A stretch of DNA of 45,476 bases from a virus, in IMG/VR virus record IMGVR_UViG_3300046170_000250, positions 1 through 45,476 of that record. One strand, given 5' to 3'. Positions 1-45,476 of the stretch are shown here, piece after piece. Both the position numbers and the translations under genes were made by a program. Under the pieces are notes generated by a model that was not told the DNA's origin, made no database searches, and saw nothing but the letters and a program-made list of their open reading frames with translations. Numbering within the stretch: position 1 is the stretch's first letter; each line of letters opens with the position of its first letter.

Positions 1-2282
1 GGTTATCTATGCTAAACCCTTTGCTAATCATTTCATCTTTATCCCATTGATAAGATCTTGCGGCTTGATTTATTTTAGAAAGCTTAGAAGAAACAGGTGG
101 AGATATTTTAGTAAGCTCATAACCAACTTTCTCAAGCTTAGGCATTTTCTTTTCTTGCTCACGAATAATACGTATAATAGCATTTTTACCTACAGATACA
201 GCAGCGCCACCAACACCAGTTCCTCGCAATATAGAATCAGCCATACCATTAGCTACATCTATATATTTGTTAGTATACTTTTCGTCATCAGCATCTGCCT
301 CACCAAAAGCTATAGCAAACAAACCTTGTTGCAGCGAGTTGAATATTAAATTCTGTACAGTGGTGTAATATATAATTTTACTAATGTTTGTTTTAGCGTC
401 TCCTCTGCCAGCTTTTAAATCTTTAATAGCTTTATCTGTCAACCTTACATACTGTGCAGGAGTGTTACCGTATGCAAGTATAGGACGGCCTAGCGGTCCT
501 GCTTGTTGCATAGATATTCTATCAGGTCTTGACGACTGCTGAGATTCTTCTGATATCTCTCTAAAATCTTCAAATGCTTTAGCTTCTGCTTCAGCTGTAC
601 TAAGCCCTTGCTTTTCGTAAGTCTTAACTCTGTTACGATAAAACGTAGCGCCACCAGATGCAATAGCAAAGCTATCAGCTATTTGTGTAGGTGTAAAACC
701 AAATTGTAATAATCTATTAACAACACCTCTTGGCCCGTTTTTATTAGCAGCCTCTGCAATATCAGCTTCGTTAACATTCATACGTAAACCACCGCGACGT
801 TCTTTTAAGAAGTCAGAGTTCATTAAGTATTTAAAGTCCTTCCAGTATTGTTTTTGGTTACCAAAAGCTTTAGCTGCTTTAAGCGGATTGTTATCTGAGA
901 AGTTAACAAAGTTAACTGATGATAACGTTTGTAGCAATGCTGATCTTGTGTTGAAGAACATTGTTACACCGATACTACCGTTAAGCCAGTCTGTGAATTT
1001 ACCTGTTAAGCTATCATCTGAGAAAGATCTGTTACGACCAGTCTTCATACGTTGTAAACTATTTTCTATAGCTTTACGATACTTCTTACCATACGCAGCC
1101 TCGAGTTTGTTCAAGTTTGCCTCACTAAATATTTCATCTACATTTGTTTGCCACTGCTCTAAATACTTAGCGCGCTTAGTAGTATTAAGACCTTCTAATA
1201 AGTCAGTTGTAATGCTACCAGTAAGCCATGTTTCTTTTGGCTTAGCATATCCATCACCCTTATTTATTGCAACTAATTGTTCTGCAAAAACTTTTAATTC
1301 AGGATTGTTATTGACAAACTCATTTAATGTTTTTAAATCTGCTTTACTAACACCTGGTACTTCCATACCTTGTAATTGATTCCAAGTATATACTCTTACG
1401 GCTTGTTCTTTAGTGTAAGGTTCGCCTGGTAATTTTTTACGTAAGTCTTTAGGTATAACTCCAAGTTCTTTTTTCAAAGACTTGTAGTCATTCATCATGG
1501 CAATCCTATCTCTTGATATATCGTTTACACCTTTAGCAAACGGATCAAGAAGATTATACTTATACCATGCCATTTGTTGATCACCCAACTTACCTTTACC
1601 TAATGTCTCATAAAGCAAACCTGTAAAGTCTTGAGCTGAGTAAGGTATGCCTTTAAATATACTACCTTTACTAGCGCCAACAACTTGAGCTTTAGCTCTG
1701 CTATATACTTTGTCAGCACCAATACCAGTTTTAGCCTCTATAATATCGTTAAAGTCTTTATTAAGATCTACAGTTTCACTAAACATAACTTTAGCTTGCT
1801 GTGTTTTAGATTTAACATCAAACACTTCTAGCGCATTGCGTACAGCTTTAACATTTTTATAAGCGTCGTCTACAAAGAAAAAGTCGTTATAACCTTCAGC
1901 TGCTTTACCAGTTACCCAACGTGCTTTAGCTTGTGCTTTACCGTCGCCTAAACCTACAATGTTTTCAATAGGTATTTTAACGCCAAGCGCATCCATAAAT
2001 TCTTTGATAGGACCAGCAGCATCAGCAGGTCGAGCTGTAAGTATAAATACATCTTCAGCACCACGTTTAGCTACAATGTTTTCTATAGCCTTTAAACACA
2101 GGACCTTTTTTACCGTCAACTACTTTACTAAACTCAGCAAAATCAAATGTAGCTCCTTGAGCTTCTAGCTCTCCAGCTCTTTCAGCAAACTGCGTAGCGT
2201 TTAGTTTGCCAGTCTTACCATCAGGCATCTCGTATATAACCTTGCTATTAGATCTAGCTAGTGTATCATCAAAATCAAACAC
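1..2282 (-). CDS. Giant internal virion protein, C-terminal part (HAD-like domain), truncated at window edge
   Basis: This is the last visible part of a protein that starts at 8027. The frame runs open from the junction near 2300 to base 1, apart from one break near 2091, where removing one G from a GG joins GPVFK to AIENIVAKRG. It opens with a HAD-superfamily phosphatase-like domain: motif I FDFDDTLARS, motif II ILTARPA, a lysine-bearing GDGKAQAKARW and motif IV FFFVDDAYKN. A long helical region follows. Near the edge it carries the motif QAGPLGRPILAYG, of a kind I associate with large polyvalent phage proteins. It is the most promoter-distal gene visible, the place of T7 gp16-type ejection proteins. 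A role in DNA ejection, with the protein injected or held in the capsid, is inferred. Phosphatase activity is untested. The C-terminus lies outside the window. Confidence 0.75.
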
Positions 2283-2292
2283 ACGTATTTTT

Positions 2293-5244
2293 TTAACTGG
2301 TGCCTTTAGGATCTCTAGCTACTTTTAAAGCTTTGTCTAGTGTGCTTAGTTCCTCTATTACTTTTTCATTACTTTGTTTTTCAGTAAAAGATAACGATGG
2401 TGGTAGCTCACCGTTGTTTTTTGTTTCAGCTTTTGTTTTGCCTTCAGAAAGCTTAACATATTCATTTATTAATTTTTGAGCTTGGTTTCTAGTAACAGCT
2501 TTAGATCCTTCTAAGAAACCAGCTTCTGTACGTATTACATCATATATTAAATCTCCTGCTTTATTTATAACGTTAAGATTTTTTTGATATTTTTTAGGCA
2601 CTTGAACATTATACCTAGCAGCATCCGTTATACCTTCTCTTACTATAGTAAAAGGATCAAGCGTAACGTATTCATTATAAGCTCTTATCATGGGATCTAT
2701 AACATTAGAATAATCACCTGATTTTTCAGCTCGCTTATAACTTTCTACTTGTAAAGGGTGAAAATCAAATTTACCCCTCCATTGTTCCGCTGGTTCACCT
2801 TTTTTCGTTTTTGTATATGTGGTATCTAATTTGTTAGAAGCGTCTTTACTTAATTTTAATTGAAAGTATTGCTTCTTAGCCATATCTTTAAAAGAATTAA
2901 AAGCTTCTCTTGAACCTGTAACTGCTTTTAAAAATTCATTCATAAAAGGACCATACTGCTGCACATGTTCTTCCCATGTTCTTTGACCTTCTTTTAAACC
3001 TGTTTGTCCACCAGTCAACGTCGCTGCGTCTCTAAAAGGATTTTGATTTGAATTATAACTATAAGTTACAAAAGCTATTTCAGGTAAAAGATTAGGATTT
3101 TTTTCATATATTTTTCTATACCCTTCAAATAGTAAATCTATTCCTTTATCTATTAAAGCTTTATCTTTTGTGTTTTGCTCAGCGCTAAATCTTTTGTGTG
3201 TTAAAGCTCTTTTAATAGCTGTTATATCTTCACTGCTAAATATACCTTTTTTATTTGCAGTTTTTATTTCTTTTCTTAATTGATTTAAACTACCAAGTTC
3301 TCCAGCAGCTACAAGATCCGCGGTATCTTTATACTCTTTGCTATTTTCACCATATTTTAAAGCAGCTCTACCTGGCTCTGTTACAAATAAATAACCTCCA
3401 CCTATAGCACCACCACCTTTTTTCTTTGATCCGTCTTTTTTATAACTGTAAGCTCTGTTGCCAGCAGTACTTAAAACTTTAGCAACTGTTAGTATTTCAT
3501 TTGTTAACTCAGAACCAAAAACATCTAAAGCATCACCTTTAGCAAAACTTTTTATTTTATCTAAACCAGTTTTACCTACAGATATTAATTCAAAACCTTT
3601 ATTTTTAACTATGTCTTGTTTGTTTTTCATTACACCTTTAACAGGTGGGGTTGCTTCTTTTATTTCTTTAGCAAACCTAGTGCCGCTGCTTAATCTTTTA
3701 GCTGTATCAGGAACCATTTCTTCCATGATTCTATTACGCGTAATAAAATTAATACCAGCTTTAAAATGCTGCGCGTCTCTATACAAAGGCATTTTTTTGC
3801 CTGTTTTAGGATCTATTTTATTAAACTCTACACCATTAACAATAGTATTTTTACCATCAAAAATATCTTTAAATTGTTTAAAAGTTCCTACAAGTTTACC
3901 TTCTTTATTGTAAAAAGCTTTACCTATTGTAGTTTGATATATACCAGTTGCTTTAGGTGTACCCTCAGCGGGTTGTGTTTTAGTTTTTGGTAGCGTTGAC
4001 CAAAAGTAATTTATATTTTTACTTATAAATTGTTTAGCAGCTGTAGCGCCAGCTGAGTTTTCTTTATTCCAATTACGTTTTGGGTCTGCTAATATTTCTA
4101 AACCAACCTTGTTATTCATACCAAGCATGTCAGCATAAAGCTCTATAACTTTTTTCGGTGGTGTAGCTTGTTTAATTGATGAAATTTCTTTATCTTTAAA
4201 GGCTTCTTTTATAGCTTCAGATTCTGCTTTTAAAAACACTTCTTCACCCGTTAAATTCTCTAACTCTTTTTTAGTTAAATTCTCTAACGCCTTTACTTTG
4301 CCAGATTTTTTAATTTTATCCACAACTCTATTAAGTTGTTCTGATATATATTCAGTAGCTTCACTAGGTTTTTTTGGTAAACCTTTTTCTAAAACTGTAG
4401 TGCTCTCGACAACTCCTGGTTCTACAACCATTTTTTCTGCGGCACTGCCTTCTATGCGTGTAGTTTCAACCTCGCCTTTCTTTAATTGCTTTAAGATATT
4501 ACCATAACGTAGCTTTAGTCTGGGTGCTAGGTAAGCTCCAAAGTTAATTCTTTTACCAAGATCTTCTGGCTTACCTGTTACTACTATTGGTTCGTAGTTA
4601 TTTATAATTTTAGTTAACTCTTCGTTATATCCTTGTTCAAATTCTTGAACTGTTTTTCTTTTACCTTTTTCTAAAGCTAATATTTTAGGATTGTTAGCTG
4701 CTTGGAAAGCTAATTTCTTTACTAAAGGTCTATTGATTTCTTCTAGTTCCCTAACGACTTTTTCTCTAGCCTCGCCTTCTAATTCTGAAACTTTAAACGC
4801 ACCTTCTTGTATTATTCTTTCTTCAACTTTTAAGTTTCTAGAAGCTAATTCTTTATTAGTCTCTGATATTTCTTTAGCTTCTCTTACTTCTGACACAACC
4901 TCTTTACCTGTTTCAATGTCTACTAATTTCTTACCATCAATAACTATATCTTGAAATTGCTTAAACTTTTTTCCAATGATTCCAGCACCTCCACTTTCTA
5001 CAACTTCACCAAACCCATCTAAAAAGTTTACAAGTTGATTAGCTGTAGTAAAGTCTGTCTTGCTATTAAAGTTTAAACCAGCTTTGTTACCGATGTTTAC
5101 TATAGTTCTTTTTACACCTGCTAATAAACCAGGTTCAAGTAATAAGTCTCGATATTTAGGTTGTCTTAAAAAATTAGTTACATTAGCTACGTACTCTTCT
5201 GGTCTGCTAGTCTTACCATATGATTCGTTTATAGCCTTCTTCAA
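2293..5244 (-). CDS. Giant internal virion protein, third part
   Basis: Continuous with both neighbours once two single-base breaks are repaired. At the upstream end (near 5235) dropping one G of a GG joins DLTFEE to AINESYGKTSRPEEY. At the downstream end (near 2300) dropping one base joins ARDPK to APVKKIRVFDFDD. About 980 residues, lysine- and glutamate-rich and largely helical by composition, with a charged coiled-coil-like stretch around residues 120-190 of this part (ELASRNLKVEERI). I recognise no catalytic motif here. The apparent ATG start at 5244 is internal, not a real start. It probably forms the extended helical body of an ejection protein. That function is inferred from position behind two other core-type genes and from size. 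Confidence 0.7.
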   Translation of the reverse strand: MKKAINESYGKTSRPEEYVANVTNFLRQPKYRDLLLEPGLLAGVKRTIVNIGNKAGLNFNSKTDFTTANQLVNFLDGFGEVVESGGAGIIGKKFKQFQDIVIDGKKLVDIETGKEVVSEVREAKEISETNKELASRNLKVEERIIQEGAFKVSELEGEAREKVVRELEEINRPLVKKLAFQAANNPKILALEKGKRKTVQEFEQGYNEELTKIINNYEPIVVTGKPEDLGKRINFGAYLAPRLKLRYGNILKQLKKGEVETTRIEGSAAEKMVVEPGVVESTTVLEKGLPKKPSEATEYISEQLNRVVDKIKKSGKVKALENLTKKELENLTGEEVFLKAESEAIKEAFKDKEISSIKQATPPKKVIELYADMLGMNNKVGLEILADPKRNWNKENSAGATAAKQFISKNINYFWSTLPKTKTQPAEGTPKATGIYQTTIGKAFYNKEGKLVGTFKQFKDIFDGKNTIVNGVEFNKIDPKTGKKMPLYRDAQHFKAGINFITRNRIMEEMVPDTAKRLSSGTRFAKEIKEATPPVKGVMKNKQDIVKNKGFELISVGKTGLDKIKSFAKGDALDVFGSELTNEILTVAKVLSTAGNRAYSYKKDGSKKKGGGAIGGGYLFVTEPGRAALKYGENSKEYKDTADLVAAGELGSLNQLRKEIKTANKKGIFSSEDITAIKRALTHKRFSAEQNTKDKALIDKGIDLLFEGYRKIYEKNPNLLPEIAFVTYSYNSNQNPFRDAATLTGGQTGLKEGQRTWEEHVQQYGPFMNEFLKAVTGSREAFNSFKDMAKKQYFQLKLSKDASNKLDTTYTKTKKGEPAEQWRGKFDFHPLQVESYKRAEKSGDYSNVIDPMIRAYNEYVTLDPFTIVREGITDAARYNVQVPKKYQKNLNVINKAGDLIYDVIRTEAGFLEGSKAVTRNQAQKLINEYVKLSEGKTKAETKNNGELPPSLSFTEKQSNEKVIEELSTLDKALKVARDPKGTS

Positions 5245-7558
5245 ACGTTAAATCTTCTTTACCGTTTACAGTAAACTTCTTACCTTTTAAAGCGTTGTTT
5301 ACATCGTTTTGTATAGATGTTTTAAACACTCTAGCTGCTGTAGGGTTTTGATCAAACGCTGCTTTAAATGTAGCGTGAAAAACTTCTTCAGCTAAAACAC
5401 CAGGTCTGTAGCTTTCTAAATCTATTTTTATACTCCTAGATATAGGATCATATTCTGCTTTAGTATTAGGATCTAAGAACGTTTCTCTACCTTCTACTAT
5501 TTCAACCCTATTAAATCCTGTTTTGTCTTTAAATACTTCAGACTTATTTATATTAGCCTCTTGTCTTTTAATAGATCTAACAGCAGCGGTCTTGTTAGCC
5601 TCATAGTTTGCTATTGTTCTTTGAGCTTCTATAGCTCTAGGTGCATTAGCTTCAGTTGTGGCTAGTGTTTCATAAGCTTTGTCAGCCTCTGCTTTTTGAG
5701 AACCTATATCTAAATTATTAAACTTAGCATCAGCTTGTTGTATTGTTCTATTTAAATCTTGAGCTAGTCTTTGTTTCTTTTCAAGTTCAGCGCCTTTATA
5801 CTTTCCAGATCTTATTTCAGAATTTAAATTCTCAAACATTTTTCTACGGGCTGATACACTTTTTAAATCTCTAGGTCTAAGTTTAGCACCACCTAATATA
5901 CCAAATACAATACCATTTATTATCTCGTCTTCTATAGGACTATCCATAGCCCCATAATAATCATTTAGATATTGTTTAAAACTAGCACTACCTTTTAAGT
6001 CGCTAACCATAGCCTCTGTTAGTACAGCTGTATTACTACCAGCAACACCACCGATAGCACCACCTATAGGTTTTTCTATTAAGTTATTAAATCTAGCTAG
6101 TTCACCAGAGAATTTAGGTATAAATTTAGCAGCTGTCATACCACCAATAGCAAAACCAGCACCAGCACCAGTAGGGGCTTCACCCAGTGTAACGCCTTGA
6201 AACTTAGCTTCTTCCAACGCTATAGATAAAATACCAGCTTCTATTTTTCTACCTTTACTAGCTAATTGACTTATTAACCTAGTAACACCAGCAGCTCCAG
6301 CTATTTTATTAGCAATAGCAAACTTAGCTAGTTCAGGCACAAAAGCACCAACACCTTCGACAACTTTCATACCGAAACTTCTTTCAAAGTTTTCTTTTTG
6401 TTCAGGTGTTATTGTTATACCAGCATCTAAAAATAACTTTTCTGCTTCGTCTAGTTTTTTTCTTGCAGATGTAGGTAGTACACCTGGCTTTACACCAGCG
6501 CCTTCAAGAGCTGTTTCAATAAATCTACCAGCAACATCTACGGCAGTTTGCTTTTGACTAGCCGGATCTATGTTTAAAAAATAAGTATTGTTTAAAGCTT
6601 CTTTCTGAAGTCCTAGCTCTAATTTTTGATCATATAAATAATCTATTGTAGCAGGGAGATCAGGTATAACGGTAGCCTGCCCTTCTGGCTGTGCTGCTTT
6701 TAAAGAGCTTTGTAAAAAATCATCGTTCATAAAACGAAGTTCTTTTAACGGTATGTTTTTTATCACACCATCAGCGTCTGCTTGGTAACCTTTGCTACCT
6801 AATATAGTAGCCATTTCCGCGGCTGATTGACCAGTAGGTTTTAAATCATACGTAGTGTTAAGAGCAGCTGTATTATTTTTATCGTTTAAAAGATATTGAA
6901 AAAGATTTCTTTCTAAAAGCTCTTGATCTAAGTTAGCATATTGCGATGTAAGCTCTGCTATTTCTTTTGATTTGTCTTGACCTTTATCACTAGATATAGC
7001 TTCTGTAATAGTCAGCTTTTCATTTGTAATTGGATCAAAAAGATACTGATATTTTGCTTTCTTTTTTTTCTGTTGCTGTCTATAATAACCTTGCTCGTTT
7101 TCCTTAAGCTCAGGACCTAGATCACTTGTTTGCATCATTTCAAAAGATGCTTCGTAAGAAGGCATAAGCCTAGCTATTTCATTTGTAGCAGCTTGTCTAT
7201 TAGCCTCGCTCTCACTAGGATCGTTGCTTATTTTTTGGTATTTTTTTACGTCTTGGTTTATTTTAGCAAATTGTCTTTGAGCAGGTGTAAGATCTTCTAC
7301 CATGTGCGCAAACCCAGTGTCTATAGTACTTTGATAAGTGCCTTCGTTTCTAGCTTTTATTAATGTAGTATCTTCAGCTACTCTTTTTTCTTTTATTTCT
7401 TTTACCCTAGTTTTTTCTATAAGATCTTCTAAGACTTGTTCAAGGTTATCTTCCATTGGAAGGTCTTGTCCTGGATTTAATCTATAGTAGTTAGACAAAG
7501 CTTGATCTCTTACTTTATCTTTTACACCTGCAGCTATTAAATCTTCTACACTTTTCAC
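5213..7558 (-). CDS. Giant internal virion protein, second part (hydrophobic segment and zincin-like remnant)
   Basis: About 780 residues, joined to the N-terminal part by a single-base break near 7557 and to the next part by one near 5235. The first third is charged and glutamine-rich. The middle, roughly residues 395-500 of this part, is glycine/alanine-rich and hydrophobic (GAGAGFAIGGMTAAKF and similar), as expected of a membrane-interacting segment in an ejection protein. Near the end LAEEVFHATFKAAF resembles the helix of a zinc metalloprotease-type domain, but the usual HExxH reads EExxH, so one metal ligand is missing. This suggests a non-catalytic remnant or a distant family. Its role in trans-envelope DNA delivery is inferred from position only. 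Confidence 0.7.
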   Translation of the reverse strand: MKSVEDLIAAGVKDKVRDQALSNYYRLNPGQDLPMEDNLEQVLEDLIEKTRVKEIKEKRVAEDTTLIKARNEGTYQSTIDTGFAHMVEDLTPAQRQFAKINQDVKKYQKISNDPSESEANRQAATNEIARLMPSYEASFEMMQTSDLGPELKENEQGYYRQQQKKKKAKYQYLFDPITNEKLTITEAISSDKGQDKSKEIAELTSQYANLDQELLERNLFQYLLNDKNNTAALNTTYDLKPTGQSAAEMATILGSKGYQADADGVIKNIPLKELRFMNDDFLQSSLKAAQPEGQATVIPDLPATIDYLYDQKLELGLQKEALNNTYFLNIDPASQKQTAVDVAGRFIETALEGAGVKPGVLPTSARKKLDEAEKLFLDAGITITPEQKENFERSFGMKVVEGVGAFVPELAKFAIANKIAGAAGVTRLISQLASKGRKIEAGILSIALEEAKFQGVTLGEAPTGAGAGFAIGGMTAAKFIPKFSGELARFNNLIEKPIGGAIGGVAGSNTAVLTEAMVSDLKGSASFKQYLNDYYGAMDSPIEDEIINGIVFGILGGAKLRPRDLKSVSARRKMFENLNSEIRSGKYKGAELEKKQRLAQDLNRTIQQADAKFNNLDIGSQKAEADKAYETLATTEANAPRAIEAQRTIANYEANKTAAVRSIKRQEANINKSEVFKDKTGFNRVEIVEGRETFLDPNTKAEYDPISRSIKIDLESYRPGVLAEEVFHATFKAAFDQNPTAARVFKTSIQNDVNNALKGKKFTVNGKEDLTFEEGYKRIIW

Positions 7559-8027
7559 CTTCTACATCTAATTTATAAATACCATTTTCATACAGTACAC
7601 TACTAACAGCAGAACTAAAACTATCTATAAGAGGTTGTTGAGAAGGATCAGCAAGTTGATCAGCGTAGTCTTGTTTTTTCTGCTCTATTTTAGCAGCCCT
7701 TTGAGCAGCTCTAGTTTGCGCGTTAGGTCTACCTACTTTTTTTGGTTGTAAATCCCCAGAAGTATCTACCGATTCTGATTCCGTACTCTTTGGTTGAGCA
7801 TCTACAATCATGGATGCTCTGCTTGGAGTTGTCACTGGTGCTACAGCCGCATCCGTTCCCACAGCACCGTTTGTCTTTCCCTCAGTTGGGGTTGTTTGTA
7901 TTTCGTCTGTAACTTCTGTAGTTTCAAGTCCATGCTTGTTTACATACTCATCTACAGACAGTTGCTCGTTACTCGCAGCTTGAGTAACTTCATCTAATGT
8001 ATATTCAGTTCCATTTAATTTAAACAT
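7515..8027 (-). CDS. Giant internal virion protein, N-terminal part
   Basis: This contains the true start of the giant gene. The ATG at 8027 lies six bases after the stop of the preceding gene, with an A/T-rich leader and no Shine-Dalgarno. It begins MFKLNGTEYTLDEVTQAA, a small folded head, followed by a long low-complexity linker rich in Thr, Ser, Ala, Pro and Gln (about residues 45-130). The frame breaks near 7557: dropping one base joins YKLDVEGE to SVEDLIAAGVKDK. Together the four parts give at least 2,670 residues up to the left edge. Proteins of this size at the end of a short-tailed phage's structural operon are typically internal core or ejection proteins, so that is the inferred role. 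Confidence 0.75.
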   Translation of the reverse strand: MFKLNGTEYTLDEVTQAASNEQLSVDEYVNKHGLETTEVTDEIQTTPTEGKTNGAVGTDAAVAPVTTPSRASMIVDAQPKSTESESVDTSGDLQPKKVGRPNAQTRAAQRAAKIEQKKQDYADQLADPSQQPLIDSFSSAVSSVLYENGIYKLDVEGEKCRRFNSCRCKR

Positions 8028-8033
8028 AATATA

Positions 8034-9599
8034 TTATTTTTTTGTTGGCAGTGGTCTTTTACTTGTTACAATTTGTTTTAATAAATCTTTTACAGTATCA
8101 GGATCTGTATCTTTTGTTATTTGAATATCGCGCTCTTTACCAGATAAATCTGATGTAACTTTTATTACTGTTATTTTTCCTTCTTCGTCTGTAACGTCCA
8201 TTTTAGTTGAGAAACCTTTTTGTCTTAGCAGCTCATTAGTTTGTTTAAGATTTATTTTAGGTTTAACACCAGCTATAGCAAACCTATCTCTAATAGGATT
8301 TGATATTGTAGGTATTTTTAATTTCTCTATTTCTTGTATGTTAATTTTTTCTTGACCAGCTTGTTTAGCTTCTTTTCTTTCTGTAGCTGTTTGCTTTACA
8401 ATACCATCGTATTCAGCTTCGTCAAATACAAATTCTTTTGGCGGAGGAACTAATCCACGTACGTAAGAAAGCGTGCTATCTTGAAATTTAGTTTGATCAT
8501 TTACGCTAAATGGACTACCGTTTTCGTTAGCAGCATCAGCGTCTGGAATCATTTCATAATTAAACACGTTGTTACTTATAGCGTTTATTCTACTGACATC
8601 TGGACTTGTAGTGAATGGATTTACTAGATTATCTTCTACAGATTTTTTATATCTATCGACAAGAGCTGTTTCGTTGTAATTATACTGAACATAAACCTTA
8701 CCTGCTTTTCTTGTTATTTTTTGTGGACTTGAAGTATCATAAAAATTAAGATCATTAACTTGTCCATTTTTACCAACTAAGTTCACCCCGTTTGGATTGT
8801 CATCAGTCTTAGCACCAAGTATTTCAACGCCTGTTGTTTTAATATCTGGTATTCTGCCTGGATCGGACTGTAAAAAATTTAAAGGATCTACAACTATACC
8901 TCCAAATTCTTCATCTTCTGTAAATAAATTTTTATTTTGTTGTATTTCTTTACTATTAAGAACCATAGACAAACCCTTTTCATCACTGTCTTTGTCCCAT
9001 ATCAAGCTTGAAGAGCTATCAGCTGAAGAACCTTGATAAGCAGACATACCAAACCAGTATTGGTTGTTTTGCTTTCCAGCACCAGAAAGTGCTATACCGC
9101 CTGGTTTCCCGTTGTTTGATGCTAAAGAATCTTCACTGTAGGTTTTAAGAGCGTCTGGAGTTTCTTTAATAACTTGCGTCAACTTACCATAAGCTAAATT
9201 AGTTTTAAATATATTGTTTTCAGCTATCTTAGCGTTTTCTGAATCATTATTTCTTTTATACATAGCAAGTAAAGTTTCTTGCTCTTCTAAATAATCTATC
9301 ATTTCAGTACCTACTCTAGCAAACTCTTCATTTTGAGCTAAGCCATGCTCACCTAATGATTTAGAATACTGTTCTCTTTTAGTGGTTGCGTTTTTGTTTA
9401 TACCATTCAACATTTTTTTTATAGCTGCGTTCTCTGCGCTGACAGCTTGGTTCTGTCTTTCTATAAAATTAGCAGTAATGTTACCCACGTTAGATATAGT
9501 CTGAGCTATGATAGCACCAGTCTTAGTATCTACAGGAGTCACAGGATTTTCATAAGCTCCAGAGCGGGTATAATTTCTTGAAAATTTTGGTAGTGCCAT
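8034..9599 (-). CDS. Internal virion (ejection-type) protein, T7 gp15-like position
   Basis: An intact 521-residue protein. It has no signal peptide or obvious membrane span. The N-terminal 150 residues are helical and charged (FIERQNQAVSAENAAIKKML), the middle is Asn/Ser/Gly-rich, and the C-terminal third is lysine-rich. I recognise no enzyme motif. It sits between a 252-aa alanine/glutamine-rich protein and the giant protein, reproducing the small-medium-giant order of the three internal core genes of T7-type podoviruses (gp14, gp15, gp16). The assignment rests on that order and size, not on recognised homology. The start ATG at 9599 is preceded by an A-rich leader without Shine-Dalgarno. 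Confidence 0.55.
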   Translation of the reverse strand: MALPKFSRNYTRSGAYENPVTPVDTKTGAIIAQTISNVGNITANFIERQNQAVSAENAAIKKMLNGINKNATTKREQYSKSLGEHGLAQNEEFARVGTEMIDYLEEQETLLAMYKRNNDSENAKIAENNIFKTNLAYGKLTQVIKETPDALKTYSEDSLASNNGKPGGIALSGAGKQNNQYWFGMSAYQGSSADSSSSLIWDKDSDEKGLSMVLNSKEIQQNKNLFTEDEEFGGIVVDPLNFLQSDPGRIPDIKTTGVEILGAKTDDNPNGVNLVGKNGQVNDLNFYDTSSPQKITRKAGKVYVQYNYNETALVDRYKKSVEDNLVNPFTTSPDVSRINAISNNVFNYEMIPDADAANENGSPFSVNDQTKFQDSTLSYVRGLVPPPKEFVFDEAEYDGIVKQTATERKEAKQAGQEKINIQEIEKLKIPTISNPIRDRFAIAGVKPKINLKQTNELLRQKGFSTKMDVTDEEGKITVIKVTSDLSGKERDIQITKDTDPDTVKDLLKQIVTSKRPLPTKK

Positions 9600-9631
9600 G
9601 TTTTTTATATTTTATATCTGTATCAACGCTT

Positions 9632-10390
9632 TCATTTGATTCCTTTAGCGATTTTAGCAGCCTTTATATTACTCGCTGCTGATGCTCCCGATGACGCTAT
9701 ATTACCAACAGCACTTATACCTGCGCTTATAGCAGCTGCACCATCAGCTCTAGCCTGCATTTCAGCTTGTTGTTGACCAGTTATTTGAGCTTGTAATCTA
9801 TTTAGATTTTCTGTTTCTCTACGTTCTGTCTCGCCATAAACAAATTCTTTACCTAACACATCTGTCTCTTGCATTCTAGCAGCTTCGCCCATTAAAGAAC
9901 TTTGAACTCGCTGCGCTTCTGCTAGTTTTTGTTGTTGTAAAAATTGTTCACCTTGCGCTGCAAGTTTTTGATTTTGTGCCTCTTGTTGTTCTATGTTTGC
10001 AGAAACTCCTCGTTTACTTTGTAAAGCGGCTTGAGCTAAAGCAGTAGCTCCGCCAGCACTAGCACCGGTAGCAGCCAAAGTATCTAACGTGTTTGCTAAA
10101 GCTATATCAGCTTCTTCTGCTTGGAATTCAGCGGCTTGCGTAGCAACGCCTACATTAGCGTAAGCATTAGATAACAAGCCAGTGTTATCTACAATCATAT
10201 CAGCTAAACTAGTTACATCAGCATAAGGATTTATCACATCTTGTCTAGACTCTTCTGCTGCTTTAAATTCTGCTTGTAAAGCTCTTTTTTCTTTAGCGGC
10301 TCTTCTCTCTGCTTTTTTTGCTTGGCTCGCACCAAATATAGATCCACCTATACTTACCGCGGCGCCAACGCCTACTGCTATAAATGCCAT
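9632..10390 (-). CDS. Internal virion (ejection-type) protein, T7 gp14-like position
   Basis: A 252-residue protein with a hydrophobic glycine-rich N-terminus (FIAVGVGAAVSIGGSIFG, residues 3-20) that can act as a membrane-inserting helix. After it come long Ala/Gln/Glu-rich helices with coiled-coil character (AKKAERRAAKEKRALQAEFK; QQEAQNQKLAAQGEQFLQQQ). The C-terminus is again small-residue-rich (GISAVGNIASSGASAASN). This architecture is typical of small phage ejection proteins that help form the channel for DNA delivery. It is followed by two larger genes in the same direction, completing a three-protein set. The function is inferred from composition and position. Confidence 0.6.
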   Translation of the reverse strand: MAFIAVGVGAAVSIGGSIFGASQAKKAERRAAKEKRALQAEFKAAEESRQDVINPYADVTSLADMIVDNTGLLSNAYANVGVATQAAEFQAEEADIALANTLDTLAATGASAGGATALAQAALQSKRGVSANIEQQEAQNQKLAAQGEQFLQQQKLAEAQRVQSSLMGEAARMQETDVLGKEFVYGETERRETENLNRLQAQITGQQQAEMQARADGAAAISAGISAVGNIASSGASAASNIKAAKIAKGIK

Positions 10391-10392
10391 AA

Positions 10393-10831
10393 TTATTTAG
10401 TTTTTTCTTTAAATTTTTCTATATCAAAAGATACTATTTCTTTTTCTAATTTTTCTATATCTTTAGTGTTTGAAGGATTCTTATGTACATTTACAAATAT
10501 AGAATCTTCTAAAGCATATATAAATCTTTTTGAACCAGGTTGCGATACTGTATAGCAAGGAGCTATATGCTCTATTTTTTCGCCATTGTTATTTATTAAA
10601 ACCCTTCCTTTCATTAAAAACCAAGCATGCAAATGGTTATGGATAGCACCAACAACTATTTGTCCTTGCTTCATTCTCCATTTGTCTAATATATATTTGA
10701 TCTGCAAATAAATGTTTAATAGGTATCTCTGGTATATTAGCAATGCTTTTACCATCACCAACACCAATATCACTATTAACAATTATATCTTGTATCTCGT
10801 CTACAGATAAATTTATATTTTTTAATTTCAT
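10393..10831 (-). CDS. Cupin-fold phage protein (one frame break)
   Basis: Two overlapping frames join into one 145-residue protein if one G of a GG near 10683 is an extra base: IYIRQ joins to MRMKQGQIVVGAIHNH. The centre reads as a single cupin barrel. IHNHLHAWFLMKGRVLI gives the histidine-bearing first motif, and APCYTVSQPGSKRFIYALED the second half with its turn proline and glycine. I recall similar small cupin proteins near tail genes of marine podoviruses, where their role is not established. The gene lies between tail and ejection genes. It could be structural (tail or capsid decoration) or a metal-dependent enzyme; the sequence does not decide. Confidence 0.65.
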
Positions 10832-10836
10832 TTTAT

Positions 10837-12261
10837 TTAATAACTTGATTCTACGTAATTAGAAGAAACAGCAAATAATTCTTTTTTACCGTTAGGATCT
10901 GTGGTTGAATCAGTAGATAATTTTACCGTAACTAAATAGCCTTTAATACCAGAAACACTTTCACCATATAAAACTTCTTGTGGTTGCGGCTGGCTATTGT
11001 TTTTTATAGCAGACATATACTTGTTTTCTTTTCTATTAAAACCGTATCGCTGTACAAAGTAACCACCTGATATTGTTAAAGAATCCCAAGAAGAATCTAA
11101 AGGAGTAACTACAGTAGAACCGTTTATTATGTATTGACCTTCTTCATAACTAGCTATAGGTATAGCTGAATCTGCAAAAGCTGTAGGAGTACCTGAAACC
11201 GTATCAAATTCAGTAGCATCAGAAACAATACTTTCTACTTTCCAACCATTAGTGCCTTCATAATTAATAGTGCTAAAGTTTTTTGACATTGAAACTTTAG
11301 GGTTAAATATTAAAGTTACTGTAGCTGGTTGTGATATTCCATAAAAATTATTATAACTACCAATATAATGCTGATATATTTTGTTGCCATTAGTAGTATA
11401 AAAATTATTTTTTAAACTAAATATTTGGCTAGGCTTATAATTATAAAAACTAATCCAACCCTTAGGTCTTTCGTCATACGCCAAAGTTTTATAATTACTA
11501 TCGGTAGTTGGGTTTAATTCCCAAGGTTGAAAAGAAGTTACATAGCTTTTAGCATGTATATCCCAGCCTCCTTTTATAGCTCCTATCTGACCACTACCAC
11601 CATCTAAATTATTAAGCTCATCTCTAAAAAAATCACGCATACCATAAGAAGATATCTCAGTAATGCCATCTTGTGACAGTCTTAATACAGCATTTCTTTT
11701 TCTATCAGTAAAATATTTTCTATAACCATAAACAGCAAAGCTGCCAGGATCTTGGCTTATACCGTACTTACCAGCATAAGGTACTATTTGACCTATAACC
11801 ATAGCTCCTGAGGTTGTAATAGCAGAACCTTCAGCAGAATAAATCGCGTCTTTATCTATTAAAGCTCTACTAACTTTATCTTCTTGAAATATAGTTAGGT
11901 TAGTATTTTCAGCATACAACTTTTGTATAGACCCGTTCTGTGGATCTAAACTTCTACTAATGTCTTCACCTACTGGAAAAACATTTGTATCATTCACACC
12001 TGTTCTAGAGTTAAATATACCAGAATAAATAAGAGAATTAAACCTTATAGAACCTGTGTTGTTTTCAGAAACAAGATAAGCTCTTGGTCCAAAACCTACA
12101 GACACACCGTTAAATCTACCTTTAATTCTAGACTCTTCTATTATCCAGTTTCTAGACGGTGTTGATGTTGACGGCTTGTATGCTGGTACGTCTGTTGTGC
12201 CTTCAACAGTCTTTCTTAGTAAGAAGGAATTAAAATATTTAACTTCTATTGTAGCAGACAT
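10837..12261 (-). CDS. Tail structural protein, probable beta-rich hub/stabilisation component
   Basis: An intact 474-residue protein, very rich in Gly, Asn, Ser, Thr and Tyr with short beta-prone segments. Regions such as IQKLYAENTNLTIFQEDKV (about residues 113-131), YGYRKYFTDRKRNAVLRLS and DGITEISSYGMRDFFRDEL read like beta-propeller-type tail stabilisation proteins of short-tailed Bacteroidota phages. In some relatives I believe equivalent segments lie in the same polypeptide as the large hub protein upstream; here they are a separate gene. There is no signal peptide and no enzyme motif. The assignment is from pattern memory and position, so the exact tail component is uncertain. Confidence 0.5.
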   Translation of the reverse strand: MSATIEVKYFNSFLLRKTVEGTTDVPAYKPSTSTPSRNWIIEESRIKGRFNGVSVGFGPRAYLVSENNTGSIRFNSLIYSGIFNSRTGVNDTNVFPVGEDISRSLDPQNGSIQKLYAENTNLTIFQEDKVSRALIDKDAIYSAEGSAITTSGAMVIGQIVPYAGKYGISQDPGSFAVYGYRKYFTDRKRNAVLRLSQDGITEISSYGMRDFFRDELNNLDGGSGQIGAIKGGWDIHAKSYVTSFQPWELNPTTDSNYKTLAYDERPKGWISFYNYKPSQIFSLKNNFYTTNGNKIYQHYIGSYNNFYGISQPATVTLIFNPKVSMSKNFSTINYEGTNGWKVESIVSDATEFDTVSGTPTAFADSAIPIASYEEGQYIINGSTVVTPLDSSWDSLTISGGYFVQRYGFNRKENKYMSAIKNNSQPQPQEVLYGESVSGIKGYLVTVKLSTDSTTDPNGKKELFAVSSNYVESSY

Positions 12262-12297
12262 ATATATATATTCACCTATTTATTTAGTTATTTAACC

Positions 12298-13083
12298 CTA
12301 TTGAGCTACGCGCCATATTTGAACATAAGCACCAGCCTCCCAATGTTCTACATACAATTTATTATTAACAGCTGTCTCGTCATCTGAAGCGTTTGCTAAA
12401 GTAGCAACAGTTTCTCTATTAGAAGCCGCGCCTCTTTTGCTAGCAGCAGCAGAAGAGATTATTGAATTTATTATTGTATGATTACCATTAGTAGTACTTG
12501 TAGACATGTTAAAGTCAAGAAGTCCTCCATTTTGAGAATTCATAATTAAAGGACCATTAAACCTTAAAGAAGCGGTTGTGTTACCATTTATATTGAGATT
12601 ACCTGTTTGACCGCTTATTGTAGGGCTTGCTGTTTTTCCAATCCAACCAGATCCAGGAGCTTTTAAAGTAATATTACTGGCTTGTACAATTCCGCCAGAC
12701 ACAACCACATCAAAGGTAGCGGGAGTAGAATCACCACCAATATTATTCATATTAGTACTGTTCCACGGGTTTTGAATAAGTGGTACATTTTCATAAGTGC
12801 CGTTATCAATACCACTACCCGCGTTATCAATAATCCACGGGCTAGTATTAGCGCTAATAAAATTACTTTCAAAATATTCTTGGTTATAATATTGAACACG
12901 TAGTATATCACTTGTTAAGCCAGTAACATCATCAGAATAAATTCTACCTGCAAAAATTAAAACAGGCTGGTAATTGCTAGTCACTATTGTTCTTACGTCT
13001 TGAGCACTAATAGCCTTAGTAGTATTGTCTGCTAATAAATCTTCTAGCTCGTATTGAAATTTAATATCTGTTGTTGAACTCAT
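12298..13083 (-). CDS. Beta-rich virion protein of unknown role
   Basis: An intact 261-residue protein. It starts MSSTTDIKFQYELEDLLAD, a short helical head, followed by a beta-rich, Asn/Thr/Gly/Ser-dominated body (NINGNTTASLRFNGPLIMNS). Composition is typical of tail appendage proteins. It lies between the large hub protein and the 474-aa tail protein with short gaps on both sides, so a tail or adhesin role is likely. I recognise no family. The start has a poly-A-rich leader and no Shine-Dalgarno. Confidence 0.45.
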   Translation of the reverse strand: MSSTTDIKFQYELEDLLADNTTKAISAQDVRTIVTSNYQPVLIFAGRIYSDDVTGLTSDILRVQYYNQEYFESNFISANTSPWIIDNAGSGIDNGTYENVPLIQNPWNSTNMNNIGGDSTPATFDVVVSGGIVQASNITLKAPGSGWIGKTASPTISGQTGNLNINGNTTASLRFNGPLIMNSQNGGLLDFNMSTSTTNGNHTIINSIISSAAASKRGAASNRETVATLANASDDETAVNNKLYVEHWEAGAYVQIWRVAQ

Positions 13084-13094
13084 TTTTTTTTATT

Positions 13095-15133
13095 TTATAT
13101 ATCGAATGCTGTTGAGAAAGCGTCTGAAAATTCTCCTGGTTCTACCAATAAATCTATTGATCTTGTATCTGTTGCTCCACCGGCGTCTGTTAAATTTATA
13201 ACTATAGTTAAATCACTCCAAAAAGCTCCAACAGACTTGCTTAAAGCACCTGTGCTTCTATCTATTTGTATAGTAACAGAATCAGAAGTTCCACCACCTC
13301 TTGTTATTAAAAGCGTTGCACTGTTGCTACCTGACGGATTATTGTTAACTGTAAAAGTATAACCATCTGCTGTTATTGCAGCTTGAGTATCTGTAAATCC
13401 CCAAGTTAAATTTAAAGTATTTTCACTTGTATTAAAACTACCATTTTTACCCAGTACAGTACCTGTGAAAATAGGCATTGTAGAGTATTGAGGTGTTATT
13501 AAATCATAAGTTTCTATAGTAGGATTTATATTACTTAAAGCGCCCGAGGTTTGAAGATTAGCAAATGGAGATTTTATATCTAAAGATATACCATCGCTAA
13601 CTGTAGTTGGGTTTGTTAAATTAAACGTAGCTGTTGTATCACCAGGTTGCCCACCAGCTGTAACAACATCTATAATACCTATTGACGTAACACCGTTAAA
13701 TACCTCCATGCCTGGAAAAATACCGTTGCTAGCTGTGCCATCTACTAAATTATCTACTACAATGGTTGTAGAATTACTAACATTACCATTAACATCTGCC
13801 GTAGCATCATCTTCTTTATTTCTAACTTTCATACTGAAAGTATACGACTCTACTGTTGATGCGTTAGGTCCAAAATAAAAACCATGAGGTGGGCTTGGTG
13901 GTACTGGATTTATTTTAATTCTATAACGATCATCACCTTGGTTTTGATCTAATTCTAATGTAAATTCGCTAGTCCTATTATTTCCACCACCATCTGAAAC
14001 CGTAAAGTTTGTTATTTCAGAAGCGTCTATTTCAATAGCAGAAGAATCTATAGGTTTAAAAGAAGCGGTAACATACCTAGAGTCTTCCGCGCCAGTATTT
14101 GTACCTGTACCGCTTGGGTCTTGATTTTCACGTTGTAAATAATTTAAAGACGTAAACCCGACTGGTGAATCACCACCGCCTTGAGCTATAAGCGTGTTTA
14201 AATCAGATATTAAACCAGTTGTAGATGTTTCATAATATATATCTATATTAGATACAAATGGATCTGTTTCAAAAACTGTTAATTGAAAATCATTATTATT
14301 ATGATACTCTACACCTAAAGTTTTTGGGGTTGCTAATTTTGCTACAAAAGGATTTGTTTCAGCTTGAAAAATAGCTTCAGTGTTTGCATCAACACCCATG
14401 TCTTTTAGTGTAGACAATGTTGTAACGGTGTTGTTTGTATTTCCAGGAAAACTTTGAACGTTATAAGTGCCAGGACTATGAGCTCCGGCTTCATCTACTA
14501 AACAGTATAAAAGTGTATCACTTCTAAATTGATTTTGATTACCACTAGTATCGAGAAGTTCTTTAGGTACTTTATTTAAACTATCAGATATTAAAGTTGT
14601 AAATGCAACTCCAGTATCTGGCGGATTTACCGCGGCGTTAATTTTTCCTTTAACAATACCTGGAGTATAAACATTATAATACTCTTGCTCTGTTTGTTTT
14701 ACAACAATCTTATAGCTATACCAACCTAAAGGATTTGTAGAACTGTACAAACCTGGTTGTCCAGTTGGTGTGGAATTTCCATATTGTAAAGGACTAAACA
14801 CACTTGTTATAGGATCGTTAAACTGTAGCTTTATAGAATTACCTACATCACTTAAAACATCGCCAATAGTATTGTTATCTCTATAAGGAAAATAAAATGT
14901 AGAAGCTCCAAAAGAATTAGTTAAATCATTAGAAGCTGTATTACTACCAACGCTAGACAGTATAACATCAGATTGCCTTCCATATCTGTCCATAAGAACG
15001 ACACCAACCTGGTAATTCCTATTTCTTTTTAGTGTACTTTCTGGATATTCTTTATCTATACCGGTTCCTACAGAACCTTCTATTTTTTCACTAGCTGTTA
15101 CCTGATAGTTTAATTTACTAGGCGCAGGTATAT
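13095..15133 (-). CDS. Large tail hub/stabilisation protein, C-terminal part
   Basis: Continuation of the gene that starts at 16542. The bases between 14993 and about 15135 are open in the same frame and encode the linker (PSKLNYQVTASEKIEGSVGT), so the ATG at 14993 is internal. One base removed near 15136 joins NYVDKY to PAPSKLNY, giving 1,148 residues in total. The first half of this part continues the tail-protein pattern (WYSYKIVVKQTEQEYYNVYT; DIYYETSTTGLISDLN). From about residue 300 it becomes Thr/Ser/Asp-rich with repeated beta-sandwich-like segments such as TLNLTWGFTDTQAAITADGY, resembling extracellular Ig- or cadherin-like domains. Those C-terminal domains may project from the tail. 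That location is inferred. Confidence 0.6.
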
Positions 15134-16542
15134 TTATCTACGTAATTACCATATATAATTCTATTACCTGAAACTTCTTGCGATAAGGCCTTAACAGGCG
15201 TTTTATCATAAACTCTATTAGCTTCTGAAGAAGGTAAAGTTAGTATAGGTTTTCTTGATTGATACTTATAATTGTAAAATGTATCGTTTGAATGATTAGT
15301 TTCTATGTCTTCTAAAGAAATAGTATCTAATACATACAAAGCAAGACTATCAGATTCTTGATAAATAACATCTATTTCTGTTATTTTAAAATCAGAATTT
15401 AAATTAGCGCCAGTAACCGAGTCTGGAAAATTTATAATTAATTCTATGAAGTTTACTTTGTTTTTCATAAAAGCAACCTCACCACTAGTGTAAGAAGCCT
15501 CTTCGTCGCCAACTAAAAATCTACCGTCTTGCTGTGGTATAAAAGCTGTTTGCGTGAATGGAGCTATTATAGAATATTCATTATCTTCAAATTTAAATCT
15601 ATAACTAAACTTAACAAATTTGTCTTGTAAAAAAACCGGATCACCAGCGTAGTCATTTATAAAATCTGGATTTGGAGAAGCAACAATAACGTCATTAGCC
15701 TCTATAGGTGTTGTTACGCCTACAGGAACGCTTGTGTTTAATTGAGTATCTGTACTACCACTACCTACAGTTGTATTAGCTGGTATTTTATCTTCATTTG
15801 GAGGTTGTAATGTTATTACGTCTCCTTGTGAAAAGCTTCTATACACGGTGTTAACTGGTATTGAGCTAGCGTTACTAACAGCCGCTGTTGCATATGCTTC
15901 AGCTCCGTCTATAGTAGATGCTGACACAACATCTTTCATTGTACCAGTGTAAACACCGTTATTTTCTGTGACTAAATCTATAGATTTATAAGGCGCATAT
16001 TTAGCTACTGATATAGTGTCTTCTGTAGAATAATAAAGACTATTGTTTAGTGCCTTGTCTATGTTTATTTTTCTAGGTTGATTTCTGTTATCAGTCCAAA
16101 ACAATAAACCTTCTAAAATATTAACACCATAAATAGGATGTGTAGTTGAAAAATTTAAAAATCTTCCAGTGACAAGAGTCGTAAAAGTATTCGCATTATT
16201 TTTAACATCTAAACAAACTATAAAAGATTCACCTTGGTTAACAGCCGCTTGATTGTTAGTTAAATTAGTTGGAGAAGTATCAGTATAGCTTGTTAAGAAT
16301 AAATATATTTTTTCATTTATTTCATCTACACCATAGCCTATAACAGTAAGATTAGGATCAGACGACGTGGCAGTAGCGAGAAGCGTATTACCTAAAACAT
16401 TTTCAAGCGCACCTACGTCGCTATCTTCTGATTCTGAAACAGCTATGTTAAAAGCGTTTCTGTACTGATTATTTGGAACTAATCTAGAGTCTAAATCTTT
16501 ATTCATTTTAGACGCTAGAAAACTATTCTTTACTTCAGCCAT
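15118..16542 (-). CDS. Large tail hub/stabilisation protein, N-terminal part
   Basis: This begins MAEVKNSFLASKMNKDLD and continues with SRLVPNNQYRNAFNIAVSES and DVGALENVLGN. I associate this signature (NKDLD-R, N-YR-A-N, SD-GA--N--GN) with large podovirus tail tubular/stabilisation proteins that build a beta-propeller nozzle below the portal. The rest is beta-rich. The apparent stop at 15118 (after DKYTCA) is caused by a one-base break near 15136, and the protein continues to 13095. It lies directly downstream of the duplicated connector genes, as expected for the distal tail. The tail assignment is fairly secure; the exact name is not. Confidence 0.65.
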   Translation of the reverse strand: MAEVKNSFLASKMNKDLDSRLVPNNQYRNAFNIAVSESEDSDVGALENVLGNTLLATATSSDPNLTVIGYGVDEINEKIYLFLTSYTDTSPTNLTNNQAAVNQGESFIVCLDVKNNANTFTTLVTGRFLNFSTTHPIYGVNILEGLLFWTDNRNQPRKINIDKALNNSLYYSTEDTISVAKYAPYKSIDLVTENNGVYTGTMKDVVSASTIDGAEAYATAAVSNASSIPVNTVYRSFSQGDVITLQPPNEDKIPANTTVGSGSTDTQLNTSVPVGVTTPIEANDVIVASPNPDFINDYAGDPVFLQDKFVKFSYRFKFEDNEYSIIAPFTQTAFIPQQDGRFLVGDEEASYTSGEVAFMKNKVNFIELIINFPDSVTGANLNSDFKITEIDVIYQESDSLALYVLDTISLEDIETNHSNDTFYNYKYQSRKPILTLPSSEANRVYDKTPVKALSQEVSGNRIIYGNYVDKYTCA

Positions 16543-16548
16543 TTAATT

Positions 16549-17764
16549 TTAGTGTTTAATCCATTTAGATTTACCTCGCATAACCTGTACTATCTCGTTA
16601 AGCTTTATATTTGACAAACGTATTTTAGCGTTTCTAAGTTTAGCACTACGTTCTTTCTTTAAACGTTGAATTACATATTCGTTTTGGTTTATCCTAGAAG
16701 CTAATATAGCATGTGATACGTGAGCATAGATAGCTTCTTCTGCCATTTTAGGTATCTTAGTATCTTCATTAGTTGCAAGACCATCAGAGATGTATTCTAA
16801 CACAACTATTCTATCTACTAGATTGGCGGAAAAAGAAAACTTATTGTATCTTTCATCTATATTGAAGTAGCCATTAGCATTGGCAAACTGCGGGTCTAAT
16901 CCAAATAATTGGCCATAACCAAATTCTGGATATCCGTAGTAATATTCCCAACCTAATATAGTATCGTTAAGTAAGTCTTGATTGTTTGCGTTTTTAAAGA
17001 AGTTGTTTTTCCAACGGTCATCTGTTATAGATGTTGTATCAATATTGTTATCATGCTCGTCTTGAATTGGCATGCCTTTATTATCATCTAAAAATACATC
17101 TGTTGGTTTTGTAGTGAGCATATCCCCTGGCATTATAACGTGTTTAACGCCCGAGTTATCTATCCAGTACAGATTAACATAGTTAACATAATCTTGAGGT
17201 ATTGGTATGCTTAAGTTATGAGGCACAGTAACCTCTAGTTTGTTTACGCTTTTTAAAGTATCATAGCTAAACTCCTGAAGCCCACGTTTAACGTGAAATA
17301 CAACGTCAGTTCTTTTTACGCTTGGTATAAGTTTACCATCACCTACATAAGCTACTAAAAAGTTATTTACAACATCATCTAAAGATATGTAACTATATGA
17401 TCCGTAGTTTTTTTCTACAGTATTACCGTAAGCTTTTTCCTGCGGGGTGCTAGCGTAGTTACCACCATCTAGTTTTTTAAGTTGAACTACTATATACAGT
17501 AGATTAGCTGGAGCTGTATCAAAAGTAATCGTATTTCCAACTAACTGTATAACCAGAAGTAACCTCACTCCAATTAGACGGTTGAGCGTTAGTGCTAGTA
17601 TATATTTTAAAATTATTTAAAGAGTAGTTTACATTAGTATTACTTGCCGATCCAAATACTAAATCAGTATTAAACGTTGTAGTAAAGCTTTTGTTAGATC
17701 CATTACCTCTAAAACCCTGAGCGCCCTCGTAATACTGTCTATTGTTTTCTTTTAATAGTCCCAT
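16549..17764 (-). CDS. Connector/ring-type protein B' (paralogue of the 18484-19074 gene, one frame break)
   Basis: Two frames join into a 404-residue protein when one T near 17540 is treated as extra (GYTVSG to NTITFDTAPANLL). The N-terminal 110 residues (GAQGFRGNGSNKSFTTTF) form a beta-rich domain absent from the paralogue. From about residue 130, YISLDDVVNNFLVAYVGDGK matches FISLNDVINNFLISYTGPGK in the gene at 18484-19074. VVFHVKRGLQEFSYDTLKS matches VVFHARRCLQEFAYETLKS, and the helical C-termini also align (IPKMAEEAIYAHVSHAILAS). So this is the second copy of a duplicated gene that gained a domain. Position between capsid and tail hub suggests a head-tail ring or tubular protein. Confidence 0.65.
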
Positions 17765-17767
17765 TTA

Positions 17768-18472
17768 TTAACTTCTTTCATTTACGTTTTCAGCTTGAAC
17801 GGCTTGATTAGCAGCTTGTACTATTTGTGGATCTCTTATAACTATACCAGCATATGCTAATATTCTAAGCACAACTTCAGTTTGTTCTGTTTCATCTATT
17901 TCAAAATCAGTGCTATTACCAGGAGAGTGTACCAAAACCTGTGTAGTTATGTCTTTAGTAAAACCCCATACAACATCATCTGGTCTTCTTATATAATCTA
18001 AATTAACGCTAGTTATGCTGGTTGGGTTAGATAATATTTTATTGTCTTGAAAAAGATATACAGGGTAATTTTCGTTAGGTAAAGTAAGATCTGATTTTAA
18101 AACGTTGTAGTAAGCGTTTCTTTGAAGTCTTTGTAATTCAATCTTATAACCTGCGGCAGCACCTACAGTGCCGTCATAAGTTACAGTTCCTAATCTATAA
18201 ACGTCACTACCTATATCTGTATCTCTATTAACAGTTTTTGTTCTTCTAAATAAAGACATTTTTTCATCTATACCATCAGTCCTATCAGCGTAATCCATGT
18301 CATTTTGAGGAACTCTACTAGATTGATTTAAGTCCTCAAAATATTTTTTAAATATTTCTAATTGAACCTGTGTAGCTGTTTTATTAAACTCATCAGGCGT
18401 CATATAACCGCGCTGCTCTTTGTTTAATATAAGCAACACAGTTTGATACACGTTGTTTACGTTAATCGCCAT
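17768..18472 (-). CDS. Connector/ring-type protein A' (paralogue of the 19080-19805 gene)
   Basis: An intact 234-residue protein. It starts MAINVNNVYQTVLLILNKEQ and continues RGYMTPDEFNKTATQVQLEI, closely matching the 241-aa protein two genes upstream (MAINVNQVYKSVLVILQQEK). Both share the LNQ--R-PQ---YADR segment, the DEK-SLF segment and a C-terminal ILAYAGI--RD helix. The pair most likely forms rings at the portal-tail junction, as related genes do in short-tailed phages. That role is inferred from position between capsid and tail hub. Very short gaps on both sides indicate one operon. Confidence 0.65.
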   Translation of the reverse strand: MAINVNNVYQTVLLILNKEQRGYMTPDEFNKTATQVQLEIFKKYFEDLNQSSRVPQNDMDYADRTDGIDEKMSLFRRTKTVNRDTDIGSDVYRLGTVTYDGTVGAAAGYKIELQRLQRNAYYNVLKSDLTLPNENYPVYLFQDNKILSNPTSITSVNLDYIRRPDDVVWGFTKDITTQVLVHSPGNSTDFEIDETEQTEVVLRILAYAGIVIRDPQIVQAANQAVQAENVNERS

Positions 18473-18483
18473 GCTATTTTATT

Positions 18484-19074
18484 TTAGTCGAAGTTAGTAA
18501 AGACTAGTCTTGATTTAGCTGTTTCTAACTTATCTGTTTTTTCTATTAATAGCCTTTGTAAAACATCTGGTCTAGTATCACCTCTGTTTGCTAATATAGC
18601 GTAAACCATACAAGAGTATAACGCTTCTTCTGCTAGTTTTGGTATAGCGGCTGATTCATCAGTGGTGAGTGCGTTTGATAAATATTTTAAAACTAAGTTT
18701 CCTTTAGCTACGTCCGTGGCGTTAAAAACTATTTGTTTGCTAGCATAATCCACATAGTACTCACCAACCGCCGGAGCAAGGTTAGAAGTTTCTACTAGCG
18801 TATCAACGTTTGGTATAGCACCCACTGTTATAGATATAATAGCAACCATTGAAGTTGGAAAATCAAGTGGGCTAGTGAATGTAGCTTCTTCTTCTGTAAA
18901 TTGACTTTTTAAAGTTTCATAAGCAAACTCTTGCAGACAACGTCTAGCGTGGAATACTACTTCAGTTCTTACAGCGTCTGGTATTAATTTTCCAGGACCT
19001 GTATAAGATATTAAAAAGTTGTTTATAACATCATTCAATGATATAAAAGCGTTTGATAAAGATGTATCTGCCAT
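18484..19074 (-). CDS. Connector/ring-type protein B
   Basis: An intact 196-residue protein, mainly helical, with the shared core FISLNDVINNFLISYTGPGK, VVFHARRCLQEFAYETLKSQ and a C-terminal helix pair IPKLAEEALYSCMVYAILAN followed by LLIEKTDKLETAKSRL. It is the minimal version of the gene repeated at 16549-17764. The helical frame around a small beta insert is compatible with head-completion/tail tubular A-type proteins that dock under the portal, but I cannot assign a named family with certainty. It ends six bases before its neighbour's region, in the same direction. Confidence 0.6.
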   Translation of the reverse strand: MADTSLSNAFISLNDVINNFLISYTGPGKLIPDAVRTEVVFHARRCLQEFAYETLKSQFTEEEATFTSPLDFPTSMVAIISITVGAIPNVDTLVETSNLAPAVGEYYVDYASKQIVFNATDVAKGNLVLKYLSNALTTDESAAIPKLAEEALYSCMVYAILANRGDTRPDVLQRLLIEKTDKLETAKSRLVFTNFD

Positions 19075-19079
19075 GTCTA

Positions 19080-19805
19080 TTATTTTTGTCCGTCAATGTC
19101 TATTTGTTGTTCTTTGCTTGTTGCTAGCTGTAATGCTAATTGATCTCTAGTCATTACGCCTGCGTATCCTAGTATTTTTTCTACTAGCAATGGTTGATCT
19201 GATTGGTGTAGTTCAAAATCTACAGAATCATTAGGGTTATAAATATAGTTACCTAATTCAGTATCTATTGTAAAGCCCCATTTAACATCTGATGGATATT
19301 TTAAGTAATTTAAGGTAACACCAGACTCTGTTAATTTACTTGTGTCATCTGGATATAATTTTAAAACACCGCTTTCGTATGTATACACCGGGTAAAATGC
19401 TGTAGGAGTTGTAAGTGGTGATTGATTTGTAGTGTATACTTCATACTCTTGTATTCTTTGAACTTCTCTATTGTCATATATTACAGTACCAAGCTCTTGA
19501 ACTTCACCCGGGACACTGATATCTGTTGTACCAACTGGTGGGTTGCCCTGCTGTTCAAAACTAACATTTTTGCTTTTTTTAAACAAAGATATTTTTTCGT
19601 CTAATAACGCATATCTATCGGCATACGCTAGACTAGTTTGAGGTTGTCTTAACAATTGGTTAAGCTCGTCAAAGTATTCTGTAAATATTTCTTGCTGAGA
19701 CTGAGTAGCAATTTTATTAAACTCAGTAGGTGTAAGCACACCTCTTTTTTCTTGCTGCAATATTACAAGAACTGATTTATATACCTGATTTACGTTTATA
19801 GCCAT
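19080..19805 (-). CDS. Connector/ring-type protein A
   Basis: An intact 241-residue protein starting MAINVNQVYKSVLVILQQEK, then RGVLTPTEFNKIATQSQQEI. It is the first copy of the duplicated A gene (second copy at 17768-18472). The N-terminal 100 residues are helical; the middle is beta-rich with Tyr/Pro-containing loops (YPVYTYESGVLKLYPDD). I recall close relatives in uncultured marine phage genomes without assigned function. It starts the four-gene connector block after a GC-rich hairpin that separates it from the 19875-20645 gene. A ring or adaptor role is inferred. The leader is A/T-rich without Shine-Dalgarno. Confidence 0.65.
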   Translation of the reverse strand: MAINVNQVYKSVLVILQQEKRGVLTPTEFNKIATQSQQEIFTEYFDELNQLLRQPQTSLAYADRYALLDEKISLFKKSKNVSFEQQGNPPVGTTDISVPGEVQELGTVIYDNREVQRIQEYEVYTTNQSPLTTPTAFYPVYTYESGVLKLYPDDTSKLTESGVTLNYLKYPSDVKWGFTIDTELGNYIYNPNDSVDFELHQSDQPLLVEKILGYAGVMTRDQLALQLATSKEQQIDIDGQK

Positions 19806-19836
19806 TTTTTTAATTATTTATTTTTGTTGGGCGTAT

Positions 19837-19858
19837 TAGGCCCGAGTGAACGGGCCCT
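19837..19858 (-). terminator. GC-rich hairpin between capsid-side and connector genes
   Basis: The inverted repeat ggcccg (19839-19844) / cgggcc (19851-19856) has a 6-base loop (agtgaa), extended by a T-A pair on each side. It sits in the 69-base gap between two minus-strand genes. No run of U follows the stem on the minus strand, so it may be a processing or attenuation element rather than a classical intrinsic terminator. Confidence 0.45.
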
Positions 19859-19874
19859 ATACTATTGTTACATG

Positions 19875-20645
19875 TTATTTTAACTTTTTCTCGATAGATT
19901 TGAAAACTTCTACGCCTTCATCTGTCTTAAAGAAAGCTGCCATAGCAGAGTAAGGATTTTCATCAAATGGTACTGTCATAAGTTTTTTACCGTTTGATGC
20001 CCAAGAGAAAGATCGTTGATCATCTGACAACTTAATTATTTTAGCTTCAGCAGCTTTAATAGCAAAGTTTCTTAGTTGAACATTTTCGTCTTTAGCTAGT
20101 TCTATAAATAAAACTGGGTTTTGTCTAGCAAATATAAGCACATCTCTTTTTAATTCTTTAGATGACATATCATTTACTTTACTTCCAAACTCAACTCTCA
20201 ATATAGCTTCTATCTGCTCTACGTCCATACCTCTAGCAGCGTTTAATGCGTCTATCTGAAGTTCCATCATATCAAGTTCGTCAGTTGCTTCAACAACAGA
20301 ATCAAACTCTTTATAACGTTTTCCATTCATTGGGTGATACAAAGATAACAGTTTTTGTAAGGCTTGTTTTTCTTTTGGAACAACTAAAGCACCGTCTTTA
20401 AATAGTATAGTGCCTAATGTAACCTCGCCTTTCTGCTCGTCTACAAACGGTGAGTTCATATTTGTAGCATACCTAAGCTCTCTTTGTGTATTTTTTTCAC
20501 TATCATACCATAGCATAGGTTTTCTAGCGCTATGCTTTGATGGTATTCTAAGTGTTAATGGTTTGTATCTTCCTACTACTAGATACGTTCTATCTTTAAT
20601 TTCCCAACCTTTTTCTACAGTTGGGGCTTCTTTTGTTTTTGACAT
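19875..20645 (-). CDS. Capsid-adjacent protein of unknown function
   Basis: An intact 256-residue protein, mixed alpha/beta, lysine- and glutamate-rich. An N-terminal beta-prone part (GRYKPLTLRIPSKHSARKPM; about residues 27-46) is followed by a helical C-terminal half (AARGMDVEQIEAILRVEFGS). It ends in an amphipathic segment, FFKTDEGVEVFKSIEKKLK. It has no signal peptide or catalytic motif that I recognise. It lies immediately after the major capsid gene and before the connector block, and GC-rich hairpins flank it on both sides, so it may be expressed at its own level. Head-completion, capsid decoration or assembly factor are all possible. Confidence 0.5.
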   Translation of the reverse strand: MSKTKEAPTVEKGWEIKDRTYLVVGRYKPLTLRIPSKHSARKPMLWYDSEKNTQRELRYATNMNSPFVDEQKGEVTLGTILFKDGALVVPKEKQALQKLLSLYHPMNGKRYKEFDSVVEATDELDMMELQIDALNAARGMDVEQIEAILRVEFGSKVNDMSSKELKRDVLIFARQNPVLFIELAKDENVQLRNFAIKAAEAKIIKLSDDQRSFSWASNGKKLMTVPFDENPYSAMAAFFKTDEGVEVFKSIEKKLK

Positions 20646-20680
20646 AATATAATATAATATAATTTAATAAAATAATAGCA

Positions 20681-20705
20681 TACCCCCGTCGATAAGACGA
20701 GGGTA
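20681..20705 (-). terminator. Probable terminator hairpin after the major capsid gene
   Basis: The bases read taccc-c-cgtc, loop gataa, gacg-a-gggta: a nine-pair stem with one C-A mismatch. It lies 21 bases beyond the capsid stop. On the minus strand it is followed by a moderately T-rich stretch (tgctattatttt). A partial terminator here would keep capsid transcript abundant relative to downstream genes, a common phage arrangement. That role is inferred. Confidence 0.55.
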
Positions 20706-20725
20706 AAATACTACTTTAAAGTAAT

Positions 20726-22205
20726 TTACTTAGTAAACAATACAAAGTTGTTTGCACCTTGTACACATAAACATCTTTCAGATAGGAAGTTAACCTCCAT
20801 AGCGTCTAGATCAGATGTGAAAGCACCTCCAACAGAACCAGTCAACCAAGTCTTCATACGACGATCGTCAGTTTGTGACGCTCTGTATCGTACGTGTAAG
20901 AATGGACGACGGATGTTACTACCAAGAACTTGATCGTAAACCGTTGATGTACCTGCTGGAATTAATACCCCATCAATAGCACTTACACCGTATGGTGAAG
21001 CTGGAGCTGCAGCACCACTTTCAATACCACCTCTTGTGGAAGCATCGTTTAAATATTTCCAGTCAGTCTTATAGAAATCGTAAGAACCTCTGCGGAAACC
21101 ACTAAACCCTAGGTTTAATGCCATATCTTCAGAGTTTTCAAACAATCCATAAGCAGTACCACCGTTAGCACCGTTAGAAATACCAGCTAGCATATCATCA
21201 AATCCTAGTGATGTCTCACGGTTTAAGAAAAGCATGTTTTCTTCAATTGCTCCTTGTGTATCTAGGTTACGTAAGATATTGTCAAATTCACCTAGTGCAC
21301 TTGCGGCAGCATTGAATCCAGCTTCTACGTTACCACGACCTTGAACAGCAGCAAATAAACCTTCTGTACCTTTATAACCGGCAATAGTAGCAGCATCTCC
21401 CGCACCACCATTGACCGTAGGATCAGCTTTTTCACCTTCAACTACACTCATTTCAAGATAATCTTCGAAACGTAGACGAGTTTCAGACTCAGCTTTTAGA
21501 TACCACAGGTAACCTCCAGTTCCGTCTTCAGTAGCAACTTCTACCCAACCAATCTGAGCTGTGTCAGAACCAGATACAACGTATTTATTACGGATAATAA
21601 CTGGTGAGTTAGAAAATTGTGTGAAAGCAGGATCTACACTTACATAGCCATCAGCTGCAGTAGCTGAAGTGTTGTTAGGTGTAGAAGAACCTTTAGCATA
21701 CTCAGAGCCAAATACGAATATTTTAACTCCAGTAGTAGCAAGTGCAGCTGTAGTAGTAGCATCATAAGGAGCTACAGTAAGCGCACCAGTAGTAAGGTTA
21801 GAAGCAGTTACAACAGCCTTAAGTTCGTTGCCAGCACCGTCAAGGCATACAATTGTAGCCTGTGGGAGATACAACGTTTTTAACGTCAGCTGCTACAGGA
21901 ATAGTAATTGTATTTGTTTGATCGTTGGTACAACCATCATAAGAGATGTGTAAACGGTTTTGCTCAGACCAGATAACTTGATCAGAAGTCATAGGCATTT
22001 CAGCTCCTACCATACGTAAGAATCCAGAAAGCGTACGATTTCCGTAGCGCTCTACTTCTGCTTCATAAATTTCAGGTAGATACTGTTGTGCAAATGTATC
22101 AGAATCACCAGCACCCGCACCTCCGTTAAAAGACAGGAAGTTTGTGTCTAGCAATTGTTGTTGTTGACTTGGGACTATACTCCCAAATAAAGGACTTAAA
22201 GCCAT
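20726..22205 (-). CDS. Major capsid protein (one frame break)
   Basis: Two frames join near 21868, where removing one G of a GG links NVVSPT to ATIVCLDGAGNEL, giving 492 residues. The protein starts MALSPLFGSIVPSQQQQLLD and contains TFAQQYLPEIYEAEVERYG. Its middle is Gly/Ala/Asn-rich, and the C-terminal part has FGSEYAKGSSTPN, YDFYKTDWKYLNDASTRGGI and a final FLHVRYRASQTDDRRMKTWL region. Length, Ala/Gly-rich composition, position directly after the scaffold gene and the hairpin behind it all fit an HK97-fold major capsid protein. I did not identify the fold from specific motifs. About 490 residues is also usual for crAss-like phages, a loose comparison only. Confidence 0.8.
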
Positions 22206-22217
22206 AATTATTTATTT

Positions 22218-23408
22218 TTATTTTTTTATTGTTACTTTTTTGATTTTCAATTTTGAAGAATCAACACCGCTCATTGCTTTAACTTTAATCCCATTAACAA
22301 ATACTTCACCAGCAGCTGTTTGACGAGGCTCAGTCGAAATGTTTTTCGATTTAGCCATAACATCTTTAACAGCGTCAGCTTTTCCTTGCTCATAAAAATG
22401 TTGAGCTATAGTATCAGCGTTTCGCGCAGCATATAAAGCTTTGTGGTAGCCTTTAGCATCTTGTATTTCTCCTTTGTCATTTAAGAACGTCTTAATAAAA
22501 TTTGAAATATCAGATTGTTGCTCTACTACCTGTGATGGATTTTTAACACCATATCTAAACTTTTTGTTACTTACATTGAAATCAAAACCTTTGAAATCAT
22601 CGTTTAATAACTGTTCAGTTTTTTGTTTAAAAACCTCATGCTTAGCTAAATTAGCTTGTTGTTCTTCATTGTATCGGTTGAAAAAGTCTAATGCTTTTTG
22701 TTGCTCTTGGGTTACGCCCGGTCTCAACTTGATCTCGTCGTAATATTTACCTTTTAAGCCTTCAAGAAAGTCTTTAGCTTTTGCAGCCTCCTCTTTGAAC
22801 GCAATTTTCTTTTTGCGTATTTCTTTTGGTTCATCTATATCTTCGTCGTAATCAAAGTCTTCTAATAAAAGACTTACATCTTCAGAATCTAAATGTGGTT
22901 TAGTTTGTTTATAATATTCACTAATTAAAGTTTTATTATCAACATTGGTATAATCTGCATTAAGCCTAACATAGTCTTCTACAGTTCCACCAGTTTCTTC
23001 CATAAAAGTAACTAGCTTGTCAATATTTTCTGGCAGTTGTTTTTGCTCTACAACTGGTTGTTGTATTTGTTCTTTAACAACTTCTTGCTCTTCTTCAGTA
23101 TCTTCAACTACAGTTAAAGGAGATTCTACTCCTTCGTCGGCGGTCCGTACTTCTTCAACCACTTCTTCGCTGTTGCCACTGTCTTTGGACTCTTCGATAA
23201 TAGCATTGCTATCATCTGTCTCTTGTGTTTGAACGGCATCTTCGTTTTTTATTTCTACTTTAGTAACCTCAGGAATTACCTCTCCTTGAGATTCAATACC
23301 TTCTTTAGGTATTTCAATTTTAGTTACTTCGTTTTTTTTACCTAAGTTTTTAGGTTTAGTAGGAGTCTTCATTTTAAATTCTCCTTCTTGTTTTACTTCT
23401 GTTGACAT
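22218..23408 (-). CDS. Capsid scaffolding/assembly protein
   Basis: An intact 396-residue protein. The first 140 residues are extremely acidic and low in complexity (Glu, Val, Thr and Ser, with Lys/Pro-rich start). The middle is helical (EEAAKAKDFLEGLKGKYYDE). The end is a short basic tail (KLKIKKVTIKK). An acidic, helical protein with a basic C-terminus directly upstream of the major capsid gene and downstream of the portal is the standard pattern for a scaffold, the basic end often contacting the capsid subunit. No protease motif is visible. The assignment rests on composition and position. Confidence 0.7.
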   Translation of the reverse strand: MSTEVKQEGEFKMKTPTKPKNLGKKNEVTKIEIPKEGIESQGEVIPEVTKVEIKNEDAVQTQETDDSNAIIEESKDSGNSEEVVEEVRTADEGVESPLTVVEDTEEEQEVVKEQIQQPVVEQKQLPENIDKLVTFMEETGGTVEDYVRLNADYTNVDNKTLISEYYKQTKPHLDSEDVSLLLEDFDYDEDIDEPKEIRKKKIAFKEEAAKAKDFLEGLKGKYYDEIKLRPGVTQEQQKALDFFNRYNEEQQANLAKHEVFKQKTEQLLNDDFKGFDFNVSNKKFRYGVKNPSQVVEQQSDISNFIKTFLNDKGEIQDAKGYHKALYAARNADTIAQHFYEQGKADAVKDVMAKSKNISTEPRQTAAGEVFVNGIKVKAMSGVDSSKLKIKKVTIKK

Positions 23409-23441
23409 AATATAATAGTATAAAATTAAAGGATTTTATTT

Positions 23442-24773
23442 TCAACGAGGTTCAAACTGTTCAAGTCCAAATCCTCCTAGTGAGTCAAATCCAGATGACT
23501 CAAAGTTTTTAGGTAGTTCATCGTTTTGACGCTGCGAAATCATTTCGGATTGCTGCGTACCTATAATTCTAGCACGTTCGTCTTTACGATCTTCTATTTT
23601 ATCTTCTTTTTCTTTTTGAGCTTCTACGTCTAATCTAGCTAACTGCATGTCGTATTGAAACTTTTGCTCCATTAGCTGCCGCTTTATTTGAGCTTCCATT
23701 TCCATTTTTTGTATATCAAATTGAGACTTACCTTGTTCAAGTTGTAACTTGCTTTCAGTTAAAGCTTGTTGCTTTTGAACTTCAGCCATGGCAGCTTTTT
23801 CAGCTGACTGTGAGTTTGCTTGCGCTTGAGCTTGTATATTCATTATATTAGCTCTTTGTTTTTCTTGATCTCTTATTTTTTGCCTATACTTTAAAAATTG
23901 ATTAGCTAGTTTTAAATTTTGTATTTCTCTAATATCAATAGCGTCAGATAATTCTATTGATTGATTTTGCAAAGCTATCTGTATATTTTGTTCTAGTTTA
24001 TTTTTTTCCTCTTCTTCAGGTTCTAATTCTAAAAATATACCAAACTCATGCATAGATAGGTTTTCAATTTCTTCTAAAGTAGCTACATTAAAACTGTTTA
24101 TAGATTTCAACAAAGCGTTTTTAGTAAGAGGAAAAGCCATCATATCAGCTAACCTAAGACTTATGTTTTCAGAAGCACGTATTGTTAAATACATAAGTGA
24201 CTGAAGTATATGTTTTGTAGCTGTATTAGAAGCAGCCGCCGCTAACTTTTGTAAACCAACCAATGAATCTTTATCAGGTTTACTACCATCTCTAGCTTCG
24301 TTAAGCCCGGTTACATCACGTATCATTTGTAAATAATACTGATACGTTTGCACTAACGATTGTATTTTTTGTATACCAGAAGATGTCTGAAGTTCTTGTA
24401 TTGGTACTTTACCTCTATTTGGATCACCATCTTGAGTTAAACTTCTACCCACAATACTACCAGTTTGGAAGTACATGTTTAAAGCTTCTTGCGGATTATA
24501 GTTTGTGCCATTACCAAGATCTACCTCTGCTAAGCCATCTACATCTACAAATACACCATCAGGTACCATACGCGCTAGTACTTGTTGTATTTTTAAATGT
24601 GTAAGCTGTATCATATCGGCAAAACCAATACACCTACTTACTAAACTATCTATACGACCTTTATATATTCTTGGAGCTGTAATACTATAGTTCATTTGAA
24701 CTTTAGTTTGATCACTATAAGGACGTGTCATATTCTCAGCTAACTCCCACTTTAAGCATTTTTTCGTGGCCAA
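23442..24773 (-). CDS. Portal protein, C-terminal part
   Basis: The last 443 residues of the portal gene that starts at 25860. The apparent start is internal; removing one A from a run of six near 24766 joins YSGAKILGHEK to CLKWELAENMTRPYS. It contains portal-like helices (KGRIDSLVSRCIGFADMIQL; LAAAASNTATKHILQSLMYL). It ends in a long Gln-rich coiled coil (KAAMAEVQKQQALTESKLQL onward), as barrel or tunnel extensions of podovirus portals often do, and a Phe-rich tail. The full portal is about 805 residues, long compared with T7 (about 535) but in the range I recall for crAss-like phages. It forms the dodecameric DNA channel at the capsid vertex. Confidence 0.7.
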   Translation of the reverse strand: MATKKCLKWELAENMTRPYSDQTKVQMNYSITAPRIYKGRIDSLVSRCIGFADMIQLTHLKIQQVLARMVPDGVFVDVDGLAEVDLGNGTNYNPQEALNMYFQTGSIVGRSLTQDGDPNRGKVPIQELQTSSGIQKIQSLVQTYQYYLQMIRDVTGLNEARDGSKPDKDSLVGLQKLAAAASNTATKHILQSLMYLTIRASENISLRLADMMAFPLTKNALLKSINSFNVATLEEIENLSMHEFGIFLELEPEEEEKNKLEQNIQIALQNQSIELSDAIDIREIQNLKLANQFLKYRQKIRDQEKQRANIMNIQAQAQANSQSAEKAAMAEVQKQQALTESKLQLEQGKSQFDIQKMEMEAQIKRQLMEQKFQYDMQLARLDVEAQKEKEDKIEDRKDERARIIGTQQSEMISQRQNDELPKNFESSGFDSLGGFGLEQFEPR

Positions 24774-25464
24774 GTATTTTAGCTCCGCTATATAAAACCT
24801 CTATTGCTCGATGTACCTTATTATAGTTTTCAGCATTTTCAGGTGGATTAAAAGAATCGTCTTTTTCTAAAGCTTTTTCAAGACCTTGATCTGTTTCTTT
24901 TATTTTAAATACTTGGTTATTATAAGTTTTATATTCAAAAAATAAAACCTGAACTTGATTGTATTGATCATCTTGACCGTAATAATTACGGGTATAGTTA
25001 GCAGTTACCAGGATATTTTTGTATTTCTTCTAATTCTGAATCTGTTAAATAAGGAAAAAGTTTTTTAACTTCTTGCTAAGCTCATTGACTTTCATTTCAC
25101 CTACATAATAAATATCTTCAAAGTTAGGATCTTCTGTATATGAATAAACTAAATTAGCAGGATCTACATAATCAACAGTAATACCATTAGCTAAATTAAA
25201 ATTTGTTTTAACAGCAGATATACCTAAAACAACTAGATCATAAGCTAAACGTTTTTTTAACTTCTTCATACTTGTTATAATCTAAAACATTATTAATAAG
25301 CTCCTCTTCCGCTATTTCTATAGCTTGCTTATAATTTAACTGCATGATAAAGCTCTAGCTCTTCTACATTTTCAGGTAGTTTAGACTCATGTAGCACTAA
25401 GTTCTTCCTAGTAAACCACCTAAGTTCTTCTATTTGTTTCATTTTTGCCAATATCTCTTAAAGC
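24774..25464 (-). CDS. Portal protein, central part (multiple frame breaks)
   Basis: No single long frame spans this stretch, but successive frames read as one protein. In order they give MKQIEELRWFTRKNLVL, LPENVEELELY then MQLNYKQAIEIAEEEL, and LDYNKYEEVKKRLAYDLV. They then give SAVKTNFNLANGITVDYVDP, LVYSYTEDPNFEDIYYVGEM, KKLFPYLTDSELEEIQKYPG, TANYTRNYYGQDDQY and VLFFEYKTYNNQVFK. Frame changes of one base occur near 25446, 25355, 25255, 25072, 25006 and 24766. The DPANLVYSYTEDPNFEDI region resembles the portal clip/wing. All breaks are small and local, so I read them as sequence errors in one intact gene. Confidence 0.65.
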
Positions 25465-25860
25465 TCAATAGCGTGATTTGTTCTTTCTTAACAGCAAAGG
25501 ATCTGAAGCAAATGATTTTATTTTATAACCTTTATCAGTCATACCATTTACTACAATATCTACAAATTTAGATAATACAGCTACTGGTTTCCAGTCTAGA
25601 TTTAAGTAAGATAAATCACCATTAATAGAAAGTTCATCTTTATATTTAGCAACTGACTGCTCGCCTCTAGCGTATAGTCTAAGTCTGTGAAAGTCTTGCC
25701 AACTATTACCAAAACGACCACCAGCTCCTAAACCTTTGTCACCTCTAAACCATTCGTTTTCAATAGCTCTACCTACGGCTAAGCCGTAATCATAAGTATT
25801 TTTCTCTGCGTCTGGTACTACCTGACTTGGAAAAGAACTATTAACATTAGTATAAACCAT
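25465..25860 (-). CDS. Portal protein, N-terminal part
   Basis: True start of the portal gene: ATG at 25860, directly adjacent to the terminase stop (25861-25863). It reads MVYTNVNSSFPSQVVPDAEK, then WQDFHRLRLYARGEQSVAKY and DWKPVAVLSKFVDIVVNGMT. The last two are typical of portal N-terminal halves (helix-rich, Arg/Tyr-containing, followed by the VVNG turn). The frame ends artificially at 25465. Adding one T near 25497 restores SDPFAVKKEQITLLS, which leads into the central part. The terminase-portal-scaffold-capsid order supports the call. Confidence 0.75.
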   Translation of the reverse strand: MVYTNVNSSFPSQVVPDAEKNTYDYGLAVGRAIENEWFRGDKGLGAGGRFGNSWQDFHRLRLYARGEQSVAKYKDELSINGDLSYLNLDWKPVAVLSKFVDIVVNGMTDKGYKIKSFASDPLLLRKNKSRY

Positions 25861-26424
25861 TTATTTTATTATTTTTGAAGAATAACCTGTGTTATCGTAT
25901 TTTGTAAAATTAATACTAACTGGCTCTTTTTTTATTTCAGCCACTGGTGAGTATTTGTTTTTGTTGCAAGCCATTATAGCTAAACCAGAACTTATTGTCG
26001 CGTCGAACTTTGTTCTATTGTTTATGTTAAACTTAGCCCAGTCTTCAAGTGTACGTTGAAAATACATTTGACCATACTCAGTTTCTTTTAAACCTACGTG
26101 ATCTTCTATATAAGATTCTATAGCAGCGGCATGCGCTTGTTTAATATCCTCGCTAGAGTTAGGTATACCACCTATTTCTCTTTCTGCAACTGAAAGCTTG
26201 TTAAATGTTTTGTCAGGTCTATTTATAGAGAAGTTTCTATAACCTCTTCTTTTTAAATAATACAATAGCCTTGGCTTGTTATTCTCTGCTAGTATAGGCA
26301 TACCATAAAAATGTAAAGCCATAAGCACATCTTCAAAGAATATTTCAGCTGTTGGAGGTCTTGATATATATTCTAAAAAGAACATATTAAAAGGAGCTTC
26401 TTCCATGCTAAACTTTGTAAGTCC
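25861..26424 (-). CDS. terL: Terminase large subunit, C-terminal part
   Basis: The final 185 or so residues of TerL. One G of a GGG near 26425 is probably extra; its removal joins GSKGSLHG to LTKFSMEEAPFNMFF. Notable segments are YISRPPTAEIFFEDVLMALH and KFDATISSGLAIMACNKN, the latter at the position of the last acidic nuclease residue in TerL RNase-H-like domains (KFDA). The C-terminal nuclease domain cuts the concatemeric DNA during packaging. The gene ends immediately before the portal start. Confidence 0.7.
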   Translation of the reverse strand, partial: GLTKFSMEEAPFNMFFLEYISRPPTAEIFFEDVLMALHFYGMPILAENNKPRLLYYLKRRGYRNFSINRPDKTFNKLSVAEREIGGIPNSSEDIKQAHAAAIESYIEDHVGLKETEYGQMYFQRTLEDWAKFNINNRTKFDATISSGLAIMACNKNKYSPVAEIKKEPVSINFTKYDNTGYSSKIIK

Positions 26425-26895
26425 CGTGCAAAGATCCTTTAGAACCTCGCTTATCTACTGTACCTGATATATCATATGAGTCACATCCAAAAGCACCTAC
26501 GTGCTCGTTACCTGGATGTTTAACTCCATTCTTTATTATTACACGATTTTGTAATATTGCAGGTGGAATCCAAGATACTAAAAACCTACCATTATTTTCT
26601 GGTATAAAATTAACTGTTGTATCTTTTACTCCTCCAGTCCATTGGAAATTACCTTGCGTTACTAAGGTTTTATTTCTCATGTCTTCGTTATAATCTATCT
26701 GCTCGTATATTTTAGTTAGATTAAATAAAGATAACTTAGCTTCATCTCTGAACGCGTGTTTCTCTGTACGTGGAAACTGGCGGTAGTATTCGTTTAAGCT
26801 ATCCTGGTCATTTTTAAGGCCATCTACTTCATTTTCCCAGTGTTCGATAACACCTGTTGTGATGAAGGTCTCCGTGCGGATCTCTAACTGGCGTC
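26408..26895 (-). CDS. terL: Terminase large subunit, middle part (nuclease domain start)
   Basis: Open in one frame from about 26895. It reads RRQLEIRTETFITTGVIEHW, SLNEYYRQFPRTEKHAFRDE and, after MRNKTLVTQGNFQWTGG, the segment VGAFGCDSYDISGTVDKRGS. The last has the GCDSYD aspartate expected of a TerL RNase-H-fold nuclease (first metal-binding acid on a beta strand). The 5' boundary is a one-base break near 26893, where inserting one A into an A run restores DKPKRRQLEIRTE. The YYRQFPRTEKHAFR segment is also characteristic of large terminases. This part links the ATPase to the nuclease. Confidence 0.75.
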
Positions 26896-28089
26896 TTTTG
26901 GTTTGTCGAATACAGGTATGCCATAAGCATCAATGAATCCCTCGTAGTTCCATTCCATAGGTATGAACAAAGAATATAATCCTGAGCTAGTCTGTCCATT
27001 GCGGTTCCTTTGTGTAACATCTGATGCATAATATAATTTCTTAAAATTCTCACCGCCTTTATCCAAAGCGTTTGATGTTGAACCCATCATACATTTACCT
27101 ACAACTCTACTACCTAATCGCAGTGTGGTTTTTGTAACCCTCCAGTTGTTTAATATGTTATCAGGTCTTTCCCATTTACCTGATTCATCGTGTACTAACA
27201 GTTTTAGTTTTTCACCATCATAACTGTTATCACCTGTATTTTTCCAGTCAATAGTTGTATCAAGTCCTACAACTTCTTCTGCGGTTTCACCTTGATCAAG
27301 CTTACGTCTGGTAAGCTTCGACGCGGGGACTCTATAAGCAAGTTCCGTTTTTGGTCGGTCCATACCGTCTTGTATGGGTCGAAAGAAGAACGGATAGTTG
27401 ATAGAGATCGGTACGACTTTGTCGGTGAACATTTTTTTAGCATCACCCCCTGACTTTGATAATATACCGAATCTCGAGTCTGAGCTAATTGTTGCCTGGT
27501 TAACCGTGTCTGCTGAAGCCATAAATGAGAAACCAGATCGTCGGTTTTTGAGGTAGCACATACCATAGCATCTCTGGTCTGCTTTGCAAGCTTCCCAGAA
27601 TATAAAGAATAATCTGTTTGATTCCCTATAGTCTGCTGCCCCAACGTCAATCTTACTCCACTGCAAGAACATATAGTGAGAACCAGTAATGTAAGTAGCC
27701 AAACCTCTATTATAGAACCAATAACCTTGTTCACGTCTTTTAAATTCTTCATCTATGTAATCGTACCATTCTTCTTTAAAACTATTAGGATATCGCTGCC
27801 AATCAAAAACACTTTTTATTTTCGATAAAGCTTTTGGATATTCTGCTTTAACCCACACCTGTTCTTCTGTTTTTTTAGAATTACTAAAAACATTTTCAGG
27901 TTTTTTAGGCAATGCTATTTTGAGATTTTGTATCTCAATTATTTCACCTATGGTTCCGTCTTTACTAATGACAACAACATCATACTCTTTGTTATAACCA
28001 TACTCCCACTTTTTGCTTTTGTTATTTTTCTTAAGCACATGAGGTTTTATATGATCTGTAAGTACAGTAAATAAATTTTGTTCGTACAT
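26884..28089 (-). CDS. terL: Terminase large subunit, N-terminal ATPase part
   Basis: This begins at the ATG at 28089, overlapping the previous stop by one base (TAATG). SFKEEWYDYIDEEFKRREQG and YITGSHYMFLQWSKID precede a divergent Walker A region, CYLKNRRSGFSFMASADTVN (no classical GKT/S; this RRSGFS form occurs in several phage TerL families). Walker B is KLLVHDESGKW and the coupling motif is GKCMMGSTSNAL. After joining the three parts the enzyme is 742 residues. It powers DNA translocation into the procapsid and cuts DNA by headful or site-specific cleavage. I see no small terminase in the window. Confidence 0.85.
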   Translation of the reverse strand: MYEQNLFTVLTDHIKPHVLKKNNKSKKWEYGYNKEYDVVVISKDGTIGEIIEIQNLKIALPKKPENVFSNSKKTEEQVWVKAEYPKALSKIKSVFDWQRYPNSFKEEWYDYIDEEFKRREQGYWFYNRGLATYITGSHYMFLQWSKIDVGAADYRESNRLFFIFWEACKADQRCYGMCYLKNRRSGFSFMASADTVNQATISSDSRFGILSKSGGDAKKMFTDKVVPISINYPFFFRPIQDGMDRPKTELAYRVPASKLTRRKLDQGETAEEVVGLDTTIDWKNTGDNSYDGEKLKLLVHDESGKWERPDNILNNWRVTKTTLRLGSRVVGKCMMGSTSNALDKGGENFKKLYYASDVTQRNRNGQTSSGLYSLFIPMEWNYEGFIDAYGIPVFDKPKDAS

Positions 28090-28911
28090 TACTTAGATCT
28101 ACCTTCTGCAAAACCTTGAAAAGATTTTTGTTTGTTATTACTTGATTTATCTTCAAGCATGTTTTCCTCTTCTTCGATACGGTTAAGTATTTCGAAAGCG
28201 TCGAATATAGCTAGCTTTTTTGTAGCAGCTGCGTTCTTAAGTCTATCAGCAGATATATCATCATCTGAATCAACTATAGGTTCTTTAGCTACCTTTATTA
28301 ATTCCTCAACTGCTCTCGCCCAGCTTGGATTATATTCTTCTTCGTTTCCTTTGAACTCATACTTAACTAAAATATCATTTGATTGCATACAGTATAGTCT
28401 TTGTTTGTTAACAACAAACTCAAACTCTCTATTAGATTTAAACCCAACAAGATCACCTTCGTTTATACCTAAAGTTTTTAAGGTTTTATTACCTATCTTT
28501 ACTATACCTTTATTTTTTACTTCTGGTTCTTGTGACCAGTCGTCTGTATTTTTTATTGGCATTATAAAACAATGTTCACCCAAAGGTTTCCACTGGTATA
28601 TATTTTTGTAAAGATATATTTGATCTAATTGGCATAGGTATTGATTATCGTTTAGCGTTTTGCTACTATCAACCTCTTTACCTTTTTGGTTATAATATCT
28701 TCTAAATACGTTGTGATGTATTATAACCTCGTCACCCTTCTTCTATTGGTGTTGAATAAGCTGATGGTGTAGAAATAACTATAGCTTTTCTACTTATTAA
28801 CTTAAAGTTTTCTATACTAGAATTAACTATAAGTTTATTACCATTTATATCAACTTCATTGTCATACCTACTTTCAACAGGCGTGACTATAAAATCAAAA
28901 ACACTCCTCAT
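28089..28911 (-). CDS. Tandem GroES-like domain protein next to terminase (one frame break)
   Basis: The two frames join near 28733 by dropping one G of a GGG (STPIEE to GDEVIIHHNVFRRYY), giving 273 residues. Two segments match the order of elements in GroES. Domain 1 (about residues 1-100): FDFIVTPVE, then KAIVISTPSAYSTPIEEGDE, VIIHHNVFRRYY and DNQYLCQLDQIYLYK. Domain 2 (about 100-190): LGEHCFIMPIK, then GIVKIGNKTLKTLGINEGDL, VGFKSNREFEF and KQRLYCMQSNDILVKYE. Both fit GIV--IG / --GD-V-F / ---Y-----DIL-. A charged helical tail follows, including ADRLKNAAATKKLAIFDAFE. The known precedent is T4 gp31, a GroES-fold capsid-folding cochaperonin. A cochaperonin or structural use of the fold is inferred. 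Confidence 0.6.
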
Positions 28912-29138
28912 TAATATTCTAAATCATATTCAACAGATACCGCCATGTTAGAATTAAACTTCTTCCATGGCAATACCTCGTTGTTTTTCTTTATAAATAT
29001 GTTATAAGAAGCATCTTTATCTTCAAACAAAATATGCGATATCTCGTGTCCGCCATATACTTGCTGGCCAACAGCATAATGCATCGCATCGTTTTTGTAA
29101 TCAGAACCAATACTGATTTTTCTTATAACAGTACTCAT
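28911..29138 (-). CDS. Small conserved phage protein, unknown function
   Basis: An intact 75-residue protein, MSTVIRKISIGSDYKNDAMH onward, with a beta-prone YNIFIKKNNEVLPWKKF and a VSVEYDLEY end. I believe similar small proteins occur next to packaging genes in uncultured marine phages. It has no signal peptide and no catalytic motif. Its stop overlaps the next start (TAATG at 28911), so it is translationally coupled to the tandem GroES-like gene. The role is unknown. Confidence 0.6.
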   Translation of the reverse strand: MSTVIRKISIGSDYKNDAMHYAVGQQVYGGHEISHILFEDKDASYNIFIKKNNEVLPWKKFNSNMAVSVEYDLEY

Positions 29139-29407
29139 TAGTCTTCTGACTTAACTACAGCTAGTTCACCTTCGTCTTCCTTTTCGATTTCAGTGTACGT
29201 GCCATCTTCTAAATTAATATTAATAGCTCCGTATGTTTCTTCTAGTTGTTTTTTAGTATCTTCAATACCCTCATTGATACCAGCGATCTTATGAAGCAGT
29301 GAGTGTTTGTTTGCTTCTAATTGACCGATCTGATTTACAACAGTACTTAACTCTGATTGTTGTTCTTTAATAGTTTTAAGCTCTTCAGCTGTAATTGAAT
29401 TTGACAT
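29138..29407 (-). CDS. Small coiled-coil protein
   Basis: An intact 89-residue protein, almost entirely helical. TAEELKTIKEQQSELSTVVN and GQLEANKHSLLHKIAGINEG show heptad-like spacing, and the tail is acidic (EIEKEDEGELAVVKSED). It overlaps its downstream neighbour at 29138 and starts after a 25-base gap from the holin. A homodimeric coiled coil is likely. Function is unknown; it could be a structural or assembly factor, since it sits between lysis and packaging genes. Confidence 0.6.
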   Translation of the reverse strand: MSNSITAEELKTIKEQQSELSTVVNQIGQLEANKHSLLHKIAGINEGIEDTKKQLEETYGAININLEDGTYTEIEKEDEGELAVVKSED

Positions 29408-29432
29408 TTAATTTAATTTAAGTTATTTAACT

Positions 29433-29831
29433 TTACTTATTATTACTTATTTTTTTACCTTTTTCCCACGTACGACCCACAAAATAAGCGCCATACACAG
29501 TTATTAATAGCGACTGGAATATAGGTATATAATCCTCTGCTATTGAAAACTCTCCTATGTTACCATCAAAAAATGCTAATACAGAAAATATAAAAGTAAG
29601 GTATATAAGAACCATTGGTCTTATATTTTTAGACAAGAAGGAATCGGACTTCATATCCGACTCCCATCTTGCTGTTACTTGATCTTGAGCATCTTTATCT
29701 GCTTGCTCTAGCAGTTCTTCAATTTTTTGTTTAGCTGCAAGTCTTTCTTCATCTGTAGTTACTAGATCATCTATTATTTGACCTATATCTTTAATGAGAC
29801 CTCCAGTTATAAATTGAAGAATTTTTTTCAT
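29433..29831 (-). CDS. Holin (3TM / GTA-type holin-like)
   Basis: A 132-residue protein. An amphipathic N-terminus (MKKILQFITGGLIKDIGQII) and a charged helical middle (EERLAAKQKIEELLEQADKD) precede ARWESDMKSDSFLSKNIRPM. The last is a signature I associate with the holin family found with gene-transfer-agent and marine-phage lysis genes. Two clear membrane helices follow: VLIYLTFIFSVLAFF (about residues 75-89) and FQSLLITVYGAYFVG (about 106-120). The tail is basic. A holin permeabilises the inner membrane so that the endolysin (31363-31725) reaches the cell wall. Confidence 0.75.
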   Translation of the reverse strand: MKKILQFITGGLIKDIGQIIDDLVTTDEERLAAKQKIEELLEQADKDAQDQVTARWESDMKSDSFLSKNIRPMVLIYLTFIFSVLAFFDGNIGEFSIAEDYIPIFQSLLITVYGAYFVGRTWEKGKKISNNK

Positions 29832-30236
29832 CTACTTAACAGTTGAGTCATATTCTCTAATAGAACCTGGATTTGCTCTAACATTTCCTTTTTCGTCTAT
29901 AACACGGTTAGTAGCTTCTTGCAATTTTTTTATATCACCACCTTTGTCTAGATATGCATTTTGAAATTTATCCCTAGCTGATTGCTTTTCTTTTTTTTCC
30001 TTTTTATTTGGATCTGGATAATTTTCTTTAGCAGGAGAGCCGTGGTCCATTTTATATGGAGACATTTCCATAGCTGACGCCTTGCTATCAATAGGCATAT
30101 CGTTTACTAAGTTTTTCTTTTCTTTACTTATTGATTCCATATGGTAAGCAGAACCAGCCATCATAAGACCTGATGGTTTTCCTTTACTATCGTACATTTT
30201 AATACACGATGATTTTTTCATTGGTGAGTAAGGCAT
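29832..30236 (-). CDS. Methionine/lysine-rich small protein with SPMK motif
   Basis: A 134-residue protein starting MPYSPMKKSSCIKMYDSKGK. It is rich in Met, Lys, Ser and Pro and looks largely disordered (NYPDPNKKEKKEKQSARDKF). SPMK and DMPID recur in the protein at 30712-31110 (SPMK, DMPIEK), suggesting a related short motif. It lies between a small metalloprotein and the holin with very short gaps. I do not recognise a family. DNA-binding, minor virion or assembly roles are all possible. Confidence 0.55.
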   Translation of the reverse strand: MPYSPMKKSSCIKMYDSKGKPSGLMMAGSAYHMESISKEKKNLVNDMPIDSKASAMEMSPYKMDHGSPAKENYPDPNKKEKKEKQSARDKFQNAYLDKGGDIKKLQEATNRVIDEKGNVRANPGSIREYDSTVK

Positions 30237-30246
30237 TTTGTTTTAT

Positions 30247-30555
30247 TTATTTTGTTTTGTTATAAGCTTCTTTTTCCCATGGTAAGTTTTTAGCTCCTTC
30301 TTTAATACTCGAGCGAGGTATTACCTTACCTTTCCAATATACGTTTTTATTATCATAATCAAGATCACCTCTACGCATTTGGTCTATATGTATCATTTCG
30401 TGATCAATAACCTCTTGCATTTTGTTAGGTGATACATCTTTATTTATAATAATCGTACCGTTATTATTAGCTTTACCTAACACACCGTCCTCCATATCTA
30501 CACTGTATATAGGAGTATTGTCTATTGAAAATGGTGGTGTCAATTTAAAAGCCAT
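30247..30555 (-). CDS. Small HExxH metalloprotein
   Basis: I choose the start MAFKLTPPFSIDNTP at 30555, because the upstream gene at 30557-30712 ends just before it; an in-frame earlier start (30612) would overlap that gene. The 102-residue product has DHEMIHIDQMRRGDLDYDN, a HExxH zinc-binding helix, then an acidic-aromatic NLPWEKEAYN that may supply a third ligand. The fold would be a minimal zincin. It sits in the lysis-to-head gene run. Possible roles are peptidase action on wall or capsid components, or a structural zinc protein. Activity is inferred from the motif only. Confidence 0.6.
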   Translation of the reverse strand: MAFKLTPPFSIDNTPIYSVDMEDGVLGKANNNGTIIINKDVSPNKMQEVIDHEMIHIDQMRRGDLDYDNKNVYWKGKVIPRSSIKEGAKNLPWEKEAYNKTK

Positions 30556-30556
30556 A

Positions 30557-30712
30557 TTATTTGTTGTAAGGTACTTTATCGTTAAACCAAGCTTGTCTAG
30601 CAGAGCAACCACAAGGAATATTTAATCCTTCTGAAAGTTTATCAACTACAGTTTTAATACCTGTAGCTTTAGTAAACTTTGCTATGTCGTCTCCTAAACC
30701 TTTTGATTTCAT
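30557..30712 (-). CDS. 51-residue CGC-motif protein
   Basis: A short gene, read by eye: ATG at 30712, stop at 30557-30559. The protein runs MKSKGLGDDIAKFTKATGIK, then a helix VVDKLSEGLN, then IPCGCSARQAWFNDKVPYNK. The C-G-C-x-R-x-x-x-(L/F)-N pattern near the end is one I have seen at the end of many small phage proteins, probably a small metal- or nucleic-acid-binding motif. Its ATG overlaps the upstream stop (TAATG), and the next start follows its stop at once. This supports a real gene despite the length. Confidence 0.65.
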   Translation of the reverse strand: MKSKGLGDDIAKFTKATGIKTVVDKLSEGLNIPCGCSARQAWFNDKVPYNK

Positions 30713-31110
30713 TATATTTTACTTTTCTTTCTAGCTATAGCTTTTTCTTTTCTTTCTACTCTACGCGCTTCTCTATAGTTTTTACGACCTTCTTTTTTTT
30801 CAGCTCTAGCTTCTTTTCTTTCAGCTCTAGCTTCTTTTCTAGCTGCTTGTTTTTCTGTTCTAGCATTTTTACGATCATATCTTTCTCTTAAATGCTTTGC
30901 TTTTTTAACATGACCAACCTCCAAAGCCATTTCGCCTTTAGCTCTTAACTTAGCGGCTTTAGCGCTTGTTTCTTTTCTTTTGCCAGTAGCGTCTTTTTCT
31001 ATTGGCATATCTTTTGTATCAGCGTCTTCAACACCAGGCGCTTTAACAACTTTCATTGGTGATCCGTATCTTAAAGCAGAACCACAGTGCTTTGTCATAA
31101 ATGTTCCCAT
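30712..31110 (-). CDS. Very basic histone-like protein with SPMK motif
   Basis: About 132 residues from the ATG at 31110; earlier in-frame starts overlap the upstream gene. The N-terminal part reads MGTFMTKHCGSALRYGSPMK with DMPIEKDATGKRKE. The C-terminal two-thirds is extremely rich in Arg, Lys, Ala and Glu with internal repeats (ARKEARAERKEARAEKKEGR), probably a long charged helix. A 21-base tandem DNA repeat (30800-30841) encodes the repeat. The composition fits a nucleic-acid-binding or internal virion protein. There is no enzymatic motif. Function is unknown. Confidence 0.55.
   Translation of the reverse strand: MGTFMTKHCGSALRYGSPMKVVKAPGVEDADTKDMPIEKDATGKRKETSAKAAKLRAKGEMALEVGHVKKAKHLRERYDRKNARTEKQAARKEARAERKEARAEKKEGRKNYREARRVERKEKAIARKKSKI
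30800..30841. repeat. 21-base tandem duplication in a coding region
   Basis: Two adjacent near-identical 21-base units (tcagctctagcttcttttct plus one base each) lie at 30800-30820 and 30821-30841. The unit length is a multiple of three, so the frame is kept. They encode the repeated EARAERK/EARAEKK segment of the basic protein on the minus strand. This looks like a slippage-type expansion. Confidence 0.7.
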
Positions 31111-31112
31111 AA

Positions 31113-31373
31113 TTACCATTTTACTTTGTCAGCCCAATACGCGGCAGACATTTTTCCTTTTTTAATGTTCTTAGCGTGACGAGCTTTAAAACTAGCTCTA
31201 CGCGCTTTAGACTTAGCGTCTGTTTTTTTACCAGCTGTGCTAACACCTTGTTGACCAAATCGTATAATTTTTTCTTTGCCTGCAGAACAAGCCTTAACTA
31301 TATGTGATTTAGTCTTGTGGTCTGGCGTACGCCGAGGTTTATTACACTTAAGTGTTTTCTTATCAGTTGCCAT
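31113..31373 (-). CDS. Small conserved basic phage protein ending YWADKVKW
   Basis: An intact 86-residue lysine-rich protein. KTLKCNKPRRTPDHKTKSHI and ACSAGKEKIIRFGQQGVSTA precede KSKARRASFKARHAKNIKKG and the ending MSAAYWADKVKW. I recognise this as a family common in marine and cyanophage genomes near tail or lysis genes. Its function is not established to my knowledge. No signal peptide. Basic charge suggests contact with DNA or RNA. Its start lies just inside the end of the endolysin gene, an 11-base overlap. Confidence 0.7.
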   Translation of the reverse strand: MATDKKTLKCNKPRRTPDHKTKSHIVKACSAGKEKIIRFGQQGVSTAGKKTDAKSKARRASFKARHAKNIKKGKMSAAYWADKVKW

Positions 31374-31725
31374 ATGTCCAAATTACATTAGGTGATTTAT
31401 CATCGTCTATATCAGCGTGAATAAAAGTATCACCAATACCTATACGATCTACACCGTGTTCTAATAATTCTCTAACCAAAGAGAAACGTTCTTTACTTTT
31501 GCTGCAAGCTATATCTACAGCAAGTCCTTTTAAATGAGATGACTTACTTGTTCCACCCACAGCTTCGTTATGTGAAGGCGTTCGATAACCAGATGTTATA
31601 CGTAAAGGTGTACCTAATTCTTCTCTTATACTATCTAATATGTTTATAAGCTTTTTACTCATCATCTGCCCGCTACCTTGTACGTCAGGCGAATCGAACT
31701 CTTCGTAAGTAAAATACTTAAACAT
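31363..31725 (-). CDS. Endolysin, peptidase M15-type
   Basis: A 120-residue single-domain protein of the D-Ala-D-Ala/L-Ala-D-Glu carboxypeptidase type. The motif is clear: TSGYRTPSHNEAVGGTSKSS, then HLKGLAVDIAC (SxHxxGxAxD, zinc ligands His and Asp), then near the end FIHADIDDD (HxD, third ligand). This is the usual full length for phage M15A endolysins, with no separate wall-binding domain and no signal peptide, so it depends on the holin. It cleaves peptidoglycan stem peptides at the end of infection. Its ATG overlaps the stop of the small membrane gene at 31725. Confidence 0.9.
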   Translation of the reverse strand: MFKYFTYEEFDSPDVQGSGQMMSKKLINILDSIREELGTPLRITSGYRTPSHNEAVGGTSKSSHLKGLAVDIACSKSKERFSLVRELLEHGVDRIGIGDTFIHADIDDDKSPNVIWTYGN

Positions 31726-31880
31726 TATTTTTTATTTTTAAGCTGAATCCATTTAGACAACGTGTAACCAATAGTTACTATCAAAAGTAATACTTTTAAA
31801 CTCATTTCTATTTGTGCAAATGTAGTTACACCAAGCGTGGTTGTATTAATAGCGTATAATTTTAAATCGTTAAGACTCAT
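31725..31880 (-). CDS. Small single-pass membrane protein
   Basis: A 51-residue gene read by eye: ATG at 31880, TAA at 31725-31727, overlapping the endolysin ATG (TAATG). It starts MSLNDLKLYAINTTTLGVTT. A hydrophobic helix VLLLIVTIGYTL (about residues 30-41) is followed by a basic end SKWIQLKNKK. I recognise the pattern of an IExxLK element plus a TM helix ending YTxxKW as a small membrane protein frequent in marine phage lysis clusters. A lysis-accessory (holin-like or spanin-like) role is inferred. Confidence 0.7.
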   Translation of the reverse strand: MSLNDLKLYAINTTTLGVTTFAQIEMSLKVLLLIVTIGYTLSKWIQLKNKK

Positions 31881-31881
31881 C

Positions 31882-32091
31882 TTAAAATCCTTTAGCCCGT
31901 TGGGTTATTGGCCCTTGTAGGCTATACGATTTGCAAGGATATTTTTTAACCTGCATACCTGTAATACCAGAGCTACTGCCCTTACCCATTGGAAAACCGC
32001 TAGTATCTAGTGGTCCGTCCCAAACATGCGATTCTCCTACTTGACCTTCTAGTGTAGGTTTGCCTAGTAATTTACTTATATTGTGATCCAT
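31882..32091 (-). CDS. Small protein of unknown function
   Basis: An intact 69-residue protein, MDHNISKLLGKPTLEGQVGE onward, Gly/Ser/Lys-rich with single Trp and Cys residues (ESHVWDGPLD; KKYPCKSYSL). No membrane span, signal peptide or known motif. It lies between an Ala/Met-rich protein and the small membrane protein with short gaps, so it is co-transcribed with the lysis genes. Confidence 0.5.
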   Translation of the reverse strand: MDHNISKLLGKPTLEGQVGESHVWDGPLDTSGFPMGKGSSSGITGMQVKKYPCKSYSLQGPITQRAKGF

Positions 32092-32097
32092 AATTAT

Positions 32098-32727
32098 TTA
32101 TTTTACATTAAATGTTTTTCCATCAACTTCAAAAGTAGACTCACCAGCTTTTTCAGCAGCCATTTTAGCACCAATAAAAGCGTTTCCTTCTAAAGGAGAT
32201 TTCATTTGCGTGACAGATCCTGAGTTAGGCATAGACATTTGTCGCTCTAAAGCAGAACCAAAAGCAGTCTGTGCCATACCTTGAGTTTGTTCGTTAAACA
32301 CAGGCTTAGCATTACCCATCATATTAGCTGGAGTAATTTGAAATGTTTTACCTTCAAAAGGGTTTGCTTGATCCATAGCGCCATCACCAGTAATTCCAGC
32401 TGCTGCTAAAGAAGGATCTCCAGACATATCAACTGTAGGTGCCGCGGGTGCTACAGGTGCCGCGGTAGGATTTTGAGCTAATACTTTTTGTGCTAAGTTA
32501 CCAAACATACCGCCTCTTTGAGCCATGCTTTCATATTTAGCTCTATCAAAGTTAGCACCCGCACTTAGACCTCTAGCTGCAACCCCAGCAATACCTCCCA
32601 TAAACGTAGCTGGCGAACCAGTATCTTGGTCATGCCTAGCATTTTCTAAGTAGTGAAATCTCTCGGACATTGGTAAATTTTTATCGTGCGCTTTTTTATA
32701 GTCGTACTTCATTCCTTTTTTAGACAT
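32098..32727 (-). CDS. Ala/Met/Gly-rich protein, possible minor virion component
   Basis: An intact 209-residue protein. The N-terminal head is KKGMKYDYKKAHDKNLPMSE. It is followed by Ala/Gly/Met/Pro-rich, probably flexible sequence (LAQNPTAAPVAPAAPTVDMS) and a short beta-prone end (STFEVDGKTFNVK). No catalytic motif. The YKKAHDKNLPMSERFHYLEN segment is helical. Composition resembles minor structural or linker proteins of phages. Function unknown. Confidence 0.5.
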   Translation of the reverse strand: MSKKGMKYDYKKAHDKNLPMSERFHYLENARHDQDTGSPATFMGGIAGVAARGLSAGANFDRAKYESMAQRGGMFGNLAQKVLAQNPTAAPVAPAAPTVDMSGDPSLAAAGITGDGAMDQANPFEGKTFQITPANMMGNAKPVFNEQTQGMAQTAFGSALERQMSMPNSGSVTQMKSPLEGNAFIGAKMAAEKAGESTFEVDGKTFNVK

Positions 32728-32729
32728 AA

Positions 32730-33173
32730 TTATCTTTCTTTATCTTTATTGACATTGTTAATAGCAAATGAATAAACTTTATCGCTATAGCTTTTGCCTT
32801 TCATTATACTGTTGCGCCTAGTACTAGTGGGTATATCCTCTTCACCAAGCATTATTTTATATACTCTTGATATTAGTTGTTTGCCTTTGAAAGAAACTTT
32901 ATATATATTATACTTCTGTGTAGTTCTATTGTTTCTTCGCCAAAGCGTAATCCAATCATTTTGTAAAAGCTTGTTCCATCTACGATTATCCCAACTAAAA
33001 GAATATGTACCGTCTTCAAAATCTTTTCTAGTAAACATATCCATGCAGTCTAAATATATTAAAAGCTCTAGCTCTGCATCGTTTAAATCATTATTTTTAC
33101 AAGCCCACTTACGTATTATACGATAGTGTTTAAGAAGATTTAAATCCCTAATGTCACTAGCATCTATTCTCAT
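32730..33173 (-). CDS. Winged-helix-like protein
   Basis: An intact 147-residue protein, Arg/Lys/Trp-rich and helical. LKHYRIIRKWACKNNDLNDA, then ELLIYLDCMDMFTRKDFE, then RRWNKLLQNDWITLWRRNNR and TTQKYNIYKVSFKGKQLISR are arranged like the helix-helix-wing of MarR-type winged-helix domains. The basic YNIYKVSFKGK wing supports DNA binding. I recall highly similar proteins in uncultured marine phages, unannotated. Its start overlaps the groES stop region by four bases. It may be a regulator or a small packaging-related DNA-binding protein; it does not look like a classical TerS. Confidence 0.55.
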   Translation of the reverse strand: MRIDASDIRDLNLLKHYRIIRKWACKNNDLNDAELELLIYLDCMDMFTRKDFEDGTYSFSWDNRRWNKLLQNDWITLWRRNNRTTQKYNIYKVSFKGKQLISRVYKIMLGEEDIPTSTRRNSIMKGKSYSDKVYSFAINNVNKDKER

Positions 33174-33434
33174 AGCACAACTACAACGTCTACATCTCGT
33201 ATAACATAAAAAACTTGCTTGTCTACTTCAAGCCTGTGGCCAGCGTTTTTATCATAGAATATTGTTTGACCTTCTTCTACACCTTTAACGTCGTCACCAC
33301 AATGAAGTATAGTCGCTTCTTTATAACGAATATCAACTCTTTGTTTACCAGTTAACATAAGACCACCGTCAGTTTTTTTGACAGGTGTCTTCTTTTTTCT
33401 TTTTTATTACTATATTTCTACCTACTGCTTTCAT
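33170..33434 (-). CDS. groES: GroES cochaperonin (one frame break)
   Basis: Reconstructed by eye: ATG at 33434 gives MKAVGRNIVIKKKKEDT. One T near 33385 is extra; the frame then continues VKKTDGGLMLTGKQRVDIRY, KEATILHCGDDVKGVEEGQT, IFYDKNAGHRLEVD and FYVIRDVDVVVVL, 87 residues in all. Each GroES element is present: N-terminal strand, GGLML mobile-loop anchor (GGIVL in E. coli), GDDVKGVEEGQTIFY (the VG--VK-VK-GD-V-F region) and the DIL-type end (DVDVVVVL). It caps the GroEL chamber. It overlaps the end of groEL by 17 bases, and the order is groEL then groES, the reverse of the usual bacterial operon. Confidence 0.8.
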
Positions 33435-34975
33435 CTCCAACTCTTAAATTATTGATTACACAATCTGTAGATAATATAGTGGTAGCCACTGAAGCCGCGT
33501 GTTTGAGTGCGCTTTTAGTTACAAGTAAAGGATCTATAATCCCTGTATCAACCATGTGAACAGTTTCACCTGTAACTACATTAACACCCATACCTTCTTC
33601 GGGCGTACCAACCTCTTCTAGTCCAGCGTTATTTAGTATAGTTTTAAACGGAGCTTTAATAGCTTCTAGCAATATCTTTTCACCAACGGTTTTACCTTTA
33701 GTTTTATTAGATGCATCGCGAAGAGCTATACCACCTCCAGATACTATACCTTCTTTTACCGCGGCTTTAGTAGCACAGATAGCATCTTCGACTCTATCTG
33801 ATTTTTCTTTCAACTCTATCTCTGAGTTAGCCCCTATTTTTACAACTGCAACTTTCGCTGATAGTCTAGCTAATCTTTTTTCAAGTCTTATAATTTCACC
33901 GGGAGCTTTAGCTTTAGATATTAGTTTTTTAACTGAATCAATTAAACGCTTTATCTCGTCAGTAGAAGTATCTACTTGAAGTATTGTATCTGTATCACTA
34001 GTTGTGCTCTTAAAACATGATCCTAGGAAGTCTGGGTTTATAACATCTAAGTCATCACCAAGATCTTCATTGATAACAGTAGCACCGGTTAGCATAGCTA
34101 AATCAGACATTGTGTCTTTTTTGTTTATACCATATGTAGGTGCGTTTACTACATTTACTTTTATATTACCTTTAACCTTATTCATTGCTAGCGTAGCTAA
34201 CACTTCGGTTTCTAAATCACCAATAATAAGTAAAGGCTTTTTGTTTTTAATTACGTATTCAAGTACCGACTGAATCTTACGTACAGATTCTATAGGTGAC
34301 TCGATTAGTAATACAAGTGGGTTATCAAGCTCTGCTATACGTTTTTCTTTGCTTGTTACAAAGTGAGAGTTTGTTAAACCTTTTTCGTACTGCACACCAT
34401 CGACGAGTTCAAACTCTGTCTTGTCTTCTGTTGTAGGTTCCATTATAACAACACCGTTTTCACCAGCAGCTTTAAAAGCATCACCGATTATTTTGCCAAG
34501 CTCAGCATCGTTGTTACAACTAATAGCAGCTACATCATCTAGCATACTACCTTCTACCTGCAATAACCTTTTTTTCTAAGTAATCAATTACTTTATCAAC
34601 AGCACTTGTTATGCCGTTTTTAATATTACGTATATTATCTTTATCGATATTTTTATACGCTTCAGTTAAAATTGAGTGCGCTAGTACTGTAGCCGTTGTT
34701 GTTCCATCGCCAGCTTCTTGAACAGTTTTTCTAGCAGCTTCCTTTAGAAGCGTAGCACCCATATTTTCTACTGGGTCTAATAGTGTAATAGCGTTTGCTA
34801 CAGTTACACCATCTTTTGTAATGACAGGTTTTCCCTGATCATCTTCTAGTATTACACATTGGCCGCTAGCCCCAAGTGTGGAGCTAACAGCCTTTGTTAG
34901 TTTATCTATACCTTTAAACACCTTATCCTTAGCATCTTGGCCAAAGTTAAGATTTTTGACAATTTTGTCAGTCAT
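33418..34975 (-). CDS. groEL: GroEL chaperonin, phage-encoded (one frame break)
   Basis: Two frames join near 34551 by dropping one G (YLEKKVIA to VEGSMLDDVAAIS), giving 518 residues (E. coli 548). ATP site residues are present: TKDGVTV (D52 region), AGDGTTTATVLAHS (D87 region), RVEDAICATKAAVKEG (D398 region) and GIIDPLLVTKSALKHAASVA (D495 region). The usual TLGPKG turn reads TLGASG. The apical domain is recognisable (KPLLIIGDLETEVLATLAMN). The C-terminus ends NNLRVGDESSR with no GGM repeat tail. It presumably folds phage proteins, such as the capsid or the very large tail proteins, inside the host. It is separated from the tail-associated genes by a short gap. Confidence 0.9.
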
Positions 34976-35007
34976 AATTTAATTTAATTTAATTGTATTG
35001 TATAATT

Positions 35008-35298
35008 TTATTCAAAGGTTTTAACGACTTGTGGTCCGCGTAAGTAACCAAGCTTTTTTTCATAGTGCGCTATTGATGCGTCTATTGCTTGCTCAGCTCC
35101 TTCGAGGGTTTCGCGTCTCGTTACGTCGATCCAAGAATCTTCTTTTTTTGGATCTAGGTATTCTGTTTGGTAGAAACCGTTTGGTAGCTGGACTATACGC
35201 CAGTGTTTCTTTTCAGATACATGCTTCCAAAGGTTGATGGTTTCTTCACTTATTTGTGGTTGACTACTCCACGATTGAGTCTGGTAAAATAGTGTCAT
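35008..35298 (-). CDS. Small protein of unknown function
   Basis: An intact 96-residue protein, MTLFYQTQSWSSQPQISEET onward, with aromatic-rich NLWKHVSEKKHWRIVQLPNG and a final helix DASIAHYEKKLGYLRGPQVV. No transmembrane segment or known catalytic motif. It lies between groEL and the small tail-associated genes. Proteins of this size and pattern occur in uncultured marine phages, but I cannot name a family. Confidence 0.5.
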   Translation of the reverse strand: MTLFYQTQSWSSQPQISEETINLWKHVSEKKHWRIVQLPNGFYQTEYLDPKKEDSWIDVTRRETLEGAEQAIDASIAHYEKKLGYLRGPQVVKTFE

Positions 35299-35345
35299 TG
35301 GTTTTGGTTTTAAATTACTATTTGGTTTGCCATTTCCCTGGCCGG

Positions 35346-35360
35346 GTATATTCTATATAC
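35346..35360. repeat. Perfect inverted repeat in an intergenic gap
   Basis: The bases gtatat-tct-atatac form a 6-pair stem with a 3-base loop, in the 86-base gap between two minus-strand genes. The stem is short and AT-rich and no T-run follows, so it could be an operator-like site or chance. Confidence 0.3.
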
Positions 35361-35384
35361 TCACTTGGTTTTAGTGATTTTTAC

Positions 35385-35729
35385 TTAATCTGCTATTGTC
35401 ATGGTTACAGAAGTAGGATTTATTTCTAAATCAATAGCCTGCTGTATACCGGCTTCTATAGAACTTACCTGTTCTTCGCCCATAGCTTCTTTAGTCCACC
35501 CAACAATTGTTTCATTTGTTAAGTCTTCAAAGGGAATAAATTCACTTTCAGGATTTAAGGCTACAGTTTGTGTGCCGATACTAGTTGATTGATATGCATT
35601 TCCTTCTGGATCGAGCTCATCTGAAACTCCTGTTACTATCCAGTGCACGTTGTATACTATATCCGTGTAATCTGCTTCTGTTGGATGTACATCTACTGTT
35701 TTACAATTCCAATTATATTCTACTACCAT
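35385..35729 (-). CDS. Small tail-associated protein (family seen in marine cyanophages)
   Basis: An intact 114-residue protein. MVVEYNWNCKTVDVHPTEAD and VYNVHWIVTGVSDELDPEGN precede EDLTNETIVGWTKEAMGEEQ and a final helix EAGIQQAIDLEINPTSV. The YNWN, VVY-VHW and T-E-IVGW--E-MGEE-V elements match a small family common beside tail-fibre genes of marine T7-like and T4-like phages. I recall it as a domain of unknown function (DUF7936-type), without certainty. A tail role is inferred from context. Confidence 0.6.
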   Translation of the reverse strand: MVVEYNWNCKTVDVHPTEADYTDIVYNVHWIVTGVSDELDPEGNAYQSTSIGTQTVALNPESEFIPFEDLTNETIVGWTKEAMGEEQVSSIEAGIQQAIDLEINPTSVTMTIAD

Positions 35730-35747
35730 TTTGTTGTTATTTATTTT

Positions 35748-36047
35748 TTAAAGTTTTATTGGGCGTTCTCCGTTAGGAAAGTCAGCCCGTTGTGGGTAAT
35801 CTCTCAACTCTTCTCTATACAATAAATATGCAGCGTGTTGCGGGTGGTCTGTTACAGATACTATCCAATCAGTACCACTCAATTCACTATTCCGCCATTG
35901 ACGTTCTTCATTTTCAATATCCTCTTGTGTAAGCTCTTTTGGTTCATTATAAGTTTTTATCTCAATAGTGCCACTTGGATGTGTATATTTTAGTTTATCA
36001 CCATCCTGTGGCTCTTGGTTTGGATTTGTTAAATTTTCTATTATCAT
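35748..36047 (-). CDS. Probable phage tail assembly chaperone-like protein
   Basis: An intact 99-residue acidic protein. WRNSELSGTDWIVSVTDHPQ, AAYLLYREELRDYPQRADFP and NGERPIKL show the pattern D-WV---DHP------YR--LR--P----FP-G-RP that I associate with tail-fibre assembly chaperone-type domains. The N-terminus is a small beta-rich head (YTHPSGTIEIKTYNEP). It sits directly downstream of tail-fibre genes, where such chaperones usually are. Confidence 0.7.
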   Translation of the reverse strand: MIIENLTNPNQEPQDGDKLKYTHPSGTIEIKTYNEPKELTQEDIENEERQWRNSELSGTDWIVSVTDHPQHAAYLLYREELRDYPQRADFPNGERPIKL

Positions 36048-36052
36048 AATTT

Positions 36053-36793
36053 CTATAATTGACTGTCTAAATAATATACTGCTGTTCCCATTGCCTCCTC
36101 GCCTGATGTAGAATATAATCCATTCGTTTTACATTTAACCAAAATACTACTCTCAAACCTTAATTTTGGAAAACCGTAATTTTTAAATTCATGTGCTGTA
36201 AATAACCTTGTAGTAGCAGCACCTACGTTATTTGTAATAATTGTTGGGTATGTAAAATCTCCCCAAGTAAAACCTGCGCCGCCAGAAGCTAAAATCCCTG
36301 TTGCAGTAGTATCATTTCCTAAATTTAAATTATCAGGAGAACCTAACGCTGAAAACCCATAAATTAATCTCGTGTAATAATTATCAACTGATGTGTTTGA
36401 ATCATAATCATAGGTGTAAACTTTTTCAGTACCACCATCAACTGTAATTTTTATTTCTTGTATTGCACCTGGGTTACCAACAGGAGTTACAACGCAACAT
36501 AAATAACCACTCCCATTTGTTACATTAGCTAATGTTATTTCGGTGTTATTTGCTGTTTGTGATACCTGTCCACCACCATGAGTTCGGTAAGTAATTTGGC
36601 TACCAAAATATGGACTATAAGTATTGTCACTATCGAAGTAGTTATAACTATTGTATCCAAGTGTATAGAACATTTCACCTATATAAGATGTTGATGTGCA
36701 ACCTGCTGTTGTTTTTGGAATTTTATCAGGGTCTGTTATTTCTGTTGAACCACCAGCTGTTGCTGATGGGAAAAATGTTGTGTAATTACTCAT
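36053..36793 (-). CDS. Tail fibre-associated protein
   Basis: An intact 246-residue protein, Thr/Ser/Gly/Tyr-rich and beta-prone. It starts MSNYTTFFPSATAGGSTEIT. It contains two adjacent cysteines (GYLCCVVTP), another Cys in TTAGCTSTS and one in VKCKTNG. No signal peptide or repeats of the GNVGIGT kind. It lies between the repeat-rich fibre protein and the small chaperone-like protein, so it may be a fibre-tip or adaptor. This is inferred from composition and context. Confidence 0.5.
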   Translation of the reverse strand: MSNYTTFFPSATAGGSTEITDPDKIPKTTAGCTSTSYIGEMFYTLGYNSYNYFDSDNTYSPYFGSQITYRTHGGGQVSQTANNTEITLANVTNGSGYLCCVVTPVGNPGAIQEIKITVDGGTEKVYTYDYDSNTSVDNYYTRLIYGFSALGSPDNLNLGNDTTATGILASGGAGFTWGDFTYPTIITNNVGAATTRLFTAHEFKNYGFPKLRFESSILVKCKTNGLYSTSGEEAMGTAVYYLDSQL

Positions 36794-36805
36794 TTTTTAT
36801 ATTTA

Positions 36806-39136
36806 TTAGTTACCACCGACTACAACCCATCCACGAGTTGCATCGCTATATATTAATTCAAAAGAAGCATATTGATTATCTAATGTCATATTCTCTCCTA
36901 CCGCCATTATATTTTTGTTATTTCTTGCTATTACACAAGTTGTTGTACCACTTAAATTTGATACTTTTATGCTATCACCGCTACTTGGATTTGCGGGTAG
37001 TGTTAGTGTTGCACTTGCTGTAAAGATATATAAATTATCTTTTGATGCTGTTGTTGCGCTTGATACAATATTAGAGGTATATGAACCACCGCCAGCAGCT
37101 TGCCAAGACGGCGCAGATCCAGAACCATTAGATGTAAGTACTTGACCTGATGATCCATAGTTAGTACCGCCAATACCAATTTGCCCGCTTACTCCTATAC
37201 GTAATTTCTCACCATTAGCAACCCAAAATTGCAATGAGTCATCTGAGTGGTTATATCTTACACGGCCTCTTCCTTCAGAACTATCGCTAAACCATAATTC
37301 ACCTGTTGATGTCGCGCCTGTTACTACGTTGACATATCCTGGCCCACTAGTTTCATAAATACCTATTGTATTGCTGTTAAAACTATTAAGTGGACCTGCG
37401 GCTTTTCTTACGTGAAGTTTAGAACTAGGAGAAGTTAGCCCTATTCCTACATCGCCGTCAGATTGAATAGTCATTTTTTCAGTTTCTGCACCAGAAGTAC
37501 CTGTGTAAAAATCTATACCACCATACTCACTAGCTAATTTTAACGTATCGCCGCTGTCGTTGTGTTGAATAAAAGATTTTCTACTTCCGTTTTGCGCAAA
37601 AGACATATAAGGGCTTCCAGAGCTAGATGTTGTACTTAATTGAATCAGTGCGTCACCTCCTTCAACCTCTAATTTTGTGGCTGGAGAGGTAGTCCCGATT
37701 CCAACGTTGCCATTAAATGGTTGCAACGCAATTTGCCTCCCGGTTGAACCAGAGTTGTTTGTGGCTTGTATTATTTGAGTATTTCCAGAATTAGCTGAAA
37801 ATGTTAATTTTGAGTCTACTGAACTATATGGTTTTACGGTTAACCCAGAATATGTTATTGCTGAAGATAAAGAGTTTGCATTTCCCCCAGTGTTAAAAAT
37901 ATCTAACTTAGCGTCAGGAATATTCGTCCCAATCCCAACGTTTCCTGTGGCTTCAATAACCATTCTAGTAGTCGCGCCTTGCGATGAATCAACTCTAAAA
38001 TGTAAGTTACCAACACCTCTGTGGTCAAAATAACCATTACCTGCGTTGTCAAGTGACATTCTTATGCCGTCCTCAAAGCTGTTTGTTCTACCACCAACGT
38101 ATAAGCTTCTGTAGTCACCCGCTAACAAGAAGTCACCTCCGTTAATGTGAAGCTTAGCGACAGGGTCAGTCGTCCCAATTCCTACGTCGCCTTGTTCATC
38201 AATACGCATTTTTTCAGTAGCTGATGCCGCTAAACCTGTACCCAGGGCTAGAGCGTAAGTCGTGCCTGGATTTGTAGCTAAGCAGTCCACAAACCCCATA
38301 ACATTGTTACCGCCTGTGCTTACGTCATTAGATTTAAATTCTAATCTACCTATTGACTCACCTGTATTTACACTTGTATCTGTAGATGTCAATCTTAATA
38401 TAGGTGCTGATGAGGTCGAAATTTCAAGTTTAGCGTCAGGGTCATTCGTCCCGATTCCTACGTTACCGTTATCATATATAGTGGAGTTGCCTTGTACTGA
38501 ACTACTTGTCCATTTAGAAACGTAATTAGCCGAGCCTGTGCCTGTTACCGTTCCACTATTTGAAGTCCAAGGCACGTTTACAACAAGATTATCTGAAGAA
38601 TCTACTTGAACTTTATATGTTCTAGCAGCGGTTGTTGTAGATGTATTTGCAGCAACTGATTGCGTACCATCTACATTTGTATTAAATACTGTACCTGATA
38701 AAGTAAGACCTGTACCAGCTGTATATTGTGTATTTGTATCTGTAGCTGTTATTGTAAGTGTATCACCTACTACAGCAGTGCTAACATTAGTACCACCAGC
38801 TATTGTTAGTGTATCGTTGTTACTATCCGCAACCGCAGTACCTGAATCAGACGCTACGTTTTTAAATATGTTTTGGCTTGAGCCTCTATCAGAATTAGTA
38901 AGAGTAATTGTGCCACTAGTTGTTACTGTGCCTGATCCAGATAAACCAGTTCCCCCAGAAACAGTAACGGAAGTTACAGTACCATTTCCAGTACCTGCAC
39001 CAATATCTGATCTAACTTGAGCGCCAGTCCGGTATTTTAAAACACCGGAATCTAGCACTACAAATTTATCTTCTGTCCAAGGCGATGCTGCCGCGGTTTC
39101 AATAACCTTAACATCATTTAAAAAGTTAATTGCCAT
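36806..39136 (-). CDS. Large tail fibre protein with GNVGIGT-type repeats
   Basis: An intact 776-residue protein. The N-terminal part is MAINFLNDVKVIETAAASPW and a Thr/Ser/Gly-rich shaft. From about residue 230 come at least five units of the form G(N/D)VGIGT---P-AKL-(I/V), near residues 230, 324, 403, 482 and 565, about 80 apart. These repeats are typical of fibre and adhesin shafts that carry intramolecular-chaperone ends in other phages, but I see no serine-protease chaperone (S74-type) signature here. The C-terminus is a short beta tail (NMTLDNQYASFELIYSD). Probable host-recognition fibre. Confidence 0.75.
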   Translation of the reverse strand: MAINFLNDVKVIETAAASPWTEDKFVVLDSGVLKYRTGAQVRSDIGAGTGNGTVTSVTVSGGTGLSGSGTVTTSGTITLTNSDRGSSQNIFKNVASDSGTAVADSNNDTLTIAGGTNVSTAVVGDTLTITATDTNTQYTAGTGLTLSGTVFNTNVDGTQSVAANTSTTTAARTYKVQVDSSDNLVVNVPWTSNSGTVTGTGSANYVSKWTSSSVQGNSTIYDNGNVGIGTNDPDAKLEISTSSAPILRLTSTDTSVNTGESIGRLEFKSNDVSTGGNNVMGFVDCLATNPGTTYALALGTGLAASATEKMRIDEQGDVGIGTTDPVAKLHINGGDFLLAGDYRSLYVGGRTNSFEDGIRMSLDNAGNGYFDHRGVGNLHFRVDSSQGATTRMVIEATGNVGIGTNIPDAKLDIFNTGGNANSLSSAITYSGLTVKPYSSVDSKLTFSANSGNTQIIQATNNSGSTGRQIALQPFNGNVGIGTTSPATKLEVEGGDALIQLSTTSSSGSPYMSFAQNGSRKSFIQHNDSGDTLKLASEYGGIDFYTGTSGAETEKMTIQSDGDVGIGLTSPSSKLHVRKAAGPLNSFNSNTIGIYETSGPGYVNVVTGATSTGELWFSDSSEGRGRVRYNHSDDSLQFWVANGEKLRIGVSGQIGIGGTNYGSSGQVLTSNGSGSAPSWQAAGGGSYTSNIVSSATTASKDNLYIFTASATLTLPANPSSGDSIKVSNLSGTTTCVIARNNKNIMAVGENMTLDNQYASFELIYSDATRGWVVVGGN

Positions 39137-39161
39137 TTAATTTATTTTATTGTTATATTAA

Positions 39162-40762
39162 TTATCCTACATATGTAAGTAACACTTCATAAGCACCGTT
39201 AGATATTGAACCTGCAAATTCAACACTTAAATTTGCGCCTGACCTTGTTACGCTTGCGTATACTGTTTCACCCGCAGAACTTATAACTTCGCACTTAACA
39301 TCTATAGCGCTAGCACCTGTAAAAGAGTTAGTAACATCGTATGTAAATGTTGTTAAACCACCAGCTTGACTACCGCCTGTTAGTGAGACTCTATCACCTA
39401 AAGCCCCTGTATTTGTCACTGTAGCTGTACCTGAATTGTAAGCAACGCTAATACCAGTTCCACCAGCCACAATAACCGCTCCTTTATTAGAAGCTGTTGA
39501 ATCTTCAACACTAACAGTAGCAGTACCACTTGCATAAGAAACATCAATAGCGCCACCTGCGTTTACATTACCTATACCAACAGTAGTTAAATCAGCTAAG
39601 TCTATATTGTTTTGAACAGTCGTCCAATTAGCTAAAGCAGTTGGAGCGTCTTGTTCAGCAATAAGAACATCACCTACTCTTACTTGTTCTGTAAAGAAAG
39701 TACCGTCAGCAGTCACAGTATATGTCCAACCTTTTTTAATACTAGCACTTGGACTAGAATCAAGATCAGGTGTATTGGTAGCGGCGTTATAACCACCTTG
39801 ATAAACAAGATTACCAACTACCGACGCGTCGACATAAGATTTAGAAGCAGCATCAGTTCCAGCACTTGGTGTTGCTGGTATTGTTACTTGACCGCCGAAA
39901 CTTGATTGACCTGTACCTGAAACTGTTAGCTCACCTGTTATAGTAACATCATCTGTTAAACCAACTCTAAGCTCTTGAGCTCCTATTCTAGTAATATCTA
40001 CTTCGTTAGTTGTTCCAGATATAATAACATCATCATTAGAAGAAGGACCAGTAGCAGCCAACCTTATAGCTGTAGTACCTGTTGGAACTGATAGGTCATA
40101 TGTAGTATTATCTGAGTTTATTGTAAGTGTGTTACTACCCGAGGAATAAGATGTAGTACAGTTAGGACCTCCAGCAAAAGTTATAGTATCTCCAGAGACA
40201 ACAGCTTCGCTACCAGCATTACCAGCTACAGTCCACGTGTACGTTCCAGGTATTGTAGCTATTTCTGCCCAGGTGTTATTTTTAGGTTAAATATCTTTCG
40301 CTTAGCAACAGCCGTACCGTCTACAGCGCTAATGTCTGCCGTTATCGTTACAGCTCCTCCTGTCGCTGCAGTTGGTGTTAAATCTATATACGTACCGTTT
40401 GTAGTGTCTATCGTTGTATAAGAAGGAACGTCCCAAGTGTTGTCTTTGCTCAAAAATCTAGTTGCAGTGGTTGAAGTTCCATCTATCGCACTAAGATCAA
40501 CAGTGCCAAGATCAACACTGCCTGTAGCAGCTGAAGCGTCTGTTAGTGAAACATAAGTGCCGCTTGAAACAGTAAGTTCAGTAACACCACCCCCTACTTC
40601 ACTCCAGCCAGCTCCGGTGTATACCTTTAGTTTATCTGTACTAGTGTTGTAATATATACTACCTTCTTGTGAAACGCTTGGATCAGTAGCTAAATTTTCT
40701 ACTGCAAACCCTTCAGCTGGTATATTGTTTAAATCTATTGAGTTTAAAAATTGAATAGCCAT
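39162..40762 (-). CDS. Tail fibre protein (one frame break)
   Basis: Two frames join near 40285; adding one base restores continuity from DGTAVAKR to PKNNTWAEIATIPGTYTW, giving about 533 residues. The N-terminal half starts MAIQFLNSIDLNNIPAEGFA and has a FLSKDNTWDV unit. The C-terminal half contains NEVDITRIGAQELRVGLTDD and IPATPSAGTDAASKSYVD, units also present in the next fibre protein. The Thr/Ser/Gly-rich beta repeats are typical of a trimeric fibre shaft. The apparent ATG at 40061 is internal. Confidence 0.65.
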
Positions 40763-40782
40763 TGTTGTTTTTTGTTTGTTTT

Positions 40783-41952
40783 TTAGTTTAAATATGCTTT
40801 ACCAGCGAAAGCGAATGAAAAGTTTAATGTTGTTTGGTTTATTGAATTAAATATATATTCTCCATATACAACCGTATTAGCTGTATCTACTACTGTTATT
40901 GAAGGAAATTTTCCTAGATTGTGCTGAATCACCCAAGTTGCAGATGGTAGCGCTTGTGGAAATACAAAATTTTTATCACTTAAAGCGTCAACATAATATT
41001 TAGTAGCAGCGTCTTGTGCGTTTACAGGATCTAAAAGATTTATAATATTACCATTACCGGTCATATCAATATCATCTTCCATTGTTAATTTATCGCTTAT
41101 TAAAGCTGTGTCGTTAATAACTAACGTGTTGGCTTCTATTTGTGAGTTGTCAACTAATAAGTTTCCACTAATTGTAATCGAAGATGTTCCACTTTGTGTT
41201 ATGATACTGTTACTAAGAACTTGGGTATTTGTCCAAATAGGTATAGTATTTATAGTACCAGAACCTTCTATGTTGTCGCTTTCTACAATGCCCCAATCGT
41301 TTATTGTTGAAGAATCAGTGGCCGCATCTGCAACCGCAAATATAGAATCACCGACGTTTAGTAAATCGCCCGAGCAATAAAAATTTCCACTAGCGTTTGC
41401 TACTATATAGTAATCTCCAGTTAATACAGACACTCTAGATCCAGCGCCACCTGGGCAGTTATATAAGTAAGATCCAGCGTTAACACCTGAAAGTATTTCA
41501 CCTGTGTCAGCTCTAAACGTGCCTTTAAAATCTAGTAAACCAGTTACAGCTGTATCAACATAACCTTTAGAAGCAGCATCTGTGTCTGCTATAGGTTGTA
41601 GCGGTATTGTTACTTGCCCAGTAAAATTACCTGTACCTCCAACAATTAAATTGTTTGTTATAGTTACATTATCCGGTAATCCTATCTGTAAAGTTTGAGC
41701 GTTAGCAGTTGTTTCTATTTCGTTTGAAGTACCAATAATATTAAAAACTTCTTGTGGGGAAAAATCTACAGCGCCAGTTCCAACATCACCAGCAAAGTCT
41801 AACTCAAGAAGAGTTAATATATAGCTAGATATATCTTGAAGATCTACGCTAAAATTAGATATTTCATCAGGATCTTGTGGTGTTCTTGATATTATAAATA
41901 AATCAGTAGTTTCTAAATTCGCTATTTTTGGATAGCTATATATTATTGGCAT
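40783..41952 (-). CDS. Tail fibre protein with repeated SKGYVD module
   Basis: An intact 389-residue protein. It starts MPIIYSYPKIANLETTDLFI, matching the N-terminus of the first fibre gene (MAIIYSYPQIGELATGDTIA at 44839), so the two share an attachment domain. It then has NEIETTANAQTLQIGLPDNV and IPLQPIADTDAASKGYVDTA, a module present in the 39162-40762 protein. AQDAATKYYVDALSDKNFVF gives a second SK/TKYYVD unit. Probably a short fibre; the shared N-terminus suggests a common tail attachment point. Confidence 0.65.
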   Translation of the reverse strand: MPIIYSYPKIANLETTDLFIISRTPQDPDEISNFSVDLQDISSYILTLLELDFAGDVGTGAVDFSPQEVFNIIGTSNEIETTANAQTLQIGLPDNVTITNNLIVGGTGNFTGQVTIPLQPIADTDAASKGYVDTAVTGLLDFKGTFRADTGEILSGVNAGSYLYNCPGGAGSRVSVLTGDYYIVANASGNFYCSGDLLNVGDSIFAVADAATDSSTINDWGIVESDNIEGSGTINTIPIWTNTQVLSNSIITQSGTSSITISGNLLVDNSQIEANTLVINDTALISDKLTMEDDIDMTGNGNIINLLDPVNAQDAATKYYVDALSDKNFVFPQALPSATWVIQHNLGKFPSITVVDTANTVVYGEYIFNSINQTTLNFSFAFAGKAYLN

Positions 41953-41965
41953 TTGTTATTTTTTT

Positions 41966-43231
41966 TTATAAAATATTTACTGCTAATTGCATTTTATTAA
42001 CCGCATGTTGCGTATAAAACCCGCTACTCGCATAGCCAGCGGTATTACTAAATGAATTAAAATACATTCGTGTTGTAGTCGCAACACCTCTTCTTGTCGC
42101 TACGACACCATAACCTCCATAGTTACTAACAGATGTCATAGATTGATCTGCATTGTTACCAATATCTTGTAGTGCTGACGTTGTCAAAGAACTGTCATAC
42201 GAACTCCAACTTCTTGCAGATTGCCCAGCATTCCATATATATCTACTACCATCAGCAGCTGCGTTTCTAGAAACGGCTGGACTACTATAAAGCCTATACC
42301 CGTACATTTGTTGACTAATTTTAGAATATGTTACTCCATAATCTGTAGAAATTGAACTTATGTTTCCAAACTTACTAGTGGTGTAACTTCGGTTTACAAA
42401 AGCAAAAACAACTTTTGATCCTGTTGCGTTTACTAAAGGCTTGTAACTAAACACCCCGTTATAACCAGATATTGTAGCTTGTAGATTTACAGAAGTTGTT
42501 ATATTTGAAAAAGTTTGACCGTAGTCATCGCTTCTATAAACCTGTACAACTGATGCCCCGGACGGTACATACGTTAAATAAATATACTTTCCACCAGCTG
42601 ACATTCCTGCAGCCGCGTATTCTTTATCAAAATTAAGAAGACCACCTATAGCTGAAGAATTAACTCCATAATCGCTCGATATTAAAGGTGTAGTAAACGG
42701 CGCGGGTGGTATTGTAATAACATACTTACCATCTCTTGACTGTTCTATAGATGGTGTAAAAGCTTGGGGATCGCCGCTTTGCCTATGACTAGGTATTGGT
42801 GTTTCCACCCAAGTAGCGCCTCTATCGTTACTTCTAATAATATATCCATATACTAACCCAGTTATATAAGGTCTAGCCCATAGGTAATCACAGTTATCAC
42901 TAGCTGTTGATATGCAATAATAAGCCCCAGCTATTGAAGGATTGGCGGTTGGGGTAGCAATAGTACCAAGCGTGTTTATTGTATTTCCATACACGTCATA
43001 TATTCTTACATACGCGCTACTTTGACTGCTATTGATATTTACAGGTTCTGTCCCTACAAACCTTGGGTCTGTGTTATCAGCTATAGGAACATAAGGGTCA
43101 TCTAAACCAGGCGATACTGTAGGCCAAATCTTTGTTGAACCTAAATATATTTCTTGAACATTACTGCTTCCGACTTTTAACGTGCCGTTTGCAGGTTCAG
43201 AAATAGCGTTACCTATCCTAAGTTCACTCAT
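41966..43231 (-). CDS. Tail protein with Asp-box (BNR/sialidase-type) repeats
   Basis: An intact 421-residue protein. Asp-box motifs (S-D-G-T-(W/F)) appear as RSNDRGATW near residue 134, RSDDYGQTF near 236 and STDYGVTYS near 300, with a weaker SSDYGVNSS near 185. The rest is beta-rich (GGKYIYLTYVPSGA). This points to a beta-propeller as in sialidases and other glycan-binding or hydrolysing proteins. I see no sialidase Arg-triad signature or FRIP motif, so binding rather than hydrolysis is equally likely. N-terminal MSELRIGNAISEPANGTLKV looks like a fibre attachment head. The gene is coupled to its upstream neighbour at 43231. Confidence 0.7.
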   Translation of the reverse strand: MSELRIGNAISEPANGTLKVGSSNVQEIYLGSTKIWPTVSPGLDDPYVPIADNTDPRFVGTEPVNINSSQSSAYVRIYDVYGNTINTLGTIATPTANPSIAGAYYCISTASDNCDYLWARPYITGLVYGYIIRSNDRGATWVETPIPSHRQSGDPQAFTPSIEQSRDGKYVITIPPAPFTTPLISSDYGVNSSAIGGLLNFDKEYAAAGMSAGGKYIYLTYVPSGASVVQVYRSDDYGQTFSNITTSVNLQATISGYNGVFSYKPLVNATGSKVVFAFVNRSYTTSKFGNISSISTDYGVTYSKISQQMYGYRLYSSPAVSRNAAADGSRYIWNAGQSARSWSSYDSSLTTSALQDIGNNADQSMTSVSNYGGYGVVATRRGVATTTRMYFNSFSNTAGYASSGFYTQHAVNKMQLAVNIL

Positions 43232-44220
43232 TATACAATTACATACATTACATTGTTTAACTTAGGATTTGTGTTCCCGTACTCTGTCGATGTCAGTGTT
43301 TTTATTTCTGTTATTGCGGTTTGAGTTGACGTTGTTCCTTCTACAAAACCAGAATCGTTTGTAAGATCACTTGTAGCACTTGGGATAGCTGTATTTCCAG
43401 CTAAAGCTGTTGTAGATGTTGTACCAAGTTGCAAAGCGTCGGTTATACCATAACCAGCTATCGTTGTAGGTGTGTTAGATAAGCTACTAAATTGACCGTC
43501 AAATGTTGACTTACTGTTAAAAGTATTCCAGTCTGTAGAACTTAAGTAACCGTCTGCGCTACCACTCGCTTGTGTTATTCCTATTGTACCTGTGGTAGTT
43601 ATTGTACCACCTGTTATAGGTGCGGTTGTAGTAATTTCAGTTACTCCACCACCACCGCCAGAAGGTACTGCCCAAGTGTTGTCTCCTCTTAAAAACGTAG
43701 TATTGTCAGCTGTACCCGTTGCGGAAAGATCAGCTGTTATAGTTACAGCGCCGTCTGTTGCCGTATCAGGTGTTAAGTCTATAAACGAACCATCTGTAGT
43801 AGTTACTGTTTCTACAATATTAGCGGGTACTGTTGGTATGGTAGGGAACGTTTGTAGTGCTCCTGTTCCGTCAACATATTGAGATGTAGTACCAGCGCCT
43901 GTTATAGTTAAAGTTCCTGATGTTGTTACAGGAGAGTTAGCAACTGAAAAAGCAGCAGGCATACTAAGCCCTACGCTTTCAACAGTACCGGTTGTTATCG
44001 TTGGAAAAGTTGTTAAGTTACCAGCACCATCTATATATTGTGAAGATGAGCCATTTAATGTAATATCAACTGAAGGATCTACTGTAGATGTATTACCTAT
44101 AGTAGCTGTAAAAGCGTTTCCAGCGTGAGTAGCTGCAACGCTAGTAACTGTTCCGCTACCACCACCACCGCCAGAAACAACAGACCAACCACCGTTTTTG
44201 ACGAGCATATTGCTGACCAT
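43231..44220 (-). CDS. Tail fibre protein
   Basis: An intact 329-residue protein, dominated by Gly, Thr and Ser. Its units recur in other fibre genes: TTSQYVDGTGALQTFP, TFLRGDNTWAVPSGGG, LQLGTTSTTALAGNTAIPSA. Its start (44220) overlaps the stop of the preceding fibre gene as TGATG, indicating translational coupling. Probably a shaft or baseplate-attached fibre segment. Confidence 0.65.
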   Translation of the reverse strand: MVSNMLVKNGGWSVVSGGGGGSGTVTSVAATHAGNAFTATIGNTSTVDPSVDITLNGSSSQYIDGAGNLTTFPTITTGTVESVGLSMPAAFSVANSPVTTSGTLTITGAGTTSQYVDGTGALQTFPTIPTVPANIVETVTTTDGSFIDLTPDTATDGAVTITADLSATGTADNTTFLRGDNTWAVPSGGGGGVTEITTTAPITGGTITTTGTIGITQASGSADGYLSSTDWNTFNSKSTFDGQFSSLSNTPTTIAGYGITDALQLGTTSTTALAGNTAIPSATSDLTNDSGFVEGTTSTQTAITEIKTLTSTEYGNTNPKLNNVMYVIV

Positions 44221-44839
44221 CAGCTTGGAGCTTCTGGGAAACTAACTTTTAAATTATTTGCAGTTATATCATCTGCTTGATTTTGTGTTATGGTAGTTGT
44301 GTTACCAGCAAGAGCTGTTAATGATGTCACTCCTAATTCAAGTAAACCTGTTATATTAACATTGCTTAAACCTCCAGTTCTTGTAAGCGTTAGTGTATTA
44401 CCACTAATAGAACCACCGTCTACGTAGTTATCAGTTCCGCTTCCACCAGAGTATTGAGGAATATTCAAAGTTCCATTTACCAAGTGTAGCGGCGCCTGAT
44501 GAGTAATTAGTTGTTAGCGATTGTACTACACCTAGATTAGAAGTATAACTGTTAGGGTTGCTAGATAAATAGTATCTATTATCTAAATTAACTGTCACGT
44601 CTGGTATATCACCACCGTTTCTTGTCAATGTTAGTAAACCGCTACCGGTATTAAACGATGCACCTGTTACAACACGATCATCTACCTGTATTATAGTTGC
44701 TTGACCCGTGTTTATATACGAATCTAGCTGTCCAATAGGTAACAGACTTAGTTTTATTACCATTACTAACGTCAGATATAGCTATAGTATCGCCTGTAGC
44801 CAACTCACCTATTTGTGGGTATGAATATATTATAGCCAT
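44220..44839 (-). CDS. Tail fibre protein, first gene of the leftward operon (two frame breaks)
   Basis: Reconstructed by eye from the ATG at 44839: MAIIYSYPQIGELATGDTIA, then ISDVSNGNKTKSVT. One T near 44710 is probably extra, after which IGQLDSYINTGQATIIQVDD follows. A second break near 44480 (one G of a GG) joins YSSGAATL to VNGTLNIPQYSGGSG. The total is about 205 residues. The N-terminus matches the 40783-41952 protein. The gene is directly next to the gene-free divergent region, so late transcription of the operon probably starts just upstream. The A/T-rich leader lacks Shine-Dalgarno. Confidence 0.6.
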
Positions 44840-45157
44840 AATCTTAAATTCTTTTATAGGTTATATACTTACAGGTAAAAGCGATAGTTTACAAACTACT
44901 TATATAGTGACAATAGCCCCTTACTCTATATACTTATAACCCTAATGTCACCCTCTTGAAAAAATCACGTTACAAATATTGGGGTATAGTGCTACCCCCT
45001 ATGTTATTGACAATCAGTCTGTTACAAAAACGGTTTTAAATTCACCGGGCCCCCCAACTTTTTCCTAGTTTTTACAGGTATATATACCAGAAAATCAGCC
45101 GGTTACGTAGAATGTTTTGACTTTTTCGAGAAGAAAACTAATTTACTAATTTTATTT
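44840..45157. other. Gene-free divergent intergenic region
   Basis: About 320 bases separate the leftward structural operon from the rightward gene at 45.2 kb. I find no credible coding frame. It contains AGTTT-ac-AAACT at 44886-44897, the hairpin at 44981-44998, two copies of gttacaaa (44969, 45021) and a run of six C after gggccc near 45047-45055. Promoters for both directions should lie here, but I cannot place a leftward promoter with confidence. Confidence 0.6.
44981..44998. promoter_or_regulatory. Stem-loop in the divergent region
   Basis: Perfect 6-base stem ggggta (44981-44986) / tacccc (44993-44998) around a 6-base loop (tagtgc). No T-run follows on either strand. It could be an operator, an RNA structure or part of a replication or transcription control region. 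Confidence 0.4.
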
Positions 45158-45200
45158 TTTACAGACAAAATACAAGTCAATTTGGATAATAATAATGTAA
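45158..45200 (+). promoter_or_regulatory. 43-base repeat, copy 1 (candidate early promoter)
   Basis: Pairs with 45392-45434, differing at about 7 of 43 positions. The conserved core is tttaca(g/a)acaaaatacaa, then tttggataat, then a conserved atgtaa. It lies just before the rightward gene. The tttaca and gataat boxes are 21 bases apart, too wide for a standard sigma-70 promoter. The tttg element recalls the TAnnTTTG box of Bacteroidota promoters, but imperfectly. A host- or phage-specific promoter is inferred. Confidence 0.5.
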
Positions 45201-45217
45201 ATAAAAAACTACTAATT

Positions 45218-45391
45218 ATGTCAAATATTTTAAATGTCTTTAATGTAAAAACTAAATTTCAAATTAACTATTGTCACAATGAAAATTTATATGACTTTAC
45301 AATATTAAATTCAAGTAATAATGAAATACTTTTCAATAATAAATATAAAAATATAATTGAAGTTAATAAAATAATTCAACAATACAAATAA
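45218..45391 (+). CDS. Small rightward protein, probable early gene
   Basis: From the ATG at 45218, 57 residues: MSNILNVFNVKTKFQINYCH, then NENLYDFTILNSSNNEIL. A TTG start at 45182 in the same frame would overlap the repeat and is less likely. Very Asn/Ile/Lys-rich, in line with strong AT bias, with no recognisable domain. Opposite strand to all other genes and preceded by the 43-base repeat, so it probably opens the early region that continues outside the window. It may encode a small host-takeover protein, but that is a guess. Confidence 0.45.
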   Translation: MSNILNVFNVKTKFQINYCHNENLYDFTILNSSNNEILFNNKYKNIIEVNKIIQQYK

Positions 45392-45434
45392 TTTACAAAC
45401 AAAATACAAACTATTTTGGATAATATAAATGTAA
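45392..45434 (+). promoter_or_regulatory. 43-base repeat, copy 2 (candidate early promoter)
   Basis: The second copy starts right after the stop of the small gene at 45389-45391 and has the same length and register as copy 1. The same blocks are kept: tttacaaacaaaatacaa, ttttggataat and atgtaa. Another small rightward gene presumably follows beyond the window. Reuse before successive genes favours a promoter or regulatory element over a chance repeat. Confidence 0.5.
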
Positions 45435-45476
45435 CTAACTAACAAACTAATTAGTTACACACAAAGAAGTGTAGTG

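Follow-up and report, generated by a model that had tools for sequence, protein, structure and literature searches.

The window, which is the whole 45,476-base contig IMGVR_UViG_3300046170_000250, very probably carries a working phage group I chaperonin operon composed of groEL, groES and a 147-residue ORF, and its products probably fold phage structural proteins. The chaperonin genes stand in the reverse of the bacterial order. Both genes, their order and their common strand are kept in 80 of 80 relatives, which bears out the preliminary description of a complete phage pair. The same description called the arrangement notable for a short-tailed phage, and this was not supported. It is fixed in the 80 relatives sampled and occurs in deposited short-tailed phages, namely Elemovirus, Podoviridae sp. 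ctfjg026 (MW202828) and Maribacter phage Panino. Marine et al. (2017, as quoted in PMC9611531) reported a connection between the order of the subunits and the phylogeny of phage GroELs. A pair in this order is known in kind and is widespread in one large phage lineage.

The groEL-groES locus

The genes lie on the minus strand. groEL occupies positions 33418–34975 (518 residues in intact relatives) and is present in the contig as two ORFs in different frames, 34975–34547 (142 residues) and 34563–33418 (381 residues). Both pieces match the Pfam family Cpn60_TCP1 (PF00118) above the cut-off, covering profile positions 1–108 and 119–487, and also match phrog_5725, 'chaperonin groEL'. groES occupies 33170–33434 (87 residues in intact relatives) and has a frame break near its 5' end. 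Its start (ATGAAAGCAGTAGG...) sits in a different frame from the C-terminal 62 codons, which are open from 33358 to 33170 and match phrog_3188, co-chaperonin GroES, with an E-value of 1.8e-5. Each gene is one base over a whole number of codons, consistent with a single-base break in both. The break in groES had been recognized earlier; the one in groEL had been missed. The two genes overlap by 17 nt (33418–33434), where groEL ends in DESSR-stop and groES begins with MKAVG. The 147-residue ORF (32730–33173; phrog_17028, function unknown) is directly downstream and overlaps the groES stop by 4 nt. Its product looks winged-helix-like by eye. The 62-residue groES piece had no match in phage records by tblastn at an E-value of 0.1, so profile searches were needed, and a DNA-level search of phage records returned nothing beyond short pieces of groEL at about 70%.

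Conservation among relatives

A scan of IMG/VR gave at least 596 candidate relatives, and 80 of these were fetched for comparison. groEL is a single open frame in all 80 and encodes 513–523 residues where complete. groES (86–88 residues) follows 3' of groEL on the same strand in every one, the co-conservation that the preliminary description had proposed to check. The overlap is exactly 17 nt in 73/80 relatives, and is 20 nt (3), 4 nt (3) or 1 nt (1) in the remainder. In the shared bases, which are mostly ATGAARGCNRTNGGTAR, the groES frame starts with MKA(I/V)G and the groEL frame ends in DESNR-stop or close variants. Four near-identical contigs from other samples (L003–L006) encode proteins 98–100% identical to the pieces in the window, and in these the genes are unbroken, with a groEL of 518 residues, a groES of 87 residues and the 17-nt overlap. 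These contigs match the earlier prediction of an 87-residue GroES that starts 17 bases inside groEL.

The 147-residue ORF is the next gene after groES in 80/80 relatives, and in 78 of them its ATG is placed a single base ahead of the groES stop codon. The overlaps and the conserved ORF indicate that the three genes are one tightly packed unit. Pairwise dN/dS ratios (Nei-Gojobori) were about 0.03–0.15 for groEL and 0.02–0.27 for groES, values that place both genes under purifying selection. A chance arrangement is excluded by this selection and by the retention of the pair, in the same order and on one strand, in all 80 relatives.

GroEL and GroES keep the ATP site and the mobile loop

The intact GroEL of L003 matches PF00118 over residues 26–508 (E = 2.5e-55). 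In the PDB it matches group I GroELs best (E = 1e-111), and the top solved structures are those of an ancestral Fibrobacteres-Chlorobi-Bacteroidetes chaperonin and of bacterial GroELs. By these sequence matches the phage protein is a group I chaperonin (Cpn60). All of the ATP-site residues checked are kept: T30, G32, K51, D52, G86, D87, G88, T89–91, I150, D398, G414, G415 and D495. The apical surface that binds substrate and GroES differs from that of E. coli at Y199L, S201N, Y203H, L234Q, V263A and V264M and retains F204, L237, L259 and N265; GroEL of a Flavobacteriia host keeps the E. coli apical pattern. The changed apical residues suggest that client and lid specificity may differ from those of E. 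coli GroEL. The inter-ring contact residues are poorly conserved, so the ring may be single or double, and the protein lacks the GGM tail at its C terminus.

The intact GroES of L003 matches PF00166 (Cpn10) above the cut-off (E = 6.9e-8), and its AlphaFold model (pLDDT 85) matches solved GroES/Cpn10 structures. A mobile-loop motif, GG-L-(L/M)-L, is found in nearly all of 44 GroES sequences and aligns with the E. coli GGIVL; G24, L25 and L27 of the loop are invariant or nearly so. The linkage of the two genes in 80/80 relatives suggests that this GroES caps its own GroEL.

A second, tandem GroES gene lies beside terL

A second GroES-like gene, absent from the preliminary description, is located at 28311–28911 on the minus strand. 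It encodes 201 residues in relatives; in the window it is frame-broken and continues at its end into its neighbour. This neighbouring gene (28089–28361, minus strand) encodes a probably helical protein of about 90 residues directly upstream of the terminase large subunit gene, terL (25861–28089, minus strand), which is in at least two frame-broken pieces (28089–26884 and 26406–25861). The contig looks error-rich and its ORF calls need care; terL and a gene that is probably the portal (23442–25465) are both split. In L006, the tandem GroES gene (11343–11945) overlaps the gene for the 90-residue protein (11893–12162) by about 56 nt, and the latter abuts terL. The 90-residue protein had no family match and may be the small terminase, for which it is a candidate.

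The tandem protein matches phrog_13932, 'co-chaperonin GroES', end to end over residues 1–183. Pfam Cpn10 scores below the cut-off on the L006 copy and above it on the copy of Cellulophaga phage phi38:1. The structural model (pLDDT 84.5) gave a full-length Foldseek match, covering both halves, to the chloroplast Cpn20 structure 7ekq_R (E = 5.4e-5, TM about 0.53–0.55). The model and the profile matches identify the predicted product as two GroES domains in one chain, similar to Cpn20. Among the matches listed there were 41 distinct copies, two of them from named phages. The tandem GroES, the ordinary GroES and GroEL occur together in 15/15 larger related contigs. Elemovirus, phi38:1, Panino and ctfjg026 have a TerL-side tandem GroES at this position or displaced from it by one gene. 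In phage phi13:2 a gene annotated as GroES lies one gene away from terL; a GroEL match was found in nine Cellulophaga records, and phi13:2 is not among them. Annotators labelled the TerL-side gene GroES or cpn10, and a limited literature search turned up nothing on its two-domain make-up.

Proposed function

The phage GroEL is expected to form an ATP-driven folding ring, which GroES would cap by means of its mobile loop, which is hydrophobic and conserved. The 17-nt overlap probably couples groES translation to the end of groEL. Expression is supported in the related phage phi38:1, whose GroEL peptides were detected in infected cells and in free-virion samples (PMC13288928). The clients would most likely be phage structural proteins (capsid, tail, tail fibre) that are poorly handled by host GroEL. 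The genes upstream of groEL (tail fibre and tail-fibre assembly) differ between relatives, so proximity to the tail fibre alone does not identify the client.

It is unlikely that GroEL/GroES instead works on proteins of the host, or has a moonlighting role in packaging or within the virion. The altered apical groove and the position of a second GroES-like protein next to terL would fit such roles, as would the GroEL peptides in the free-virion samples of phi38:1. GroEL in virion samples is, however, explicable by lysate contamination, and the conservation of the ATP site and the mobile loop speaks for an ordinary folding cycle.

The frame breaks are private to the contig

Mapping the ORFs of relatives onto the window showed 3 of 17 genes broken with L004 and 2 of 14 with L006, compared to 0 of 13 between L004 and L006. 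The relatives, including the four near-identical contigs, are unbroken, and by this comparison the breaks are private to the contig and most likely reflect sequence or assembly error. The groES break is therefore most likely not real in the population, as the preliminary description had supposed. An overcall of A runs at both breaks was considered as the form of the error, and comparison with L003 did not support it.

A decaying pseudogene copy in a phage that relies on the host chaperonin would also have split genes, and groEL, groES, the second GroES-like gene and terL are all split here. This reading is very improbable, since near-identical contigs from other samples are intact, terL, an essential gene, is broken likewise, and no breaks separate the relatives from one another. 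Scattered breaks of this kind, in essential genes that are unrelated to one another, indicate a problem of sequence quality. Programmed ribosomal frameshifting to join the pieces of groEL and of groES, which A runs close to both breaks might suggest, is rejected for the lineage because none of the 80 relatives has a break or needs a shift and groEL is one open frame throughout.

Host, phylogeny and origin of the gene order

TerL matches among named isolates are only to phages of Bacteroidota (Flavobacterium, Cellulophaga, Tenacibaculum and Maribacter), and the neighbouring genes are of phage type (tail-fibre, holin, TerL, portal). The contig is from a short-tailed (podovirus-type) phage with a probable Bacteroidota host, in line with the earlier assignment. 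Maximum-likelihood trees were built with chromosomal GroELs from Flavobacteriia, Sphingobacteriales, Rickettsiales, Chloroflexi and E. coli, and subunit order was scored from sequences and annotations. The window GroEL groups with phage sequences apart from the chromosomal GroELs. All sampled sequences with groEL-groES order (26/26), the window among them, form one branch with support of 99/96. The groES-first order is found in bacteria and in phages immuto, phi38:1 and DAC19, and order switches once across the tree, consistent with a single origin of the reversed order. The placement of phi38:1 as sister has support of only 92/76, and long branches make the deeper joins uncertain. L130/L154, for which a check gave no proof of phage origin, also falls within the order clade.

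These trees, which the preliminary description had suggested to check for host contamination, leave next to no room for a Bacteroidota host segment or a recent capture of a host groE operon: although identity to host GroEL (41%) nearly equals that to other phage GroELs (34–40%), the protein is in the 99/96 phage clade, the gene order is the reverse of that in the chromosomal groE operons checked (MAGs and E. coli), and the surrounding genes are the phage-type ones named above.

Contigs L090–L109, which belong to this phage group, sit in bins of GTDB that carry the labels Euryarchaeota, Aliivibrio, Chloroflexi, Woesearchaeota, Rickettsiales and others; they are probably misbinned phage and were not read as hosts. 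L086 (CAKLQH020000021, 'Acinetobacter phage MD-2021a') looks bacterial, with pckG, bmrU, groS-groL, dgkA and acrB. The L082 contig (G023) has GroEL/GroES sequence at 1819–3529 and at 63399–65115, at opposite ends, and one of these is a partial second copy, which is either a second cassette or a product of chimaeric assembly.

Comparison with known chaperonin systems

The reversed pair is already annotated in the Elemovirus and ctfjg026 records. Elemovirus phages of Flavobacterium (e.g. vB_FspP_elemoE_6-9C, NC_055854) share with the contig groEL followed by groES on one strand, another GroES gene immediately 5' of terL and a Bacteroidota host. Their GroEL is about 40% identical, the other neighbouring genes differ, and the overlap is 1 nt rather than 17. 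Phage ctfjg026, with a genome of about 61 kb, has groEL followed by an overlapping cpn10, a terL 64% identical to that of the contig and, likewise, tandem GroES-like and 95-residue protein genes upstream of terL, but its GroEL is only 34% identical. Panino (PP540027), a podovirus by TEM (PMC11590407), belongs to the same order clade and has groEL upstream of groES and a TerL-adjacent GroES; unlike the contig, it has a small ORF between groEL and groES and a 77-kb genome. The related genome of phi38:1 (Callevirus) has GroEL, Cpn10 and the TerL-adjacent tandem GroES, whereas its order is Cpn10, ORF, GroEL. A group of putative Flavobacteriaceae phages with GroEL in 36 genomes was described by Nishimura et al. 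in 2017 (PMC5332604).

More distant systems share less with the contig. The E. coli groES-groEL operon encodes the same two protein families with conserved ATP-site residues, but groES is first, there is no overlap, GroEL is 39% identical, and there are differences in the apical residues and in the C-terminal tail. Pseudomonas phage EL gp146 and Bacillus phage AR9 gp228 are also phage GroEL homologues and are described as co-chaperonin-independent (PMC9598537). The EL protein is 26% identical, and unlike in the contig no adjacent groES was found at the EL locus.

Implications

The reversed order of the pair has been stably kept by a large phage lineage, most of it uncultured. The presence of a tandem GroES by terL in the same genomes raises the question of why one phage has two lids. 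One tentative idea is that these phages use two lids of their own, one a single-domain GroES produced alongside GroEL and the other a Cpn20-like tandem GroES produced alongside the packaging genes. If so, the Cpn20-like protein would be an alternative cap, or would act in terminase, portal or head assembly and not in general folding. A lineage that combines a strongly selected full chaperonin with changed groove residues is a good natural test of what phage chaperonin clients are.
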